A stretch of 64,000 nt of DNA from an uncultured Desulfobacteraceae bacterium (GTDB taxonomy: Bacteria; Desulfobacterota; Desulfobacteria; Desulfobacterales; Desulfatirhabdiaceae), in NCBI GenBank assembly GCA_903953895.1, contig CAJBLH010000017.1:1-64000 (forward strand), read 5' to 3'. Shown here piece after piece: positions 1 through 64,000 of the stretch (position 1 is its first letter; each line of letters begins with the position of its first letter). The notes beneath the pieces are model-generated. The model made no database searches. It saw only the letters and a program-made list of their open reading frames with translations, and had not been told where the DNA came from. A program made the translations under genes and the position numbers.

Positions 1-88
1 AAGTTCCAAATGTTTCTGAAGAGATACCCCCTTCCAAAGCCATGGATTAAGGTGAATCTGTTCTCTACGAAGTGAATGTACTGATGAG

Positions 89-254
89 GAGCCGTGTGCG
101 TAAATAGCGCAAGCACGGTTCTGAGAGGGGCCGGGACAATGGCGGAAATAAGTGAATCGACAGCGACACGTAGTAGCCGCGCGCGGCAAGGCGTCTGTAA
201 AAGTCAGCTTGTATCGTTTCTTTTGTCTTCAAAATTGTAACCGGTCTACTCGAC
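89..254 (+). mobile_element. 3' end of a group II intron (domains V and VI)
   Basis: Positions 89-121 fold as the diagnostic 33-34 nt domain V hairpin: GAGCCGTGTGCG, a TAAA loop region, then GCGCAAGCACGGTTC, the most conserved part of group II introns. A domain VI-like stem follows. GAGGGGCCGGG at about 125-135 pairs with AACCGGTCTACTC at about 239-251, with roughly 100 nt between the arms, longer than usual. The intron would end near 254 (CGAC). Its 5' part, including any reverse transcriptase/maturase, lies outside the window. It runs antisense to the nuclease-family fragment that begins right after it. Confidence 0.75.
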
Positions 255-424
255 AGAATAAAAACCAGCCCCTCCAGTTTGACTGTCAGATCGATGCGGC
301 CATGATTGGTGGCATCATCTGTCATGACATCCATTCCGAGTGCCGTAAAATATAGACTTTCAGAAAATTCATTTCGCAAGGCAGCAGAGCGCCAAGAAAG
401 GATATCCCGAATATGGAATGTCAT
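255..424 (-). pseudogene. Fragment of a PD-(D/E)XK nuclease-superfamily (DUF1703-type) protein, cut by the intron
   Basis: The minus-strand reading frame encodes FTALGMDVMTDDATNHGRID followed by LTVKLEGLVFI. This matches the C-terminal nuclease-like domain of the DUF1703/AAA-ATPase-like family, whose usual pattern is LGL(D/E)V..EDATN.GRIDLTV followed by an EFK motif. The match stops exactly where the intron 3' end begins, so the EFK motif is lost, and no AAA domain is visible upstream. Family assignment is from motif memory; the break is seen in the sequence. Confidence 0.6.
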
Positions 425-565
425 GCTGTTCCTGTTATTTCCCTGTATTGACTTTGTATGATATCTCTATTATTTAAATTATGGAAACACCTTAATGAGC
501 CGAACAAAGCAACGCATCGGGCTCTTGAACCCTTTCCTAAGACAACCATCACTGGATAAATCTTA

Positions 566-1480
566 ATGGACACCAACAGACCCAGCTATATCGATACGCT
601 TCAAAGCGGATTGTTGAACAAAAAGGTTCGACAGGCTGCCGAAATTCTTCAATCCTGCAGGCTATGCCCCAGACAATGCAACGTCAACCGTCTTGGCGGT
701 GAAAAAGGTATCTGCCGCACCACGGATCAAGCCGTTGTTCACGAATATCACGCCCATTTTGGGGAGGAAGCTCCGCTGGTAGGCCGATTCGGATCTGGAA
801 CCATTTTCTTTACCCACTGCAATTTAAAGTGCAATTTCTGCCAGAATTTCAACATCAGCCACAAAGGCACCGGGAAACCGGTTTCTGATGTCGAGCTGGC
901 GGATATGATGCTGAAACTGCAAGAAGAAGGCTGCCACAACATCAATTTTGTCACCCCATCACATGTCGTTCCCCAGATTCTCTCTGCTGTTACGCTGGCA
1001 GCCGAAAGAGGGCTCACTCTCCCCTTGGTCTATAATACCAGCGCTTATGACGCTGTGGAAACCCTGCGCATCCTCGATGGTGTCATCGATATCTACATGC
1101 CGGATTTCAAGTTCTGGGATCCGCGCACTTCAGATGTCACCTGCGGGGCCCCCGATTATCCCGATGCCGCCAGAAAATCCATTCTGGAAATGCATCGCCA
1201 GGTCGGAGATCTGGTCATGGACGCATCCGGCCTGGCAAAACAGGGGCTGCTTATCCGCCATCTGGTCATGCCGGACGGTCTATCCGAAACGCGAGAAATC
1301 ATGAAATTCATTGCATCCAAAATTTCCGTGAACACTTATATCAATGTCATGCCCCAATATCATCCCAGCGGCGATATCGGCAGTGTAAAATCGCTTCGAC
1401 GGCAGATCACGCCGCAGGAACATGCCCTGGCGGTTCAATATGCTCTGGAGGCCGGGCTGACCCGGATCGACAACAGATAA
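566..1480 (+). CDS. Radical SAM protein, PflA-like
   Basis: A 304-residue protein with the radical SAM cluster motif CxxxCxxC (CNLKCNFC, about residues 88-95) that binds the 4Fe-4S cluster used to cleave S-adenosylmethionine. A second cysteine set, CRLCPRQC (about residues 31-38), precedes it, as in the PflA-like radical SAM group annotated as pyruvate formate-lyase activating enzyme-like. Length and the motif NTSAYD fit that group. The true substrate is unknown; the glycyl-radical-activase name is by family only. The ATG at 566 gives a full-length protein, but the ribosome binding site is weak. It stands alone, 45 bp before the CoA-transferase gene. Confidence 0.85.
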   Translation: MDTNRPSYIDTLQSGLLNKKVRQAAEILQSCRLCPRQCNVNRLGGEKGICRTTDQAVVHEYHAHFGEEAPLVGRFGSGTIFFTHCNLKCNFCQNFNISHKGTGKPVSDVELADMMLKLQEEGCHNINFVTPSHVVPQILSAVTLAAERGLTLPLVYNTSAYDAVETLRILDGVIDIYMPDFKFWDPRTSDVTCGAPDYPDAARKSILEMHRQVGDLVMDASGLAKQGLLIRHLVMPDGLSETREIMKFIASKISVNTYINVMPQYHPSGDIGSVKSLRRQITPQEHALAVQYALEAGLTRIDNR

Positions 1481-1524
1481 TCCAAGAAAATGCAATCAGC
1501 CTGTTTTTTAAAGCGAAGGATCAA

Positions 1525-3408
1525 ATGACATCTTCAACGACAGACTGGCAGAGTCGGGTGGTTTCTCCGGAAAAGGCGCTCGAGCGGATCGAGCCGGGAA
1601 TGAGCATATTCCTGGGTACCGGTGTCGGAGAGCCCAGAACCCTGGTCAAACATCTGATGGCATCCGAGGCCGGCAATCTGATGGATCTGGAACTGATTCA
1701 GATCGTCAGTTTCGGCGACGCCATTTCCCTTCAATCCCTTCAGTCCAACAGATACCGCCTGAAAACTTTTTTTTCCGGATGGGTGGCTGGCGAGGCCATT
1801 GCCACCGGCCGGGTGGATCTGATCCCCAGCCGGTTTTCAGATATCCCTCTGCTCATCGCGTCCGGCCAACTGCCGGTGGATGCGGCCTTTATTCAGATTA
1901 CACCGCCGAATGAAGCCGGGTATTGCAGCCTTGGCATTGCCGGAGATGTATCCCGCGAGGTGATGGAGCGGGCTTCTCTGGTCATCGGCGAAATCAATGA
2001 TCAGATTCCCCAGACCTTCGGCGATACGTTTATTCCGGTTTCGGATTTTCACCTGCTGGTTCACGCCACGGAACCACCGCTGTATTTTGACCGCTGGCCG
2101 GTGAATGACATCATGAATCGGGTGGCGGAAAACGTGGCCTCCGTCATTGAGGACGGCAGTTGTCTCGCCTATTCCATCGGATCATTGTTCGATGCGCTCA
2201 GTCCCCATCTGTCCCGCAAGCATCATCTTGGCATCCACACGGCCATATTTACCGATTCTTTGATGGATCTCGTCAAAAGTGGTGCGGTCACCAACCGTTA
2301 CAAGCACTCGTTTCGGGGAAAATCCCTGGCCTGTTACGGATTTGGAACCCCGGCCATGCTCTCCTGGCTGGATCGCAATCCACTGATCGAGTTTCAGGGT
2401 ATCGACCGGGTCATCAGTCCCATCCTGATCGGCCGAAACCCCCGGTTTGTCGCGATTCTGCCGGCCCGAAAAGTCGATCTATCCGGCCGGATCGCCTTTC
2501 ATATCGGCAAGGGAAACGTCTCCGCCGGCCCGGGTGAAGCCATGGATTTTTTAAACGGCGCTGAAATCTCCCGTGGCGGCTATACCGTATTCGCCCTGCC
2601 CAGCCGGAATCTGAAAAATGAGCCCAATATTCTGCTGTCCGTAGAACATTTTCCCAATGAATTCGGCATCCGGGAATCGGTGAATCTGGTGGTTACCGAA
2701 TATGGTGTAGCCTCCCTGAGAGGCCGGACCCTGCGGGAGCGGGCCCAGGCAATGATCGAAATCGCTCACCCCGATGACCGGCCGGGTCTGATCGAACAGG
2801 CCAAGGCGGCAAACATTCTGTATCAGGATCAGATTTTTATCGCGGAAAGCGCGCATCTCTACCCTTCGGAAATTTCGACCCGCCACACTTTCAAGGGAGG
2901 CATCACTATCCGGTTCCGCGCCATACGGCCATCGGACGAAGAAGAAATGCGCCGTCTGTTTTACCGTTTTTCCGACAAAGCAGTGTATTATCGCTATTTT
3001 TCACCCATCAAGACCATGCCGCATGCAAAAATGCAGCAGTATGTCAATGTGAATTTCGGAGAAGCCCTGTCCATCGTTGGCCTCACCGGAGATACCGGTG
3101 AAGATCAGATCATCGCCGAAGCCCGGTTTATCAAGCATACGGGAAAGCCTTATGCCGATGTGGCCTTTGTCGTCGATGAGAAATATCAGGGGGTCGGCAT
3201 CGCCAGCTATCTTTATGCCATGCTGATCCGCCTGGCCAAGGAAAGAGGGCTTCAGGGTTTTACCGCGGATGTACTGACTTCCAATAAATCCATGATGAAG
3301 GTGTTTGAAAAAGGCGGCCATACCGTCAAGGCCAATATTTCGAGCGGGGTGTATGAGCTGACGATCGCGTTTTCTCAGGAGGCGATTTCGGCGGATGAGC
3401 TGCCTTAA
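1525..3408 (+). CDS. Acetyl-CoA hydrolase/transferase fused to a GNAT acetyltransferase
   Basis: A 627-residue two-domain protein. Residues about 1-450 are a family I-type CoA-transferase/acetyl-CoA hydrolase (Cat1/4-hydroxybutyrate CoA-transferase group), with NPLIEFQGID carrying the expected catalytic glutamate and the typical C-terminal VVTEYGVASLRGRTLRERA. Residues about 465-610 are a GNAT domain with the acetyl-CoA loop QGVGIAS and TSNKSMMKVFEKGG. This fusion is known in anaerobic deltaproteobacteria. It probably moves CoA between short acids and may acetylate a protein or small molecule; neither substrate can be read. A vestigial copy of its C-terminal coding sequence lies at 5790-5906. 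Confidence 0.9.
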   Translation: MTSSTTDWQSRVVSPEKALERIEPGMSIFLGTGVGEPRTLVKHLMASEAGNLMDLELIQIVSFGDAISLQSLQSNRYRLKTFFSGWVAGEAIATGRVDLIPSRFSDIPLLIASGQLPVDAAFIQITPPNEAGYCSLGIAGDVSREVMERASLVIGEINDQIPQTFGDTFIPVSDFHLLVHATEPPLYFDRWPVNDIMNRVAENVASVIEDGSCLAYSIGSLFDALSPHLSRKHHLGIHTAIFTDSLMDLVKSGAVTNRYKHSFRGKSLACYGFGTPAMLSWLDRNPLIEFQGIDRVISPILIGRNPRFVAILPARKVDLSGRIAFHIGKGNVSAGPGEAMDFLNGAEISRGGYTVFALPSRNLKNEPNILLSVEHFPNEFGIRESVNLVVTEYGVASLRGRTLRERAQAMIEIAHPDDRPGLIEQAKAANILYQDQIFIAESAHLYPSEISTRHTFKGGITIRFRAIRPSDEEEMRRLFYRFSDKAVYYRYFSPIKTMPHAKMQQYVNVNFGEALSIVGLTGDTGEDQIIAEARFIKHTGKPYADVAFVVDEKYQGVGIASYLYAMLIRLAKERGLQGFTADVLTSNKSMMKVFEKGGHTVKANISSGVYELTIAFSQEAISADELP

Positions 3409-3708
<300 letters not shown>

Positions 3709-3717
3709 GGCGTTGCT

Positions 3718-4071
3718 ATGAAATTCAAGATAGATGATAATCTGCCGCTCGATGCTGCGGAGTTATAGCGTCTTGCTGGATATGACGCGACAACTGTCAT
3801 AGAGGAATATCTCTATGAGGAAAAGGATGTTCGCATTGCAGCGGTTTGTCAGCAGGAAAAACGTGCATTGATTACTTTGGACAATGATTTCGAAGATATT
3901 CGTACCTATCCTCCGCAGGAATATTCAGGACTGATTGTTTTACGTCTGAAAGAACAGAGCAAGAGACATATATTGAAAAATATTAAACGCCTGCTGCCGG
4001 TCATTGCTATCGAACCAGTTGAACAGTTTTTATGGTTAGTGGAAGAGGAAAAGATAAGGATTAGGGGTTGA
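3718..4071 (+). pseudogene. DUF5615 (PIN-like) protein interrupted by an amber codon
   Basis: Translation from the ATG at 3718 gives MKFKIDDNLPLDAAEL, then TAG at 3766-3768, then continues in frame with LAGYDATTVIEE to LITLDNDFEDIRTYPPQEYS and a stop at 4071. The N-terminal DxNLP and central LITLDNDF(E/D) carry the acidic residues typical of the Mut7-C/DUF5615 PIN-like fold, usually the toxin next to a DUF433 antitoxin. Apart from the single nonsense codon the gene is complete (117 codons). It is therefore a recently inactivated toxin or a sequencing error. Reinitiation at 3868 would lack the N-terminal acidic residues. Confidence 0.85.
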
Positions 4072-4222
4072 GTTGCGGCCCTTTGCGATTCACTGACATA
4101 TTATATTCAGGAAAGTCGTCCGGCTGATGACAGATCAATGAAGAAAACAAGGTATGTCAGGGTGCAGCCAGCGGGAAATCCCTGACAACGCTGGGTTGGG
4201 ATACCCGGAACAAAAGCCCGCT

Positions 4223-4248
4223 GGTTCCCAATCTCCAGATTGGGAACC
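4223..4248. repeat. Perfect 26-bp palindromic element (REP-like)
   Basis: GGTTCCCAATCT and its exact reverse complement AGATTGGGAACC are separated only by CC. It sits in the 212-bp gap before the aldo/keto reductase gene, about 35 bp upstream of its start, without a T-tract, so it looks like a dispersed REP-type palindrome rather than a terminator. Confidence 0.7.
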
Positions 4249-4283
4249 GACACCACGCAAACATCATGATCCGGAGAAACACC

Positions 4284-5096
4284 ATGAATTTCAATGAAAA
4301 GCAGATTCTGGGAAAAACCGGCCTGCATGTCGGCAGGCTGGGTGTGGCGTGCAGCTACGGCGCACCGGCCGGGGCATTCGAAGAAGCCTTCGATCGGGGC
4401 ATCAATTATTTTTACTGGGGATCGACACGAAAAAGCGCCATGGCCCGCGCCATCCGGAACATCATCGCCAAAGGAAAGCGGGATGCGCTGGTCATCGTTC
4501 TCCAGAGCTATTCGCGATCGGCCGGCCTGATGGAATCATTTTACCAAAAAGGATTGAAAACCCTTGGCATCGACTGTGCCGACGTGCTGCTGTTGGGCTG
4601 GCACAACCGCCTGCCGTCCGCCCGGATTCTGGATCAGGCCGAGGCCATGCGCCGAAAAGGGATGTTCCGCTATCTGGCCCTGTCCGGACACAACCGTCCG
4701 CTCTTTCCGGAACTGGCCAATGATCCCCGTTTCGATATTTTCCATATCCGGTACAACGCCGCCCACCGAGGCGCGGAACACGAAGTATTTCAGAAACTGG
4801 CACCGGGCAACCGGCCGGGAATCGTCACCTACACGGCCACCCGCTGGGGCGATCTATTGAAGCCCGGCAACATGCCGGCCGGAGAAAAGCCCCTGAGCGC
4901 GGTGGATTGTTATCGCTTCGTGATGTCCAACCCGGATGTGGATATCTGCATGACCGGACCCGGCAGCCTTGCTCAGATGCAAGAAGCCTTGACCGCTCTG
5001 GATCGGGGGCCGCTTTCCGCCGATGAAATGCTGCGGGTGAAGACTATCGGGGATTATGTGCATAATAACAGCCGGCGTTTGTTTTTCAATAGTTGA
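4284..5096 (+). CDS. Aldo/keto reductase-family protein with an altered active site
   Basis: A 270-residue protein of the aldo/keto reductase (TIM-barrel) superfamily: LGKTGLHVGRLGVA at the start, then FEEAFDRGINYFYWGSTRKS where a normal enzyme has GINFFDTA..YG. The catalytic Asp and Tyr of the Asp-Tyr-Lys-His tetrad are therefore not in their usual context; a His is present in LLGWHNR. It may bind NAD(P)H yet do different chemistry, or belong to a subfamily with a YWGS variant. ATG 4284 is preferred over 4266 because CCGGAG lies 7 nt upstream. The C-terminus (MTGPGSLAQMQEALTALDRG) is typical of the family. Confidence 0.75.
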   Translation: MNFNEKQILGKTGLHVGRLGVACSYGAPAGAFEEAFDRGINYFYWGSTRKSAMARAIRNIIAKGKRDALVIVLQSYSRSAGLMESFYQKGLKTLGIDCADVLLLGWHNRLPSARILDQAEAMRRKGMFRYLALSGHNRPLFPELANDPRFDIFHIRYNAAHRGAEHEVFQKLAPGNRPGIVTYTATRWGDLLKPGNMPAGEKPLSAVDCYRFVMSNPDVDICMTGPGSLAQMQEALTALDRGPLSADEMLRVKTIGDYVHNNSRRLFFNS

Positions 5097-5133
5097 ACAA
5101 GCGATGGCATTTCCGGAGCCGATATCTTTGGAA

Positions 5134-5172
5134 CCTTGATCAGATAGTCTGTCACGTTCGGACCTGTATCAG
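5134..5172 (+). pseudogene. Vestige of a second DUF433 gene
   Basis: About 39 nt align without gaps to the DUF433 gene at roughly 3505-3543. Shared stretches include CTGTCACG/ATGTCACG, TCGG and CCTGTATCA, with about nine or ten mismatches. The frame is not open and nothing else of the gene remains. It is too short to be certain, but it sits exactly where an antitoxin relic would be expected. Confidence 0.4.
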
Positions 5173-5198
5173 ATGAAAATTCAGTAGGGGGAATATTT

Positions 5199-5417
5199 AT
5201 GCGAACTCTTTCTGCCCATTCACCGCATTTAAGCAATCTTCAGATGGAGTTGTTAAAGCTTTATTCAACAAATGTTCAGGAAAGCGATCTGATGGAAATC
5301 AAAAAGATATTGGGATCGTATTTTGCCAATAAGGCGATAAAAGAGGCAGACGCCTGCTGGGATGAAAACAATCTGAGTAATGATGTAATGGACAACTGGC
5401 TGGAAAGCCATGAATAA
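5199..5417 (+). CDS. Small antitoxin-like protein paired with a broken PIN toxin
   Basis: A 72-residue protein with NLQMELLKLYSTNVQESDLM, a helical body (IKKILGSYFANKAIKEADACW) and an acidic C-terminus. This layout is common for the partner of TIGR00305-type PIN toxins. AGGGGG lies 7 nt before the ATG. It overlaps the downstream PIN fragment by 8 bp, the usual antitoxin-toxin arrangement. It appears intact while its toxin is not, so it may persist as an orphan. Confidence 0.65.
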   Translation: MRTLSAHSPHLSNLQMELLKLYSTNVQESDLMEIKKILGSYFANKAIKEADACWDENNLSNDVMDNWLESHE

Positions 5418-5744
5418 TATTAAAATTGTACTCGATACCAACGTGCTGCTGGTCTCAATCTCTTCAAGATCAAAGTATCATTGGATTTTTCAGGAATTGC
5501 TTTCCGGATCGTTTGTGCTTGTGATAACCACTGAAATATTGCTTGAGTATGAAGAAATTCTTAAACGGAGGTTCAACATCGCTGTTGCTGAAAATGTTAT
5601 CAGAGCCCTGCTTCAATTGCCCAATGTGATACATCAACATTCGATGTACTCAGACAGGTTGATTATCCACCGGTCGAAGTTGTATCAATTGATGTGTTTA
5701 AATTGCTGATACGCGGGTTGCTGGATATCCCTATCGTCAGTTAG
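5410..5744 (+). pseudogene. PIN-domain toxin with internal deletion and frameshift
   Basis: The first about 80 codons encode a normal PIN start (KIVLDTNVLLVSISSRS, with the Mg-binding Asp) and ITTEILLEYEEIL, then LLQLPNVI. The conserved centre, which normally holds the remaining acidic residues, is missing. From 5661 a different frame reads DYPPVEVVSIDVFKLL, which is the expected C-terminus of TIGR00305 PIN toxins. A deletion of roughly 40-50 codons that also shifted the frame explains both pieces. The main frame ends at 5709. Nuclease activity is not expected. Confidence 0.75.
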
Positions 5745-5789
5745 TTCCCGATGGTAAAGAGCTGATCTGCTATCAGGAGATGGATTTCA

Positions 5790-5906
5790 TTTGTTGTGAC
5801 CTCCAACAAATCCATCATGAATGTGTTTGAAGAAAGCAGACAAACGGATTATCATGATATCATCACATTCAGCCAAGAACGGTTTCGGAACTCTCGTTTC
5901 TGTTAA
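5790..5906 (+). pseudogene. Vestige of a GNAT acetyltransferase C-terminus
   Basis: Read in the frame starting 5790, the sequence gives FVVTSNKSIMNVFEES and then ITFSQE before a stop at 5904. This parallels VLTSNKSMMKVFEKGG...TIAFSQE at the end of the CoA-transferase-GNAT gene (about 3270-3390). The nucleotide match is clearest at GTGACCTCCAACAAATCCAT versus ACTGACTTCCAATAAATCCA. It is a relic of a related gene, and its right edge marks where the truncated operon gene begins. Confidence 0.55.
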
Positions 5907-8405
5907 ACATTCCTTGACCCATAGCCCCTGCACCATCGACCAGTTGTGGCAAGATCATGCTGCCGTGTGGCAGCAACTGGGTTGGTGTCCGTCTCAGGTC
6001 AAACTCTGGGTCGGGTGTTTGCAAGATATTCATATCGAAACATCCGCATCCGGCGAGAAAACCTATCGGCTGCCCGGTAACCAGAATTCGGACAACTGGT
6101 TCGGATTCGGTCTGTATAAAGCTCTGATGCCGCTGGCTACCCGGCGATTCGATGGCTCCATCCAGAGCCGGATTGCCGAGCAGACCCTACGCCGTCTGGA
6201 ACCGATGGGGTTCGATGCCGATGTGCTGGCCGACCGGCTGGAGATTGCCCAGACCCACAGCGACGAATCGCTGTATGAAGACCCGACCCTGGTAACCGAT
6301 CTTCTTCAGAAAGCATACGCCTATTTGCAGGAATTCGGAATTCAGTATGTGCTCGTGGTTCTGGACGAACTGGAAACCGTTGCCGAAACCGCCACCTTCG
6401 GGCTGGAGCTCGATGACACCAAACGGCTGGACGGACAGGCCATCCGTCTGATCGGAAAAGCCATCAAGGAAGAAGACCCCCGGCGTAAACTGCCATGGCT
6501 GCGCTATGTGGCGTTGTGCTCCCCGCTTCTGGGACAGGAATTGCGGGAAATTCAATCCGTAGCCCGTCGATTCGAGCCATCGATGTGGAAGCCGTCGCTG
6601 CCATTCTCCAGCGGAACAGTCTTCCCGGCAAATTTCTTTCGATGGGATATTCGGCCGATGAACAGGCCGGGCTTTTTTCCGATCCGGCCAATCCGCAATT
6701 GTCCCAGGCACAAGTGCCCGTTTTTCTGGCCCGTATCGCCACACCGTGCCGGATGCACGAATGGACGTTGGACAAAGCCAGACAAGATTGGTACTGGGGC
6801 TATATCACCTTGGGATCCGGGTTGACGGCCAAATCCGTCTTTGACGACTGGATGTGGTGGTGCGGAGAACTGCATCTGCTCAAGCTGGCGAATCCACACG
6901 CTGCACAGGCAACCTGGATATCCGCAACCCGGGCGGAATTCGAGAATGCCATTACAGAAGCACGGAACTGGTTTGACGGAGCGGCACAGGACGGCTATCG
7001 TAACACCGTGGGAAAACTGGCACGGGTGTTTGGGGATGACCGGGTTCCGGGGCTGTTTGCACCATTGGATAGAATGCCCATCGGCACCGAAACGGTCGAG
7101 GCCGATGAAAGATTGACGACAGCCCGCCTGTTGTACGATCTGTTGAAAGCAGCGGAAGAATTCCTGGCGGCTGAGACATCGACTTCTGTATTCCTGCCCC
7201 ACCTGCCGGATTTGTTGAAAAAACGATCCGACATTCTGAAAAACGTCATATCTGTTCGGCCCGTGCCGCCGCCTGTCGTGTCGTTGAGCAATATCCATAC
7301 ACTTCGTCTGGATGATAAATCCCGGCCATTGTATGTCCGCATCGAACAGGCACGGCTTTTTGCCGAATATGTGGAAGCCGGGGCTCAAACGATCATTCAG
7401 CGGGTGATAGAGCTGATTGCCGATATCGATACGGATTGCGCCGGTTTGACCCATTTTCCCAGAAACCTGTTTACATTGTCTCTGCAAACCATCGTCAACA
7501 TCCTGGAGGGTGCGCTTCAACAGGGTGTAAACCCCAGCATGACGAGTACGACGGAAGGTACGGCCAGCTCGGAAACCCTTCTGCATTATCTTCGCTCGCT
7601 GCAACTGGACAAGACGGCAGAAAGGCTTCGCCTTCTGGCCGGGGAGGCCGGTGTGAATATAGACAACCAGACCCGGCAGCCGTTTTCTGAGGTCTCGGGC
7701 CATATATCGAGTGCCTACCGGTCTGCAAAAGAACTCTTTGTCCGTGCATCGGATCATCTGAATCGATTGAAGCGCCGATGCGGAGAAATCTATCGGATTC
7801 TGGATCCGTTACCGAACGATTATCCAGGCTCCGATCATTGCCAGGAGGCGATCCGGTTTCAACAACAGCTTATTCACATTGAAGATGCCTTTGAAGATTT
7901 GTCTGAAACCGCCAATCAGGAAAGGGAACGATTTCGTGAATCGGCCAGGAAAGGACAATTTCAAGCCATTCGGGATGTGCCGAATCGATTGATGAATCCC
8001 ATTCAATCTCAACTCCATCCCATTGGCGGTTCCATCCAGAAAATTGAAAACACCATCCGGAACTATCGCGACCAAAAGCTTATGGCATTAAACGATTTAT
8101 TGTCTTACGCGTTCGTGCCGCTGTTTCGGGCCTGCCAAAAAACGATTCCACAACATCTCCGTATCGAAGACATCGAAACACTCAGTTTGCATGACCTTCA
8201 GGTGCAACTGGATGGCATGATCATGCAATGGCGACAAATGGCCGCCGAGTCGCTGATAGACACTGGTTTGAATGTGGATGGCTGGATCGATCTGGCCGGT
8301 GCCATCACCCGTGGCAATATCCCGGCAATCGAGCCCGGTATTCAACAAAATCTGATCGATAGAGGCATTCTGAAAATGCGGCTGTATTTTGGAGAACAGG
8401 GATGA
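5821..8405 (+). pseudogene. Large P-loop-type protein, first gene of the HerA-kinase operon; 5'-truncated and frameshifted
   Basis: Two overlapping frames form one protein of about 830 residues. Frame one (to about 6575) includes YVLVVLDELETV, a Walker B-like hhhhDE motif. Frame three (about 6575-8405) continues with IDVEAVAAILQRNSLPGKF and a long helical region. The shift from codon phase 1 to 0 near 6570-6585 equals a one-base deletion. There is no slippery heptamer, so programmed frameshifting is unlikely. No Walker A is visible and the first about 30 codons overlap the GNAT relic, so the 5' end is lost. The size and helical tail recall BrxC/PglY-like ATPases, but I cannot confirm the family. 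Its stop overlaps the next start (ATGA). Confidence 0.65.
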
Positions 8406-9241
8406 AGATTTTTCTGACTTCGGAACTGCATGCCCACCGCCGAGGCCGTTTTTTAGCCGCCTTGTTGGATGCCGAATCGTCGTCGGACGGAAATCTGCCG
8501 GATACCGGATACCTGTTGATGATCGGTGAGCATTTTCAACAGTCGGAACGGGCCGAGGCATATCTTTCCTGGATCAAAGCCCCCCGCCGGGTAATGTTGA
8601 CGCTGCCGCCGTATCAGGAAGGACCGATAAACGATGCTTTGAACTGGAGAATCGGTTATACACGGAATGTACCCGTTTCATTGCACCCGGATAGTTTATC
8701 GGCAATGGTTCAAACCGAAGTCATCTATCGCATCGATGGAAATGACGGAGACAGCGACATGCTTTGTGATCATGGCTGGGCCGATCAAACCAGCCATACC
8801 CGTTACTGGAAAGTGCATGCCAACAGCGGCGTCATGGCTGCCACCATGCTGCCGTTATGGTCCATCAGCCTCATCAACAGCGGAGCGTACGTGAAACAGT
8901 GGCTGTCATGGTTTATGGAACAGTCGGGCAAGGTTTGTGCACCCGATGAAAACGACCGACGGGATGAAGACAAGATTGCCCTGATGCCAAACGATTACAC
9001 GATGATGGTATGTTGTTATGGATGGAAGGTTTCAACGGAAGCGGAACTGAAACATAAATTAGACCAAAGCACCATACCGATCCTCTCCCTGACAGACTTC
9101 GATTTGCCAGACAATTTTGGCCGACTGAGGCGATTCGGCTTGCTGAACGATACCGGCCTGACCCCCCGAGGGCTGGAAATATTGAAAACATCGCCATATT
9201 GGGGCTATGCCGGGCAGTTAAGGAAAATGGGGATGCCATGA
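8402..9241 (+). CDS. Conserved-operon protein of unknown function
   Basis: A 279-residue soluble protein that I do not recognise. The N-terminus (MKIFLTSELHAHRRGRFLAA, then TGYLLMIGEHFQQSERAEAYL) looks like an alpha/beta fold. The last about 60 residues (LPDNFGRLRRFGLLNDTGLT followed by PRGLEILK) resemble a winged-helix DNA-binding or dimerisation segment. No catalytic motif is evident. The start codon overlaps the previous stop and the stop overlaps the next start (ATGA both times), so it is translationally coupled within the six-gene operon and probably part of the same complex. Confidence 0.75.
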   Translation: MKIFLTSELHAHRRGRFLAALLDAESSSDGNLPDTGYLLMIGEHFQQSERAEAYLSWIKAPRRVMLTLPPYQEGPINDALNWRIGYTRNVPVSLHPDSLSAMVQTEVIYRIDGNDGDSDMLCDHGWADQTSHTRYWKVHANSGVMAATMLPLWSISLINSGAYVKQWLSWFMEQSGKVCAPDENDRRDEDKIALMPNDYTMMVCCYGWKVSTEAELKHKLDQSTIPILSLTDFDLPDNFGRLRRFGLLNDTGLTPRGLEILKTSPYWGYAGQLRKMGMP

Positions 9242-10380
9242 AAACGAACAGTCTGGCCCAGTCTCTGGCAATAGACAGTCAGTTGTGCATGCCCGGAAGC
9301 GCCGGACGGTTGCTGAAGCAGATTCGGGATATCGAGCAGATAGCACCGGCCTTTCGGGATGCCGGTCTGGTCAAAGCCGTCCGCAAACAGACTTCGGTCA
9401 ATCTGACGGTATCCGGGATTGCCAGCCGTTCCTGCATCAAAAAAGCGCTGGGCGGATTTCTGTTCGCATCGGCCGCGGTGCGAACAGATCTGTTGATTCA
9501 GAACAACAAAATCAGCACGGTCGGAACCGATTCCGTATCGGAGCTGGACGATATCGACTTCGAGGCCCAGCGAAAACGACTCGATCTTGTGGAAATGCGC
9601 CACTGTTATGCACTGGTCGAACGAACGCTGAACCAGGAGACGCAAAGCCATCTGATACTCATCGACACCCCGTTGTTTATCGATCGGGATATGGTTCCTC
9701 TGAAACGGAATATCCGACACTGGAACGAATATCGAAAAACGACGGAGGCCATCGCGTTGTTCTGGACCCGACACAGACAAAAGCTCTTCCCATGGAATCC
9801 CAACGGCCCGATACTGATCAGCATCCTGGCGGAGCGGTTCAGTGCGGTTGTCAGTATTGCCAGGCAGGATCTGCGCACCGCGGAAGGACGAAAATATCTG
9901 CTGATATCGGATGGCTTTTCGGCCGATTCGGCGGAAAGACTCGACCATCTCGACGACCGGCTTACAGGAATTGGCGATACACGCTTTATCAGCGGGATTT
10001 TGGGCGGTTTCAGCCGGACCATCGCCTTCCGAATGGTGGAACACATTTCACGCATGGAACCGGCCAAAGAAGTGTCCTATGGAATGATCGGTTTTCACTT
10101 CCGAAGCAGTCCGGGCGGGCAGATTCAAATGGCCCAACTGGCGGGTGAAGAATCGGACTGGAACACGGAATTGCTGGATACCGTAGCCTGGTATCTGATG
10201 ATTCTCGATTTGCAGAGTCACCGAAAAGCCATGCCGTTACCTCAGTTGCTGAGCAGGCAACAGCTTGCCATTCTTGAAAAATTCACGGAATATTACCGGC
10301 AGGGGCTCAACGATACCCTGCGAAAAAATGAAATTGAAAGCACATGGCTGTTCGGTCTGGACGAGGATTTCGATTCATGA
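9238..10380 (+). CDS. NurA-like protein paired with HerA
   Basis: A 380-residue protein. The segment LILIDTPLFIDRD (about residues 139-151, Asp143) resembles the central aspartate strand of NurA 5'-3' nucleases. The C-terminal region (about residues 325-350, MPLPQLLSRQQLAILEKF) resembles their closing helix pattern. The first NurA acidic motif (DGS) appears to read VSG near residue 58-60, so catalytic competence is doubtful. The best support is position: it directly precedes, and overlaps by ATGA, the HerA-like gene, the classic NurA-HerA order. The ATG at 9238 was chosen over 9199 because it overlaps the upstream stop. Confidence 0.55.
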   Translation: MKTNSLAQSLAIDSQLCMPGSAGRLLKQIRDIEQIAPAFRDAGLVKAVRKQTSVNLTVSGIASRSCIKKALGGFLFASAAVRTDLLIQNNKISTVGTDSVSELDDIDFEAQRKRLDLVEMRHCYALVERTLNQETQSHLILIDTPLFIDRDMVPLKRNIRHWNEYRKTTEAIALFWTRHRQKLFPWNPNGPILISILAERFSAVVSIARQDLRTAEGRKYLLISDGFSADSAERLDHLDDRLTGIGDTRFISGILGGFSRTIAFRMVEHISRMEPAKEVSYGMIGFHFRSSPGGQIQMAQLAGEESDWNTELLDTVAWYLMILDLQSHRKAMPLPQLLSRQQLAILEKFTEYYRQGLNDTLRKNEIESTWLFGLDEDFDS

Positions 10381-12062
10381 AACACAAGGTGCTGGGAAAA
10401 CTGGTGGGAAATACCGGAGACGCCGCACGGCTGACGATGGTGGTACAGGATTCTTTTTCGGTGAGACGGGGCGAATTTGTCCGGATCATGCATCAGGAAC
10501 GCATCGACGAAGCGGTTGTGTCGATTCTGGGGCGTGTTACCCGAATTCATCGGTCCAACATGCTGTTCAATGCCGGTTTCGGCGATGGCGTCACCGATCT
10601 GGAACTGTTGCCGGGTGCGCACGTGACGGGCGAGAATATGTTCGCCAACCTGGAGCTGATCGGATACCGAGACCCCATATCCCGGCAGATTAAAATTCCC
10701 CGCCGTCCCCTGGATCCGGGTGTCGCCGTCGAAACGGTCGATTTTCAATTTCTGAGCGATTTTTATGAATTCAACGAATTCACCAGCCTGCATATAGGCA
10801 ATCTGGTCGGGTATGAGCGCGGAGAAAACACGGTTCCGATCTTTCTGGATATCAACAAGCTGGTGACAGAACATGTCGTGGTGCTGGCCATGACTGGTTC
10901 CGGAAAATCCTATACGATCGGACGAATCATCGAACGACTGGTTGCCTTGAACAATGGAACGGTGGTGGTGTTCGATCCCCATGGCGAATACGGCAAAGCA
11001 ATGGCCAAAGGACAGCTCAATTTTTCCGCCGATAAAAATGGATTCGATGATTTGCGGGATCGGGAGACTCTGCCCAAAATCCAGATGATGTTTGAACGGC
11101 TCCAGAAAGTCGGCGCGGGGATTCAGGTATATACCCCCCAAAACGAAACGTTCAAATTCAAGTATGCCGGCCATAATATGATGTTGGCGCTTCAGTTCGA
11201 TCACTTCGAAATGGATGATGTGGCGGAAATTCTTCCCGGTTTGACAGAACCCCAGCAACGGGTGCTGGATGTGGCCATGCGCTACTGGCGGACGGCAGAC
11301 AAAGCGGAACCTCGGGATATCAACCGGCTGCGGCATCTGTTGGGCGACGGCATCGATGAATTACGCAACTGGGACGATCTGTCGGATGCGGAATCCAGAG
11401 CCCTCAATGGCCGGAGTGCGGCCGTGGCATCCATGAAACTGTCCCGCGTGCTGAATGAAGCACAAAGCTTTTATTCCGCCACCATGGAAGCACCGACGGA
11501 TATCTATCTAATGATCGGCCGACCTTCCAACATGCAGGGAAGACTGGTGATCATCGATCTGCAGGGGTTGAGCGATACGGCCAAACAGGTAGTCTGCGCC
11601 CTGATTTCCAGCGAAATTCTGCGGGCCGCTTCCAGCAAGACCGATTTCCTGAGACCTTGTTTTCTGGTGTATGAAGAAGGTCATAGTTTTGCACCGGCCG
11701 GTGGAAAGGCCGTCAGTCACCGCATCATCAAAAAGATTGCAGGGGAAGGCCGAAAATTCGGGGTCGGCTTTGCCATTGTCAGTCAGCGTCCGTCCAAGCT
11801 GGATCCGGATGTGACTTCCCAGTGCAACACATTGATCACGATGCGGCTGAAAAATCCCGACGATCAGCGGTTCATTGCCAAAGCCTCGGATATGGTCAGC
11901 CAGGCGGATCTGGATGAATTACCTAGTCTTTCCACCGGAGAGGCACTGGTCTGCGGCCGATCCATTCCGGCGCCATTGCTGGTCAAAGTCGGGGCCAAAG
12001 CCCTGATTCACGGTGGAGAGTCACCCGATGTCCTGCGCGCCTGGGGAACATTCAATGGCTGA
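10377..12062 (+). CDS. HerA-like hexameric ATPase/DNA translocase
   Basis: A 561-residue protein. Residues about 1-130 form a HAS-barrel-like N-terminal domain (GKLVGNTGDAARLTMVVQDS). An FtsK/HerA-type RecA core follows, with Walker A MTGSGKSYTIGRI (about residue 170-182), VVVFDPHGEYGKA, Walker B-like CFLVYEEGH (about 428) and VSQRPSKLDPDVTSQCNT, the sensor region typical of HerA. HerA proteins form rings that pump DNA for a partner nuclease; here the neighbours are a NurA-like and a PD-(D/E)XK-like protein. Start 10377 overlaps the upstream stop (ATGA), and its end overlaps the next gene by 8 bp. It appears intact. Confidence 0.9.
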   Translation: MKHKVLGKLVGNTGDAARLTMVVQDSFSVRRGEFVRIMHQERIDEAVVSILGRVTRIHRSNMLFNAGFGDGVTDLELLPGAHVTGENMFANLELIGYRDPISRQIKIPRRPLDPGVAVETVDFQFLSDFYEFNEFTSLHIGNLVGYERGENTVPIFLDINKLVTEHVVVLAMTGSGKSYTIGRIIERLVALNNGTVVVFDPHGEYGKAMAKGQLNFSADKNGFDDLRDRETLPKIQMMFERLQKVGAGIQVYTPQNETFKFKYAGHNMMLALQFDHFEMDDVAEILPGLTEPQQRVLDVAMRYWRTADKAEPRDINRLRHLLGDGIDELRNWDDLSDAESRALNGRSAAVASMKLSRVLNEAQSFYSATMEAPTDIYLMIGRPSNMQGRLVIIDLQGLSDTAKQVVCALISSEILRAASSKTDFLRPCFLVYEEGHSFAPAGGKAVSHRIIKKIAGEGRKFGVGFAIVSQRPSKLDPDVTSQCNTLITMRLKNPDDQRFIAKASDMVSQADLDELPSLSTGEALVCGRSIPAPLLVKVGAKALIHGGESPDVLRAWGTFNG

Positions 12063-12633
12063 CCTGTTGGAGCGTATCATATCGGCCATGTCTTCTCTTG
12101 AATTCATCGGCCGGAACTATCCCATGTTGACGGAATGGGGAGTTCTGGACCAGGATGTGCTGATTCATAGCCTGGGATGCAGTGTCTGGAATTTATTGGG
12201 GCATGATCTTGGGTTCATTGCGGTTGCCGAGTGCCCGGCGCCGATGACACACGGTCTGGACATTCGGGCCGATTCGACCTGGTTCTGCCGGATGAAAAGA
12301 AAACCTGTAGTTCTGATCGAATTCGAACGATTTGACGGATCCAGACAGGGGCAGCAGAAACTGGATGAAAAAATCCGTAATCTGCTGGAGGCGGCCATGA
12401 GATGGGAAAACAGCCCGTCGGTGTTGATTCTCTCTGCATGGAGCAAGGGCGTGGTTTCAGCTCCCGATCTTCACGGTCTTAAAGAACGCTGCCGCGATGG
12501 ATTCAGGACATCCACAGGCGTCAATGTGGTTTTCGGGAAGAACACCACACTGTTGTTCAACCGGTTCATTTTTGAAATTCAGTCGGACAGAAGTCTGATA
12601 ATCACTCAAACCCGGAGCATGAGGCTTTTGTGA
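12055..12633 (+). CDS. PD-(D/E)XK-nuclease-like operon protein
   Basis: A 192-residue protein. The stretch DIRADSTWFCRM...PVVLIEFERFDGSRQGQQKL places an Asp (73) about 16 residues before an E-x-E (89-91) on a predicted beta strand and is followed by a helix rich in K and E. This is the layout of PD-(D/E)XK restriction-type nucleases, with Glu in place of the usual Lys. The rest looks like a small alpha/beta domain. The ATG at 12055 overlaps the end of the HerA gene. Nuclease activity is inference from motif and context; it could equally be a non-catalytic member. Confidence 0.5.
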   Translation: MADLLERIISAMSSLEFIGRNYPMLTEWGVLDQDVLIHSLGCSVWNLLGHDLGFIAVAECPAPMTHGLDIRADSTWFCRMKRKPVVLIEFERFDGSRQGQQKLDEKIRNLLEAAMRWENSPSVLILSAWSKGVVSAPDLHGLKERCRDGFRTSTGVNVVFGKNTTLLFNRFIFEIQSDRSLIITQTRSMRLL

Positions 12634-14105
12634 ACATCAAATCCGCACATTTTTTGCCTGGAACGAACAAGCGACTGGGTGACAAATACCTCTTGATCGA
12701 GTGCCTGGGGGATGGCAGTCATGGCTGGGTCTGGCGGGCGGAGCGATTGTCTGACGGAACGGTCGTAGCCGTAAAAATCCCCAAAGATCCCACCAAAGAG
12801 GATCGGTTGTTGTCGGAAGGCCGGGAACTGCTAAACGTGGAACGGCACCCCAACATCGTTCACATCACCGATATGGGCAGAATTCCACCGGCCAATGAAT
12901 GGTTTTTCATCGAGATGGAATACTTTCCCAGTCAAAGTCTGGCTCAGAAACTGGAGCAGCGGGCTCAACAATTCGGCAACACGTTCGAACGGCTTTTCCA
13001 TATTTACGAGCAGGTGATTGCAGCGGTCGATTTTCTTTCGGAATTACCGGTGCCGATTTCCCATGGAGATATCAAACCGCACAACATTCTGATCGGCGAA
13101 AAAGATCAGGTAAAACTGACGGATTTCGGTAGTTCCGCCCTGCCCGAGGAAATCTATGTCCGGATGCGCGAGAATGGGGGGACGGTGTTGTATGCGGCAC
13201 CGGAATTCTCGGATAGCATCCGTCGGAAAGGCAGCTTCGAAAATTTGCTCCGAGGCGATATCTACAGTATGGGCGTGTTGTTGTATCAACTGATTACCGG
13301 ACAGCTTCCCCATGACACGCCATCTCAGGTTCGACGGCATGCCCCCTTCAAAAAACCCGGCGAGATCAACAGGAATATCCATCCGGAACTCGAGCAGGTC
13401 ATTCTGCGGTGTTTGAAAAAAAATCCATTGGAGCGATATCAGACTGTACCGGATTTACGAAGTGCCTTCACCTCGGCGCGGCACCAACAATTCCGAATGC
13501 CCAGCTATTCCATTCCTGCCGTTCCCGCTGATTCCGCCGGTGATTGGTCAACGGCTGTCATGACAGCGCTGGCTGATAAAAAATATACGACAGCCGCAAG
13601 AATCGCCGAGAAGGAATATGCTCGATCTTGCGACAGCTCCGCCTTGCTTCAACAATTGTACGGGTTGTATCGAGCCAATCACCTGTTTGATTTTGAAAAA
13701 GTGTTCGATCAGGAATATGAAAAAATTCCTCAAGATGGAGATGATGCCAAGTCCATCCGTATTCTAGCGATCAAAGCATTTCTATGTCTTCGCAACACAG
13801 ATCGCGCCAGATCGCTGGTCGCGCAATCCACCGCACTGGATGGCGAGACGATAGAACTGAATTTCCTCTCGGCAAATATCCTGGGGCTGGAAGCAAATTT
13901 CGCGGCTGCCAGAGAAATCTTGGAAAAAATCAATAAAGTCTCGCCCTACAAGCCCAAGGTACTGAACCGACTGATCCAGGTATGTGAGCAGATGCGGGAT
14001 TACCGTGCCGCTGCGGGTTATCTGCGTCATGCGTTGCGGGTTGTCAAGGATGCCCCCGATCTCGAAGAAAAACAAAAGCGTTATCAACAACTGGGGCTTT
14101 GGTGA
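12630..14105 (+). CDS. Hanks-type Ser/Thr protein kinase with helical-repeat C-terminus
   Basis: A 491-residue protein with a complete kinase core: glycine loop LGDGSHGWV (about 27-34), VAVK lysine (49), catalytic HGDIKPHN (145-152), DFG (165-167) and an APE motif. A TPR-like helical repeat region follows (about residues 300-490), suggesting protein docking. The arginine before the catalytic Asp is replaced by glycine (HGD), so activation-loop control may differ from classic RD kinases. It starts with GTG overlapping the upstream stop (GTGA), the last gene of the coupled operon. No transmembrane helix is seen. Kinases of this type occur in several defence systems (for example PglW of BREX type 2). 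Confidence 0.9.
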   Translation: MNIKSAHFLPGTNKRLGDKYLLIECLGDGSHGWVWRAERLSDGTVVAVKIPKDPTKEDRLLSEGRELLNVERHPNIVHITDMGRIPPANEWFFIEMEYFPSQSLAQKLEQRAQQFGNTFERLFHIYEQVIAAVDFLSELPVPISHGDIKPHNILIGEKDQVKLTDFGSSALPEEIYVRMRENGGTVLYAAPEFSDSIRRKGSFENLLRGDIYSMGVLLYQLITGQLPHDTPSQVRRHAPFKKPGEINRNIHPELEQVILRCLKKNPLERYQTVPDLRSAFTSARHQQFRMPSYSIPAVPADSAGDWSTAVMTALADKKYTTAARIAEKEYARSCDSSALLQQLYGLYRANHLFDFEKVFDQEYEKIPQDGDDAKSIRILAIKAFLCLRNTDRARSLVAQSTALDGETIELNFLSANILGLEANFAAAREILEKINKVSPYKPKVLNRLIQVCEQMRDYRAAAGYLRHALRVVKDAPDLEEKQKRYQQLGLW

Positions 14106-14113
14106 ATGGGAAA

Positions 14114-14806
14114 TCATTCTTTCATGATGCGGATAATGCGCTCATCCAGACAGGATCGCATGAAAGTATTCATCAGTGCCTGATCGGCCGTTTCATAGAA
14201 AGTCAGCATCAATTGATTGAACTCCAACTGCCGCCTGGCCGGCAGATTGATGGCCGGATATCCATTGTTCAATAGCAGGCCGTTCATCATGAAACGACCC
14301 ATGCGTTTGTTGACGTCGTAGAAAAATTGACATCTCGCCATGGTTAGAAAGATGTGGATGGCCTGATCATAGATGTCTGGTATCCTCGAAGCATTTGTTA
14401 CCATGTCATCGAACAGGTCCGGCAGCCGCGCCGCATCCGGCGGCATGTAATCCGTTCCCGCAATGGTCACCCCCCCGGAGCGAAATCGCCCCCATTCCAG
14501 GGATTCTTCTTTGCCGGCAATGGCATGGAGGCGGCAGGCTTTTTCATTCGTTATGTCGAATCGATCGGTTTCGATCCAGTCGAAGATGGTGCGCCAGGCC
14601 TGCCCCTGATTCACGGCGATCTGCTGATCGGCAATCCGATGCCCCCCGACGGTAATTCCGTCCAAGAGCGTCTGAATCTCCGGCAATGTAAAATTGAGCC
14701 CTTCCAGGGTAACGGCATCCCAAACGAACTCGGGCAGTTGCCGTTTGGCCAGCATGAGTGCTTTGGGCTTGTTGGGTTTCATGAACCAGCGATGGTCTTT
14801 TTTCAT
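14114..14806 (-). CDS. Fic-family protein with Gln at the catalytic His position
   Basis: A 230-residue Fic/DOC-fold protein. The active-site motif H-x-F-x-D/E-G-N-K/G-R-x-x-R reads Q-F-F-Y-D-V-N-K-R-M-G-R; the usual catalytic His is CAA (Gln). AVTLEG near residue 31-36 resembles the inhibitory (S/T)xxxE(G/N) helix of class II Fic proteins but lacks the Ser/Thr. Canonical AMP transfer is therefore unlikely; related sequences with Gln appear to form a subgroup (from memory). It converges on the kinase gene with only 8 bp between them and may be an accessory or regulator of that operon. Confidence 0.8.
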   Translation of the reverse strand: MKKDHRWFMKPNKPKALMLAKRQLPEFVWDAVTLEGLNFTLPEIQTLLDGITVGGHRIADQQIAVNQGQAWRTIFDWIETDRFDITNEKACRLHAIAGKEESLEWGRFRSGGVTIAGTDYMPPDAARLPDLFDDMVTNASRIPDIYDQAIHIFLTMARCQFFYDVNKRMGRFMMNGLLLNNGYPAINLPARRQLEFNQLMLTFYETADQALMNTFMRSCLDERIIRIMKE

Positions 14807-14884
14807 AGTTTGAAGAATGGGTACCCTTCTGATAAACGCATCTTTGCGGTATGATACAGATCAACTGAACCACTTCCACTGTAG

Positions 14885-14999
14885 ATGTGTTGTTTATTAA
14901 ATTGAGAGACAATGGTATAGACAAATGGATATGTTATTCAACATTGCCGATTACCGTGAATAAACTTCTTAAAACACAAACGCAATCAGTGAACAAGGA
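14885..14999 (+). repeat. Diverged direct repeat, copy A, upstream of the methyltransferase
   Basis: About 115 bp align without gaps to 19763-19877, roughly 80 percent identical by eye. It begins GATGTGTTGTTTATTAAAT and includes CAATGGTATA, GTTATTC and TTGCCG. Both copies are open in the same frame (LFIK, DNGI, YS, LP, TV, LK), so the repeat may descend from a coding sequence now lost. It supplies the leader region just before the methyltransferase ribosome binding site. Confidence 0.75.
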
Positions 15000-15006
15000 A
15001 AAATCC

Positions 15007-16002
15007 ATGAAACCAACCGAATGGCACCCCGGAACTCTGCTGGAAACCGCAGGCGGATATTGGAAAACATGCGCACTGCATGCTGCAGTCCAGTTAGATG
15101 TATTTACTGAAATTGATGATCTGCGGCTTTCAGCCGACGCGATTGCCGAAACACTTCAGGCAGACCCCAGGGCGTTGGCCATGCTGCTGAATGCCCTGAC
15201 CGCCATGAATCTTCTTGAAAAATCAGATGGCATCTATGCAAACACGCCCGAGGCCGCTCGCTTTCTTTCCAGGAAATCTCCGGCATATATCGGGTACATC
15301 ATCAAACACCACCACCATCTGGTACCATCCTGGAGCCGACTGGATCAGGCTGTTTTAAGTGGCGGCCCGGTTCGCACTCAGGCCACGCACGGCAGCGACG
15401 ATGAGCGGGAAAGTTTTCTGATGGGCATGTTCAATATGGCCATGATGACGGCACCCAGAATTGTTCCCAAAATCGATCTCACCCATTGCAAATCATTTCT
15501 GGATATGGGCGGCGGCCCTGGAACCTATGCCATTCAGTTCTGTCTGAAAAATCCAGGGTTGCATGCCGTGGTCTTCGATCTGCCGACCACAAGGCCTTTT
15601 GCCGAAAAAACCATCGACAGCCACGGCCTGTCCGACCGGATCGGATTTCAGGCAGGCAGTTACCTGCATGACCCGGTGGAAGGACGCTATGATGTGGCCT
15701 GGCTTTCCCAGATTCTTCACGGAGAAGGGCCCGAAGACTGTCGAACAATGATTCAAAAGGCGGTATCGGCCCTTTCTCCGGGTGGCATGATCCTGATCCA
15801 TGAATTTATTCTGAACAACGAAATGAACGGCCCGCTGTTTCCGGCACTTTTTTCACTGAACATGCTGCTTGGCACCGATTCCGGCCAGTCCTATTCCGAG
15901 CAGCAGATCAGCGACATGCTGGCCGATGCCGGGGTCCGGAATATTCACCGGATTGCCATCGACAGTCCGAACGATTCCGGCATCATTGCCGGAGAAGTGT
16001 AA
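15007..16002 (+). CDS. SAM-dependent O-methyltransferase family 2 protein
   Basis: A 331-residue protein with an N-terminal winged-helix dimerisation domain (about 1-100; AAVQLDVFTEIDD, LLNALTAMNLLE) and a Rossmann methyltransferase domain whose SAM loop is FLDMGGGPGTYA (about 160-171). DVAWLSQILH and MILIHEFIL are typical of the acetylserotonin O-methyltransferase/hydroxyneurosporene methyltransferase group. The acceptor is unknown. ATG 15007 is preferred over the GTG at 14887, because AAGGAA lies just upstream and the extra N-terminus belongs to the flanking repeat. Its last codons and 3' flank are duplicated at about 19893-19955. Confidence 0.85.
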   Translation: MKPTEWHPGTLLETAGGYWKTCALHAAVQLDVFTEIDDLRLSADAIAETLQADPRALAMLLNALTAMNLLEKSDGIYANTPEAARFLSRKSPAYIGYIIKHHHHLVPSWSRLDQAVLSGGPVRTQATHGSDDERESFLMGMFNMAMMTAPRIVPKIDLTHCKSFLDMGGGPGTYAIQFCLKNPGLHAVVFDLPTTRPFAEKTIDSHGLSDRIGFQAGSYLHDPVEGRYDVAWLSQILHGEGPEDCRTMIQKAVSALSPGGMILIHEFILNNEMNGPLFPALFSLNMLLGTDSGQSYSEQQISDMLADAGVRNIHRIAIDSPNDSGIIAGEV

Positions 16003-16075
16003 TCGATCCATGTCGCGTTCAGTCTGATTTTCGTATTGCCGCCAAACTGGAATCGAAAAAAATCGAGAGTACACC

Positions 16076-19000
16076 ATGAACCTGTCAACCAATCCTTCAA
16101 CTATTCTAATTGTCGATGACGAACCGGCAATATAGCGGTTCTGAACCAGCTTCTTTCAGCCAAATATCGCGTGCTGGCCAGCAAAACGGGCGAACAGGCA
16201 CTACTGAACGCGTCCAGAGAACCCGGTCCGGACCTGATACTGCTCGATATCATGATGCCGGGAATGGATGGATACACCGTTCTTTCCCGTTTGCGTGAAA
16301 ATGAAAAAACTCGGGAGATACCGGTCATTTTTGTAACGGCATTGGACGATATCGTGGATGAAGAACGGGGTCTGGAACTCGGTGCCGTTGACTATATCAC
16401 CAAACCGATCAAACCGGCCATCGTGAAAGCGCGGGTCATGGCGCATCTGGAGATCAAACATGCCCGGGATCGGCTGAAAGACCAGAATATCTGGCTGGAA
16501 GCCGAAGTCGCCCGACGTATGCAGGAAAACATTCTGATTCAAGATCTCAGTCTGTGTGCATTGACACAACTGGCTGAAACACGCGATTCCGATACGGGCA
16601 ATCACATTTTGCGTACTCAGAGCTATGTCGAAGCACTTGCCCGCAATTTGCAGTCGCATCCGCTTTTTGCCTCGGAGCTGGACGAACTGCATCTGATTCG
16701 AATAGTGAAGGCCTCTCCGCTGCACGATATCGGCAAAGTCGGTATCCCCGATGCCATTCTCTTGAAACCCGGAAAACTGACACCTGAAGAATGGGAAATC
16801 ATGCAAAATCATACCCGCATTGGTGGTGATGCGATTCGCAATGCAATAGAGAAAGCTACGATTTTAAATAAATATCGAGATAATAAAACCAGTCCGGAAT
16901 CCCTGATCTTTCTCGAGGTGGCACGTGTAATCGCAACCTGCCATCACGAAAAATGGGACGGAACTGGATACCCCGACTGCCTGGAAGGACCGGCCATTCC
17001 GTTTCCAGCCCGACTGATGGCCCTGGCCTATGAGTTGTATAAGGCCGACATCTTTTTGCCGACAGATGCCACTCTTTTTTTCACCGGCCTGCCGCTGGAA
17101 AATTTACTCAACACTTTATTGGAAGGACGAGCGGATGCAATTTTCGTTCGAACCGGTTTGCTGGAAACCTGGCAGAATGAGGGACGAATTACACCGGAAA
17201 CACTGACCGTACTGAACCCTAAACCACTGCCGGAGTACCCATTTGCCGTATCCACCCCGCTCTATCCCGAGTGGCCGATCGTCGCCATGCCGCAGATTGA
17301 CGAACACACTGCCAAACGGTTCACCGCTGCATTGTTCCAAATGCCGGATAACCCTGATGCAAACCATATTCTGGGAGTTTACGGATTTACTCTGCCCTAT
17401 GATGACGAGCCGGTAAGCGAACTGGCTCGTCATCTTCGACTGCCGCCATATGATTATGAAATGCCCATCCGATTCAAGGATATCTGGCAGAACTATCAGC
17501 GGACAATCATTTTGCTTCTTCTGTGTATGGTGGCAGTTATCGCACTGATGTTGCGGACCCTAGTCTATGCATCCCCTCTGAGAAAGGCCCGTCAGGAGAT
17601 TAGCCGTACTGCTGAACGGCTCGAGCAGGAAAAAGCTTGGTTGCGCACGCTGCTGGAAACTATGCCCGATATCGTGTGGCTGAAAGATTCCCAGGGAGTT
17701 TACCTGTTCTGCAATCCCAGTTTCGAACCCCTGTGCAGCACCACCGAGAAAAACATCATCGGACGGACCGACTACGATTTCTTTGATAAGGAAATTGCTG
17801 ATTTCTTTTGTGAAAAAGATCGGATTACCATACAGGCAGGCAAACCTACCACCTACGAGGAATGGATGATGTATAAGGACGGCAGCTACACCGGTCTGTA
17901 TCAGACCATCAAAACACCGATGTGGGATGCGGATGGCAGACTGATCGGTGTGCTGGGGGTCGCGCGGGATATCTCCGAAAAAAAACGAGCGGAAATTGAG
18001 TTGGACAATTACAGTAAAAATCTTGAAAAATTGGTTTCAGACCGCACAGCCAGACTGAACGAAGTCAACGAACAGTTGAAAATCAGCCAGGAGCGCTATG
18101 AACTGGGTGAAGATATCCACGATCATTTCCTCAATCTGGTGCATCCGGAAGACAGGGACAAACTGCTCTCCATTGCAACATACCGGCTTGAAACCGAAGG
18201 CGGATATGAACTCGAGTTCCGCATGTGCGCCAAAGACGGCAGTTACAAATGGATTCTCAGCCGGGGCAAGGTCGTGGAACGGGACGCAGCCGGTCACCCC
18301 AGCCGGGCCATCGGCACCCATACCGATTTGACCGTGCGCAAAGAGATGGAACTCGAGCTGATTCGAGCCAAGGAACAGGCCGAGGCCGCCATGCGGGCCA
18401 AGTCCGAATTCATCGCCAACATGAGCCACGAAATCCGCACCCCGATGAATGCCATTATCGGATTTGCCCATCTGATCAAAAGTGATCCCCTCACCCCCCG
18501 GCAGCTCGACCAACTGTCCAAAATATCGAATGCAGCCCATCATCTATTGCAGATCATCAATGCCATTTTGGACTTTTCCAAGATCGAAGCCCGAAAGATA
18601 ACGCTCGATATCCGTGATTTCGAACCGGCTCGGGTGATCGACCATGTGTGCAGCATTGTCTTGGAAAAAGCCATTGCCAAGAATCTGGATCTGCTGGTTG
18701 ACCTGAATCATGTTCATCTGATGCTGCGCGGGGATGATCTGCGCCTTGGCCAGATATTGATCAATCTGGTCGGCAATGCTGTCAAATTCACGGATAAAGG
18801 TTTTGTTTCCATCTCTGGAAGCATCATCGACCAGCGGGCGGATGAAATCGTTCTGCGATTCGAGGTCAAAGATACGGGTATCGGCATGACCCCCGATCAG
18901 GCGGCGAATCTGTTTCAAGCCTTCGAACAGGCAGACACATCCATCACCCGTCGTTTCGGCGGTACAGGACTGGGACTGGCCATCAGCAGGCCGAACGTTC

Positions 19001-19616
19001 CGGCGATGCTTACCGGCTGCTGATCATCGACTGGAAAATGCCCGGTCTGAATGGTCTGGATACGGCGCTTCGGCTGCAAACGCTTCCCCTGACCCATCGA
19101 CCTGCTCACATGATGGTTACCGCTTACTCAGACCAGATTCCAAGGGAGGATGCGGTATCGGCCGGATTTACCCGGATTTTGACAAAACCCGTCACACCGT
19201 CCCTGAAGGGTTTGGCCGGAACATTGGGCGCCGTCCGTCTCGAACAGGCAGCCCTTGAAGCGGAAAAACTTGTTCGCCGGATCGGGCCCGACAATGAAAT
19301 CGAACATAGACTGAATACCATGATCACCGAATTGACCGGGCTGTTGCTGGCACTCGATACCGTTTTTCATCAAAAAAATGACAGCAGGCTGATAGCGGAT
19401 GTGGATCAATCGAAAATAGCCGATATTCTGAACCGACTGGAGACGTTTTTATCCGCCAATGACGCGGCGGCCAACGATCTTTTTGAACAATCCAGATTCA
19501 TGCTGACGGCATCCTTAGGTCATACAGCCGAAAAACTCGGCAGACAGATCGATGACTTCGACTATGCAGATGCCCTGAATACGCTTCTATCTGCCCGGAA
19601 AAACAGTTTTTTATAA
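16076..19616 (+). pseudogene. Rearranged sensor gene: REC-HD-GYP joined to a PhnD-type hybrid histidine kinase
   Basis: From ATG 16076 the frame reads [12 protein letters not shown] and stops at 16136. Deleting one base near 16127 restores [10 protein letters not shown] and the rest of a receiver domain (DIMMPGMDG), so a one-base loss is likely. HD-GYP follows ([17 protein letters not shown]) but ends abruptly at LMALA (about 17030). It continues in frame as a PhnD-like periplasmic-binding domain ([11 protein letters not shown]), one TM helix (about 17505-17560), PAS domains, HisKA ([12 protein letters not shown]) and HATPase ([11 protein letters not shown]). A second break at about 18985 changes frame into a receiver C-terminus (IIDWKMPGLNG) and a tail domain ending 19616. 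An ancestor of two separate proteins is inferred; probably non-functional. Confidence 0.8.
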
Positions 19617-19705
19617 AAATATTCATCACACATTATTGAATTCCGAATTCAAGGAATATTTATGGTGCCCCCTTTTTCACTCGACACACCCTGTGATCCG
19701 ACTGG

Positions 19706-19933
19706 TTGGAACAATTTGTGAACAACCATCGGCATGACGCAAGCCTTGAACCAGTGCCACTGGATGTGTTGTTTATTAAATCGGGAGATAATGGTATATA
19801 TAAACTTACACGTTATTCGAAATTGCCGGCTACCGTGAAAACGTTTCTTAAAGCGCAATGGCAATTAGTGAAACCGGAATATTCACCGGATGACCGTCCA
19901 AACGATTCCGGCACCATTGCCGGAGAAGTGTAA
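19706..19933 (+). pseudogene. Collapsed duplicate of the methyltransferase locus
   Basis: The 75-codon frame is a composite. Codons from about 19763 match the direct repeat upstream of the methyltransferase gene. The end, RPNDSGTIAGEV, matches its C-terminus SPNDSGIIAGEV, and the identity continues through the shared 3' flank TAATCGATCCATGTCGCGTT. Almost all of the methyltransferase coding region is missing between them. It lies directly before lhgO, whose ribosome binding site follows. Confidence 0.75.
19763..19880 (+). repeat. Diverged direct repeat, copy B
   Basis: Partner of the copy at 14885-14999. A second short repeat follows it (19893-19955, matching 15958-16020), so the block from the methyltransferase to the broken sensor gene is bracketed by related ends, as left by duplication followed by deletion. 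Confidence 0.75.
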
Positions 19934-19971
19934 TCGATCCATGTCGCGTTCAGTATTTTCAAGGAAAAAGT

Positions 19972-21168
19972 ATGACAGATGAGATAACTGCGGACGTTCT
20001 GATTGTCGGCGCCGGTATCATGGGCCTGACGATCGCCCGGGAACTGGTCCGAAACAGATGGCAAAACATTGTCATCATCGAAAAAGAGATGGAAGCCGGA
20101 AAACATGCTTCCGGCCGCAACAGCGGTGTACTGCATGCCGGCATTTACTATGCGCCGGACAGTCTGAAAGCAAAATCCTGCCTGAACGGCAATTTTCTGA
20201 TGAAAGCCTATTGCCGGGAAAAACAACTCCCGCTTCTTGAAACCGGAAAAGTCATTGTCGCAAGAAGCGCGGACGAGCTTCCCGTGCTTGAAACCCTGTT
20301 TGCACGGGCGGTTGCCAACGGCGCCAAAGTGGATATGCTGAATGAAAAAGAGCTGGCAGCGATCGAGCCCAACGCCAGGACCGTCCGGCAGGCGATATTC
20401 TCCCATTATACGGCTGTCGTCGATCCCAGGAAAATTCTCAACTCTCTGCAAGATGACCTGGTAAGATCTGGAAATGTTAAATTTTTATTTAATTGCGCCT
20501 TTGAAACCGCCATCGGCAGCCATACCGTTCAAACGCAGTGCGGCAGAATCCGTTTCAAGCGGTTCATCAATGCTGCGGGCGCCCATTGCGACCGTGTCTC
20601 GAAAGCCTTCGGCATTGGAACCCGCTATCGGCTGATTCCCTTCAAGGGCATTTACCGCAAGCTGAAAAAAGACAGCGCATGGCGGATACGCGGCAGCATC
20701 TATCCGGTTCCGGATATCCGCAATCCCTTTCTGGGTGTGCATTTTACGCGAAATATTCATGGGGATGTTTATCTGGGACCCACGGCAATTCCAGCATTCG
20801 GCCGTGAGAATTATGGTATTTTTGCGGGCTTGGACAAAGAAGCCATTGATATTCTCCTCAGTGATGCACATCTTTTCACAACGAATTCGCAGTTTCGAAC
20901 TGTGGCTTTGACCGAGCCCAGAAAATATTTTTTCCCCTGGTTTTTTCAGGATGCCGCTGCACTGGTCAAGACTTTGGAACCTTCCGATGTGGAACCCGCC
21001 GCCAAAGTCGGCATTCGGGCGCAGTTGGTGGACTGGCGTACAGGAGAACTGGTCCAAGATTTTCAGGTAATTCAGGATGGCGATTGTCTGCATCTGCTGA
21101 ACCCCATTTCGCCGGCGTTTACCAGTTCCATGGATCTGGCGCAGAAAATCGTTCGGATGATACAATAA
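19972..21168 (+). CDS. lhgO: L-2-hydroxyglutarate oxidase family flavoprotein
   Basis: A 398-residue FAD protein of the DAO family. The N-terminal dinucleotide fold is VLIVGAGIMGLTIARELVRN with the acidic end of strand two at IIEKE. GKHASGRNSGVLHAGIYYAPDSLKA is the signature of LhgO/L2HGDH-type enzymes, which oxidise L-2-hydroxyglutarate to 2-oxoglutarate and pass electrons to the quinone pool. The C-terminal SPAFTSSMDLAQKIV also fits. A ribosome binding site (AAGGAA) precedes the ATG. Specificity for 2-hydroxyglutarate rather than a related 2-hydroxy acid is by family only. No TM helix. Confidence 0.85.
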   Translation: MTDEITADVLIVGAGIMGLTIARELVRNRWQNIVIIEKEMEAGKHASGRNSGVLHAGIYYAPDSLKAKSCLNGNFLMKAYCREKQLPLLETGKVIVARSADELPVLETLFARAVANGAKVDMLNEKELAAIEPNARTVRQAIFSHYTAVVDPRKILNSLQDDLVRSGNVKFLFNCAFETAIGSHTVQTQCGRIRFKRFINAAGAHCDRVSKAFGIGTRYRLIPFKGIYRKLKKDSAWRIRGSIYPVPDIRNPFLGVHFTRNIHGDVYLGPTAIPAFGRENYGIFAGLDKEAIDILLSDAHLFTTNSQFRTVALTEPRKYFFPWFFQDAAALVKTLEPSDVEPAAKVGIRAQLVDWRTGELVQDFQVIQDGDCLHLLNPISPAFTSSMDLAQKIVRMIQ

Positions 21169-21238
21169 TTCGCATGCCCGGAGCGAACACAACAAAGCAA
21201 GAAATCGATCATAATGCATATATGGAAAGGAAATCCGC

Positions 21239-21805
21239 ATGACACAGGAAGAACAAATTGAAGCCATCACCCAACGGGCCCGAAAGAATTTTTCAAAAGG
21301 GTTCAACTGTGCGGAATGTGTGGTGGAAGCTGTTGTCAATATCGTTGACACCGGTCTTCCCAAAGATATACAGAAACTGGCAACCGGATTCGGCGGCGGT
21401 ATGGGGCTGTATGGAGACACTTGCGGCGCCATTGCCGGCGCGGTTCTGGCAGTAGGGGCCGTCCACGGCAGAAGCGCCCTTCCGGAAGGCGATCCCAAAG
21501 CGATACCCAAAATGGCCTCTCAGGAGCTGTATGGCAAACCCGGCCTGTATCGACTGTTCAATCAGATTCCCAACCGAATCCAGAACAAATTCGGAAACAC
21601 CCTCTGCCGCGAACTGACCCAGCCCTGGAAGGAAAACTGGCTCTGCCGCGACCACGCCCTGCACTGCCGGGAAATCATTACCGAATCTGCAAAAATTGCT
21701 GCCGAATTGATCCTGTCGGATAAAACCGAACTGGCCTCCATGCCTTTCGGCGCCAATGTCGAAAATCTGGTCGATACCCCCGAAGCCTGTTCCATCAAAG
21801 GCTGA
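21239..21805 (+). CDS. C_GCAxxG_C_C family protein
   Basis: A 188-residue protein of the C_GCAxxG_C_C family (PF09719), named for its spaced cysteines: FNCAECVVEAV (about 23-33), the glycine-rich GFGGGMGLYGDTCGAIAGAV (about 50-70), then CRELTQ..W and LCRDHALHC. Members are small redox- or metal-linked proteins, frequent in anaerobes, with no settled function. AAAGGAAAT precedes the ATG. It follows lhgO by 70 bp. Confidence 0.85.
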   Translation: MTQEEQIEAITQRARKNFSKGFNCAECVVEAVVNIVDTGLPKDIQKLATGFGGGMGLYGDTCGAIAGAVLAVGAVHGRSALPEGDPKAIPKMASQELYGKPGLYRLFNQIPNRIQNKFGNTLCRELTQPWKENWLCRDHALHCREIITESAKIAAELILSDKTELASMPFGANVENLVDTPEACSIKG

Positions 21806-21861
21806 GGAACGGCACTGAATCAGGGCGGCGCCCTGAACAAATAATTCTTCCGATTTGCAAA

Positions 21862-21903
21862 CTGACTACTGACTACTGACTACTGATTACTAACTACTGA
21901 CAG
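21862..21903. repeat. Six tandem 7-bp CTGACTA units
   Basis: Three exact CTGACTA units followed by CTGATTA, CTAACTA and CTGACAG. The array lies in the gap between the C_GCAxxG_C_C gene and secA, 33 bp before the secA start. No protein frame uses it. Confidence 0.8.
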
Positions 21904-21936
21904 CTTTATTTTTACGGTAAAGGAATTTATTTTTCA

Positions 21937-24471
21937 ATGTTTTTCGACTGGTTAACAAAAATTTTCGGCAGTAAGAACGAGCGGGATTTGAAAATACTTT
22001 GGCCTGTGGTTGACCAGATCAATTCACTCGAGCCATCCATGAAAGCACTCAGCAACGACGCGCTAAAAGCCCAGTCATCCCGATTCAAGGAACGGCTTGA
22101 AAAAGGCGAGAGCCTGGATGATTTGCTCCCGGAAGCCTTCGCGACAGTTCGGGAGGCATCGGTACGCACGCTGAACATGCGCCACTTCGATGCCCAGCTC
22201 ATCGGTGGCATGGTGCTGCATCAGGGAAAAATCGCTGAAATGAAGACCGGTGAAGGCAAAACCCTTGCAGCCACCCTGCCGGCCTATCTCAATTCCCTGA
22301 CCGGCAAAGGGGTTCACATCATTACCGTTAACGACTATCTGGCCAGACGCGACACCGAATGGATGGGAACGATATACAGTTTCCTGGGGCTTTCGGTTGG
22401 ATGTATCCTTCACGGCCTGGATGACCGCGAACGTCAGATAGCTTATCACTCGGATATCACTTACGGAACCAACAACGAGTTCGGATTTGATTATCTGAGA
22501 GACAATATGAAATTCTACAAGGAAAGCATCGTTCAAGGAGATCTCAATTACGCCATCGTGGATGAGGTAGACAGCATTCTGGTTGATGAGGCCAGAACCC
22601 CGCTGATCATTTCCGGCCAGGCGGAAAAATCCACCCACCTCTACTATGAGGTCAATACCATCATTCCGCGCTTAACTCGGGATACGGATTATGTCATCGA
22701 CGAAAAAGCCCGTTCCGCCGTTCTGACCGAAGAAGGCGTCGCCAATGCAGAGCGACTGATCAAGGTAGAGAATCTATACGACCCCCGCAACATTGAAACG
22801 CTGCACCACATCAATCAGGCGCTCAAGGCCCATTCCTTGTTCAAGCGGGATGTGGATTACATCGTCAAAGATGATGAGGTCATCATCGTGGATGAATTCA
22901 CAGGCCGCCTCATGCCCGGTCGCCGTTACAGCGAAGGCCTGCATCAGGCCCTCGAGGCCAAGGAAAACGTCCGGATCGAAAATGAAAACCAGACACTTGC
23001 AACCATCACTTTTCAGAATTATTTCAGAATGTACGACAAGCTGGCCGGCATGACCGGAACGGCCGATACCGAGGCTGCGGAATTTAAAAAAATATACAAC
23101 CTGGAAGTATCGGTGATCCCCACCCACCAGCCCATGATCCGGCATGATTTTGCGGATATGATCTATAAGACCAAAAGAGAAAAATTCGAAGCGGTCATGA
23201 ATGAAATTGCCGAGCTGCATCAAAAAGGTCAGCCCGTGCTGGTGGGCACCATCTCCATCGATGTGTCCGAAGATCTGAGCCAGAAACTGAAAAAAAGAGG
23301 CATCCCCCACACGGTGCTGAACGCCAAAAACCATGAAAAAGAGGCGGAGATCGTATCCATGGCCGGCCAGAAAGGGGCGGTGACCATCTCCACCAACATG
23401 GCGGGCCGAGGCACGGACATTGTCCTCGGAGAAGGCGTTACCGAACTGGGCGGGCTGAGAATCATCGGCACTGAACGCCACGAGAGCCGACGGATCGACA
23501 ATCAGCTTCGCGGTCGATCCGGCAGACAGGGAGACCCGGGATCATCCCGATTTTACTTGGCCCTGGAAGACGATCTGCTGAGGATTTTCGGCGGCGAGCG
23601 AATGACCGCCATTATGGAGCGGCTGGGCATGGAGGAGGGCGAACCCATCGAACACAACTTGATCAGCCGGGCCATCGAGAGTGCCCAGTCCAAGGTGGAG
23701 GCCCATAATTTCGACATTCGAAAACACCTGATTGAATACGACGATGTCATGAACCAGCAGCGGGAAGTCATATACCGACAGCGCCGTGAAGCCCTGAACG
23801 GAAAAAGTCTGAAACCGGAGATCGAGGGCATGATTCGGGACAAGGCCGAAGAAATTGCTGAAACCTATGCGGATGAGAAAATCGCACCCGAGGAATGGAA
23901 TCACAAGGGCCTTGATGAAGCCATATTCAACCAGTATAATTTTCATCTGACCATTTCCGACGACCTGCTGGATGGACTCAGTCCGGAAGGTCTGGCGGAA
24001 GCTATCGCCGCTTCGGCCCTGGAAATGTACGAGAGGAAGGAAGGTGAAATCGGCGATGGAAATTTCAGACAACTGGAGCGTTATGTGATGCTCAACACGG
24101 TCGACACCCTGTGGAAGGACCACCTGCTGTCCATGGATCATCTGAAGGAAGGCATCGGGCTTAGAGGTTATGCTCAGCAGAATCCGCTGATCGTATATAA
24201 AAAAGAGGGGTTTGAGATGTTTCAAGAGATGATCTCCCGAATTCAGGAGCAAACTCTTTCCATATTGTTTCGCATTCAGCCGGCCGAGCCTGAAAGAATT
24301 GAAGCCACAGAATATTTTGGTCACAAACCCAAAGAGCAGAATCTGATTTTTTCAGGTTCCGACAGCGAACCGTTGAAAAAAAAGCCGGTTCGCCGGTCAA
24401 ATGAAAAAACCGGCCGCAATGATCCCTGCCCCTGCGGAAGCGGCAAAAAATTTAAAAAATGTTGTGGCTAA
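21937..24471 (+). CDS. secA: Preprotein translocase ATPase SecA
   Basis: An 844-residue motor of Sec secretion. It couples ATP hydrolysis to pushing unfolded proteins through SecYEG at the inner membrane. Walker A MKTGEGKT (about 104-111), Walker [21 protein letters not shown] (about 208-227), helicase motifs [16 protein letters not shown] and [20 protein letters not shown], and the zinc-binding C-terminal tail [17 protein letters not shown] that contacts SecB or ribosomes are all present. Length is normal. The start has AAAGGAA upstream. It forms no obvious operon with its neighbours. Confidence 0.97.
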
Positions 24472-24561
24472 TTAAAAAGCCCCCTGTTAATACTGCATTT
24501 AAAATGTTGATGTAAAGCCATTCAACACTTATTTTACAACTGTCAGGAGGGATCTGCCGGA

Positions 24562-24876
24562 ATGGATCCATTCAACCCGGAAATTGAAGGCGGCATCGAT
24601 GAAGACATTCAGGAAATTATCAAAGAACCATCGATGTTCAAGGTGATTCTCCTGAATGACGATTACACCACAATGGAGTTTGTCATCGAAATCCTGATGC
24701 TGGTTTTCGCCAAATCGCTCGAAGCGGCAATGGAAATCATGCTGAATGTTCATCAACAAGGGAGTGGGATTTGCGGGGTATATCCCCATGAAATCGCTGA
24801 GACCAAAGCCGAAACTGTCCATTCCCTTGCCAGGGAGAGGGGTTTCCCGTTGCGATGCGCCCTGGAGGAAGTGTGA
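24562..24876 (+). CDS. clpS: ATP-dependent Clp protease adaptor ClpS
   Basis: A 104-residue adaptor that delivers N-degron substrates to ClpAP. MFKVILLNDDYTTMEFVIEI carries the Asn-Asp-Asp-Tyr binding loop and the hydrophobic pocket residues; HQQGSGICGVYPHEIAETKA is the conserved second half. AGGAGGG precedes the ATG. The stop lies 3 bp before clpA, so the two are co-transcribed, followed by aat. Confidence 0.95.
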   Translation: MDPFNPEIEGGIDEDIQEIIKEPSMFKVILLNDDYTTMEFVIEILMLVFAKSLEAAMEIMLNVHQQGSGICGVYPHEIAETKAETVHSLARERGFPLRCALEEV

Positions 24877-24879
24877 CCC

Positions 24880-27150
24880 ATGATCAGTAAGAAACTGAGT
24901 GAAACCCTCGGATTTGCCGTCCGGGAAGCCAAGCGGCGCCGGCATGAATATGTGTCGGTCGAGCACATCCTATTTGCCGCGCTGCACGAGAACAGCGGCA
25001 TTGAAATCATCGAAAACTGCGGCGGAAATATTCAGGGCCTGATGGTTTCGCTGGAGAAATTTTTCGAAGAACGGGTGGAAAAAATCACCGAAGACCGCGA
25101 TTATGTGCTTCAGCAGACCATCGCCTTTCAGCGGGTCATCCAGCGCGCCGTCAACCATGTGCGGTCGGCTGAAAAACAGGAAGTGGCCGTCAGCGATATT
25201 CTGGCCTCGATTTTTCTGGAAAAGGATTCTTTTGCGGCTTTTTTCCTCAACGAACAAGGAATCAGCCGACTGGATATTTTAAGCTACATCTCCCATGACG
25301 CCGGGCCGCCGCCGGTGATTCAAGGTCCGACACCCGCACCCAAGACCGACAAACCCGACAAGCCCAAAAAAGCGGATCCGATCGAACTATACACCCTGAA
25401 CCTGACCCGTGCGGCCGCTGATGGAAAGATCGATCCGCTGATCGGCCGGGAAATCGAAATCGAGAGAACCATTCAGATCCTGTGCAGACGACGAAAAAAC
25501 AATCCGATTTATGTGGGGGATCCAGGGGTTGGAAAAACCGCCATGGCCGAGGGCCTGGCCCTGAAAATTTTCGAAGCAAAAGTCCCCGAACCCATCCAGG
25601 GGCTGAAGATTTTTTCTCTGGATATGGGATCCCTTCTGGCGGGAACACGATTCCGCGGGGATTTCGAACAACGACTGAAAGGTGTCATCGATGCTCTCTG
25701 CAATCAAAAAGATGCTATCCTCTTTATCGACGAAATTCATACCGTTGTTGGCGCAGGAGCCACCAGCGGCGGTTCCATGGATGCCTCCAACATTTTAAAA
25801 CCGGCCCTTGCCAGCGGTGAATTCCGATGTATCGGCTCAACTACGTATGAAGAATACAAAAATCATTTTCAGAAAGATCGGGCGCTTTCCCGGCGGTTCG
25901 AGAAGATCGACATCGTCGAGCCGTCGGTTTCTGAAACCATCGATATTCTAAAAGGCCTCAGGTCCCGTTACGAGGCTCATCACCACATCGTGTACACCGA
26001 TGCTGCGCTGAAAGCCGCAGCCAGACTGTCCGCCAAACACATCAACGATCGGTTTCTACCGGACAAAGCCATTGATGTCATGGACGAGGCCGGTGCATGG
26101 GTCAGACTTTCCGGACAACCCCACCGGAAAAAAATCCAGCCGGCGGATATCGAAAAAATCGTCGCCAAAATTGCCAGAATTCCGGAAATCCGGGTAACTA
26201 CAACAGACCGCCTGCGACTGGAAACCCTTGAAGACCAACTGCAGCATGTCGTCTTCGGTCAAAACGATGCCATTCGTGCGATGGTGACCGCCATCAAACG
26301 CTCCCGTGCCGGACTGGGGGCTCCGGATCGGCCCGTGGGTTCATTTCTGTTTACCGGGCCTACAGGTGTCGGCAAAACCGAGGTGGCCAGACAGGTAGCC
26401 GCAGCCTTAGGCATATCGTTTTCGCGCTATGACATGAGCGAATACATGGAAAAGCATACGGTAGCACGGCTCATCGGCGCCCCTCCAGGCTATATCGGCT
26501 TTGACCAGGGGGGGCTTTTGACCGATGACATTCGAAAACACCCGCACTGTGTGCTGCTGCTGGATGAAATTGAAAAAGCGCATCCGGATATCTTCAATAT
26601 CCTGCTTCAGGTTCTGGATTACGCCACCCTGACCGACAACACAGGGAAAAAAGCGGATTTCAGAAACACGATCGTCATCATGACATCCAATGCCGGAAGC
26701 CGCGAAATGAGTACCCATACCATCGGATTCGGAGATGCCAGATCCGATTCCGCAAACAAGGGGATGAAGGCGGTTGAAAAATGTTTCAGCCCGGAATTCC
26801 GGAACCGACTGGACGCCATTATCTCGTTTCAATCGCTCAGTATTGAAATCATGGAGAAAATCGTCGATAAGTTCATCGCTGAAATCAACGTACAGCTCTC
26901 CCCCAGAAAGATTCGCATCGAACTTTCACCGGACGCAGGCTTGTGGCTGGCCAAAAAAGGATATGACCCCCAGTATGGCGCCAGGCCTTTATCCCGCCTG
27001 ATTCAAAATGAAATCAAGGATGTACTCGCCGACCGCATTCTTTTCGGCAATCTTGAAAAAGGCGGAACCGTACAGATCGGATTGGAAGGCGATAAGCTTA
27101 CATTTGATACGCACGGATTGAAACATGCCGGTATTTCTCCTGTCGGATGA
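24880..27150 (+). CDS. clpA: ATP-dependent Clp protease ATP-binding subunit ClpA
   Basis: A 756-residue AAA+ unfoldase that feeds substrates into ClpP. It has the N-terminal double Clp repeat (about 1-150), first nucleotide site [15 protein letters not shown] (about 209-223) with Walker [16 protein letters not shown], and second site [15 protein letters not shown] (about 490-504) with [13 protein letters not shown]. There is no ClpB-type middle coiled coil, which separates it from ClpB. No clpP is in the window. The 3' end overlaps aat by 26 bp. Confidence 0.96.
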
Positions 27151-27811
27151 TATCGCTTTCCCGGAACCGGAATTGTCACGTGAAGACGGGCTGCTGGCAG
27201 TGGGGGGGGATCTCAGCATAGAACGATTGATTCTGGCCTACCGCATGGGAATTTTCCCCTGGTACAGCCGGGGAGAGCCCATTCTCTGGTGGTCCCCGGA
27301 TCCCAGGCTCGTGCTGTACCCAGAATCGCTTCATATTTCCCGCAGCCTGATGAAATCTCTCAAACAGGGCCGTTTTACCGTCACACTGGATCAGAATTTC
27401 AGCCGGGTAATCGCGGCATGCGCCGATACGCCGCGGGAAAATCAACCGGGAACCTGGATCACCACCGATATGATGGATGCCTATTGCCGTCTGCACGAGG
27501 CCGGCTTTGCCCATTCGGTAGAAGTATGGGACCAAGGAGAGTTGGCAGGTGGTCTGTATGGAATCTCGTTGGGGAAATGCTTTTTCGGCGAATCCATGTT
27601 CTCCCGAAAAAGCAATGCCTCCAAAATCGGCCTGGCAACGTTGGTGCATCTGCTTCAGTCATGGTCTATCCAACTCATTGACTGCCAGGTGACCACTGAC
27701 CACCTGGTCCGGCTGGGGGCAAGGGAAATCCCGAGAAAACAGTTCCTGGCAGAATTGAAACCAGCGTTGAATGCACCGACACGAAAAGGCAATTGGGGCA
27801 AAATTACATAA
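27125..27811 (+). CDS. aat: Leucyl/phenylalanyl-tRNA-protein transferase
   Basis: A 228-residue enzyme that adds Leu or Phe to proteins with N-terminal Lys or Arg, making them ClpS/ClpAP substrates. Typical features are [71 protein letters not shown] and [18 protein letters not shown]. The start at 27125, inside clpA, is supported by the conserved N-terminus. Placement directly after clpS-clpA puts the whole N-degron pathway in one transcript. Confidence 0.95.
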
Positions 27812-27861
27812 ATGCTCTGGTACTTTCATGCAAGTTTGACCAAAACTAGGAGGGATTTTTT

Positions 27862-28194
27862 ATGGAGACGGATTGTATATTCTGCAACATCGCTCAGGAA
27901 AAAACATCCACAGAACTGCTTTACAAAAACAAAAATCTGGTGGTTTTCAAGGATATCAAACCGCATGCGCCGGTTCATCTCCTGATTGTTCCCAAACAGC
28001 ATATCCGCAGCATCAATGATCTGATGGAATCGGATCTGCCGCTGGTATCGGAGTTGATCCAGGCCGCCCGGAACATGGCGATCGAAGTCGGGGTCAAGGA
28101 ATCGGGTTACAAGCTTGTATTCAATGTGGAGCGCGGCGGCGGCCAGATGGTATTTCATCTGCATCTGCATTTAATCGGCGGGTGGATTCGATAG
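27862..28194 (+). CDS. HIT-family (HinT-like) nucleotide hydrolase
   Basis: A 110-residue histidine-triad protein: CIFCNIAQEKTSTELLYKN at the start and the active-site triad HLHLHLIGG at the end. HinT proteins hydrolyse purine nucleoside phosphoramidates and aminoacyl-AMP. TAGGAGGG lies 7-10 nt before the ATG. kdsB follows by 13 bp, so they are probably one transcript. Confidence 0.93.
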   Translation: METDCIFCNIAQEKTSTELLYKNKNLVVFKDIKPHAPVHLLIVPKQHIRSINDLMESDLPLVSELIQAARNMAIEVGVKESGYKLVFNVERGGGQMVFHLHLHLIGGWIR

Positions 28195-28207
28195 AGGGAT
28201 ATCCGGC

Positions 28208-28960
28208 ATGAAAATTGTGGTGATCATCCCTTCCCGCTATGGATCGACACGATTTGCGGGCAAACCCCTGGCATTAATTTTGGGTAAACCTATGATTCAG
28301 TGGGTTTATGAACGCGCATCCGGCGCAGTACACGTGGATCAGGTCGTTGTGGCGACCGATGATATGCGGATTGTTTCCGTCGTAGATGGATTCGGCGGCA
28401 GGGCGATTCTGACGGCTGCAGAAAACCGATCCGGAACAGACCGGGTAGCCGAAGCAGCCGAAAAACTAAATCTCTCTGCCGCCGATATCGTCGTCAATAT
28501 TCAGGGGGACCAGCCCTGCATCCACCCCATCTGTATTCAAGAAGTTACAGCCCCGCTGATTGAAAATTCCGATATTCAGATGAGTACGCTTGCCTTTAAG
28601 ATCATCGATCCCGAAGAGATTACCAATCCCAAGGATGTGAAGGTGGCCTTTGATGCCATAGGAAACGCGCTGTATTTTTCGCGGGCCGCCATTCCATTTG
28701 CCAGAGACGCTGCCACGGTTTTCGATACCTATAAGCACCTTGGCATTTACGCCTATACCCGACGATTCCTGGATATTTTCCGAAATCTTCCGGACGGCAG
28801 GCTAGAAAACATCGAAAAACTTGAACAGCTCCGCGCCATGGAATTCGGATATCGCATTAAAGTGATTGTTACAGAACATGATTCGCCCGAGGTGGATATC
28901 CCGGAAGACATCCACCGGATTCAAGCTCAACGCCTTTATTGGAGCAATCCCGGCTTATAG
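28208..28960 (+). CDS. kdsB: 3-deoxy-manno-octulosonate cytidylyltransferase
   Basis: A 250-residue enzyme making CMP-Kdo from CTP and Kdo for the lipopolysaccharide inner core. IPSRYGSTRFAGKPLALILG (nucleotide loop), VVATDDMRI, NRSGTDRVAEAAE and VVNIQGDQPCI are the family blocks; KHLGIYAYTRRFL and EHDSPEVDIPEDI close it. It indicates a Gram-negative envelope. The 3' end overlaps the convergent metalloprotease gene by 25 bp. Confidence 0.96.
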   Translation: MKIVVIIPSRYGSTRFAGKPLALILGKPMIQWVYERASGAVHVDQVVVATDDMRIVSVVDGFGGRAILTAAENRSGTDRVAEAAEKLNLSAADIVVNIQGDQPCIHPICIQEVTAPLIENSDIQMSTLAFKIIDPEEITNPKDVKVAFDAIGNALYFSRAAIPFARDAATVFDTYKHLGIYAYTRRFLDIFRNLPDGRLENIEKLEQLRAMEFGYRIKVIVTEHDSPEVDIPEDIHRIQAQRLYWSNPGL

Positions 28961-29862
28961 GTTGAAACAGCCCAGAGAATTCGTTCTGCCTGAATGGCAG
29001 TAAACTCGGTCATGCAGGCATCATCGGAATAATCCATATAATTTTCGATGGGATCCGGGCCGGGAGCAGAGCAGGTATCCCGACCAATCGGACACTCGAA
29101 CGCTGCTTCAGCCTCGTAGGGCGTGTCATCCACATAATCACCCGGAGAAATACACCCGTTCTGAAATGTGTGGTAGAGTCCCAGGTAATGTCCGACTTCA
29201 TGTACGGCTGTTTTTCCTTCATTATAAGGTGCTGCACTGCCGCCAGGCAGCGTTGAATACAGAATCACGGTACCATGCATAAAACTGTCTTCAGAATAAG
29301 TCCACGGGAAATAGGACCAGCCCAGAATTCCGCCGCTCGGGGAAGTCAGATATATATTTAAGACATGGGTGGGATCCACCGCCAGTTGCATTTTCATCCA
29401 GCGTTCCCTAAAGTAAGTGTATGCGGACGTTCGGAACAACCAGTCACTCTGGGTCCGATCAATGCTGTAAAGCGAAAAGGCAACACCGGAAAGTGCATAA
29501 GAATTGTTCATCATGTTGATCTGCTCCTGAATCTGCGAGTCCGGAACATTTCCGGCGCCATCAGATGCATAGATCACATGAAACGCTACCGGAATATTGA
29601 GAGTTGCCGCCTGAATCTCCCTGTTTTCCTGAAGCCACATAGCCAGATCCGCCGGCGCCCTCGGAATATGGGCCGGGGAAAGATCTTCCGTGGCGCAGCG
29701 GATGCCGGTAACGATTTTTCCATCTTCACCCAAAAACTGAATGGAATGAAGGCCACCAAGTCCGGCATCATCCTGAGCCAATGAGTACATCGGAGTCAGT
29801 ATGAATAAAGAAAAGAAAACTATTATTGAAACAATCTGATTATACTTGGATTTTGCTGTCAT
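28936..29862 (-). CDS. Secreted zinc metalloprotease, M43 (pappalysin/cytophagalysin) type
   Basis: A 308-residue protein with a signal peptide (about 1-29, SIIVFFSLFILTPMYSLAQ) and the metzincin zinc motif HEVGHYLGLYH (about 226-236). MDYSDDACMTEFTAIQAERI near the C-terminus contains the Met-turn region of M43 peptidases; cysteines in GCISPGDYVDDTP and RDTCSAP also fit. It should act in the periplasm or outside. AAGGAG lies 8 nt before the ATG. Substrate unknown. Confidence 0.85.
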   Translation of the reverse strand: MTAKSKYNQIVSIIVFFSLFILTPMYSLAQDDAGLGGLHSIQFLGEDGKIVTGIRCATEDLSPAHIPRAPADLAMWLQENREIQAATLNIPVAFHVIYASDGAGNVPDSQIQEQINMMNNSYALSGVAFSLYSIDRTQSDWLFRTSAYTYFRERWMKMQLAVDPTHVLNIYLTSPSGGILGWSYFPWTYSEDSFMHGTVILYSTLPGGSAAPYNEGKTAVHEVGHYLGLYHTFQNGCISPGDYVDDTPYEAEAAFECPIGRDTCSAPGPDPIENYMDYSDDACMTEFTAIQAERILWAVSTYKPGLLQ

Positions 29863-29979
29863 GAGGTATTCTCCTTATAATATATCGCTATTTTTATAGA
29901 TTTCTATTTGAATTTTTCCGAAAGCAGCATTTCCAGCACTCCCGGAAGATACCTGCAGTGTAGAAAAGTGAACCGCGAT

Positions 29980-30885
29980 CTATGGTTTTTTTGTCGCCGG
30001 AGGCAAGGCGGTCTTTTCTCCAGCGGACTTGATTTTTCCCAATTCCCCAATACTGGCATTGATGGATTCCATTTTGGCTTCCAGGTTTCGAATCAACTGA
30101 CTTGTCTGATCCTGAAGACGTTTTTCCTGATTTTTCATGGCAACTTCAAACGCCTTCTTATCTTCTTTTTCAGATGAAATCAGAGCGAGATCCGCCTGGC
30201 ATTCAGCGACAGCAGTGGTCACACCATTAATGGTTTCAGCATGTTTGGCCAAATCGTCCGATACTTTTTTTTCAATGGCCTTGATATCCGCATTCATTTT
30301 CTCCAGGCTGGTTTTCAGCTCTTTTTGAATCAGGGTCAGCTTGCTTTCCACCCCCGAGATCTCTCCGGCAATTTCTTTCTTGTTCGCCTTTCCTTCCTGG
30401 ATTTCTACCAAGGATGTTTCGGTTTTTTTGATACTGTCCTGAACCGTTGTTTCCATTTTTTTTAGACTATCCTGAACAGCATTTTCCATTTTCCCGATAT
30501 TGTCTTGAACAACAGTATCCATTTTCTTGATACGGTCCTGAATCACAGCTTCAAGCTTTTCCTGGTCTACTACCTTGGCGGCCAGTGTCTCTTCCATTTT
30601 GGCCTGTTTGATCGAAATATTCGAAACGGTTGAGTCCATGCTCTGAGCCAGGCTGGTCAACTCCTTTGCTCCCATATCTTGAGTCTGCGTGACCATTTGC
30701 TGAATATCCCGATACCCGATAAAAATGATGATGCCGATTAAAATGGGGATGAGAATGGTCAGAATCGTTACCCGATGACTCAGTTTTTCAAATCGTTGAT
30801 ACTTGATCTGATCCATAAACAGAGAATCCGGTCTCTCTTCATCCGATACCTGGATTTTGATTTTTGAAGCATCCTGTAAAGTCAT
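29980..30885 (-). CDS. Membrane-anchored coiled-coil protein
   Basis: About 301 residues from MTLQDASKIK. A short cytoplasmic head is followed by one TM helix (VTILTILIPILIGIIIFIGY) and a very long coiled coil rich in K, E, Q and repeated short phrases (VQDxIKKMET variants at roughly 11-residue spacing). The C-terminus is EKTALPPATKKP. The start at 30885 is chosen because it follows the guaA stop by 5 bp; a longer frame to 30936 would overlap guaA. Function unknown; a spacer or structural role at the envelope is inferred. It is probably co-transcribed with guaA. Confidence 0.7.
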   Translation of the reverse strand: MTLQDASKIKIQVSDEERPDSLFMDQIKYQRFEKLSHRVTILTILIPILIGIIIFIGYRDIQQMVTQTQDMGAKELTSLAQSMDSTVSNISIKQAKMEETLAAKVVDQEKLEAVIQDRIKKMDTVVQDNIGKMENAVQDSLKKMETTVQDSIKKTETSLVEIQEGKANKKEIAGEISGVESKLTLIQKELKTSLEKMNADIKAIEKKVSDDLAKHAETINGVTTAVAECQADLALISSEKEDKKAFEVAMKNQEKRLQDQTSQLIRNLEAKMESINASIGELGKIKSAGEKTALPPATKKP

Positions 30886-30892
30886 TAATCTG

Positions 30893-32422
30893 TTATTCCC
30901 ATTCAATCGTACTCGGCGGTTTTGAGCTGATGTCATAGACCACCCGATTGACCCCTTTGACCTGGTTGATGATCTTATTGGATATCGTTCCCAGCAGTTG
31001 ATGAGGAAGTTTCGCCCAATCCGCAGTCATGGCATCCTGACTTGTGACCGCTCGAATCGCCACAATATTTTCATATGTGCGTTTGTCTCCCATGACTCCG
31101 ACACTTTTAATCGGCAACAATACAGCAAAAGATTGCCATAACTTTTTATAATAACCAGCCTTCTTGATTTCTTCAAGCAAAAGGTCATCTGCATCCCGCA
31201 AAATTGAAAGCCGTTTGGCAGTGATTTCTCCGATCACCCGAATCGCCAGACCCGGCCCAGGAAAAGGCTGGCGCCAGATCATCTCATCGGGAAGACCGAT
31301 TTCAGCGCCCAGCGCCCGGACCTCATCCTTGAACAGATATCTTAGCGGCTCAACGAGTTTCAATTTCATGTTTTTCGGCAGGCCCCCAACATTGTGGTGA
31401 GATTTGATTACGGATGATGGGCCGCCGAAAGCCGACTGGGATTCGATCACATCGGGATAGAGGGTACCCTGCGCCAGAAATTCGGCGCCCTTGATTTTGG
31501 CAGCCTCGGCTTCAAAAACATCCATAAAGATTTTACCGATAATTTTCCGTTTTTTCTCCGGATCGACAATGCCGGCAAGAGGTGATAAAAATTTGTTTTT
31601 TGCATTGATGAATCGGATATTGATATCCAGGTTTTTCTTCAAAACGACTTTTAATTTTTCGCCTTCATTTTTCCTGAGCAATCCGTTATCCACAAAAATG
31701 CAGGTCAGATTTCGTCCAATGGCGTTGTGGATCAACAGGGCGGTTACCGATGAATCCACGCCGCCGCTCAGCCCGAGAATGACTTTCTTGTTCTGAACAG
31801 TTTCACGGATATGATCCACGGCTTCCCTGGCAAAGGATTTCATGGTCCAGTTTTTCTGACAGCCACATATCTTGGATAAAAAATTGCCAAGCATAGTTTT
31901 GCCCATCGGTGTGTGTTCGACTTCGGGGTGAAACTGAAGTCCATAAAAACGTTTTTCCCGATGCACCATTGCTGCAATGGGGGTGCTGGGGGTGGATGCC
32001 GTAATTTCAAATCCGTCCGGAAGGCTGACGATGGAATCCCCATGGCTCATCCAGCACCGGGTGTGGGCATCAACATCGCCAAAGAGTCCGTCAGACACCG
32101 GAATACTCAGTTCTGCAAAACCGTATTCCCGTTTGTCGGCATGAGCCACTTTCCCGCCAAGGGCATGCACCATAAACTGCATGCCATAACAGATTCCAAG
32201 AACCGGAATCCCCAGGGACAGAATGGCGGAATCCACGACGGGACTTCCCTTTTCATAAATACTGGAAGGGCCTCCAGAGAGAATAATGCCTTCCGGTTTC
32301 AGCGAGCGAATGTGTTCGATGTCGAGAGTTGGAGGCTCGACCCGGCAGTAAACATGACATTCCCGAACACGTCGGGCAATGAGTTGATTGTACTGGGAAC
32401 CGAAATCGATAATGAGTATCAT
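30893..32422 (-). CDS. guaA: GMP synthase (glutamine-hydrolysing)
   Basis: A 509-residue enzyme converting XMP to GMP with ATP and glutamine. The N-terminal class I amidotransferase domain has the nucleophile in GICYGMQFM (about Cys 79) and a His-x-Glu in FHPEVEHT. The ATP-pyrophosphatase domain has LGLSGGVDSSVTALLIH (about 218-234). The C-terminal dimerisation domain ends KPPSTIEWE. AAGGAAC precedes the ATG. Full length. Confidence 0.97.
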   Translation of the reverse strand: MILIIDFGSQYNQLIARRVRECHVYCRVEPPTLDIEHIRSLKPEGIILSGGPSSIYEKGSPVVDSAILSLGIPVLGICYGMQFMVHALGGKVAHADKREYGFAELSIPVSDGLFGDVDAHTRCWMSHGDSIVSLPDGFEITASTPSTPIAAMVHREKRFYGLQFHPEVEHTPMGKTMLGNFLSKICGCQKNWTMKSFAREAVDHIRETVQNKKVILGLSGGVDSSVTALLIHNAIGRNLTCIFVDNGLLRKNEGEKLKVVLKKNLDINIRFINAKNKFLSPLAGIVDPEKKRKIIGKIFMDVFEAEAAKIKGAEFLAQGTLYPDVIESQSAFGGPSSVIKSHHNVGGLPKNMKLKLVEPLRYLFKDEVRALGAEIGLPDEMIWRQPFPGPGLAIRVIGEITAKRLSILRDADDLLLEEIKKAGYYKKLWQSFAVLLPIKSVGVMGDKRTYENIVAIRAVTSQDAMTADWAKLPHQLLGTISNKIINQVKGVNRVVYDISSKPPSTIEWE

Positions 32423-32580
32423 GGAAGTTCCTTATGAAGGATTATTGGATTAACAATTTGCGAATCATTTCTGAATATGTTAGACACTGGTTAAAATGTC
32501 AATGGGATTTTACCGTATCAGCCGTGTTCAGCCGTTGGCCGGACAGGGCTTGCGCTTTTTTAATACAGCATGGTTTTTTT

Positions 32581-33342
32581 ATGATTATTCAGGTATATGA
32601 AGTACAAACACAAAAAGAAGCTGAACAGTTGATATCTATGGGAGTTGATCATATCGGCAGCGTCATTCTCAGCAGCGATAACTGGAAGCACCCTGTCCTT
32701 AAGGATGTGATCCGGACCGTTGGCGAATTGGGTGCAAGAAGCAGCTTGATCCCGCTGTTCGACGATATTCATGTCATCAAGATGGTTCTTGAATATTATC
32801 AGCCTGATATCATTCACTTCTGCGAAATGCTTCCCGACCAGATCCATCAGCCTGCCGTCCTGGAAAAGCTTCTACACCAGCAATGGCACATCAAGGAAGC
32901 CTTTCCGCAAACCCGCGTGATGCGATCCTTGCCGATTCCTCAACCACCTCATTCGAATGCTGTGTTGGATTATGCCCGGTTGTTTGAACCAGTCAGTGAT
33001 TTTTTTCTCACCGACACCCTGATGGCGCCAAAAGATATTCCAGTACTCAACCAGGATGCTGAAATACAGCCGGTCAGCGAATTTATCGGCATCACCGGCA
33101 AGACATGCAACTGGAATGTCGCCAGAGATTTGGTTGCGGCGTCCAACATACCGGTCATTCTGGCGGGCGGCATTACGCCCGAGAATGTGGCGGCAGGGAT
33201 ACAAAAAGTTCGCCCGGCCGGGGTGGACAGTTGCACGGGCACCAATGCCTGTGATCATCATGGCAAAACAATACGTTTTCAAAAAGATATGAACAAGGTC
33301 AAACGCCTTGTTGCTGCAGCCAGACAAGCTGCGACTCATTAA
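32581..33342 (+). CDS. Phosphoribosylanthranilate isomerase-like protein lacking the catalytic Cys
   Basis: A 253-residue TIM-barrel protein. The C-terminal half matches TrpF: PVILAGGITPENVAAGIQKV with RPAGVDSCTGTNACDHHGKT (phosphate-binding loops). The N-terminus is MIIQVYEVQTQKEAEQLI, where TrpF has KICG(I/L)T, so the general-acid/base Cys is absent. No other trp gene is nearby. It is likely a paralogue with a different isomerase or binding role. Start 32581 was chosen as the first Met of the conserved strand; the upstream 147 bp of open frame looks like leader. efp follows by 17 bp. Confidence 0.75.
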   Translation: MIIQVYEVQTQKEAEQLISMGVDHIGSVILSSDNWKHPVLKDVIRTVGELGARSSLIPLFDDIHVIKMVLEYYQPDIIHFCEMLPDQIHQPAVLEKLLHQQWHIKEAFPQTRVMRSLPIPQPPHSNAVLDYARLFEPVSDFFLTDTLMAPKDIPVLNQDAEIQPVSEFIGITGKTCNWNVARDLVAASNIPVILAGGITPENVAAGIQKVRPAGVDSCTGTNACDHHGKTIRFQKDMNKVKRLVAAARQAATH

Positions 33343-33359
33343 CCAGGAGGATTTTTTTT

Positions 33360-33920
33360 ATGCTTGAAAGTGCCGACCTGAGAAAAGGTCTTAAAATCGA
33401 GATTGACGGCTCCCCTTACATCATCACACAGTTTGAATTCGTCAAACCCGGAAAAGGACAGGCCCTGTACAAATGCCGACTGAAGAACATGCTGACCGGC
33501 TCACAGTTTGACCGCACTTACCGATCCGGGGAAAAATTCAACGAAGCACAGATGGAAGAAATCGAGATGGAATATCTCTATGCCGAAGGAGAGCGCTACT
33601 GCTTCATGAACACCAAGAATTATGAGCAGGAGTACTTAACCGCTGAACAGGTCGGTGAAGGCGTTCAACTGCTGAAAGAAAATACCCTGTGCAGTGTTAT
33701 GTTTTTTCAGGAAAGAGCCATTGGCGTATCGCTGCCGATTTTTGTGGAGCTGAAAATCGTCAGAGCCGACCCCTGGGCAAAAGGCGATACAGCCTCGGGC
33801 GACAGCAAGCCGGCAACCCTTGAAACCGGTTATGTGCTTCAGATCCCCCCCTTTGTCGATGAAGGCGAAACCATTCGGATAGATACCCGAACCGGCCAAT
33901 ATGTGGAACGGGTGAAATAG
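33360..33920 (+). CDS. efp: Elongation factor P
   Basis: A 186-residue three-barrel protein that enters the ribosomal E site to relieve stalling at polyproline. ADLRKGLKIEIDGSPYIITQ, FEFVKPGKGQALYKCRLKNM (the Lys in PGKGQ is at the position modified in other EF-Ps) and the C-terminal PPFVDEGETIRIDTRTGQYV are diagnostic. CCAGGAGGA lies 6-8 nt before the ATG. No epmA/epmB-type genes are in the window. Confidence 0.96.
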   Translation: MLESADLRKGLKIEIDGSPYIITQFEFVKPGKGQALYKCRLKNMLTGSQFDRTYRSGEKFNEAQMEEIEMEYLYAEGERYCFMNTKNYEQEYLTAEQVGEGVQLLKENTLCSVMFFQERAIGVSLPIFVELKIVRADPWAKGDTASGDSKPATLETGYVLQIPPFVDEGETIRIDTRTGQYVERVK

Positions 33921-34034
33921 AAATTCTTGTTCATGTCGCCGAAAACAGAAGTTCTGAATGAGAGATCAATATCGCATCTCTGATGCTTCGTTAATATATG
34001 GATCATACTAAACCTAAATAAAACAGGAGGGTAC

Positions 34035-34751
34035 ATGAAAAAAATCACTTTTCTTTTCACCTTGGGTTTAATGCTGTCTCTTTTTTCCCTGAGCCTGGCC
34101 GCCGAAAAACCCAGGCTCGGTGTCTTACGGTTCACCAACCAGACCTCGGCAGGGTGGTGGAGCGGCAGTATGGGTTCCGAACTTCAGGATATGCTGGCTG
34201 CTGAACTGGCCAATATCGGCGCCTTTCAGGTATTAGAGAGAAAAGAAATCGATGCGGTTCTGGGAGAACAGAACCTGGGGGCCTCCGGAAGAATCGATTC
34301 GCAGACCAAAGCAAAAATCGGCAAAATCAAAGGCGCCAAATACCTGGTCGCCGGCACGGTTTCGGCTTTTGAAGTACAAACCAGCGGTACCGGCGGTGGT
34401 ATTTCAATTATGGGTCTTTCGGTCGGTGGTAAGAACGACAAGGCGTATATGGCGGTTGATTTGAAGGTCATCGACACCACAACCGGCGAGATTGTCGATG
34501 CGCGTACGGTCGAAGCTAGTTCCACTTCATATGGATTGGCTTTAGGAGCCAGTGTGGGAAGTGTATCCGGAAATTTGGGCAATTATGAAAAAACACCTAC
34601 CGGAAAAGCCATTCGCGCCTGCATCATGGAAATCGCCGAGTATCTGGAATGCTCTATGGTTAAGGGGAAAAGCGATCCCTGCATGAGCGAATATGCAGGA
34701 AAAGAATCCACTCGTAGAGAGAAAACCAAAAAATCCATAGACTTACAGTAA
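34035..34751 (+). CDS. CsgG/HfaB-like secreted protein
   Basis: A 238-residue protein with a signal peptide (about 1-22, FTLGLMLSLFSLSLAAE; no lipobox Cys). The fold motif KPRLGVLRFTNQTS is followed by LAAELANIGAFQVLERKEID and KGAKYLVAGTVSAFE, the pattern of the CsgG nucleotide-binding-like domain. CsgG itself is a lipoprotein secretion pore; this soluble relative more likely serves in an envelope assembly or as a periplasmic factor. The C-terminus is charged (TRREKTKKSID). CAGGAGG precedes the ATG. Confidence 0.8.
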   Translation: MKKITFLFTLGLMLSLFSLSLAAEKPRLGVLRFTNQTSAGWWSGSMGSELQDMLAAELANIGAFQVLERKEIDAVLGEQNLGASGRIDSQTKAKIGKIKGAKYLVAGTVSAFEVQTSGTGGGISIMGLSVGGKNDKAYMAVDLKVIDTTTGEIVDARTVEASSTSYGLALGASVGSVSGNLGNYEKTPTGKAIRACIMEIAEYLECSMVKGKSDPCMSEYAGKESTRREKTKKSIDLQ

Positions 34752-35060
34752 AAAATCGGCGGGGATTCATCTCTTGTTTGAGATATAGACATCAGGTCGG
34801 GCGCAGACCCGGCCTGGTTCAGGAAACTACAGGAGCCCAGTATTCTGTGTTTTTTGTTAGGATATGCAAAAGGAATATTTCCCAACCCGGAAGTTTTTTA
34901 TTGCACTTATACGCTTTTTCGTTATATTGCACCGCGATTTCAATCATCGTCTCCGCTGGGTCATATTCCCATTTTTTTATCTCAACTTTCCGGCCCGCCA
35001 CTGTGCTGATACCCATTTTATTAGATAAATCCAATCTGTTTCATTAAGGAACATTTTCCC
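34752..35060. other. Intergenic stretch, possible small minus-strand frame
   Basis: 309 bp without a clear gene. A minus-strand frame (34819-35034, 71 codons) has protein-like composition (GRKVEIKKWEYDPAETMIEI), but no good ribosome binding site and no family I know. No hairpin terminator or promoter stands out. Confidence 0.35.
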
Positions 35061-36113
35061 ATGCGAATTGCTGTTTTATATGGAAGGATGTCCGAGAATA
35101 TTTCGAAAGATGAACAGGATGGATTGGTACAGGTTGAATCTGTTTCGCAGGCATTGATCGACTTGCACCATGACCCGGTTCCAGTCGGTTTTTCCTTGAA
35201 TATTCAAGAAACCCTGAAGAATATCGTCAATATCAATCCGTCACTGATATTCAATCTGGTAGAGTCAATCGATGGACAGGGGCGGCTGATCCATTTAGCG
35301 CCTGCCATACTGGATGCCATGAACATCGTCTATACCGGCGCAGGAACCGATGCCATTTATACCACATCCAACAAGATTCTGGCCAAACAGATGTTAAGAG
35401 CCGCACGCATTCCCACGCCTTTTTTCATGACTCCGGAAAAGGCCAGGCATCGCAAATCGCCGCTGTGCAGTCCCAGCATCATCAAATCCGTATGGGAACA
35501 TGGTTCGATCGGGATAGGTTATGATTCCGTGGTATTCCCCAAGACCCACGATCAGCTTCTTCAGGAGATGGACCGCCGTAAAGGCCGGCTGGGAGGAGCA
35601 TGTTTTGCCGAAGCCTTCATTGAAGGCCGGGAATTCAATCTTTCACTTCTGACCAAAAACAGCAACGGCAACCCCCAGGTGCTGCCGCCGGCCGAGATCC
35701 GTTTTGAAAACTATCCCAAAGACAAACATAAAATTGTGGATTACAAGGCCAAGTGGGAATCGGAATCCTTTGAATACCAGCATACCGTTCGCTCATTTGA
35801 CTTTCCGGAACATGACAAGCCGCTTCTGAACAAGATCGATAAAATCGCCAGAGAATGCTGGAAGCTGTTTAATTTAAAAGGATATGCCCGGGTGGATTTC
35901 CGGGTGGATGACAGCGGCAATCCCTGGGTTCTTGAAGTCAATACCAATCCCTGTATTGCACCGGACAGCGGATTTGTGGCCGCCGCCGACAAAGCGGATT
36001 TGACCTTTACGCAGATCGTGGAGCGCATCCTTCACGAACCGATGGCGCAAATCGCTGAGCAGATCCACGCGGATTCCGACGCGCTGTCATGGAAAATCGC
36101 CGTAAATGCCTAA
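35061..36113 (+). CDS. ATP-grasp ligase of the D-Ala-D-Ala ligase family
   Basis: A 350-residue ATP-grasp enzyme. The C-terminal core ARVDFRVDDSGNPWVLEVNT then NPCIAP matches the Mg- and ATP-binding segment of Ddl enzymes (usual form EINTxPG). The middle has SVWEHGSIGIGYDSVVFP (glycine loop) and AEAFIEGREFNLSLL. The N-terminus (YGRMSENISKDEQD) differs from the GGxSxE..VS of true Ddl, so peptidoglycan D-Ala-D-Ala formation is doubtful; another amino-acid ligation is likely. It overlaps the next GNAT gene by 8 bp, suggesting a dedicated ligase-acetyltransferase pair. Confidence 0.8.
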   Translation: MRIAVLYGRMSENISKDEQDGLVQVESVSQALIDLHHDPVPVGFSLNIQETLKNIVNINPSLIFNLVESIDGQGRLIHLAPAILDAMNIVYTGAGTDAIYTTSNKILAKQMLRAARIPTPFFMTPEKARHRKSPLCSPSIIKSVWEHGSIGIGYDSVVFPKTHDQLLQEMDRRKGRLGGACFAEAFIEGREFNLSLLTKNSNGNPQVLPPAEIRFENYPKDKHKIVDYKAKWESESFEYQHTVRSFDFPEHDKPLLNKIDKIARECWKLFNLKGYARVDFRVDDSGNPWVLEVNTNPCIAPDSGFVAAADKADLTFTQIVERILHEPMAQIAEQIHADSDALSWKIAVNA

Positions 36114-36609
36114 GCAAGCTCCGAATGTATCGTTTCGAGATACCGTTCGGTGTTCAGACCCTGAAGACATTTTTCGCCTGGCTGAATCCTCTGGAATTTT
36201 TTATCCCGAAGAAACGGCCGTTGCACGGGAACTTGCCGAAGAAAGACTGATCCGGGGAACTTCGAGCGGTTATGATTTCCTGTTTGCGGAAACAAACGGC
36301 GCCGTCATCGGGTATACGTGTTTTGGCCCGATTCCGTTCACTCAAGGCCGGTTTGACCTTTACTGGATTGCTGTTCAGAAAGACCTTCAGGGGACGGGTG
36401 TCGGCAGGCATCTTCTGGAGCTGACGGAACTGCGGATTCAGGCAATGAAAGGCCTGCGAATTTACGTGGATACATCCTCCCGAAAACCCTATGCGCCGAC
36501 CCACCGATTCTATCATTCCTGCGGCTATCATCAGGAGGCGGTTCTGATGGATTTTTATGCCCCTGGAGACGATAAGATCATCTATATGAAAGCATTGTCA
36601 TGCCGGTAA
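36106..36609 (+). CDS. GNAT-family N-acetyltransferase
   Basis: A 167-residue single-domain GNAT protein with the acetyl-CoA loop VQKDLQGTGVGRHLLELTE (Q/RxxGxG) and the C-terminal YVDTSSRKPYAPTHRFYHSC, YHQEAVLMDFYAPGD. It overlaps the ATP-grasp gene (8 bp) and tgt (10 bp), so the three are one transcript. The substrate is probably linked to the product of the ATP-grasp enzyme, by inference from coupling. Confidence 0.85.
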   Translation: MPKQAPNVSFRDTVRCSDPEDIFRLAESSGIFYPEETAVARELAEERLIRGTSSGYDFLFAETNGAVIGYTCFGPIPFTQGRFDLYWIAVQKDLQGTGVGRHLLELTELRIQAMKGLRIYVDTSSRKPYAPTHRFYHSCGYHQEAVLMDFYAPGDDKIIYMKALSCR

Positions 36610-37718
36610 AAGACATTCAGTTTCAACTTCAAACCGTTGACCCCTGCGGGGCAAGGCGGGCCGAGTTTACCACCGACCACGGAACGGTTCAGACGCCGGC
36701 GTTCATGCCGGTGGGAACGGCCGGTTTCGTGCGCTCCACCATGCCGAAAGATGTGGCAGAAACCGGGGCTCAGGTGGTGCTGGCCAATACCTACCATTTA
36801 TCGCTCAGCGAACGTCTGGCATCGGTACAGCGCATAGGCGGACTGCATCGCTTCATGGGGTGGAACCAGACCATTCTGACCGACTCCGGAGGGTTTCAGG
36901 TGTTTTCCCTGCCCCAAAAGGAAATCACCGAAGAAGGTGTCAGCTTTGCTTATGAGGAAAACGGGGAGCGACTCTTTCTGGGCCCGGAACGTTCCATGGA
37001 AATCCAGCGGGACTTGGGGGCCGACATCGTCATGGCCTTTGACGAATGCGTCGAGTATCCGGCGCCGGAGGCTTATGTGGAAAAATCCCTGCAACGCACC
37101 ACACGGTGGGCCGCACGGTGCCGGGATGTTTCTCTTCAGCCCCACCAGTTTCTGTTCGGCATCATACAGGGCGGCGTGTATCCGCATCTTCGGGAAAGAA
37201 GTGCAAAAGAGATCACCGCCATTCCCTTTGACGGATTTGCCATTGGCGGGGTCAGCGTCGGCGAAGGATTCGAGCTGATGCAAACGGTTGTACAGTACAC
37301 GACGCCGCTGTTACCGGATCATCTACCGCGGTATCTGATGGGTGTTGGACTTCCGGAAGACCTTCTGGCTGCGGTATCGCTGGGCATGGACATGTTCGAC
37401 TGCGTGATTCCCACCCGGTACGCCAGGCAGGGAACGTTTTTTACCCGCCTGGGGAAACTCCGGATCATGGACAAAACTTATCGAAAGGATAAATATCCGA
37501 TCGATACCCATTGTTCGTGTTATACCTGTCGGACATATTCGCGCATGGTGCTCCGATATCTGTTTTTTACCCGGGATCCGCTGGCCGAAACCCTGGCCAC
37601 CATCCACAACCTGACGATGTATCAGGACCTGATGAAGGACATGCGGCAGGCGATTGAACAACATCGCTTTGCGGCATTCCGGAAGGAGTGGCTGGCAAGG
37701 TATCATAAAACTGGCTGA
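36600..37718 (+). CDS. tgt: Queuine tRNA-ribosyltransferase
   Basis: A 372-residue TIM-barrel enzyme exchanging G34 for the queuine precursor preQ1 in tRNAs with GUN anticodons. Present are FTTDHGTVQTPAFMPVGT, the general-acid/base Asp in LTDSGGFQVFSL (about 93), the nucleophile Asp in MDMFDCVIPTR (about 267) and the zinc site CSCYTC with a later His (IHNL). Full length. It overlaps the upstream acetyltransferase gene by 10 bp. Confidence 0.96.
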   Translation: MPVKDIQFQLQTVDPCGARRAEFTTDHGTVQTPAFMPVGTAGFVRSTMPKDVAETGAQVVLANTYHLSLSERLASVQRIGGLHRFMGWNQTILTDSGGFQVFSLPQKEITEEGVSFAYEENGERLFLGPERSMEIQRDLGADIVMAFDECVEYPAPEAYVEKSLQRTTRWAARCRDVSLQPHQFLFGIIQGGVYPHLRERSAKEITAIPFDGFAIGGVSVGEGFELMQTVVQYTTPLLPDHLPRYLMGVGLPEDLLAAVSLGMDMFDCVIPTRYARQGTFFTRLGKLRIMDKTYRKDKYPIDTHCSCYTCRTYSRMVLRYLFFTRDPLAETLATIHNLTMYQDLMKDMRQAIEQHRFAAFRKEWLARYHKTG

Positions 37719-37732
37719 GGGCAGAAGGATGA

Positions 37733-37776
37733 AGTGGGCAGTAGATGCTACCGGGAAGCTGCCTTCACTGCCCACT
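37733..37776. terminator. Stem-loop between convergent tgt and FAD oxidoreductase genes
   Basis: AGTGGGCAGT (37733-37742) is the exact reverse complement of ACTGCCCACT (37767-37776), with a 24-nt loop. It lies between two genes that converge, so it may end transcription from both sides, although no T-tract follows. Confidence 0.5.
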
Positions 37777-37798
37777 GATTCCTGCCCCACCTGAATTC

Positions 37799-39355
37799 CT
37801 ACTGGGTCCGTTCGACGATTCGACAAGCGACCCGCTGACCATCCAGCGCCGCCGACACGATCCCGCCGGCATATCCCGCACCTTCACCGCAGGGATACAG
37901 GTTTTGAACCTGAGGATGCATCAGGCTGGTGTTATCCCGTGGAATCCTTACGGGTGAGCTGGTGCGTGATTCAATGGCCAGAATCAATGCTTCTTCGGTA
38001 AAATAGCCCTTCATTTTTCGGTTGAATGCCTGAAACGCCGCCTGTAATCTCCGGCAGATACCATCCGGCAGCAGATCGTGAATCGGCGCAGAAACAATTC
38101 CCGGCTTATAAGACGATTTGGGCAGAGCCGCAGATAGCCGGCGGGCTGCAAAATCCGTCATGCGCTGGGCTGGAGCCATCAAGCTTTCACCGCCGGCCAG
38201 AAAAGCCATCCGTTCCAGTTTTTTCTGAAAATCCATTGCAACCAGCGGCCCATTGTCTGTGACGGTATCGATATCCTCGAGACGGACTTCCACCACGACG
38301 CCTGAATTCGAGAACGGGGCATCGCGGGCAGCCAGGCTCATGCCGTTGATCACCAGCTCGCCCGGAGCCGTGGATGCCGGAACGATAAAACCGCCCGGAC
38401 ACATGCAAAATGAGAATACGCCCCTGCCGTCCACCTGTTCGACCAGTCGGTAACTGGCAGCCGGCAATTTGGGATGTATCGGGCTGTGATGATATTGAAT
38501 CCGGTCAATCAGAGCCTGGGGATGTTCCACCCGAACCCCGATCGCAAATGGCTTGGGCTCAATGAGGATATTTTTCCGGTAAAGCAGCTCGAAGATATCA
38601 CGGGCGGAATGACCGGTTGCCAGAATCACGGCATCCGCCGATATTTTTCCTGTTCCTTCCACCCAAACACCATTTATCCGGCCGCTTTCCACCATCAAAT
38701 CCGTGACCCAGGATTCAAAATGGATTTCTCCGCCATGAGACAAGATGGTTTCCCGAATGGATTTTACCACGCGCGGAAGTCGATTGGATCCGATATGCGG
38801 ATGGGCATCGATCAGAATATCTTCCGGAGCCCCATGCGCAACCAGCAGAGACAGAATGTTGCCGATGTCCCCCCGCTTATGGGAGCGGGTGTAGAGCTTG
38901 CCGTCCGAATAGGCCCCTGCGCCGCCCTCTCCAAAACAATAATTGGAATGAGGGTTTACAACGCCTCGGGTGTGAAGCTGCTGAATGTCCTTACGGCGGG
39001 AGGTAACGTCTTTTCCCCTTTCCAGAACGATCGGGCGAATGCCCTGCTCCAGAAGCGCCAAGGCGGCAAAATATCCCGCAGGGCCAGCCCCGACGATCAC
39101 CACCCGATGGTCCGGAGATAGGGGTTTGAAATTTACCTGAAAACGTGGTTTATTCTGTAACGTTTCCTGATAATACACATCAATATCGAGTAAAAACCGG
39201 GGCCGCTTTTTTCTGGCATCGATGGATTTCCGGTGGATCACATACGCCGGATCGATATCGGCCGGCAGACTGAGCTGCTTTCGAATCAGGTCGAGAATCG
39301 CCGGAGGTGAATCAATGTATTCCGGATCGACATAAAGGGATAGATGGCTGAGCAT
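37799..39355 (-). CDS. FAD-dependent dehydrogenase (COG2509 type)
   Basis: A 518-residue flavoprotein. An about 95-residue N-terminal domain precedes the FAD fold VVIVGAGPAGYFAALALLEQ (about 95-114) with VLERG at strand two. NPHSNYCFGEGGAGAYSDGK, ILATGHSARD and the C-terminal LYPCGEGAGYAGGIVSAALD are typical of the uncharacterised COG2509 oxidoreductases. Substrate unknown. No TM helix. Confidence 0.85.
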   Translation of the reverse strand: MLSHLSLYVDPEYIDSPPAILDLIRKQLSLPADIDPAYVIHRKSIDARKKRPRFLLDIDVYYQETLQNKPRFQVNFKPLSPDHRVVIVGAGPAGYFAALALLEQGIRPIVLERGKDVTSRRKDIQQLHTRGVVNPHSNYCFGEGGAGAYSDGKLYTRSHKRGDIGNILSLLVAHGAPEDILIDAHPHIGSNRLPRVVKSIRETILSHGGEIHFESWVTDLMVESGRINGVWVEGTGKISADAVILATGHSARDIFELLYRKNILIEPKPFAIGVRVEHPQALIDRIQYHHSPIHPKLPAASYRLVEQVDGRGVFSFCMCPGGFIVPASTAPGELVINGMSLAARDAPFSNSGVVVEVRLEDIDTVTDNGPLVAMDFQKKLERMAFLAGGESLMAPAQRMTDFAARRLSAALPKSSYKPGIVSAPIHDLLPDGICRRLQAAFQAFNRKMKGYFTEEALILAIESRTSSPVRIPRDNTSLMHPQVQNLYPCGEGAGYAGGIVSAALDGQRVACRIVERTQ

Positions 39356-39432
39356 AAGTTCTTTTTAGAGGGAATGAGGAAAGTGCTGGAATCCCGAACC
39401 ACTTTCACACCACACTGTTAGGAAAAGAGGAT

Positions 39433-39615
39433 ATGGTAGATACGTGCATCAATCATTCAGAAAGAGAAACCCGTTTCCGGTGCATGAAGCATGAGATATT
39501 TCTTTGTAAAGAGTGCCTTCAGTGCCAGGATGCGGAGATTTACTGCAAATTCCGTTCTGCCTGCCCGATCTGGTTTCTTCAGAAAAAGGAAAACAAAGAC
39601 TGGCTCGCTTCATAG
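39433..39615 (+). CDS. Small Cys/His-rich protein (B-box-like zinc ribbon)
   Basis: A 60-residue protein: CINHSERETRFRCMKHEIFL, then CKECLQC and YCKFRSACPIW. The Cys/His spacing (CxxH...C..H...CxxC..C...C) suggests one or two zinc sites, similar to B-box zinc fingers. GGAAAAGAGG precedes the ATG. It lies in a convergent position to the mrp gene. No known function; a metal or protein-binding role is inferred. Confidence 0.65.
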   Translation: MVDTCINHSERETRFRCMKHEIFLCKECLQCQDAEIYCKFRSACPIWFLQKKENKDWLAS

Positions 39616-39760
39616 ACCGACAGCCGGATTCCGAAAAATCGCTTGTTACCGAAAATCATGCCTTGATGGTCGTTTCAGCCATGGCGTTCCTCCCCCCAGC
39701 GGGGGAGGGCGGGAAGGGGGCCGGCCGAAATGACGACAACTACGGGTGAATACCCGGAGA

Positions 39761-40606
39761 TTAACTCAATTCCGCCATTTTATCGGCGATTTTGTTAAAT
39801 GCCAGGGTTACCGGCGAATCTTTATATGTTTCCTGAAAAGCACATCCGGAATCGCCACATGTCACCACTTTCTGGTCAAACGGAATTTTTCCCAAAAACA
39901 GGATGCCCGCATCACTAGCAGTTTTTTCTCCGCCTCCGGACCCGAACAGATCGATATGTTCCCCGCAATGCGGACAGGAGTAGCCACTCATATTTTCAAT
40001 AAGCCCGAAGATATCCATATTGACGGTTTTACAGAAACTGATGGATTTTCGAACGTCTGCCAGCGATACTTCCTGAGGTGTCGTAACGATAATGGCTTTT
40101 GCATCCGAAATGGTCTGGGCGATGGTCAATGGCTCATCGCCGGTGCCAGGCGGTGAATCGATAATCAAATAATCCAGATCGCCCCAGTCGACATCTCCGA
40201 TAAACTGTTTGATGGCGGCATATTTCACCGGACCCCGCCAGATGATGGCATCATCCTTTCCGGACATCAAAGATTCAATGGAAACCACTTTCAGGTTGTC
40301 CGAGTATTTCATGGGGGAAAGCTTCTGATGTTCGGTCATCCCGAGCATCCCCTTGATACCCAGCATGCGGGGGATATCCGGACCATGCAGATCAACGTCC
40401 ATGAGGCCGACCTGATAGCCATTGCCGGCCAGCGCAACCGCCAGGTTGACCGATGTACTCGACTTGCCGACGCCGCCCTTGCCGCTCATGACAATAAATT
40501 TATGTTTGATCCTGCCCAGAGCCCCTTTGACGGACGCATCCTGCTCTGCCTGCTGATCTTTTTTCTTTGCGGATGATGGACACCCGCCTCCTGCAATATA
40601 GTCCAT
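39761..40606 (-). CDS. Mrp/NBP35-family iron-sulfur carrier ATPase
   Basis: A 281-residue P-loop protein of the Mrp/ApbC group that holds and transfers 4Fe-4S clusters. It has the deviant Walker A MSGKGGVGKSSTSVNLAVAL (about 40-59), Walker B DYLIIDSPPGTGDEP and the bridging CxxC in GYSCPHCGEH (about 213-222). The short N-terminus (GGGCPSS) may hold another Cys ligand. GGAGGAAA precedes the ATG. Confidence 0.92.
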   Translation of the reverse strand: MDYIAGGGCPSSAKKKDQQAEQDASVKGALGRIKHKFIVMSGKGGVGKSSTSVNLAVALAGNGYQVGLMDVDLHGPDIPRMLGIKGMLGMTEHQKLSPMKYSDNLKVVSIESLMSGKDDAIIWRGPVKYAAIKQFIGDVDWGDLDYLIIDSPPGTGDEPLTIAQTISDAKAIIVTTPQEVSLADVRKSISFCKTVNMDIFGLIENMSGYSCPHCGEHIDLFGSGGGEKTASDAGILFLGKIPFDQKVVTCGDSGCAFQETYKDSPVTLAFNKIADKMAELS

Positions 40607-40774
40607 CGAATTTTTCCTCCATTAAAAAAAACGGGATTATTATTAGATTCTCTTTGCGATTTTGCGATGAATCTGCACTCAGTCAATAGACAGGTGTGGG
40701 TGAAACGATGGTTAATACCAAAATATTGTTATGAAACAGGGGATGTCAATAGGGATAAGACATGCGGATGGGTT

Positions 40775-40809
40775 ATTGATCTGAAAGCTTGAAAAGCCTT
40801 CAGATCAAT
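40775..40809 (-). terminator. Stem-loop downstream of the thiolase gene
   Basis: ATTGATCTGAA (40775-40785) and TTCAGATCAAT (40799-40809) are exact inverted repeats, extendable to 15 bp with one mismatch around a 5-nt loop. It begins 11 bp past the thiolase stop on the minus strand. There is no strong U-run, so termination is likely but not certain. Confidence 0.55.
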
Positions 40810-40820
40810 GCAGGGGAATG

Positions 40821-42011
40821 TTATCCGATCTTAAGTACCATTGCAGCACCGGTATCTCCGGCAGCGCAACCGCCCCAGAGCAGATATCCGCCACCGGCCA
40901 TGACAACTTCCTCGATACCTTCGATGATGCACCGTCCGGCTGTCGGCGCCTGGGGATGGCCGTAAATTAGCGAACTCCCATAATTGTTGAAACTCATGAC
41001 ATCGATTCCCAACTGCTTGGCCATATGGATGTCATTGGCGGCAAACGGATTGTGGGTTTTGATGGCTTTGGCATCCTTGATGCCGATGCCGGCTTTATCC
41101 AGAGCCATTTTGACGGCCGGCACAACGGCCATGGCCATAAACCCTTTTTTTGCCCGTGAAAACCCGTAAGAAACCACTTGAATTTCAACACCGGCTTCTG
41201 CGCTTAATTCTTTGGCTTTTTCGCGGGTGGTCACGGTAACCGCGCAGTTTCCGTCCGCCGGATGGGTTTGCGCACCAAACGTATGGGTGCCGTCCGGAAG
41301 AACGGGCTTCAAGGTTACAAGGCCTTCTTTGGTGGTGGGTGTAATGCCTTCATCATCTTCGACCAGAAGTGTTTTCTTCCTGGAAAGCTTGACCTCGACC
41401 GGAAACATGTAGCGTTTTTTAAACGCCTTGTCATTCGCCGATGCATCCATGTACTGTTCATACCGTCTCAGGGCTACGGCGTCACATTCCTCGCGGGTGA
41501 TGCCGGTTTCCTTGGCCACGTTTTCCGCAGTCTGGATCATCGCACCCTTTGCCCATGGATCTTTGCCGAAATTGTCCATCATCCAGTTTTCGGAAAGAAC
41601 TTCGCCGCCCGGTCCATTGGGGTTCGGCCAGATGGTATGAGGGCCGTTGGAACAGCGATCCGTCATCAAACAATAGACATTTTGATACAGCCCGGTTTCG
41701 ATGCCCGAAGCCGCCTGGAAAATACAGGTGGTGGATGTGGTGCAGGCCTGGCTGATCAGCATGCCCGGCGTGTTGACGGCGCCGATCAGAGCCGCAGCCC
41801 AAGGACTGCCATAAAACCACTGGGGCTGGCCGATGGTCATTCCCAGAAATAAATAATCAAACATCATCGGATCCCATTTTTTTTCAGCCAGCCATCGTTT
41901 TGATGTCTCTGTAGCCAAAGTGATGGCATGTTCATTGGCCATGCTTCCCTGCCATCTGGCAAACGGGGTGCTGTAGTAACCCTTGTACGGAATGAACGCT
42001 TTGCTTAACAT
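40821..42011 (-). CDS. Thiolase-family acyl-CoA acyltransferase
   Basis: A 396-residue thiolase-fold protein. The nucleophile Cys is in ISQACTTSTTCIFQAASGIE (about 89), the first His in THNPFAAND, the second in SSLIYGHPQAPTAGR, and the C-terminal acid/base Cys in WGGCAAGDTGAA. The HNPFAAND in place of the usual NEAFA is a subgroup trait. It catalyses carbon-carbon cleavage or condensation of acyl-CoAs. The adjacent acyl-CoA synthetase is in the same orientation upstream (84 bp), so both may serve one fatty or aromatic acid pathway. AAGGAGA precedes the ATG. Confidence 0.88.
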   Translation of the reverse strand: MLSKAFIPYKGYYSTPFARWQGSMANEHAITLATETSKRWLAEKKWDPMMFDYLFLGMTIGQPQWFYGSPWAAALIGAVNTPGMLISQACTTSTTCIFQAASGIETGLYQNVYCLMTDRCSNGPHTIWPNPNGPGGEVLSENWMMDNFGKDPWAKGAMIQTAENVAKETGITREECDAVALRRYEQYMDASANDKAFKKRYMFPVEVKLSRKKTLLVEDDEGITPTTKEGLVTLKPVLPDGTHTFGAQTHPADGNCAVTVTTREKAKELSAEAGVEIQVVSYGFSRAKKGFMAMAVVPAVKMALDKAGIGIKDAKAIKTHNPFAANDIHMAKQLGIDVMSFNNYGSSLIYGHPQAPTAGRCIIEGIEEVVMAGGGYLLWGGCAAGDTGAAMVLKIG

Positions 42012-42095
42012 TGATCTTCTGTCTCCTTAATTGGTTGATGTTGCGACCAGCTTCTTCCATGTATTCTGTGATAAATAACAATTTTCACGATAGAC

Positions 42096-43637
42096 TCATA
42101 AACCATAACGCTCTCTGAGAACTCTGTGGAGTATTTTTCCCGTGCCGGTTCGAGGCATGTCTTCCGGCGTGATAAAAATGATTTTCTTGGGACGTTTATA
42201 CCCGGCCATTTTATCCTTACACCAGTCTAATAACTGTTTTTCATCAATGGGGTTACGGGGAATCACCACGGCCAGGACCAGCTCTCCCCATTTTTCGTCC
42301 GGCACACTGATGACGGCCACATCGAAGACATCCGGATGATTGCCGATGATTTCCTCAACCTCGCTGGGATAAACATGTTCGCCGCCGGTGATGATCATGT
42401 TGTCTTTCCGGTCTACGATCTCATAAAAACCGTCTTCATCCCTGCGGGCCATGTCTCCCGCACTGAACCATCCGTTGTTGAAGGCAGCGGCGGTTTTTTC
42501 CGGAAGTTTATAGTATCTGTCGAAAAGCATCGGACCTTTCGAGTACAGTTCGCCGATTTGTCCGGTTGGCGCTTCCTGGCCTGTTTCATCCAGAATGCGG
42601 ATACATTCCGTTCCCAAAGACTCGTACCCGATGGAACCGAGCTTTCGCAACTGGTCTTCCGGCTTTAGAACCGTAACGATGCCGGCTTCGGTGGAACCAT
42701 ATCCTTCATACAGCGCCACACCGGGAAAAAATTCCATGATGGCTTTTTTGACAGTTTTTCGAACCGGTGCAGAAGAACACAGCAGTTTCTTGATGGAGCT
42801 GACATCACAGGTTCTGGCGGATTCATCAACACTCAGAATCAGATTGTAGTGCGTGGGAATCAGGGAAATAAAGGATATTTTCTCCCTTTCGATGATCTGC
42901 AGAATTTCTTCACCCCGGAACGATCTGGCCGGATGAATGTAGACAGAGCCGCCGATATACAGAAATGTAAAGGTAAAATAAGTGGAATTGATATGGCAAA
43001 GCGGCATGACATTCATGCAGATGTCCTGCTGGATAAACCCGAAATCGATTGCATTGATCAGGTAAAACGCGATATGGGATTCGTGGGAACGAATCACCCC
43101 TTTGGGTCTGCCGGTCGTACCCGAAGTATAGATCAGAATCCAGGTGTCTTCCGGTTTGATGACAGCTTCGGGCTCATGATCCAAAGCGGATGCTATCAAC
43201 TGATCATAAAACCTGAATCCAGGCACCGCTTTTCCCACAACGATAAAGTTGTCTGCGGGAATATTATTGAACTCGGCCTTGATATCCTGGATAACCGGCG
43301 CAAACTCCTCATCCACAATCAACGCCCCGGCATCGGAGTTGTTGACGATATAGGCCACATCCTTGCCGATCAACCGAAAATTGATGGGTACCATGACAAT
43401 GCCGGTCTTGGCTGTCGCCAGATAAATTTCGACGATCTCGATGCTGTTCTCCATAAAAACAGCCACCTTATCGCCTTTGTTGAGGCCAAGGGACAACAGG
43501 CCATTGGCCAGCCGGTTGACTCGCTGGTTCAGCTCTGGATAAGTAAAGCTTCTATCCTTGTCTTTCAGAGCAACGGTGTTGGGAAACTTTCTGGCATTCA
43601 TTTTCAGGTTCTGTCCTAGATTCATCCAGCAGGCCAT
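42096..43637 (-). CDS. Acyl-CoA synthetase (class I adenylate-forming)
   Basis: A 513-residue AMP-forming ligase: IYTSGTTGRPKGVIRSHESH (P-loop-like motif, about 175-194), YGSTEAG, FSAGDMARRDEDGFYEIVDR (A8 hinge) and the catalytic Lys in MPRTGTGKILHRVLRE. It activates a carboxylic acid to its CoA thioester; the acid is not readable. The ATG at 43637 is preferred over an adjacent GTG because GGGGAGG lies 5 nt upstream. It is upstream of the thiolase on the same strand. Confidence 0.92.
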   Translation of the reverse strand: MACWMNLGQNLKMNARKFPNTVALKDKDRSFTYPELNQRVNRLANGLLSLGLNKGDKVAVFMENSIEIVEIYLATAKTGIVMVPINFRLIGKDVAYIVNNSDAGALIVDEEFAPVIQDIKAEFNNIPADNFIVVGKAVPGFRFYDQLIASALDHEPEAVIKPEDTWILIYTSGTTGRPKGVIRSHESHIAFYLINAIDFGFIQQDICMNVMPLCHINSTYFTFTFLYIGGSVYIHPARSFRGEEILQIIEREKISFISLIPTHYNLILSVDESARTCDVSSIKKLLCSSAPVRKTVKKAIMEFFPGVALYEGYGSTEAGIVTVLKPEDQLRKLGSIGYESLGTECIRILDETGQEAPTGQIGELYSKGPMLFDRYYKLPEKTAAAFNNGWFSAGDMARRDEDGFYEIVDRKDNMIITGGEHVYPSEVEEIIGNHPDVFDVAVISVPDEKWGELVLAVVIPRNPIDEKQLLDWCKDKMAGYKRPKKIIFITPEDMPRTGTGKILHRVLRERYGL

Positions 43638-43754
43638 CACTACCTCCCCTCATTAAAAGTATTCAGTTTTCAGTAATCAGCAGTTCTGTAAAGAGTACTG
43701 GTCGGGATTCCGGCTCCAAACTCCTGCCACCTGATACCTGCCCCCTCCATATCT

Positions 43755-44546
43755 TTAAAGATACGACCGAGCGCCGACATACCGCTGTTTGTAATACCGG
43801 GCGGAAAGCGAATCCACACGGATTTTTTTACCTTTTCCCGGCGCATGAACAAATTTGCCATCGCCGGCATAAACCCCGACATGAGACACTCTGCCCCATT
43901 TATTGTCTGAGAAAAAAACCAGATCTCCTTTCAGCAGATCATCATGGTGAACCGAATAACCCGCATCAAACTGGGCCTGGGAGTTTCTGGGAAGATTCAG
44001 GCCGTTCAATTGGTAAACCGTCATGGTCAGCCCGCTGCAGTCAAATCCCGTATCCGGCGAAGCCCCTCCCCACAGATATGGCGTGTCGATGAAACGCATC
44101 GTGGTTTTCACGAGTTCATCCCGCAGATAATCGTTTCCCAGTCTGGATTGCCAGTCCACTGCATATTCGCCGGGACTGACAATATAAAATACTTCAATGA
44201 CTCCGGATGATTTCAGATGCTCAGCCCTTTTTCGGGCTTCCGTTTTGACGGCAAAATCCCCAAAACGAACCTTGAACAGACCATCTTCAGCCTTGAAATA
44301 GGTGGCGTCCAGTCCCTGCGCCGAGAGCGTATCGGCAAGCCTGGCCGCATTTTCCGCAACGGCAAACGCCCCGGCCTGGATGGTATAACCCATTCGTTGC
44401 AACCGTTTTTCAGATGGCATGGAAGATGGAGTCGGACGCACCGGCCCATACCCGCCGCATCCGGGTAGAAAGGCTGCCAGCAAGAGTACAGCGACTAATC
44501 CGGACAAATGAAAAGACAAAAACCCGGCCAGAAGGGAATGGATCAT
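43755..44546 (-). CDS. Lipoprotein with SPOR and NlpC/P60 domains
   Basis: A 263-residue protein. A signal with lipobox (LLLAAFLPGC, Cys about 30), then a SPOR domain (YTIQAGAFAVAENAARLADT, about 54-130) that binds denuded glycan, then an NlpC/P60 peptidase (C40) domain with the catalytic Cys in TGFDCSGLTM and His in RVSHVGVYAGDGKFVHAP. It should be an outer- or inner-membrane anchored murein endopeptidase. Start 44546 gives a proper signal peptide. Confidence 0.88.
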   Translation of the reverse strand: MIHSLLAGFLSFHLSGLVAVLLLAAFLPGCGGYGPVRPTPSSMPSEKRLQRMGYTIQAGAFAVAENAARLADTLSAQGLDATYFKAEDGLFKVRFGDFAVKTEARKRAEHLKSSGVIEVFYIVSPGEYAVDWQSRLGNDYLRDELVKTTMRFIDTPYLWGGASPDTGFDCSGLTMTVYQLNGLNLPRNSQAQFDAGYSVHHDDLLKGDLVFFSDNKWGRVSHVGVYAGDGKFVHAPGKGKKIRVDSLSARYYKQRYVGARSYL

Positions 44547-44657
44547 ATTTGATTACCGGCGCCCTTCATGCTTCAGTCGATATCCTGAAGTATTGTTGAC
44601 TTTTATATTCCTGTCTCGTAATGATCAACCCAACATTTCAGATCGGTAAATCATCCC

Positions 44658-45383
44658 ATGTGCAGCGATATCTATAAAGTACAGTTAGAAAATATTTTTG
44701 AAGGTCCGATGGATCTTCTCGTCTATCTGATTCGAAAAAATGAGGTTAACATTTATGACATTCCGATTTCAATGATTACTGACCGTTATCTGGATTATAT
44801 CGAATGGATGAAATCCATGAATGTCGATATTGCCGGCGATTTCCTGGTTATGGCCGCCACCCTGATTCAGATTAAATCCCGGATGCTGTTGCCGGTTCAT
44901 GACGATTCCGATGAAGAAGACCCCCGCCAGGAAATTACCCGGCCGCTTCTGGAATACCTTCAGATGAAAGCCGCGGCCCTGCAACTGAATGAAAGAGATA
45001 TGCTGGGGGAACACACCTTCATCAGATCTCCATCAAAAATATCCGATCCCGGTACCCTTCCGGATCACGAAATCCGGGTGGATATATTCGATCTGATCAA
45101 AGCTTTTCAGCGAATCATTGAGAATCTGTCTTCGGATATTTCCCTGGATGTAGTGGCAGACAAGCTGTCCATTAAGGATCGCATGATCGAACTCAGCCAT
45201 CTGCTGAAAGAAAAAGGCTTCCTCATTTTTCAGGAACTGATCGGCAATGCTGCTGGAAAGGCCGATATCATCGTTACCTTTCTGGCCATACTGGAAATGG
45301 TCAAGCGCAATGCCGCCCACGTCATCCAGCGTGACGATACCGACACCATCACCTTGTATCTGAACGAAATCACCCATGCCTGA
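44658..45383 (+). CDS. scpA: Segregation and condensation protein A
   Basis: A 241-residue kleisin of the SMC-ScpAB condensin. The N-terminus YKVQLENIFEGPMDLLVYLI and the region AGDFLVMAATLIQIKSRMLL bind the SMC neck; the C-terminal winged helix (VTFLAILEMVKRNAAHVIQR) binds the SMC head. It overlaps scpB by 8 bp. No smc gene is in the window. Confidence 0.93.
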   Translation: MCSDIYKVQLENIFEGPMDLLVYLIRKNEVNIYDIPISMITDRYLDYIEWMKSMNVDIAGDFLVMAATLIQIKSRMLLPVHDDSDEEDPRQEITRPLLEYLQMKAAALQLNERDMLGEHTFIRSPSKISDPGTLPDHEIRVDIFDLIKAFQRIIENLSSDISLDVVADKLSIKDRMIELSHLLKEKGFLIFQELIGNAAGKADIIVTFLAILEMVKRNAAHVIQRDDTDTITLYLNEITHA

Positions 45384-45918
45384 ACTGAAGTTCATCCTTG
45401 AAAGTTTTCTCTTTGTTTCGGAAGAACCGCTGACGCTCGAGAAAATGAGAGCGGCACTTCCATTCACCGACACCAAGGGCATCAAAGAAGCCCTTCAATC
45501 ACTGAAAAACGAATATGATCAGCGGCAAGGCAGTATCTGCCTGATCGAGGTGGCCGGAGGCTACCAGCTCCGGACCCGCTCGGAATATGCCGACTGGATC
45601 AAGAAAATCATCCAGACTTCTGCCCAACGTCTGAGCCCGGCAGCCCTCGAAACCCTGGCGATCATCGCCTATAAGCAACCCATCATGCGAAGCGATATCG
45701 AACACATCCGAGGGGTGGACACCGGCGGCATTATCCGCATGCTGCTGGACAGAAAACTGATCAAAATCCTAGGCAGAAAAGAAATCCCCGGAAGGCCCCT
45801 GATTTATGCCACCACGCGGTATTTCCTGGAAATTTTCGGTCTGAGAGATATCAAAGACCTTCCAGCGCCCAAAGACATTTCGGATCTCGGCAAACCGGTT
45901 GTTGACGCCCCTGAATGA
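45376..45918 (+). CDS. scpB: Segregation and condensation protein B
   Basis: A 180-residue winged-helix protein. LKFILESFLFVSEEPLTLEK, LSPAALETLAIIAYKQPIMR and the segment SDIEHIRGVDTGGIIRMLLD with GRKEIPGRPLIYATT are standard ScpB blocks. It dimerises and binds ScpA. Its ATG overlaps the scpA end, so the two are translationally coupled. Confidence 0.94.
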   Translation: MPELKFILESFLFVSEEPLTLEKMRAALPFTDTKGIKEALQSLKNEYDQRQGSICLIEVAGGYQLRTRSEYADWIKKIIQTSAQRLSPAALETLAIIAYKQPIMRSDIEHIRGVDTGGIIRMLLDRKLIKILGRKEIPGRPLIYATTRYFLEIFGLRDIKDLPAPKDISDLGKPVVDAPE

Positions 45919-45957
45919 CGTTTTTCAACAATTTTTTCCCCTGCTTGTTGAAAAGTC

Positions 45958-45987
45958 TTGACTTCAGAGCCACAATATCGTTATTTA
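45958..45987 (+). promoter_or_regulatory. Putative sigma-70 promoter of tRNA-Val
   Basis: TTGACT (45958-45963) and TATTTA (45982-45987) are spaced by 18 bp, and the tRNA begins 14 bp after the -10 box. It is the only good promoter-like pair between scpB and the tRNA. Confidence 0.5.
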
Positions 45988-46001
45988 AAGAGCATCAATC
46001 G

Positions 46002-46076
46002 GGGCGGTTAACTCAGCGGGAGAGTGCTACCTTCACACGGTAGAAGTCGAAGGTTCAAATCCTTTACCGCCCACCA
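46002..46076 (+). tRNA. tRNA-Val (CAC)
   Basis: A complete cloverleaf including encoded CCA. The acceptor GGGCGGT pairs with ACCGCCC, the D-stem is ACTC/GAGT, and the anticodon stem is CTACC/GGTAG around loop TTCACAC (anticodon CAC, reading GUG). The T arm holds GGTTCAAATCC. Discriminator A, then CCA at 46074-46076. Confidence 0.95.
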
Positions 46077-46087
46077 GCAAATTCAAG

Positions 46088-46118
46088 GGGGTTATGACGT
46101 AAGTCATAACCCCTTTTT
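46088..46118 (+). terminator. Rho-independent terminator after tRNA-Val
   Basis: GGGGTTATGAC and GTCATAACCCC form a perfect 11-bp stem with loop GTAA, followed at once by TTTTT. A textbook intrinsic terminator 11 bp past the tRNA. Confidence 0.95.
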
Positions 46119-46481
46119 GATTCTACTTGCCGGCAACCTTTCATGTAATCCTTTCTTTTAACAGCCCGCTCCTTCATTACTAGGCTACATTGTAGCTGTC
46201 AAGGTATTTATCATATAATTCCGTCTTCCGTGACGATCTGGTGGATGAGTGTTTTCTTTTTTATGAACAAATGTTATTCAACTTCAGAGACGGTCCATGA
46301 TGCACCAAAAAGGTGGAAACTAAGCTTATGCAGAAAGTAAGATGCATTTAACGGATATAATACACATTATCCCAGGGCGGTACCCTGGGCTGGCATCGGA
46401 CAAGGCCGTTGGCCTTCCTTGTGATTCGTGGGCAAAGTTGGAACCAAGCCTAAACAAGCATGCAAAGAGGTGTCGCCCAAA
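46119..46481. other. Intergenic region with REP-like palindromes
   Basis: About 360 bp without a supported gene. The last third carries two short palindromes (listed separately); the rest is AT-rich with no convincing promoter pair. Confidence 0.5.
46371..46416. repeat. Double short palindrome, REP-like
   Basis: CCCAGGG (46371-46377) pairs with CCCTGGG (46383-46389) across 5 nt, and AAGGCC (46402-46407) pairs with GGCCTT (46411-46416) across GTT. This paired-hairpin layout before the PilZ gene is typical of repetitive extragenic elements. Confidence 0.6.
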
Positions 46482-47318
46482 ATGAATACGGACATGCCCA
46501 ATGAAACCCTTTATGTTGATAAACGTCAGGAAAAGCGTTTGGAGTTTGAATCGCTTCTGCTTCCTTTTCTGGGTTCACGCATGAGCGATCATTTCTGTTT
46601 TGAATACATTCCGATGGATATTTCATTCAATGGGCTGGGAATTTTGATTCCCAACTGGGTGGTTAGTCGGGAACTCCTCAAAAATGATGAAAGAATTCAT
46701 TTGCATCTGCCGTTTTACTTTTCGGATCAGTCTTACACCCGAGGAAACGTCATGTGGAATAGATGGGATGAGGATATGCAGGGACAGCTTTACGGCATTC
46801 AAATGAAAGATCACGAGAATATCTTTTATCCTTTGTATATTCAAACGGATACTCGTTCTGTGAATGTTGATTTGTCTGGATTTGATACTACCGGTGATCT
46901 GATGGAAAGTCTATTGAAAGATGCGGTTCTGCTAAAAAAAGGAATTCTCATTTATCTCAATCACCTGATTCCCTATTTTTCTCGGCTGGGAGGTCGTTCC
47001 AAACAAGATTATGACCAACTGAAAACAGTTCTGTTCGAGGATATGAAACGCCTGGTGATGAAAAATCTGAAATATATGGAAGTGTTGTATGGCCAGACAA
47101 AATCGTATCGTCAGGATAAAGAAATTGTTCTTCAAAACTTGAATCTGGATCAGTTGCGTGAAGCCGTTCGGTCAGAAATTTCTCTGGATGTGCTGAAAGT
47201 TGCGCTCGACACCGATGCAGTTACCCCTTATCTGAGCGCAATTGAGATCCTGGAAGAAAAACAGTACACCAATTATAACTTGATTGTGATGCTGTACATT
47301 CATGAGATAACGGAATAG
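46482..47318 (+). CDS. PilZ-domain protein (c-di-GMP receptor candidate)
   Basis: A 278-residue protein. DKRQEKRLEF (RxxxR at about residues 14-18) and, about 30-40 residues on, MDISFNGLGIL (D-x-S-x-x-G) form the c-di-GMP binding pair of PilZ domains. The C-terminal about 150 residues are helical, with no TM helix and no known family. The start at 46482 is preferred to 46428 because the extra codons lie in the REP-like region; GAGG is upstream. It converges on the GH26-GT2 operon, ending 12 bp from it. Control of that polysaccharide machinery is inference from location. Confidence 0.75.
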   Translation: MNTDMPNETLYVDKRQEKRLEFESLLLPFLGSRMSDHFCFEYIPMDISFNGLGILIPNWVVSRELLKNDERIHLHLPFYFSDQSYTRGNVMWNRWDEDMQGQLYGIQMKDHENIFYPLYIQTDTRSVNVDLSGFDTTGDLMESLLKDAVLLKKGILIYLNHLIPYFSRLGGRSKQDYDQLKTVLFEDMKRLVMKNLKYMEVLYGQTKSYRQDKEIVLQNLNLDQLREAVRSEISLDVLKVALDTDAVTPYLSAIEILEEKQYTNYNLIVMLYIHEITE

Positions 47319-47329
47319 CGGTGGAATCG

Positions 47330-48370
47330 CTATTTCCCGTTTGTCCTCGATCTACGGTCTGAAACCAGGCTGCTTGCCCACGCTTGGGCCGGCGACAGCC
47401 GGCAGCTCAGCCATGCAAGATGCTCTGAAGACATGCCGGATACAAGACGCCAATCCAGCTCTTTATTGACTTCAAACCAAACCACGCCACTCAGTTTCCA
47501 TGCGTCGATAATCCGAAATGCATCCTGAATCCATTTCCCCTTATCACCTCCCTGGTCGGTAGAGGCTGTTTCAAAGACAATCACAGGTTTTGTTGAAGAA
47601 ATGGCGCGCAGCTCCTTATACAGATGACTGAATATAGATTCAAATGAGCGCCAGTTGCTCTGCCAGCCGTGGGATTTCAGTGTTTGGGTGTTGCCCCAGT
47701 TGTATCCATCCATGCCCAGGATATCCACAGATGCATCGCCGGGATAATATGCGGCAGCCAGATTCCAGCCGGCCTGCGGATCGATTGAAATATTGGGAAT
47801 CGATTCCGCATTGGGACAAAAAGCCCACAGCACATTGTCTGCACCTTCCTGACGGAATATCGATACGATATGGCGGAACATATTCTGATAGATTGCCGGG
47901 CTGTTCGGTCCGTAATCCGCTTCGGTGGTTCCCCAATGATATCGTTGGGAATTCATTTCATGGGCAACGCGGAGGATGATCGGCCTGCCCCAGGCTCTGG
48001 CTGCCTGAGCAAAATTTTTCAAAAAGGCATCATATGCACCTCCGGTAATGGCAGTGTGGGAAACCATGGTTTCTTTTCCATGTTCAATGACCATGGGCTC
48101 CCACGTCATACATGGAATGGCGCCAACAGACCAGATGGCGGTCAGGGTCTGCTCAGGAAATTCAGAAATCCTGGACGATTCCGGCCATTGCAGAAAAAAT
48201 GTTACGATTCGAGGCGATATACCGGTTTCGAATACAACCGATTTAAGTCGATCCACTTCAATCGGGTAGCCATCCAGGGCAATTCCCCACATACACGGCT
48301 GCGGGTGGAATGATGGGGAGGTACAACCGATCAGAATCATGCTGCACAACACAGCCCAAGCCATTTTCAT
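47330..48370 (-). CDS. GH26-like glycoside hydrolase lipoprotein
   Basis: A 346-residue protein. The N-terminus MKMAWAVLCSMILIGC has a lipobox (Cys 16). The TIM-barrel region has ILRVAHEMNSQRYHWG (acid/base Glu in HEMN, about 140) and PVIVFETAST (nucleophile Glu), the pattern of GH26 beta-mannanase-like enzymes. The ATG at 48370 overlaps the upstream GT2 stop (ATGA) and has GGAGAAC in front. As the last gene of the operon it probably trims or edits the exported polymer. Polymer identity unknown. Confidence 0.8.
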   Translation of the reverse strand: MKMAWAVLCSMILIGCTSPSFHPQPCMWGIALDGYPIEVDRLKSVVFETGISPRIVTFFLQWPESSRISEFPEQTLTAIWSVGAIPCMTWEPMVIEHGKETMVSHTAITGGAYDAFLKNFAQAARAWGRPIILRVAHEMNSQRYHWGTTEADYGPNSPAIYQNMFRHIVSIFRQEGADNVLWAFCPNAESIPNISIDPQAGWNLAAAYYPGDASVDILGMDGYNWGNTQTLKSHGWQSNWRSFESIFSHLYKELRAISSTKPVIVFETASTDQGGDKGKWIQDAFRIIDAWKLSGVVWFEVNKELDWRLVSGMSSEHLAWLSCRLSPAQAWASSLVSDRRSRTNGK

Positions 48371-50001
48371 GAGTTCTCCTGGGGATGATTGAAATACAGC
48401 GTCAGGGATAGGATGATAAAATGGTAGGCGCACCAGAACATATTCATGACAATGGCGCCTACCGGCTCCCGTTCAAAATAGAGCCGCTGAGCGCCCCATA
48501 TCATCGCACTGAAACAAAGGACTGCACTTACTAACTGTGGCCAAATGCCCCAAAGAGGCAGTACGCGGCTCTGCTCTTTGGGCGTGATGCCAAACGTACC
48601 TTTAACCCCTAAAATTCCCAGAAGCGATGCTTTCATGAATATCGGAAAGCAGACGGCGTTTAAAAGAACGCCTAGTCCGAGTTCCACCAGGCGATATCGA
48701 CGCTGGTACATGGTGCTGATGAACATGGATATAGACAGAACCATGTAGGGAACAAAAATCAGAAAATAAATTTCCGGCTTGACAAAATAGCTGGGAACAT
48801 CGCAGAATAAATAGAGTATCGGACAATAAACCATCACCAAAAAGACCCAACCGACAAAATAATGGCTTCCGGATAGAAAATACTCCCACCATTTCATTGC
48901 CGGCAAAGCAGATGGATTTCGAGCAAAAGCCCCGATAATTGTGCGAAACAGCCCAACAGTTCCCAGCGCCCAGCGGAATTGCTGTTTGAAATATCCCCCA
49001 AGATCCTCCGGCCCCATCCCAAAAGCGCACACCCGGTTGAGATATCGGGAAGACCAGCCGGCCACATGAAATTTCAGAGAAGTGGCAAAATCTTCGGTTA
49101 CGGAAGATTCGTCAAACCCGCCGACCGCGTTCAATGCTTCCAGGCGAAACATCACATTGGTGCCGCAGCAGAACATGGCGTCCTGAAGGCTTTTCCCTTC
49201 ACAGATATACTCATAAAATATGGCCTGTTGAAGCCCTGATGCACGGGCCACCCGATTGAACTCGAAATTTGAATAGTATTGGGGCGTCTGAATGAAAGCC
49301 AGTTTGGGCTGGCTTTCCATGACGGCAATCAAAGGCTCCACAAAATCCGGAAATGGATTCATGTCCGCATCAAAAACAATGATATATTTTTCTTTTTCGG
49401 TTTTTTTCCGGGTTCCACAGGGATAAAAATCAAACTCTTTACGAACATCGCCATTGATAAAGTCGAGAAAATCATTGATCATTCCAGCCTTGGCCCCATG
49501 CCATTTTCTGCGGAAGAGATGAATGCCGATTTCCTGACACAATTGATCGATCTGCGTTCGGTACGCGGCCATATTTTCCGGAGTGTCCCAGGCGATATCG
49601 TACCGCGTGTCATCCAGAAAATAGAGATTTTTATTGGGATAGGTGAGGTTGTAAAAACAGGTGAGGGTATCACGGATAACATCCAGTGGCTCTTTAAACG
49701 AAGAAACGATGATGGCTACCGGCGGAAAGGTTTTGGGCATGGGCAAATCACCCGTAACTTCCTTTTTTCCCGAATGAGCGGATACATGGAGGATGTTCAG
49801 AAAATAACCGAATCCGTGAACCAGTATAAAAAATTCGGCAAGCAGCAACATGGCCGCCATAATCTTTTCATACCAAACATAAGGTGCTATGAAAAACAGC
49901 ACGGTTCTGCCAATGAGATATACAAAAATCATGAGCATGGTCGCCACGCTCAGAACTGCAAACCATCCGGCTCCATGAATCCGCGATATTCTGATATCCA
50001 A
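48367..50001 (-). CDS. Membrane GT2 glycosyltransferase, cellulose-synthase-like
   Basis: About 544 residues with N-terminal TM helices (VLSVATMLMIFVYLIG and following), a GT2 catalytic domain and four or more C-terminal TM helices. The processive-synthase D,D,D,QxxRW set is visible: DDTRYD, FDADMNPFPD, TEDFATSLKF and QQFRWALGT. It lacks a C-terminal PilZ domain. The start is uncertain: TTG at 50001 has GGAGAA 8 nt upstream, while GTG at 50016 overlaps the preceding stop. It likely polymerises and extrudes a beta-linked polysaccharide across the inner membrane. Confidence 0.88.
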   Translation of the reverse strand: MDIRISRIHGAGWFAVLSVATMLMIFVYLIGRTVLFFIAPYVWYEKIMAAMLLLAEFFILVHGFGYFLNILHVSAHSGKKEVTGDLPMPKTFPPVAIIVSSFKEPLDVIRDTLTCFYNLTYPNKNLYFLDDTRYDIAWDTPENMAAYRTQIDQLCQEIGIHLFRRKWHGAKAGMINDFLDFINGDVRKEFDFYPCGTRKKTEKEKYIIVFDADMNPFPDFVEPLIAVMESQPKLAFIQTPQYYSNFEFNRVARASGLQQAIFYEYICEGKSLQDAMFCCGTNVMFRLEALNAVGGFDESSVTEDFATSLKFHVAGWSSRYLNRVCAFGMGPEDLGGYFKQQFRWALGTVGLFRTIIGAFARNPSALPAMKWWEYFLSGSHYFVGWVFLVMVYCPILYLFCDVPSYFVKPEIYFLIFVPYMVLSISMFISTMYQRRYRLVELGLGVLLNAVCFPIFMKASLLGILGVKGTFGITPKEQSRVLPLWGIWPQLVSAVLCFSAMIWGAQRLYFEREPVGAIVMNMFWCAYHFIILSLTLYFNHPQENS

Positions 50002-50015
50002 GATATTCTTCTCCA

Positions 50016-52901
50016 CTAAAACTGATACTGTAACTCTCCCCAAAGGCCATCCGCATTCCACTCTCTGGACCGGTGACCCATGGCCTTCAGAACAAAGGCC
50101 CAATGATCGCTTAACTCTTTATGCCAATCCGCCTCCAGCCTTATCATATCGTTATTCTGGGTGTCGGTTCCAACTGAAGCCCGAATATCGTAATAATGCA
50201 GCGGTGCGCCGCAATAGAGTTCCCTGGACAGGTCATGATACCATTCTAAAGTGACGGCGCTTTCCCAAAGATCTTTGGGTGTCCAGTAGGGATGAATAAT
50301 ATTGACGAGATTGTTATTGTCATAGATAAATGTATCGTTGTTTGCGGTATTGCGATAGGTTTGGGTCAGAATGGTTTTAAATATTCGGGGATGATCGGTA
50401 AAAGCATATCCGACAAATGCTGAAACCATCTGCCCGGTGTTGTCATCCGAATAATTCAGATATTCGGCTTTTGCCCCTGCCTCGAGTTTTCGGGTCAGAA
50501 AAGAGGTGATATCCATTTTCCAGTGATCCGCCTGAATTGCCTGACGCAGCCCGAATGCATTGGTGAGTTCATCGCTTCGTTCAAAACCCAGACCGACTCT
50601 GAGCCCGTCCCAAACATTCAAGCGGATTGCAGCCAGCCCGGTATCGGTCTGGCCGAAATCATCGTTGGTGTAGATTTTATGGGTCCAGCGCAATCGGCCT
50701 TCCAGCCAGGGGGTGATCACGCCTCGGGCTTCCAGCGTATGACCATAAGCGTCCTGAGACGGCGCCTCCGATTTCGGAGATTCCAGCCAGTGATTCAATT
50801 CAGCCCTCAAATGGTATCGGCCCCGGATCGGTAAATCGGCAAAGACATCGATCTGGCGGCGGGACATCTGTGCTAATTCCCCCCAACCGGCTTCATCCCA
50901 GATCCTTGCCTGAATGCCCCCGATGGGATTCTGGCGAATCTTTTGCCGTTCAAGCGCCCGCTTGGACATTACATGGGTCGGATCCAGAGCCAGCAGCGTT
51001 TCATACGCTTCAGCCTCTTGGTCGCAAAGGCCAAGGGCGCATTTGACCTGAGCGGCATCAAACAAAGCCTCCTGGTTTCCCGGTTCAAATGCCAGAAGGG
51101 ATTCATATGCATCCATCGCCGGAACGAATCGCTTGTTCCAGGCCAGCCATTTGGCGGAGCTTTCCAGAACAGCCCATTTTTGAATGCGATAGACGGGTAG
51201 CCATTCGATGGTTAACCCCTCGAGTGCTTCAATATCTGCAGGGGATCGCAATTCAGAAATCTGGCCGGTGACATATTCGTACCCCGTATAGACCGATCCA
51301 TTGTCCGCCTGATCCTGAACATATTCCCATAAAGGTTCCATGGCTGGGTTCCCGGCTGTAAGGGATTTCAGCGCACGGGCCAGACAAATATCCAGCCTGG
51401 GGATAAGCAGCGAGCGATATCGCAGCATCGCCTGATCGATTCGTTTTCCCCATACCGCCACCCGGGCGCTTTCACGAACAGGAAGCGGATCATTTTGATT
51501 TTGCGCATGAATGGCATCGTAAGTTTCAATGGCTGTATCGTAGTCTTTATTCCAGGACTGAACCCGGGCCCATGAAATCCATATCTTTGAATTACCGGGA
51601 AAATCCTTGGAAAGCGATTGAAACAGTTCCAGTGATTCCGAATACTGTCCGTTAAAAGCCAGGTTTTCCGCCAATCCCAGTTGAGCGGGATAACACTCCG
51701 GATCTGCATTCAAGATGTTGCGAAATAAACGAATGGCAATTTCCGGGTGTCCGTTTTCCGAGTATAATCCAGCCCATGCCACTCCTTTCATGGGTGAAGC
51801 AGTTGCAATTGTCATCAGCGGATCGACAAAAGAATTATCCAGAACGTTTTTTTCAGACTGCTCGTACTGAACTATCGGTGAGTCCGGCGCCAAGGCCATG
51901 GCCTGATCAAAAGCACACCGGGCTGATTCCTGATGGGAAGAATCCGATTGAGCCAGTTGACGGTGACATTTGCCAAGTCCCGTCCAGCCGGTTGCGGCAA
52001 AATCCGGGAATCGCGTCAGATCGGTAAAGACGGAAACGGCTTCGGCATATCGACGCTGTCGATAGAAAATATCGGCCTTCAACGCCAGTGCTTTGGCCAC
52101 ATGATCTCCTGCCGTGTTCGACGGCCCGGCTGGATCAGCCTGGATTGCAGATATCGAATTCAGTAATTTTTCGATTTCAGTCAGTGCGCTGCTGAAATCT
52201 TTTTTTTCAGCATGCAGTTTGGCCAAAGCCAGGGAAATGTCTGGTTTTGAATGCCCCCGATGTCGAAGGGATACGTACAGTCCTTCTGCAGACTCATACT
52301 GCTGAGCGCTGACCAGAAGCCCGGCAAGTTTTAGCTGGGTATCGTTATCATTCGGATGGTGATTCAGATGATTACGATAAATCGTTTCAATCCGGTAGAA
52401 ATCGCCCCACATATTCATAGCTTCGGCGTATGCCGATAAAATCGAACTGTCCGTGGGGTTGATGGTCAAGGCTTTTTGAAACAACCGTCGGCAGGCTTTG
52501 GCATGGCCTTGCTCTATCTCAATCTGCGCCAGTTTGACCGTGGCATTGGGATGATCCGGAGAGCAAGCCAGAATCCGATTAAGTTCAGCAGCAGCTTTAT
52601 CGTATTGTTTCAGGCGGATACATATATCTGCCAACTCGATACGGATGTCAAGCCTTTCCGGCGCTTCAACAATGACACTGTGATATTCAGCCTGAGCCTG
52701 TTCCAGTGTTTCATTTTTATAGGAAAGCAGCCGCGCCAGGGCCAGTCGCGCATCCGTGTCTGAAATCACCCCATCGATGGAAAAGAGATTTTCCTGACCA
52801 TAACCAACACTGGCAATCAAGATCAGACTCATTGCAGCCAGAAATAAAAATATTCGGTGAAAACATGGGTAGATGGTCAATACCTGAAAGGAAGTCTGCA
52901 T
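50016..52901 (-). CDS. Large TPR protein with C-terminal outer-membrane barrel (BcsC-like architecture)
   Basis: A 961-residue protein. A signal peptide (FLFLAAMSLILIASVGYGQE) is followed by about 600 residues of tetratricopeptide repeats (for example LNRILACSPDHPNATVKLAQ, YDAIHAQNQNDPL). The last about 280 residues are beta-rich and end with a terminal Phe (LWGELQYQF), as in outer-membrane barrels. The layout matches BcsC/AlgK-AlgE/PgaA type export proteins: periplasmic scaffold plus pore. It should carry the GT2 product through the outer membrane. Same strand, directly upstream of the GT2 gene. Confidence 0.8.
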   Translation of the reverse strand: MQTSFQVLTIYPCFHRIFLFLAAMSLILIASVGYGQENLFSIDGVISDTDARLALARLLSYKNETLEQAQAEYHSVIVEAPERLDIRIELADICIRLKQYDKAAAELNRILACSPDHPNATVKLAQIEIEQGHAKACRRLFQKALTINPTDSSILSAYAEAMNMWGDFYRIETIYRNHLNHHPNDNDTQLKLAGLLVSAQQYESAEGLYVSLRHRGHSKPDISLALAKLHAEKKDFSSALTEIEKLLNSISAIQADPAGPSNTAGDHVAKALALKADIFYRQRRYAEAVSVFTDLTRFPDFAATGWTGLGKCHRQLAQSDSSHQESARCAFDQAMALAPDSPIVQYEQSEKNVLDNSFVDPLMTIATASPMKGVAWAGLYSENGHPEIAIRLFRNILNADPECYPAQLGLAENLAFNGQYSESLELFQSLSKDFPGNSKIWISWARVQSWNKDYDTAIETYDAIHAQNQNDPLPVRESARVAVWGKRIDQAMLRYRSLLIPRLDICLARALKSLTAGNPAMEPLWEYVQDQADNGSVYTGYEYVTGQISELRSPADIEALEGLTIEWLPVYRIQKWAVLESSAKWLAWNKRFVPAMDAYESLLAFEPGNQEALFDAAQVKCALGLCDQEAEAYETLLALDPTHVMSKRALERQKIRQNPIGGIQARIWDEAGWGELAQMSRRQIDVFADLPIRGRYHLRAELNHWLESPKSEAPSQDAYGHTLEARGVITPWLEGRLRWTHKIYTNDDFGQTDTGLAAIRLNVWDGLRVGLGFERSDELTNAFGLRQAIQADHWKMDITSFLTRKLEAGAKAEYLNYSDDNTGQMVSAFVGYAFTDHPRIFKTILTQTYRNTANNDTFIYDNNNLVNIIHPYWTPKDLWESAVTLEWYHDLSRELYCGAPLHYYDIRASVGTDTQNNDMIRLEADWHKELSDHWAFVLKAMGHRSREWNADGLWGELQYQF

Positions 52902-52935
52902 TCATTAGTCCGGTTCGTTCGTATGATTCGGAAAA

Positions 52936-53589
52936 TCAAGGGTCCAGGGTTTTACGCAACTCAGCGATGGCGGCCTCATGTTGGTTGCTCCAGATCAGTA
53001 CAAATGCATACTTGCGTCGAATCTGTTTGTCATTGGGGACCTGGATCAGGATTTTTTTATAAACCGCGATGGCTTCGGCATATTTTCCGGACCAGCTCAG
53101 GGCATCCGCCAGTTTTGCCCGAACCTGGTAATCTTGGGGATGGGTTTGCAAATAGTTTTGATACAACGTCATCGCCTGGTTGTATTGTTTTTTTGCCAGA
53201 TAAATGTCCGCCATTTCAATCCGGCTGCGATCATCCAGCTTGTCGGAAGGAATTTCTTCATAAATCCGGATTGCTTTTTCCGGTGAGCCCATCCAGTTCA
53301 AGACATGGGCCATTTCCAGTCTGGCTTCCGAAAGCTCCGGTCGCTCCGACAGCAATCGTTCGTACTCGGTGATTGATTCCGGGTATTTTTTGACGTAACT
53401 TAATATTCGGGCAAGCTCCCATCTGGCCTGCCAGTCCGGGATCATCTCTTTTTCTGAATCCTGAGGTCGATTGAGATAATCCGGATCCAGGATATTCGGC
53501 TGCGGTGGAGACGGTTTATCCTGCGCCTGAAGAGCAGATGCTACCAGGATAAACAGGATTAAACCAATCCAGAACTTATTTCGATTCAT
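52936..53589 (-). CDS. Periplasmic TPR protein
   Basis: A 217-residue protein with a signal peptide (FWIGLILFILVASALQAQ) and about four TPR units (ITEYERLLSERPELSEARLE, LYQNYLQTHPQDYQVRAKLA, AVYKKILIQVPNDKQIRRKY). Its ATG overlaps the stop of the upstream TPR gene (TGATG). Likely a scaffold or accessory of the same secretion apparatus. Confidence 0.8.
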   Translation of the reverse strand: MNRNKFWIGLILFILVASALQAQDKPSPPQPNILDPDYLNRPQDSEKEMIPDWQARWELARILSYVKKYPESITEYERLLSERPELSEARLEMAHVLNWMGSPEKAIRIYEEIPSDKLDDRSRIEMADIYLAKKQYNQAMTLYQNYLQTHPQDYQVRAKLADALSWSGKYAEAIAVYKKILIQVPNDKQIRRKYAFVLIWSNQHEAAIAELRKTLDP

Positions 53590-54287
53590 CAGTTTTCTCC
53601 CAAAACCATACTGTATTCGGAAATCGCATCATCCAGCCTGCCGCTCCAGAAAAGCACCCTGGCCAGTTGAATACGGGCGCTGCGATTCTGTGGGTGATTT
53701 CTTAGAATATCCTGATAGCATAAAGCAGCTTCGCTGTACTTTTTCTGCCAGCTTATCGTTTCTGCCAGCTCCAGTTGAAGATGAACCAAATTAGGATACC
53801 TGCTGACAAGTATTCGATACAGGTTTTCAGACTGGTGGTAGGACTGAACATTGCGATAATACCGGGCCATGCGCAGCATCACCGAAGCGTCCTGGGGTTT
53901 TATTTTCAGCAACCGATCGGCCAGAGCCAGAGCGTCTGGAAACCGCCCGAATTGTTCATACAGGCTGGTCAACCGCCATAAAACAGTTTCGTGATCCGGT
54001 ACCTGGGAAAGCAGCGCCTGATACACGGACAAGGCATCTTCAAATTGCCGGGTTGCCATAAAAGCATCCGCAAGATACAGTCCGGCTTCAGGTCTATTTA
54101 CACCGCCTTGAATGGCCTGGCGCAACAGGGGAATCGCCTCGGAAAAACGTTGTGCAAAAAACAAATCTTCCCCATTCCGGTAAAGAATCCATTTGCGGCT
54201 GGTCAGTCGATAAGCCGCCATGGTCAAAACCAGCGTTAGAACCAAAATAACAGTGAATGTCGCATATTGTTTGGTTTTAACCGTCAA
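53589..54287 (-). CDS. Membrane-anchored TPR protein
   Basis: A 232-residue protein with one N-terminal TM helix (FTVILVLTLVLTMAAYRLTS) and TPR units through the rest (LADAFMATRQFEDALSVYQA, LQLELAETISWQKKYSEAAL). It overlaps the STAS gene by 4 bp upstream and the next TPR gene downstream, so it is coupled within the operon. Role: inner-membrane anchored part of the TPR scaffold, by inference. Confidence 0.8.
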   Translation of the reverse strand: MTVKTKQYATFTVILVLTLVLTMAAYRLTSRKWILYRNGEDLFFAQRFSEAIPLLRQAIQGGVNRPEAGLYLADAFMATRQFEDALSVYQALLSQVPDHETVLWRLTSLYEQFGRFPDALALADRLLKIKPQDASVMLRMARYYRNVQSYHQSENLYRILVSRYPNLVHLQLELAETISWQKKYSEAALCYQDILRNHPQNRSARIQLARVLFWSGRLDDAISEYSMVLGEN

Positions 54288-54622
54288 TGTTTCACATTCC
54301 GGCAGGCATCGTCCAATGAATCATAGATGGGAATCACCTTATCAAAGCGGGTTATCCGAAACAGGTTTTTCACCGTCTTATTCAGGTTGCACAACACCAG
54401 AGAGCCGTCATGTTTTGTTGTTTTGAACAATGAAATCAATACGCCCAAGCCGCTGCTGTCCATAGATGCCACTTCAGACATATCCAGCACAATCCGCTGA
54501 TGGCCTTTTTGTATCGAATCGACGACCTGTCCTTTGAACAAAATGGATACCGACGCATCGATAACCGAAGTTAAGGGGCAAAGAACCAGAACACCACCAA
54601 CTATTTTTTCTTTAAACTGCAT
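54284..54622 (-). CDS. STAS-domain anti-sigma-factor antagonist
   Basis: A 112-residue single STAS domain. VLDMSEVASMDSSGLGVLIS contains the phosphorylatable Ser of SpoIIAA-like proteins (DSSGLG, about 58). Such proteins take part in partner switching controlled by a kinase and a PP2C phosphatase, neither of which is in the window. It heads the polysaccharide operon and overlaps the next gene by 4 bp, so it may report or control activity of the export machine. Confidence 0.9.
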   Translation of the reverse strand: MQFKEKIVGGVLVLCPLTSVIDASVSILFKGQVVDSIQKGHQRIVLDMSEVASMDSSGLGVLISLFKTTKHDGSLVLCNLNKTVKNLFRITRFDKVIPIYDSLDDACRNVKH

Positions 54623-54941
54623 CTATTGTATTCCTTTCAATGAACTGCATTTTCACAGGTCCATCGCGAAACATCGACGTTCAGATATTAAATTTCGCAG
54701 CGTTATCGGTCATCGGCGTTTTTCTATAAATTGGATTGGCAATCATCATAATCGCCAGAACCAATTTTATCATTTTTAACCCGCTTGTGTTTATGTGAAT
54801 TCCGCCATCCTGTACCATGATTAATGACCAATTTGCAATGTATGTCAGCAGGCGTTTTATCAGTCAAATTGAAGAATACGTCGGCTCGAACAAGCATCTG
54901 CACAAGGCGTTAAAAAGGATGCCGGTGGATATCCCTATCTA
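54623..54941. other. Intergenic region between divergent STAS operon and UvrD fragment
   Basis: 319 bp. It should contain the promoter of the minus-strand polysaccharide operon, but no clear -35/-10 pair is seen. Around 54850-54942 a short plus-strand frame reads FISQIEEYVGSNKHLHKALK and stops before the UvrD fragment; it may be coding debris of an unknown gene. Confidence 0.35.
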
Positions 54942-55484
54942 ATGAATAATATTAGAAATTTCATTCGGTTGATAGATTCCATGATGGAAATCAAAGATAT
55001 GACCGAACCATCGGAAATGATCATGATGCTCCGGGATGCACTAAATTATGACAAATGGATTACCGACAATAACGAGCAAAGACCCGATGACGACTTGATC
55101 GCCAATTTGGATCAATTGCAGATGGCAGCGTCAAAATATCACGATATTCCGTCTCTGTTGAACTACACCGATTCATTTCGGGAACAGAGGCAAGGATCAG
55201 ACGATGGCGTATTACCAAACGCAATGGGAGATATTGAAGAAGAACGGCGGGTAGCCTTTGTGGGAATATCCAGAGCCAAGCAGTTATTATACCTGTCATA
55301 TTCGATAAAACACTTGGGGAAGGCGGGGAAGGTATCGCCATTTCTTGAGGATACAAGGGAAGCAATATGGCAATTGAACGAAAATTCAAGGTTACATATC
55401 CAGATGATTTCAACTTTCAGAAAGTTTATCTTGAAGTTATGGAAAATCTTCCGTATGGAATCAATGTTGAGGAAATCAATCTAA
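54942..55484 (+). pseudogene. UvrD/PcrA-type helicase C-terminal fragment with internal deletion
   Basis: The 180-codon frame contains LIDSMMEIKDMTEPSEMIMM, ASKYHDIPSLLNYTDSFREQ and GDIEEERRVAFVGISRAKQL, blocks from the C-terminal part of UvrD-family helicases. The segment that normally joins SDDGV to LPN (motif V, xLMTIHKAKGLEFPVVF-like) is absent, and the whole N-terminal ATPase half is missing. The tail after about codon 140 is out of family. A non-functional relic. Confidence 0.8.
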
Positions 55485-55585
55485 CAGAGGTTAATAATTG
55501 GCAGAGACCGATTGAACTGAAGCGGGCATTGACCGATTTGGATATTCAGAAATATCGGGAGATGTTAGGGGGAGTCCGCAGGTGA
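55367..55585 (+). CDS. Small protein of unknown function
   Basis: A 72-residue frame, MAIERKFKVTYPDDFNFQKV to LTDLDIQKYREMLGGVRR. The composition is protein-like, and GGGAAG is near the ATG. I know no family. It overlaps the end of the UvrD fragment in another frame and could be a real small gene or debris. Confidence 0.4.
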   Translation: MAIERKFKVTYPDDFNFQKVYLEVMENLPYGINVEEINLTEVNNWQRPIELKRALTDLDIQKYREMLGGVRR

Positions 55586-56006
55586 GGTAGAAGTAAGGGA
55601 AGAACTAAAGCTTTTGCAAAGGACATTTGCCCTGGCGCTGGAGGATTCTGGCGCTGGGGAATAATTTTTTCAACTAAAAACGGAAGGTGTTTTGAATTGG
55701 GTGGCGCATCCTATTATTGGTACAGCCATTTGACCAATCAGCACTTGCTGGAATGGATACGCCACTTATAAAAAATGATAAGAAATCGCTATCAGAAAGT
55801 GCATAAAATCTTCATGAAATTTTTCAATCCAAATGTTAACTTTGGTACATAAGTTAGCATACAGGCCCTACCTGCTTAATACTTCATCTGTGTATTTGTC
55901 ATTCCACATAAATATTGCTTATAAATCTTAATCTGATATGGAGTGAACACTTGTCAAAGTATCCACATTTCCAAACATTGCAGGAATCTAAAGAAAGGAA
56001 AACACC
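55586..56006. other. Intergenic region, no supported gene
   Basis: 421 bp, AT-rich in its second half. A short direct repeat CTGGCGCTGG occurs twice near 55633-55662. An AAAGAAAGGAAA purine-rich site just before 56007 serves the next gene. Nothing else recognisable. Confidence 0.5.
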
Positions 56007-59000
56007 GTGAAAAAAACATGGGCAAGTGCTCTCTGTATTATTATTCTGATGTACACCGCGATTGCGTGGTCTTCACCAGTTCCGGATACCGGGCAGACAA
56101 AATGCTACGATGTCGCCGGTAACGTGATTACCTGCCCATCACCTGGCCAGCCACTTTACGGGCAGGATGGCAACTACAGCATCAATCCGATGTCCTATAC
56201 GAAGTTGGATGGCAGCGGGAATGCACTTCCAGATTCTGCCACGTCATGGGTCATGGTGAAAGACAACGTCACCGGTCTGATTTGGGAGATGAAGACCAAT
56301 ATGGATGGTGTCAAGAATTACAATGATCCGCATGATGCTGACAATACCTACAACTGGTATGATAGCAACCCGGCGACCAACGGCGGTTATGCGGGAATTC
56401 CGGGCAGCGGCTTGGATACGGAAGACTTTATTAAAGCCTTGAATGATGCCAACTACGGCGGATACAGCGACTGGCGGCTGCCAACCATCAAGGAACTGGT
56501 GTATATTGTCAACTATAACATTTCTTACATAGGAACGACGATAGATACAGGATATTTTCCCAATACCCAGACGTCCTTTTATTGGTCCTCAACTAGCTAT
56601 CCAGCATATACGTATATGGCCTGGGGTGTGAAATTCCGCGACGGCTACAACGGATTCGACTTCAAGTACGAGGATGCCGATCGCTATGTTCGTGCCGTTC
56701 GGGGCGGTCAATCTTCTGCAGGCGCTTTTAAAGATAATGGCGATGGCACAGTAACAGATATATCCACAGGCCTAATGTGGGAAAAAGCTGGACCTCCCGG
56801 CATGACATGGGATCAGGCACTCGCCTATTGTGATAGTCTGAGTCTTGGCGGCTATACGGACTGGCGACTACCTAACATCAAGGAACTAAACAGCATAGTG
56901 GATTACAGCCGAGTTGATCCCTCAATTAACACTACCTATTTTTCTGGTTATTGGAACTATGCTTCTTGTACTACTGATGCAAACTTTACTTTCTATGCGT
57001 GGGGCATGACCTATGCCAGCTCCTCTGCAGGTCAAAACGACGGTCAAGCTAAGGACTATAGCACCAATGTCCGCTCCGTTCGCGGGGGGCAATCTGGGGC
57101 ATTGGGTGATTTAATTCTTTCGGTCACGCCCAGTAACTGGAATGTTGCCAAAGATGCCGGTGCCACAATATTCAGTGTATCCAATAGCGGAACCGGAATC
57201 ATGCCCTGGACGGCTTCGGTTACATCAGGAGACGATTGGCTTTCGATTACATCGGGAGCCAGTGGCATCAACGCCGGAACCATTACATGCTCCATCAGTG
57301 CCTATACTGGTGCTTTCTCACGCACTGGAACACTCCGAATAACGGCAACCGGTACAACTGGCAGCCCTGTGGACGTAACCTTGACTCAGGAAGGAACAGG
57401 CAACATCACTTTATCACCGGTACCTGATACCGGGGAGACGGAATGCTATGACGTTGGCGGTAATGTGATCATTTGCCCTTCGCCCGGCCAACCCCTTTAC
57501 GGCCAGGATGCCAACTACAACATCAACCCGATGTCGTACACCAAGCTGGATGGCAGCGGAAGCGCCTTGGTGGATTCGACCACATCATGGGTCATGGTGC
57601 GGGATAATGTTTCCGGCCTTGTCTGGGAGATGAAAACCGACAAGGACGGGGTACAAAACTTCAATGATCCTCACGATGCAGATAATGATTATACTTGGTA
57701 CGACAACAACCCGGCTACCAATGGTGGTGATCCGGGCACACCCGGTGATGGAACGGATACCGAAGACTTTATCAAAGCATTGAATGATGCCAACTACGGC
57801 GGGTACAATGACTGGCGATTGCCCACCATCAATGAACTATCCTATATCGTTAATTACAGCATCCCGGACCCAGGACCAACGATAGATACTGGATATTTTC
57901 CTCATACGGCTGCATCGCAGTATTGGTCCAGTACTGCCACCGCAAGCAATATTGGCAGCGCGTGGTACGTGAATTTCAATGACGGTTACACATCTGATAA
58001 CTACAGTAAAAGCAATACGTTAAATATTCGTGCCGTTCGGGGTAGTCAATCTTCTGCAGGCGCTTTTAAAGATAATGGCGATGGCACAGTAACAGACAAA
58101 TCCACAGGCCTAATATGGCAGAAAGATAGTACTTGCGGCATGACATGGGATCAGGCACTCGCCTATTGTGATAGTCTGAGTCTTGGCGGCTATACGGACT
58201 GGCGACTACCTAACATCAAGGAATTACGAAGCCTGGTAGATTATTGCCGATACAATCCCGCGATCAATTCGATATATTTTTTGGATACTGCTAATTCTTG
58301 GTATCGGTCGTCCACTACCTACGCTAGCTATACCGATGAAGCATGGGGTGTGCATTTCGACCATGGCTATGGCGCCGGCTTCGGCAGCGGTACCCACAGC
58401 AAGAAGAACTCTGATCAATGTGTTCGCGCTGTTCGCGGTGGACTGTTTGGGCCCATTTCAGTTATTTCCGTTAGCCCGACCAGTCAAGCTGTTGCTAAAG
58501 ACGCTGGCAGCACAGCATTCAGCGTATCCAACACTGGAACGGGAACAATGCCCTGGTCAGTATCTGTAATATCCGGCAGCGACTGGCTGATGATCGTATC
58601 GGGCGGCAGTGGAAGCAATTCCGGAACCACCATCTGCAGCTACACAGCCAACACTGGTACAGCAAACCGTATAGCCACCATACGGGTAACGGCACCCGGG
58701 GCCGCCGGCAGCCCGGTGGATGTTACGGTAATCCAGGGGGCCATAACAACGGATTGTATGGCTACGTTAGACAGCAACCTATCTCTTCACATACCGCTTC
58801 TTTCCAGTCTCTGGTGGGGCGGCCCGTCTTACTGGGCGGATCTGGTTTACGCGCCCAATCCGGCGTATCCGATATGGATACCGTTTAAACTGATCAATGC
58901 CACCATCATCCAGAGCGGTATATTTTCGTGCGACGCATCCACGCTGTCCGACGATTTAAAAATTCATATTCCCGATCTCTTGTTTCCGGACGGCATTACC

Positions 59001-59093
59001 CGGATGTGGGTGGACATGGAATACAGTTCGGTGCTTTCCATAGATGGTAATTTCTACTGGGTTGTTACAAATTATGGAGCGGTTTATAATTAA
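56007..59093 (+). CDS. Secreted DUF1566/BACON multi-domain protein
   Basis: A 1028-residue protein with a signal peptide (ALCIIILMYTAIAWS). Two long units repeat: a pair of DUF1566 (Lcl C-terminal-like) domains, recognised by LIWEMKTNMDG, DWRLPTIKEL and (Y/F)(Y/W)WSS, followed by a BACON domain (SVTPSNWNVAKDAGATIFSV, WLSITSGASG). The units are about residues 25-490 and 490-920; about 110 unique C-terminal residues follow. Such proteins are exported and thought to bind glycans or surfaces. Parts of the two units are almost identical at the DNA level (see the repeats). AAAGAAAGGAAA precedes the ATG. Confidence 0.85.
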   Translation: MKKTWASALCIIILMYTAIAWSSPVPDTGQTKCYDVAGNVITCPSPGQPLYGQDGNYSINPMSYTKLDGSGNALPDSATSWVMVKDNVTGLIWEMKTNMDGVKNYNDPHDADNTYNWYDSNPATNGGYAGIPGSGLDTEDFIKALNDANYGGYSDWRLPTIKELVYIVNYNISYIGTTIDTGYFPNTQTSFYWSSTSYPAYTYMAWGVKFRDGYNGFDFKYEDADRYVRAVRGGQSSAGAFKDNGDGTVTDISTGLMWEKAGPPGMTWDQALAYCDSLSLGGYTDWRLPNIKELNSIVDYSRVDPSINTTYFSGYWNYASCTTDANFTFYAWGMTYASSSAGQNDGQAKDYSTNVRSVRGGQSGALGDLILSVTPSNWNVAKDAGATIFSVSNSGTGIMPWTASVTSGDDWLSITSGASGINAGTITCSISAYTGAFSRTGTLRITATGTTGSPVDVTLTQEGTGNITLSPVPDTGETECYDVGGNVIICPSPGQPLYGQDANYNINPMSYTKLDGSGSALVDSTTSWVMVRDNVSGLVWEMKTDKDGVQNFNDPHDADNDYTWYDNNPATNGGDPGTPGDGTDTEDFIKALNDANYGGYNDWRLPTINELSYIVNYSIPDPGPTIDTGYFPHTAASQYWSSTATASNIGSAWYVNFNDGYTSDNYSKSNTLNIRAVRGSQSSAGAFKDNGDGTVTDKSTGLIWQKDSTCGMTWDQALAYCDSLSLGGYTDWRLPNIKELRSLVDYCRYNPAINSIYFLDTANSWYRSSTTYASYTDEAWGVHFDHGYGAGFGSGTHSKKNSDQCVRAVRGGLFGPISVISVSPTSQAVAKDAGSTAFSVSNTGTGTMPWSVSVISGSDWLMIVSGGSGSNSGTTICSYTANTGTANRIATIRVTAPGAAGSPVDVTVIQGAITTDCMATLDSNLSLHIPLLSSLWWGGPSYWADLVYAPNPAYPIWIPFKLINATIIQSGIFSCDASTLSDDLKIHIPDLLFPDGITRMWVDMEYSSVLSIDGNFYWVVTNYGAVYN
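56691..56885 (+). repeat. Near-identical intragenic repeat, copy 1
   Basis: 195 bp in the first DUF1566 unit matching 58029-58223 without gaps. The 3' part, about 85 bp from GGCATGACATGGG to AAGGAA, is identical, and the 5' part differs at only a few bases, while sequence on both sides has diverged strongly. Confidence 0.85.
58029..58223 (+). repeat. Near-identical intragenic repeat, copy 2
   Basis: Partner of 56691-56885 in the second DUF1566 unit; same length, direct orientation, 1338 bp apart. Confidence 0.85.
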
Positions 59094-59112
59094 CACTGCT
59101 TTCTGATTTCTT

Positions 59113-59139
59113 CCCGTGGGGGCCATTTGTACCCACGGG
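59113..59139 (+). terminator. Possible stem-loop after the DUF1566/BACON gene
   Basis: CCCGTGGG (59113-59120) and CCCACGGG (59132-59139) are perfect inverted repeats 20 bp past the stop. No U-run follows, so this is a weak terminator or a transcript-end stabiliser. Confidence 0.5.
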
Positions 59140-59336
59140 GGAATTCATTTCCCCTCCCAGCTAGCACAATCAATCTGAATGCTAACTTCAGCGTATAAGT
59201 TAACATTCGCACTTATGAATTAAATTCAGATATATTAAAAACTTACCCATTATTTTTTTCATTTATTGTTTAACTGTCCATGTTTTTTAATGTTAAGTTT
59301 TAATCATATATATAAATAACATTAAGAGGGGGCAGC

Positions 59337-59561
59337 ATGTCGAATCCGAATCATCCCAAAACGGGTAGCCAGATCAAGGTCGATCCCATAAAAAATCTAA
59401 AAGACGTCAAGTCCATCAAAAAGCTCCTGAAGGATAACCCCAGAGATTATGCGCTGTTCGTCATTGGAATCAATACCAATCTCCGGGCCAGCGATCTGGT
59501 GAATATCACAGTTCAACAGGTTCAAGATTTAAAAGCCGGTAATGACCAGCTAATATTATAA
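59337..59561 (+). pseudogene. N-terminal fragment of a tyrosine recombinase/integrase
   Basis: A 74-residue frame starting MSNPNHPKTGSQIKVDPIKN and containing KKLLKDNPRDYALFVIGINT with NLRASDLVNI. This matches the start of phage-type integrases, the last part being the first catalytic-Arg block (NLRxSDL). It stops shortly after, at LKAGNDQLIL, so the remaining catalytic residues are lost. AGAGGGGGCAGC precedes the ATG. It marks a former mobile element. Confidence 0.75.
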
Positions 59562-59962
59562 ACGATAACTTTTCATGTGGTTTTCGAATCCCAGGATGTA
59601 TTCATTGCCCCTGCCCAATAGCCTTGCTTCAATTTGCGCCAGTTTGACTTGATACTAACATTATTTGTTTTATATCAATAAGTTATATGTGTGCTTCATT
59701 TAGCATAAGGGTGTGCAATATACATCAGTTGAACGATGTGCCCATTGAGTTAGAACCGGCGAGATATAAGCGTGGTGGATGGTATCAGCAATGAGAATGT
59801 GGCGCAGGCGGAAAAATCCCGGCGATGATGGAATTGTTCAATGCTATATTCACACGTTTTGCAGAAAAATTAACTACAAATAGAACGCATTGACATTCCA
59901 TTAAACTGAAAAAAAGGAGGATAAAACTGAAAAAATTATCCGGTAAACTTGAACATCGCGAT
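59562..59962. other. Intergenic region, no supported gene
   Basis: 401 bp of AT-rich DNA between the integrase fragment and the TIR gene. Short frames on both strands have no family resemblance. The missing integrase C-terminus is not found here. Confidence 0.5.
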
Positions 59963-60733
59963 TCATGTCCGCATAAACAGCAAAGAAGATTGGATGCCTT
60001 TTTTATCCGTAATGATTCCCTCCAGAGTTTTGCATGATTCACCAATGGATAAATTGAATCTGTCTAAAATCCATCCCAAAGAGATTCCGCGCTCCAGCAA
60101 CCGATAGCTTGTACCTATCAGTTTGACCACATTCCCAGAACTTAGTACGTCGAATTCCTGTTCGACAATGGTCAATACGCCAGATTTCAGATAGCGGATG
60201 ATCATTCTGGAAGGAATTGTCGGCCATGAGGAAAGGAACAAATTCGCATCGCGTTTTCTACCGCCCCAAACCCATGAACCCTGCCACATTCCGGTAATAT
60301 CTGAAGGCAATAACGGTCCAGCGCCTGCACTTTCCAACCCAAGAAATTTAATTACTTTTCTCAGCATGGTGGTAAATCCTGAGGGATTTCGAAAATCAGC
60401 AAACCGTTTATCCGCCAGAAATAATGGAACTGTGCAGTTTTTAATAACCAGCGGTAATACCGTTATGGTAAATCCAGGCACTTGTTGCTTTAGCAAGAAT
60501 TCAACTTTACTCCTGAGCCAATCTGATCCGGCTGAATTCGGTGACAAAATCACTGCAAGATACACATGACCAAAAATATCTTTGAGAACATCATTGATCA
60601 GAGAGTTCTGAGTGTCACCTATCTCAGCTTCATCAAGCCATACTGTTGCGCCAGCCAGTGAAAGCTCAATCGCCATTTGTCGAGCAAATGGCTTATCTTT
60701 AATGTCATGAATTAAGAAAACGGTTTGTGCCAT
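59963..60733 (-). CDS. TIR-domain protein with a C-terminal beta-rich domain
   Basis: A 256-residue protein. Residues about 1-135 are a TIR (TIR_2-like) domain: VFLIHDIKDKPFARQMAIEL, ATVWLDEAEIGD, VYLAVILSPNSAGSDWLRSK and a following Glu. Bacterial TIR domains often degrade NAD in phage defence, but the catalytic Glu position cannot be fixed by eye. Residues about 145-256 (TGMWQGSWVW...VVKLIGTSYRL) look like a lipocalin-type beta barrel, which could sense a ligand. AGGGA precedes the ATG. It lies beside CRISPR and cas3 relics. Confidence 0.75.
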   Translation of the reverse strand: MAQTVFLIHDIKDKPFARQMAIELSLAGATVWLDEAEIGDTQNSLINDVLKDIFGHVYLAVILSPNSAGSDWLRSKVEFLLKQQVPGFTITVLPLVIKNCTVPLFLADKRFADFRNPSGFTTMLRKVIKFLGLESAGAGPLLPSDITGMWQGSWVWGGRKRDANLFLSSWPTIPSRMIIRYLKSGVLTIVEQEFDVLSSGNVVKLIGTSYRLLERGISLGWILDRFNLSIGESCKTLEGIITDKKGIQSSLLFMRT

Positions 60734-60887
60734 GTTTTGTTCCCTGATTGAATGCGCTATATTTAAATTTCATCTTTACGATACATTCACTGTGATGCCA
60801 ACAGGAAATTGAATTGCAAAATATCACGATTAATATGTTTCTAATTATTCCCATCTGACCTATTTCAACGTGTCCGTGTGATGGACA

Positions 60888-60919
60888 GTTTCAATCCACG
60901 CCCCCGGGCGGGGGGCGAC
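60888..60919 (-). CRISPR. Single type I-C CRISPR repeat (array remnant)
   Basis: The 32-nt unit read on the minus strand begins GTCGCCCCCC, has the GC-rich palindrome core and ends GTGGATTGAAAC, the type I-C repeat consensus. Only one copy is present. The 34 nt at 60920-60953, between it and the cas3 remnant, have the length of an I-C spacer. No second repeat is found on either side, so no working array remains. Confidence 0.85.
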
Positions 60920-60926
60920 GAATACT

Positions 60927-62270
60927 TTACAGATCAGGCGTGCGCGGATACGTAGTCTGAACTTCAACCCGCTTTAATGCATCAAATAGCGGAGGAAAGT
61001 CTACTATCTCCAAAGCATTAGGATATGGCACTGCACCTTTAGAAGGATCGACCCCATGCAGAAGCGGTTGAGTTGCTGTACAAAAAACAAACGGTGCATC
61101 CCAGTTTTCCGACAAAATCCGGTTTCGCCAGGTGTCTTTTTCAAACACCAGATTTGAATGATGCTCCAAAACAATTTGATTGAAAACAACATTAAAAATT
61201 TTCGCTACATTCGATGCATTTTGGTCAATAATCGAGGTGTAAGGAATGACATAAATGATGCGTTCAAGATTATGTTTCTTTGCATGGTGGAGCGCAAAAC
61301 GCAGACTGGAGAAAGTTTTTCCGCCACCTGTTGGAACTGTCAGATAATAGAGTCCCAGCACGTCATTTGCCCTTTGCCTGCAGGACGATGAAATCTCTTG
61401 TCTTGTCTGATCAACTTCATTTTTGTTTTCAAAGGATATTTGTTCAAAACAATCGATCAGGTTTTGCCAATCCGGGTATTTGCCGAGATAACGCAATTGT
61501 GCGCCTTGCGGGTTTTCGAAATCGGCGGTGCTTAATCGATCAGCATCCACCAAACAACTGAACAGGAAGCGAACCAAGAGACCTATTGAAAATGATCGTA
61601 CCGGGTCACTGCAATATTCGTGAATCAGGCTTACGATCTTTCTTAATTGATCATTTTTTTTCTCTGATTGAATCAATTCAGAGATTCGATCTAAAATTGA
61701 TTTATCGATTTCTTGATCCATCAGCGGTGCAATATGAACGGCGATATTCCGGCGGAGATACCCAAGTTTTTCCCCGTTTTTCCAGAGCAGCGAAACCGCA
61801 TTGGAATCGTGATTGTTCTGGGGTTCACGCACCACAAAAACCGGATCATCGGCGGAAATCGTCAGGCTGTCGGTATCCGGGCCGGGCCGGGTAAAGCGAT
61901 ATTTGCGAAAACCGAACCCCACCACCCGTGTGGAAAACGAATCGGCCTGATTGAACCACTGCCGGGCGGCCTCGTTCATATCCGCCGGCATTCCGCCGAT
62001 CAACCGGGCTGTGTTGGTTTTGGAAATATCCCGGTCGCCGTAAACCCCCAGTGCATATTCAAAGAACAGCTCCCGGCAGGCCGACGGCCCCAGCATGTTG
62101 CCCAGAAGGGTGAGATAACCGATATCGTTGACAAAATCATGGTTGATCCACAGGGCTGATTTGAATGTAACCCCGGATTTGTAATAAGAGAGAATTCTGG
62201 CGGCTTTGACCAGAAATGATAGAATTTCCGCCAGTCGTTTCGGGTGCAGCACCAGGCGATCAGCACCCAA
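60927..62270 (-). pseudogene. HIRAN-domain protein joined to a type I-C cas3 fragment
   Basis: One 447-codon frame built from two genes. Residues about 115-187 form a HIRAN domain (RVVGFGFRKYRF...FVVREPQNNHDSNAVSL, KLGYLRRNIA). From about 188 it is Cas3: LLVRFLFSCLVDADRLSTAD (end of the HD domain), Walker A YYLTVPTGGGKTFSSLRFAL (309-328) and IIYVIPYTSIIDQNAS. At about 393, ENWDAP joins FVFCTATQPLL directly, so the Walker B DEAQ segment (roughly 70-80 codons) is deleted in frame. The C-terminal half of Cas3 is gone; the last about 12 codons seem to be CRISPR spacer sequence. Not expected to be active. Confidence 0.8.
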
Positions 62271-62634
62271 CTGGCCATGTAATTCTGAGGACGTCTGACA
62301 GCAGCTTCCGACTGAAGGCGCCCAGGTTTTTGGCGATCAGGCCGCCATCGTTTCCGGAAAGCAGATACTGGGCGATCAGAACGGCCAGTATCTCTGCCTG
62401 GGATGCAAAAAGCCGGGGCAGTTCATAGCAGTCGTCGGTGTAGCGGTATCCTTTTCTGGAAGTGTTGTATTCCAGAGGGGCGGCCAGACGATCCCGCATG
62501 AAATCGATGTTGCGCTGGGCGGTTTTGGGTGAAATTTCAAATTTTCTGGCCAGCGAGACGGCATTGGGGAATCTGCCGTTTCGGACCTGAAAATCCAGCC
62601 ATTGAAACCGTTCGAAGATCAGAAAACTGCCCAT
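62260..62634 (-). pseudogene. N-terminal part of an HTH/WYL-type regulator
   Basis: A 124-codon frame: FERFQWLDFQVRNGRFPNAV, SLARKFEISPKTAQRNIDFM (helix-turn-helix) and YRYTDDCYELPRLFASQAEI, typical of WYL-domain regulators often found upstream of cas genes. It ends at RITWPVGC. Directly downstream another frame (about 62278-62215) reads WVLIAWCCTRNDWRKFY, a WYL-like core, before the frame of the HIRAN protein takes over. So part of the WYL domain is missing and at least one frameshift follows. Confidence 0.7.
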
Positions 62635-62679
62635 CGGTCATCTCCTTTTGGTTGACTCGTCCCCGACCCAACGGTTTTT

Positions 62680-64000
62680 TCAGAATTTGGAAAATATTTC
62701 GACTGCGGTCAGGCATTCGTCGAACTGCCGGTACTCGGCATTGGGGATGCCACTCTGTTCGTTGCGTCCGAGATTGGCTGCAACATTGAAATTGATGCCG
62801 ACATGGGCATTGAAATCATAGCTGACCCCTGTGGAAAAATTATATAGCCAGTCATTACGCAATGAGGGGGCAGAGCCGCTGTTGAGATTGCCGACGGTGT
62901 AATCGGCGTTTTTGACCTGGCAGTTCAGGTTCCAGACCAGGGGGATATCGAATTTGCGGCGATACCCCAGGTCCAGACCGGTGTCGAATGTCGGCGCCTG
63001 GCCGGTGCTGGATACCCACCGGGAACCCTTGTACTTGAAGATAAGCGAATCCTGTTTCGATATTTGCGCGGTCAGAGCGGATTCCCCATAAAAATTCACC
63101 TGATTATGATCATTGACCGGAGCCGTGTCATCATAACTGCGAAAATCCGGCCCGCCGAGTACCGACAGGGTCAGCCAATTGAAGAATTTACCTTCGATTC
63201 CGATAAATGTCCGGTGATAGTTGTTGGTGCCGCTGTAATTCGAGTTGATCACTTTATCCTGATACTGATGGCCATAACGATACCCTAAAAAAACGGCTGC
63301 TTGTGAAGATATTTTGCGGCCCACATCCACCCCGCCGTTGGCTTCATAGCGGTCGACCCAGTTCTGATACCCGCTGACCGCCCGTTGGACGGTCAGCATA
63401 TCCCAATATTGGAGGGTGCCGGCCGGGCGAACAAAAAACGGGTCGAAGTTCAGTTGAAAATCGACCTTCGCGCGATCCTGATACTGATTCCGACGTTCGC
63501 GGGGAAACGCATGAGCATAGCAGCTTCGGGAACTGTCTGCACCGGAATAAATCGGTGCGATGCTGCTGCCGTCAATGTAAACAAAGGAATTGTCGAAGTT
63601 GAAAGAAGTATTATCCGTCTTTGTTTTCAGCTTGTTTAAAATGCGATGCGCATTGTTGTTTTCTTCCGACGCCTGGGAATACATCGACAAACCAGGCTCA
63701 TAATTGAAAGAAAAGACCTGGAGTACATTCTGGTCGGTAAAAAGAGGGGCCAGATCGATCCCGATTTTTGGCGACAGGGTGGTTTTCCAGGAATAGCTTC
63801 TCGGCATGCCGTTGCCGGATACGCCCAGAAGGTTGTCATCATAACTTTCTTTGAGACCCAGAGACAGTTCCTTCAACCAGACCGGTTTTGTCAAGAAGAA
63901 TGTGGATGGGCTGGAATCCGGTAAGGCAGACGGGTTCTCCTGGGCCTGGGCTGCAGCGGCTGAGAGTACCGTCATACACAAAATCAACAGAAATCGGATT
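62680..64000 (-). CDS. Outer-membrane beta-barrel protein (partial at its start)
   Basis: At least 435 residues. The frame is open to the window edge, where it reads IRFLLILCMTV then LSAAAAQAQE, a signal peptide whose start codon lies beyond 64000. The mature part is an alternation of short amphipathic strands (LSLGLKESYDDNLLG, AAVFLGYRYGHQYQDKVI, LDLGYRRKFDIPLVWNLNC) and ends with EIFSKF, a terminal Phe as in outer-membrane barrels. It resembles the putative beta-barrel porin group common in polysaccharide loci. Transport role is inferred. Confidence 0.75.
   Translation of the reverse strand, partial: IRFLLILCMTVLSAAAAQAQENPSALPDSSPSTFFLTKPVWLKELSLGLKESYDDNLLGVSGNGMPRSYSWKTTLSPKIGIDLAPLFTDQNVLQVFSFNYEPGLSMYSQASEENNNAHRILNKLKTKTDNTSFNFDNSFVYIDGSSIAPIYSGADSSRSCYAHAFPRERRNQYQDRAKVDFQLNFDPFFVRPAGTLQYWDMLTVQRAVSGYQNWVDRYEANGGVDVGRKISSQAAVFLGYRYGHQYQDKVINSNYSGTNNYHRTFIGIEGKFFNWLTLSVLGGPDFRSYDDTAPVNDHNQVNFYGESALTAQISKQDSLIFKYKGSRWVSSTGQAPTFDTGLDLGYRRKFDIPLVWNLNCQVKNADYTVGNLNSGSAPSLRNDWLYNFSTGVSYDFNAHVGINFNVAANLGRNEQSGIPNAEYRQFDECLTAVEIFSKF

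Follow-up and report, generated by a model that had tools for sequence, protein, structure and literature searches.

The window, the 64,000-nucleotide stretch of DNA analyzed here, carries on its forward (+) strand, at positions 5821–14105, a run of same-strand genes with stop-to-start overlaps of 4 bp (E/F, F/G, G/H, and I/J) or 8 bp (H/I). Deletions have reduced this locus to a remnant of a ten-gene operon, A–J; it is not a complete set. The order of the operon is A, an HsdM-type methylase (B), HsdS (C), D, an ATPase of predicted BrxC/ORC-like fold (E), F, a protein of predicted NurA fold (G), HerA (H), a putative PD-(D/E)XK-like protein (I), and a Ser/Thr kinase (J). The window copy has lost the HsdM/HsdS pair and D, as well as a portion of A and a large part of E. 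The original prediction had read the locus as a six-gene system of overlapping, same-direction genes; the overlaps are real, but the six genes are what these deletions left, and the first of them, taken for an intact P-loop protein, is a pseudogene in which the start of A is fused to E without the Walker A end and the middle of the latter.

The first two open reading frames of the locus (5821–6825 and 6495–8405) thus consist of part of A joined to two pieces of E. A is a small gene at the N-terminal end of the operon, and its relic (5821–6081, +), which has lost the C-terminal half, matches positions 14–68 of the 138-position A profile with 51 bits and is 42% identical over 60 aa to A of another locus (L006). 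The first relic of E (6082–6576, +) continues in frame with A and covers profile positions 128–292 (E = 1.5e-104), retaining Walker B, while the second (6576–8405, +) lies in another frame and covers positions 827–1432 (6576–8399; E = 1.8e-183). Intact E has ~1430 residues with Walker A at about residues 67–73, which are absent from the window copy, and positions 293–826 have been deleted with a change of frame. Downstream, F–J are intact open reading frames.

Conservation and Distribution of the Operon

Conservation of gene order in several phyla had been proposed as a supporting test of the original prediction. The order is kept in all 44 other genome loci and in two proviral contigs, so that the grouping goes beyond chance, and it extends across six phyla: Pseudomonadota, Planctomycetota, Acidobacteriota, Verrucomicrobiota, Myxococcota, and Fibrobacterota. 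All genes from D to J were seen in 41 of the 44 loci and from C to J in 39, the remainder being mostly cut by contig ends; A lies upstream in 23 of 24 loci tested, and F, adjoining E or G, was found in 43 of 44. Junctions of 20 bp or less predominate at B/C (31/32), E/F (42/43), F/G (43/45), H/I (45/46), and I/J (44/45), and the D/E junction is looser (22/43). HsdM is present in all 25 genomes searched out of the 44, in one as a 122-residue tail only. The same type of search found no HsdM elsewhere in the window’s genome, which is rated 100% complete, and D was likewise absent from the rest of that genome by a search that had no positive control.

The distribution of the operon is patchy. In the sample of the window’s phylum, the family occurs only in the window’s own genome (F was found in 1 of 297 genomes, and the G profile matched in 1 of 395). 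Plasmids gave no match to F, G, or part of E, and their HerA proteins were only relatives of less than 60% identity (25–31% in the best rows); phages gave no match to G or E. The two proviral loci carry HerA proteins to which that of the window is 86% and 83% identical. Defense-type genes flank several copies, with PADLOC matches in 9 of 10 neighbors that were chosen by eye from a longer list.

Of 5426 complete E. coli genomes, 207 (~4%) contain a near-whole operon, among them that of E. coli W, a harmless laboratory strain also used as a safe production strain. In E. coli the operon adjoins McrBC and a phosphorothioate-dependent endonuclease, together with an integrase, and RefSeq labels most of its proteins “hypothetical.” Some complete E. 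coli genomes carry deletion relics similar to that of the window.

Proteins Encoded by the Operon

The putative modification pair is readily recognized. B matches the PADLOC family MTase_I (PDLC03023) over its full length with 1530 bits, as well as Pfam N6_Mtase (2.2e-22); C of one locus (L007) matches Specificity_I at 9.7e-96, and in E. coli C is annotated by PGAP as restriction endonuclease subunit S. HsdS is the most variable gene of the operon, with 25–58% identity in most loci, compared with at least 78% for HsdM in most close loci, as expected where target sites change. For D, E, F, G, and I, in contrast, none of the families in Pfam, NCBIfam, or PADLOC gave a match above its cut-off, and searches of their profiles against PDB sequences returned nothing credible. 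A PDB sequence match of E (positions ~1187–1302) to influenza hemagglutinin HA2 at 2e-04 was read as a coiled-coil match.

Profiles of BrxC/PglY-type ATPases gave no match to E, although the predicted fold of its residues 1–620 is closest to BrxC and ORC: Foldseek ranked BrxC structures best (9zll, 3.7e-06; 9zdx, 5.8e-06), and VIA placed ORC (Z 12.2) and BrxC (Z 11.8, 340 residues aligned) level. Other AAA+ proteins also share this likeness. F (8402–9241, +; 279 aa) is an orphan, as first supposed, with no match in Pfam, PADLOC, or NCBIfam.

G (9238–10380, +; ~380 aa) adjoins the HerA gene. Its AlphaFold model (pLDDT 83.7) has the NurA fold, superimposing on Sulfolobus NurA (2ygk) with a VIA Z of 20.7 and an rmsd of 3.3 over 282 residues, so that the earlier designation “NurA-like” holds for the predicted fold; it does not hold for family membership or the catalytic motif. 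The Pfam NurA profile gave no match to G at E 0.1, and in strand 55–69, where NurA has its essential, catalytic motif-I Asp (D49 in T. kodakarensis), 31 aligned rows contain no conserved acidic column; a weak hhalign alignment places the NurA DGS on A61 of G. Nuclease activity of G is therefore doubtful. Endonuclease V and Argonaute, which share an RNase H-like core with G, were rejected as its kin, ranking well below NurA in VIA.

The HerA and kinase assignments of the original prediction stood. H (10377–12062, +; 561 aa) matches Pfam DUF87 at 4.6e-41, with Walker A conserved in 44 of 45 members and Walker B in 45 of 45. J (12630–14105, +; 491 aa), a Hanks-type Ser/Thr kinase with a TPR-like C-terminus, matches Pfam Pkinase at 1.6e-33, and its HGDxKPxN and DFG motifs are found in 45 and 46 of 46 full-length members, respectively. 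Between them, I (12055–12633, +; 192 aa) gave no profile match; it is a putative PD-(D/E)XK-like protein by its motif pattern, with all 30 aligned rows sharing E59, D73, E89-x-E91, and K106.

Proposed Mechanism and Alternative Readings

The explanation that we consider probable is that the operon constitutes an unnamed, ten-gene antiphage system resembling restriction-modification, a horizontally acquired copy of which now lies broken in the window. That copy is probably non-functional and, being broken, tells nothing direct about function. In the mechanism that we infer, HsdM and HsdS would mark self DNA through adenine methylation at sites that the variable HsdS recognizes. Together with A, D, and F, the AAA+ ATPase E would assemble on DNA and sense unmarked foreign DNA, and E would license the HerA ring (H), its NurA-fold partner (G), and I to translocate along this DNA and destroy it. 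Kinase J would gate activation, although its role in the system is a guess. A more elaborate version, possible but tentative, would make the operon an immune machine of a new class, gated by modification, in which a BrxC-like ATPase rather than a restriction subunit reads type I-style HsdMS methylation, a kinase switch fires the HerA motor, the NurA-fold partner serves as a non-catalytic clamp or guide, and I is the cutter. According to this version, the methylase could be lost only together with E, so that debris of the G–J motor block would persist without harm both in the window and in E. coli.

MADS (methylation-associated defense system) is reportedly a system of eight genes, and “MADS-like” systems are said to have been described as well. 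It is unlikely that the operon is a divergent MADS branch, perhaps already among the latter, with methylase, HsdS, kinase, and HerA as the common core and the other genes as replacements. The NCBIfam models MADS2, MADS5, and MADS6 match B, C, and J, and PADLOC mad6 is the top match of J, but the NCBIfam scores of 115.4, 86.6, and 117 bits fall far below the equivalog cut-offs of 720, 400, and 460, and in PADLOC, B and C score higher with generic type I models than with those of MADS. In hhalign comparisons with two loci found through mad7, whose other proteins were labeled from place and size, the methylase of those loci aligned with B at 4e-25, HsdS with C at 7e-33, the kinase protein with J at 2.5e-28, and the largest protein, through its C-terminus, with H at 3e-05. 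The kinase and HerA of those loci, however, sit inside proteins of ~1380 and ~1850 residues, and of the latter only the C-terminal HerA region resembles H; D, E, F, G, and I are unmatched among the MADS proteins compared, a set without mad3 and mad4, whose PADLOC profiles gave no match at E 0.1.

A role in DNA maintenance or epigenetic control, combining end processing of the HerA/NurA type with a regulatory methylase, is rather unlikely. Archaeal HerA-NurA complexes process DNA ends (PMC12977600), and gene regulation by HsdM/HsdS is possible. Immunity is nevertheless a better fit than housekeeping, given the patchiness exemplified by the window’s phylum, the proviral and integrase-linked copies, the variability of HsdS, the defense neighbors, and the frequent losses in E. 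coli.

These losses also bear on whether the surviving F–J (or G–J) block is a working smaller module and not debris, which we consider quite improbable. The open F–J frames of the window are consistent with such a module, as are two inspected E. coli relics in which G–J or F–J remain open after deletions and the excess of E. coli genomes with HerA at least 80% present (249) over those with HsdM (209). However, the HerA of the window lies somewhat farther from a common reference than its relatives do (0.171 vs. 0.118–0.143), as does G (0.339 vs. 0.295–0.336), with I and J not raised, and none of the loci seen has G–J beside another modification module. That the window owes its gaps to misassembly of a 315-contig draft genome is very improbable, given two clean internal losses within one contig, missing pieces that were not found elsewhere in the genome, and similar losses in complete E. 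coli genomes.

If the antiphage reading is correct, E. coli, among the best studied of bacteria, harbors a large immune system that had escaped notice, also in E. coli W, a strain called restriction-minus in its genome paper (PMC3032704).

Comparison With Known Systems

The view of the locus as one undescribed defense or DNA-processing operon, acting as a unit, is supported by its conserved order and by the libraries searched, in which no named system fitted. BREX, DISARM, Dnd/Ssp, and every other PADLOC-listed system were rejected as the whole answer, only B, C, H, and J reaching PADLOC families. No paper describing the gene set A–J was found in a search of the full-text literature, outside of which lay most subscription journals and all of bioRxiv.

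The closest kin are MADS and BREX. MADS likewise has an N6-adenine methylase, HsdS, a Hanks kinase, and a HerA-type ATPase, but in the operon kinase and HerA are separate genes, and neither mad7 nor a MAD8-type protein was found, the PADLOC profile of mad7 matching none of the ten proteins scanned. BREX and BREX-related systems likewise have a methylase and a large AAA+ ATPase of the BrxC/ORC fold predicted for E. As described for the related systems (PMC12839542), BR systems comprise a DUF499 ATPase, a methylase, and a helicase, and BRC systems also use HerA/FtsK; the text has no occurrence of NurA. The operon adds a NurA-fold protein and a kinase with HerA, and it has separate HsdM and HsdS, unlike PglX with its built-in target domain. 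Profiles detected no PglZ (sought with Pfam and PADLOC in the ten proteins), BrxL, or BREX helicase. The original prediction noted the absence of PglX and PglZ; the lack of a PglX-like methylase is a property of the damaged window copy, from which the modification pair was deleted.

Type I restriction-modification shares HsdM and HsdS with the operon, in which HsdR is replaced by the ATPase, HerA, the NurA-fold protein, I, and the kinase; no HsdR match was found among the ten proteins, apart from a sub-threshold EcoR124_C match of G (E 0.051). HerA-NurA end-processing complexes and TdpAB (PDB 8wfd), to chain G of which G aligns with a VIA Z of 15.3, likewise place HerA beside a NurA-fold protein. 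The TdpAB complex has a role in phosphorothioate defense. The operon differs from these complexes in that G lacks the motif-I Asp and in that G and H are embedded in a set of methylase, BrxC-like ATPase, and kinase. Two-gene HerA defenses such as Sir2-HerA (Nezha) and DUF4297-HerA, as presented in the literature (PMC12948488), also pair a HerA ring with an effector partner, whereas the operon has ten genes with modification and neither Sir2 nor DUF4297. If the proposed reading is correct, parts of BREX, MADS, type I restriction-modification, and HerA-NurA are united in one operon, which could show a logic common to all four: marking by HsdMS, BrxC-like sensing, translocation by HerA, and control by a kinase.

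Deletions in the window copy

The window carries a deletion relic of a ten-gene operon comprising A, a small gene; B, HsdM; C, HsdS; D; E, a giant BrxC/ORC-like ATPase; F; G, a NurA-fold protein; H, HerA; I, a PD-(D/E)XK-like protein; and J, a Ser/Thr kinase. Seven ORFs lie on one strand (5821-6825, 6495-8405, 8402-9241, 9238-10380, 10377-12062, 12055-12633 and 12630-14105). The original prediction read them as genes overlapping stop to start and led by a P-loop protein; from 8402 onward the overlaps of 4 or 8 bases stand, but the first two ORFs are a single ruined gene, the remains of A and E, rather than an intact P-loop gene. Pfam clearly confirmed the predicted HerA and kinase, while the other window ORFs reached no family in Pfam, PADLOC or NCBIfam. 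A profile of the intact ATPase E, built from 27 sequences, matched the window only at positions 128-292 (6082-6576) and 827-1432 (6576-8399), and part of A is encoded upstream of 6082. These remnants point to two deletions, the first running from within A into E and the second removing the middle of E and shifting the reading frame. Comparison with the intact loci from viral contigs (L006/L007) suggests that the first removed hsdM, hsdS and D along with the adjoining ends of A and E, the latter encoding Walker A, an estimated loss of roughly 5.6 kb. Neither HsdM nor D was found elsewhere when the window’s genome was searched. Without a methylase and with E destroyed, the copy is most likely inactive, and because F-J appear only mildly relaxed, the loss may be recent.

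Directly upstream of the relic lies a PIN-domain toxin-like ORF of 99 aa (5410-5709), which is probably truncated or frameshifted, since only positions 1-74 of the 115 in PIN_3 are matched; a DUF433 antitoxin-like ORF occupies 3415-3708 (2.5e-23). A Fic-domain protein with weak PADLOC matches to PDC-S04 and SoFic is encoded right after the kinase gene on the opposite strand (14114-14806). Across the operon family, among ten downstream ORFs picked by eye from the flanks of various copies, and thus a selected sample, nine match PADLOC families at ≤1e-5: TmtA (twice), Septu-like ATPase, MkoA, ZacB, PDC-M27C/ZacC, DarG, PDC-S02 and NsnA. Many other operon copies adjoin ordinary genes.

Organization, spread and components of the intact operon

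Intact loci were recovered from two IMG/VR contigs, and a HerA-alignment scan of 84,980 species genomes added 44 loci, a floor because the scan finds only loci with one of two short peptide patterns. G and H of the Nitrosomonas locus L012 are identical to those of viral contig L006, so these two loci are not independent. Conservation of gene order, proposed as a check in the original prediction, was evident in all 44 loci, where the detected genes follow the same order. The complete D-J set was detected in 41/44, the remaining three (L031, L032 and L045) being short contigs, and the complete C-J set in 39/44. HsdM was present in all 25 genomes searched, and A precedes it in 23 of the 24 tested (exception, L078). 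One of these 25 genomes, that of L034 (Psychromonas arctica), holds a further natural relic in which HsdM is reduced to its C-terminal 122 residues while C-J are present. At most junctions neighbouring genes overlap or almost abut, the loosest being D/E (≤20 bp in 22/43). Ten loci have inserts of >250 bp at the B-C-D-E junctions, or broken frames. Among these, toxin-antitoxin-like pairs, judged by eye to be of PIN type, separate D from E at L009:3117-3721, L011:3088-3710 and L013:2847-3582. In an alphaproteobacteria-like branch, L044 has an additional gene of ~357 aa between D and E (2717-3790), and its neighbours L036, L040 and L048 have similar-sized gaps there. An additional ORF of ~389 aa, nuclease-type by eye, lies between HsdS and D at L050:1296-2465. 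Broken genes occur in two loci (E in L041, H in L043).

In a tree of G+H (45 rows), the window falls within a ten-row set (support 98/98) of seven Pseudomonadota, one Fibrobacter bin and two unassigned rows including the window itself. The sample of the window’s phylum yielded no other copy. The phylum assignments of binned genomes may be incorrect. Horizontal transfer is the simplest reading of this distribution.

Over its full length, B matches the PADLOC model for type I methylases at 1530 bits; C matches type I specificity models. Among 42 full-length copies of E, Walker B is present in all and Walker A in 41, the exception (L043) being short at its start. The predicted structure of its N-terminal 620 residues (pLDDT 79.8) has BrxC and ORC/Cdc6 ATPases as nearest folds, tied at Z scores of 11.8 for BrxC and 12.2 for ORC with the longer aligned stretch in BrxC; no BrxC profile was matched. 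As originally proposed, G is predicted to adopt a NurA fold (pLDDT 83.7; Z 20.7). Its first strand has no conserved acidic residue at the place of the NurA Asp, loss of which, according to an excerpt of PMC12977600, abolishes activity in T. kodakarensis. Since D97, D103, D104 and D142 are invariant in 31/31 rows, G possibly has a different active site; perhaps it is no longer a nuclease. In I, E59, D73, E89-x-E91 and K106 are invariant in 30/30 rows, a pattern compatible with PD-(D/E)XK, and J keeps its kinase motifs (HGDxKPxN in 45/46, DFG in 46/46). These component families suggest an order of steps in which HsdMS would mark DNA, E with A, D and F would sense, H-G-I would carry out killing and J would gate the system, the roles of G, the kinase, D and F being the weakest parts of the proposal.

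Occurrence and decay in Escherichia coli

Among 5426 complete E. coli genomes, the Ewingella E-J block matches 255 (209 over ≥80%) and the E. coli C2 operon A-J matches 287 (207 over ≥80%). E. coli W matches the full C2 query at 99.6%, and its relative KO11FL, a derivative of W, has all ten operon genes annotated with no pseudogene flags. The complete operon is also found at 99.6% in NZ_CM135829.1, labelled E. coli DH5alpha; K-12 derivatives are not expected to carry it, and the strain name may therefore be wrong.

Three relic strains illustrate loss. One deletion begins at residue 36 of HsdM and ends at residue 21 of G, its break points sharing 5 bases; a second spans residue 149 of HsdM to residue 1287 of E, with 4 shared bases. 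Both leave the downstream block. The third strain retains A and HsdM plus the beginning of HsdS; the remainder is gone as far as mid-kinase, where IS1 now lies. Among the 60 of 288 matching records listed, operon coverage is ≥81% in 43 and ≤46% in 17, and no row shows loss of the methylase alone. At ≥80%, HsdM and E-J are each found in 209 complete genomes versus 249 for HerA, counts that fit loss of the methylase only together with E. The counts are indirect evidence, since a single large deletion accounts for them as well, E lying between the HsdM and HerA blocks.

In all six E. coli regions inspected, McrB/McrC genes precede the operon and an integrase gene, frameshifted in two, follows it; tRNA-Leu is visible in four. 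A phosphorothioate-binding endonuclease gene also precedes the operon in five, the sixth stretch starting too late to show it. An excerpt of PMC12707154 describes the leuX site as defence hotspot 37 and gives its contents as type I, BREX, Dnd, Dpd and DISARM, with the A-J set not among them.

Relation to known defence systems

Comparison by hhalign with two loci of the methylation-associated defence system (MADS), found via mad7, identified counterparts of B, C, J and H, whereas D, E, F, G and I have none among the MADS proteins compared, and NCBIfam MADS scores reach only a sixth to a quarter of their cut-offs. The likeness to BREX is confined to the predicted fold of E, and PglZ was not found in the operon. 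Type I restriction-modification is represented by its M and S subunits but not by an R subunit. Given these partial matches, the operon is filed separately, as a new variant of restriction-modification-like immune systems rather than a member of MADS, BREX or type I restriction-modification.
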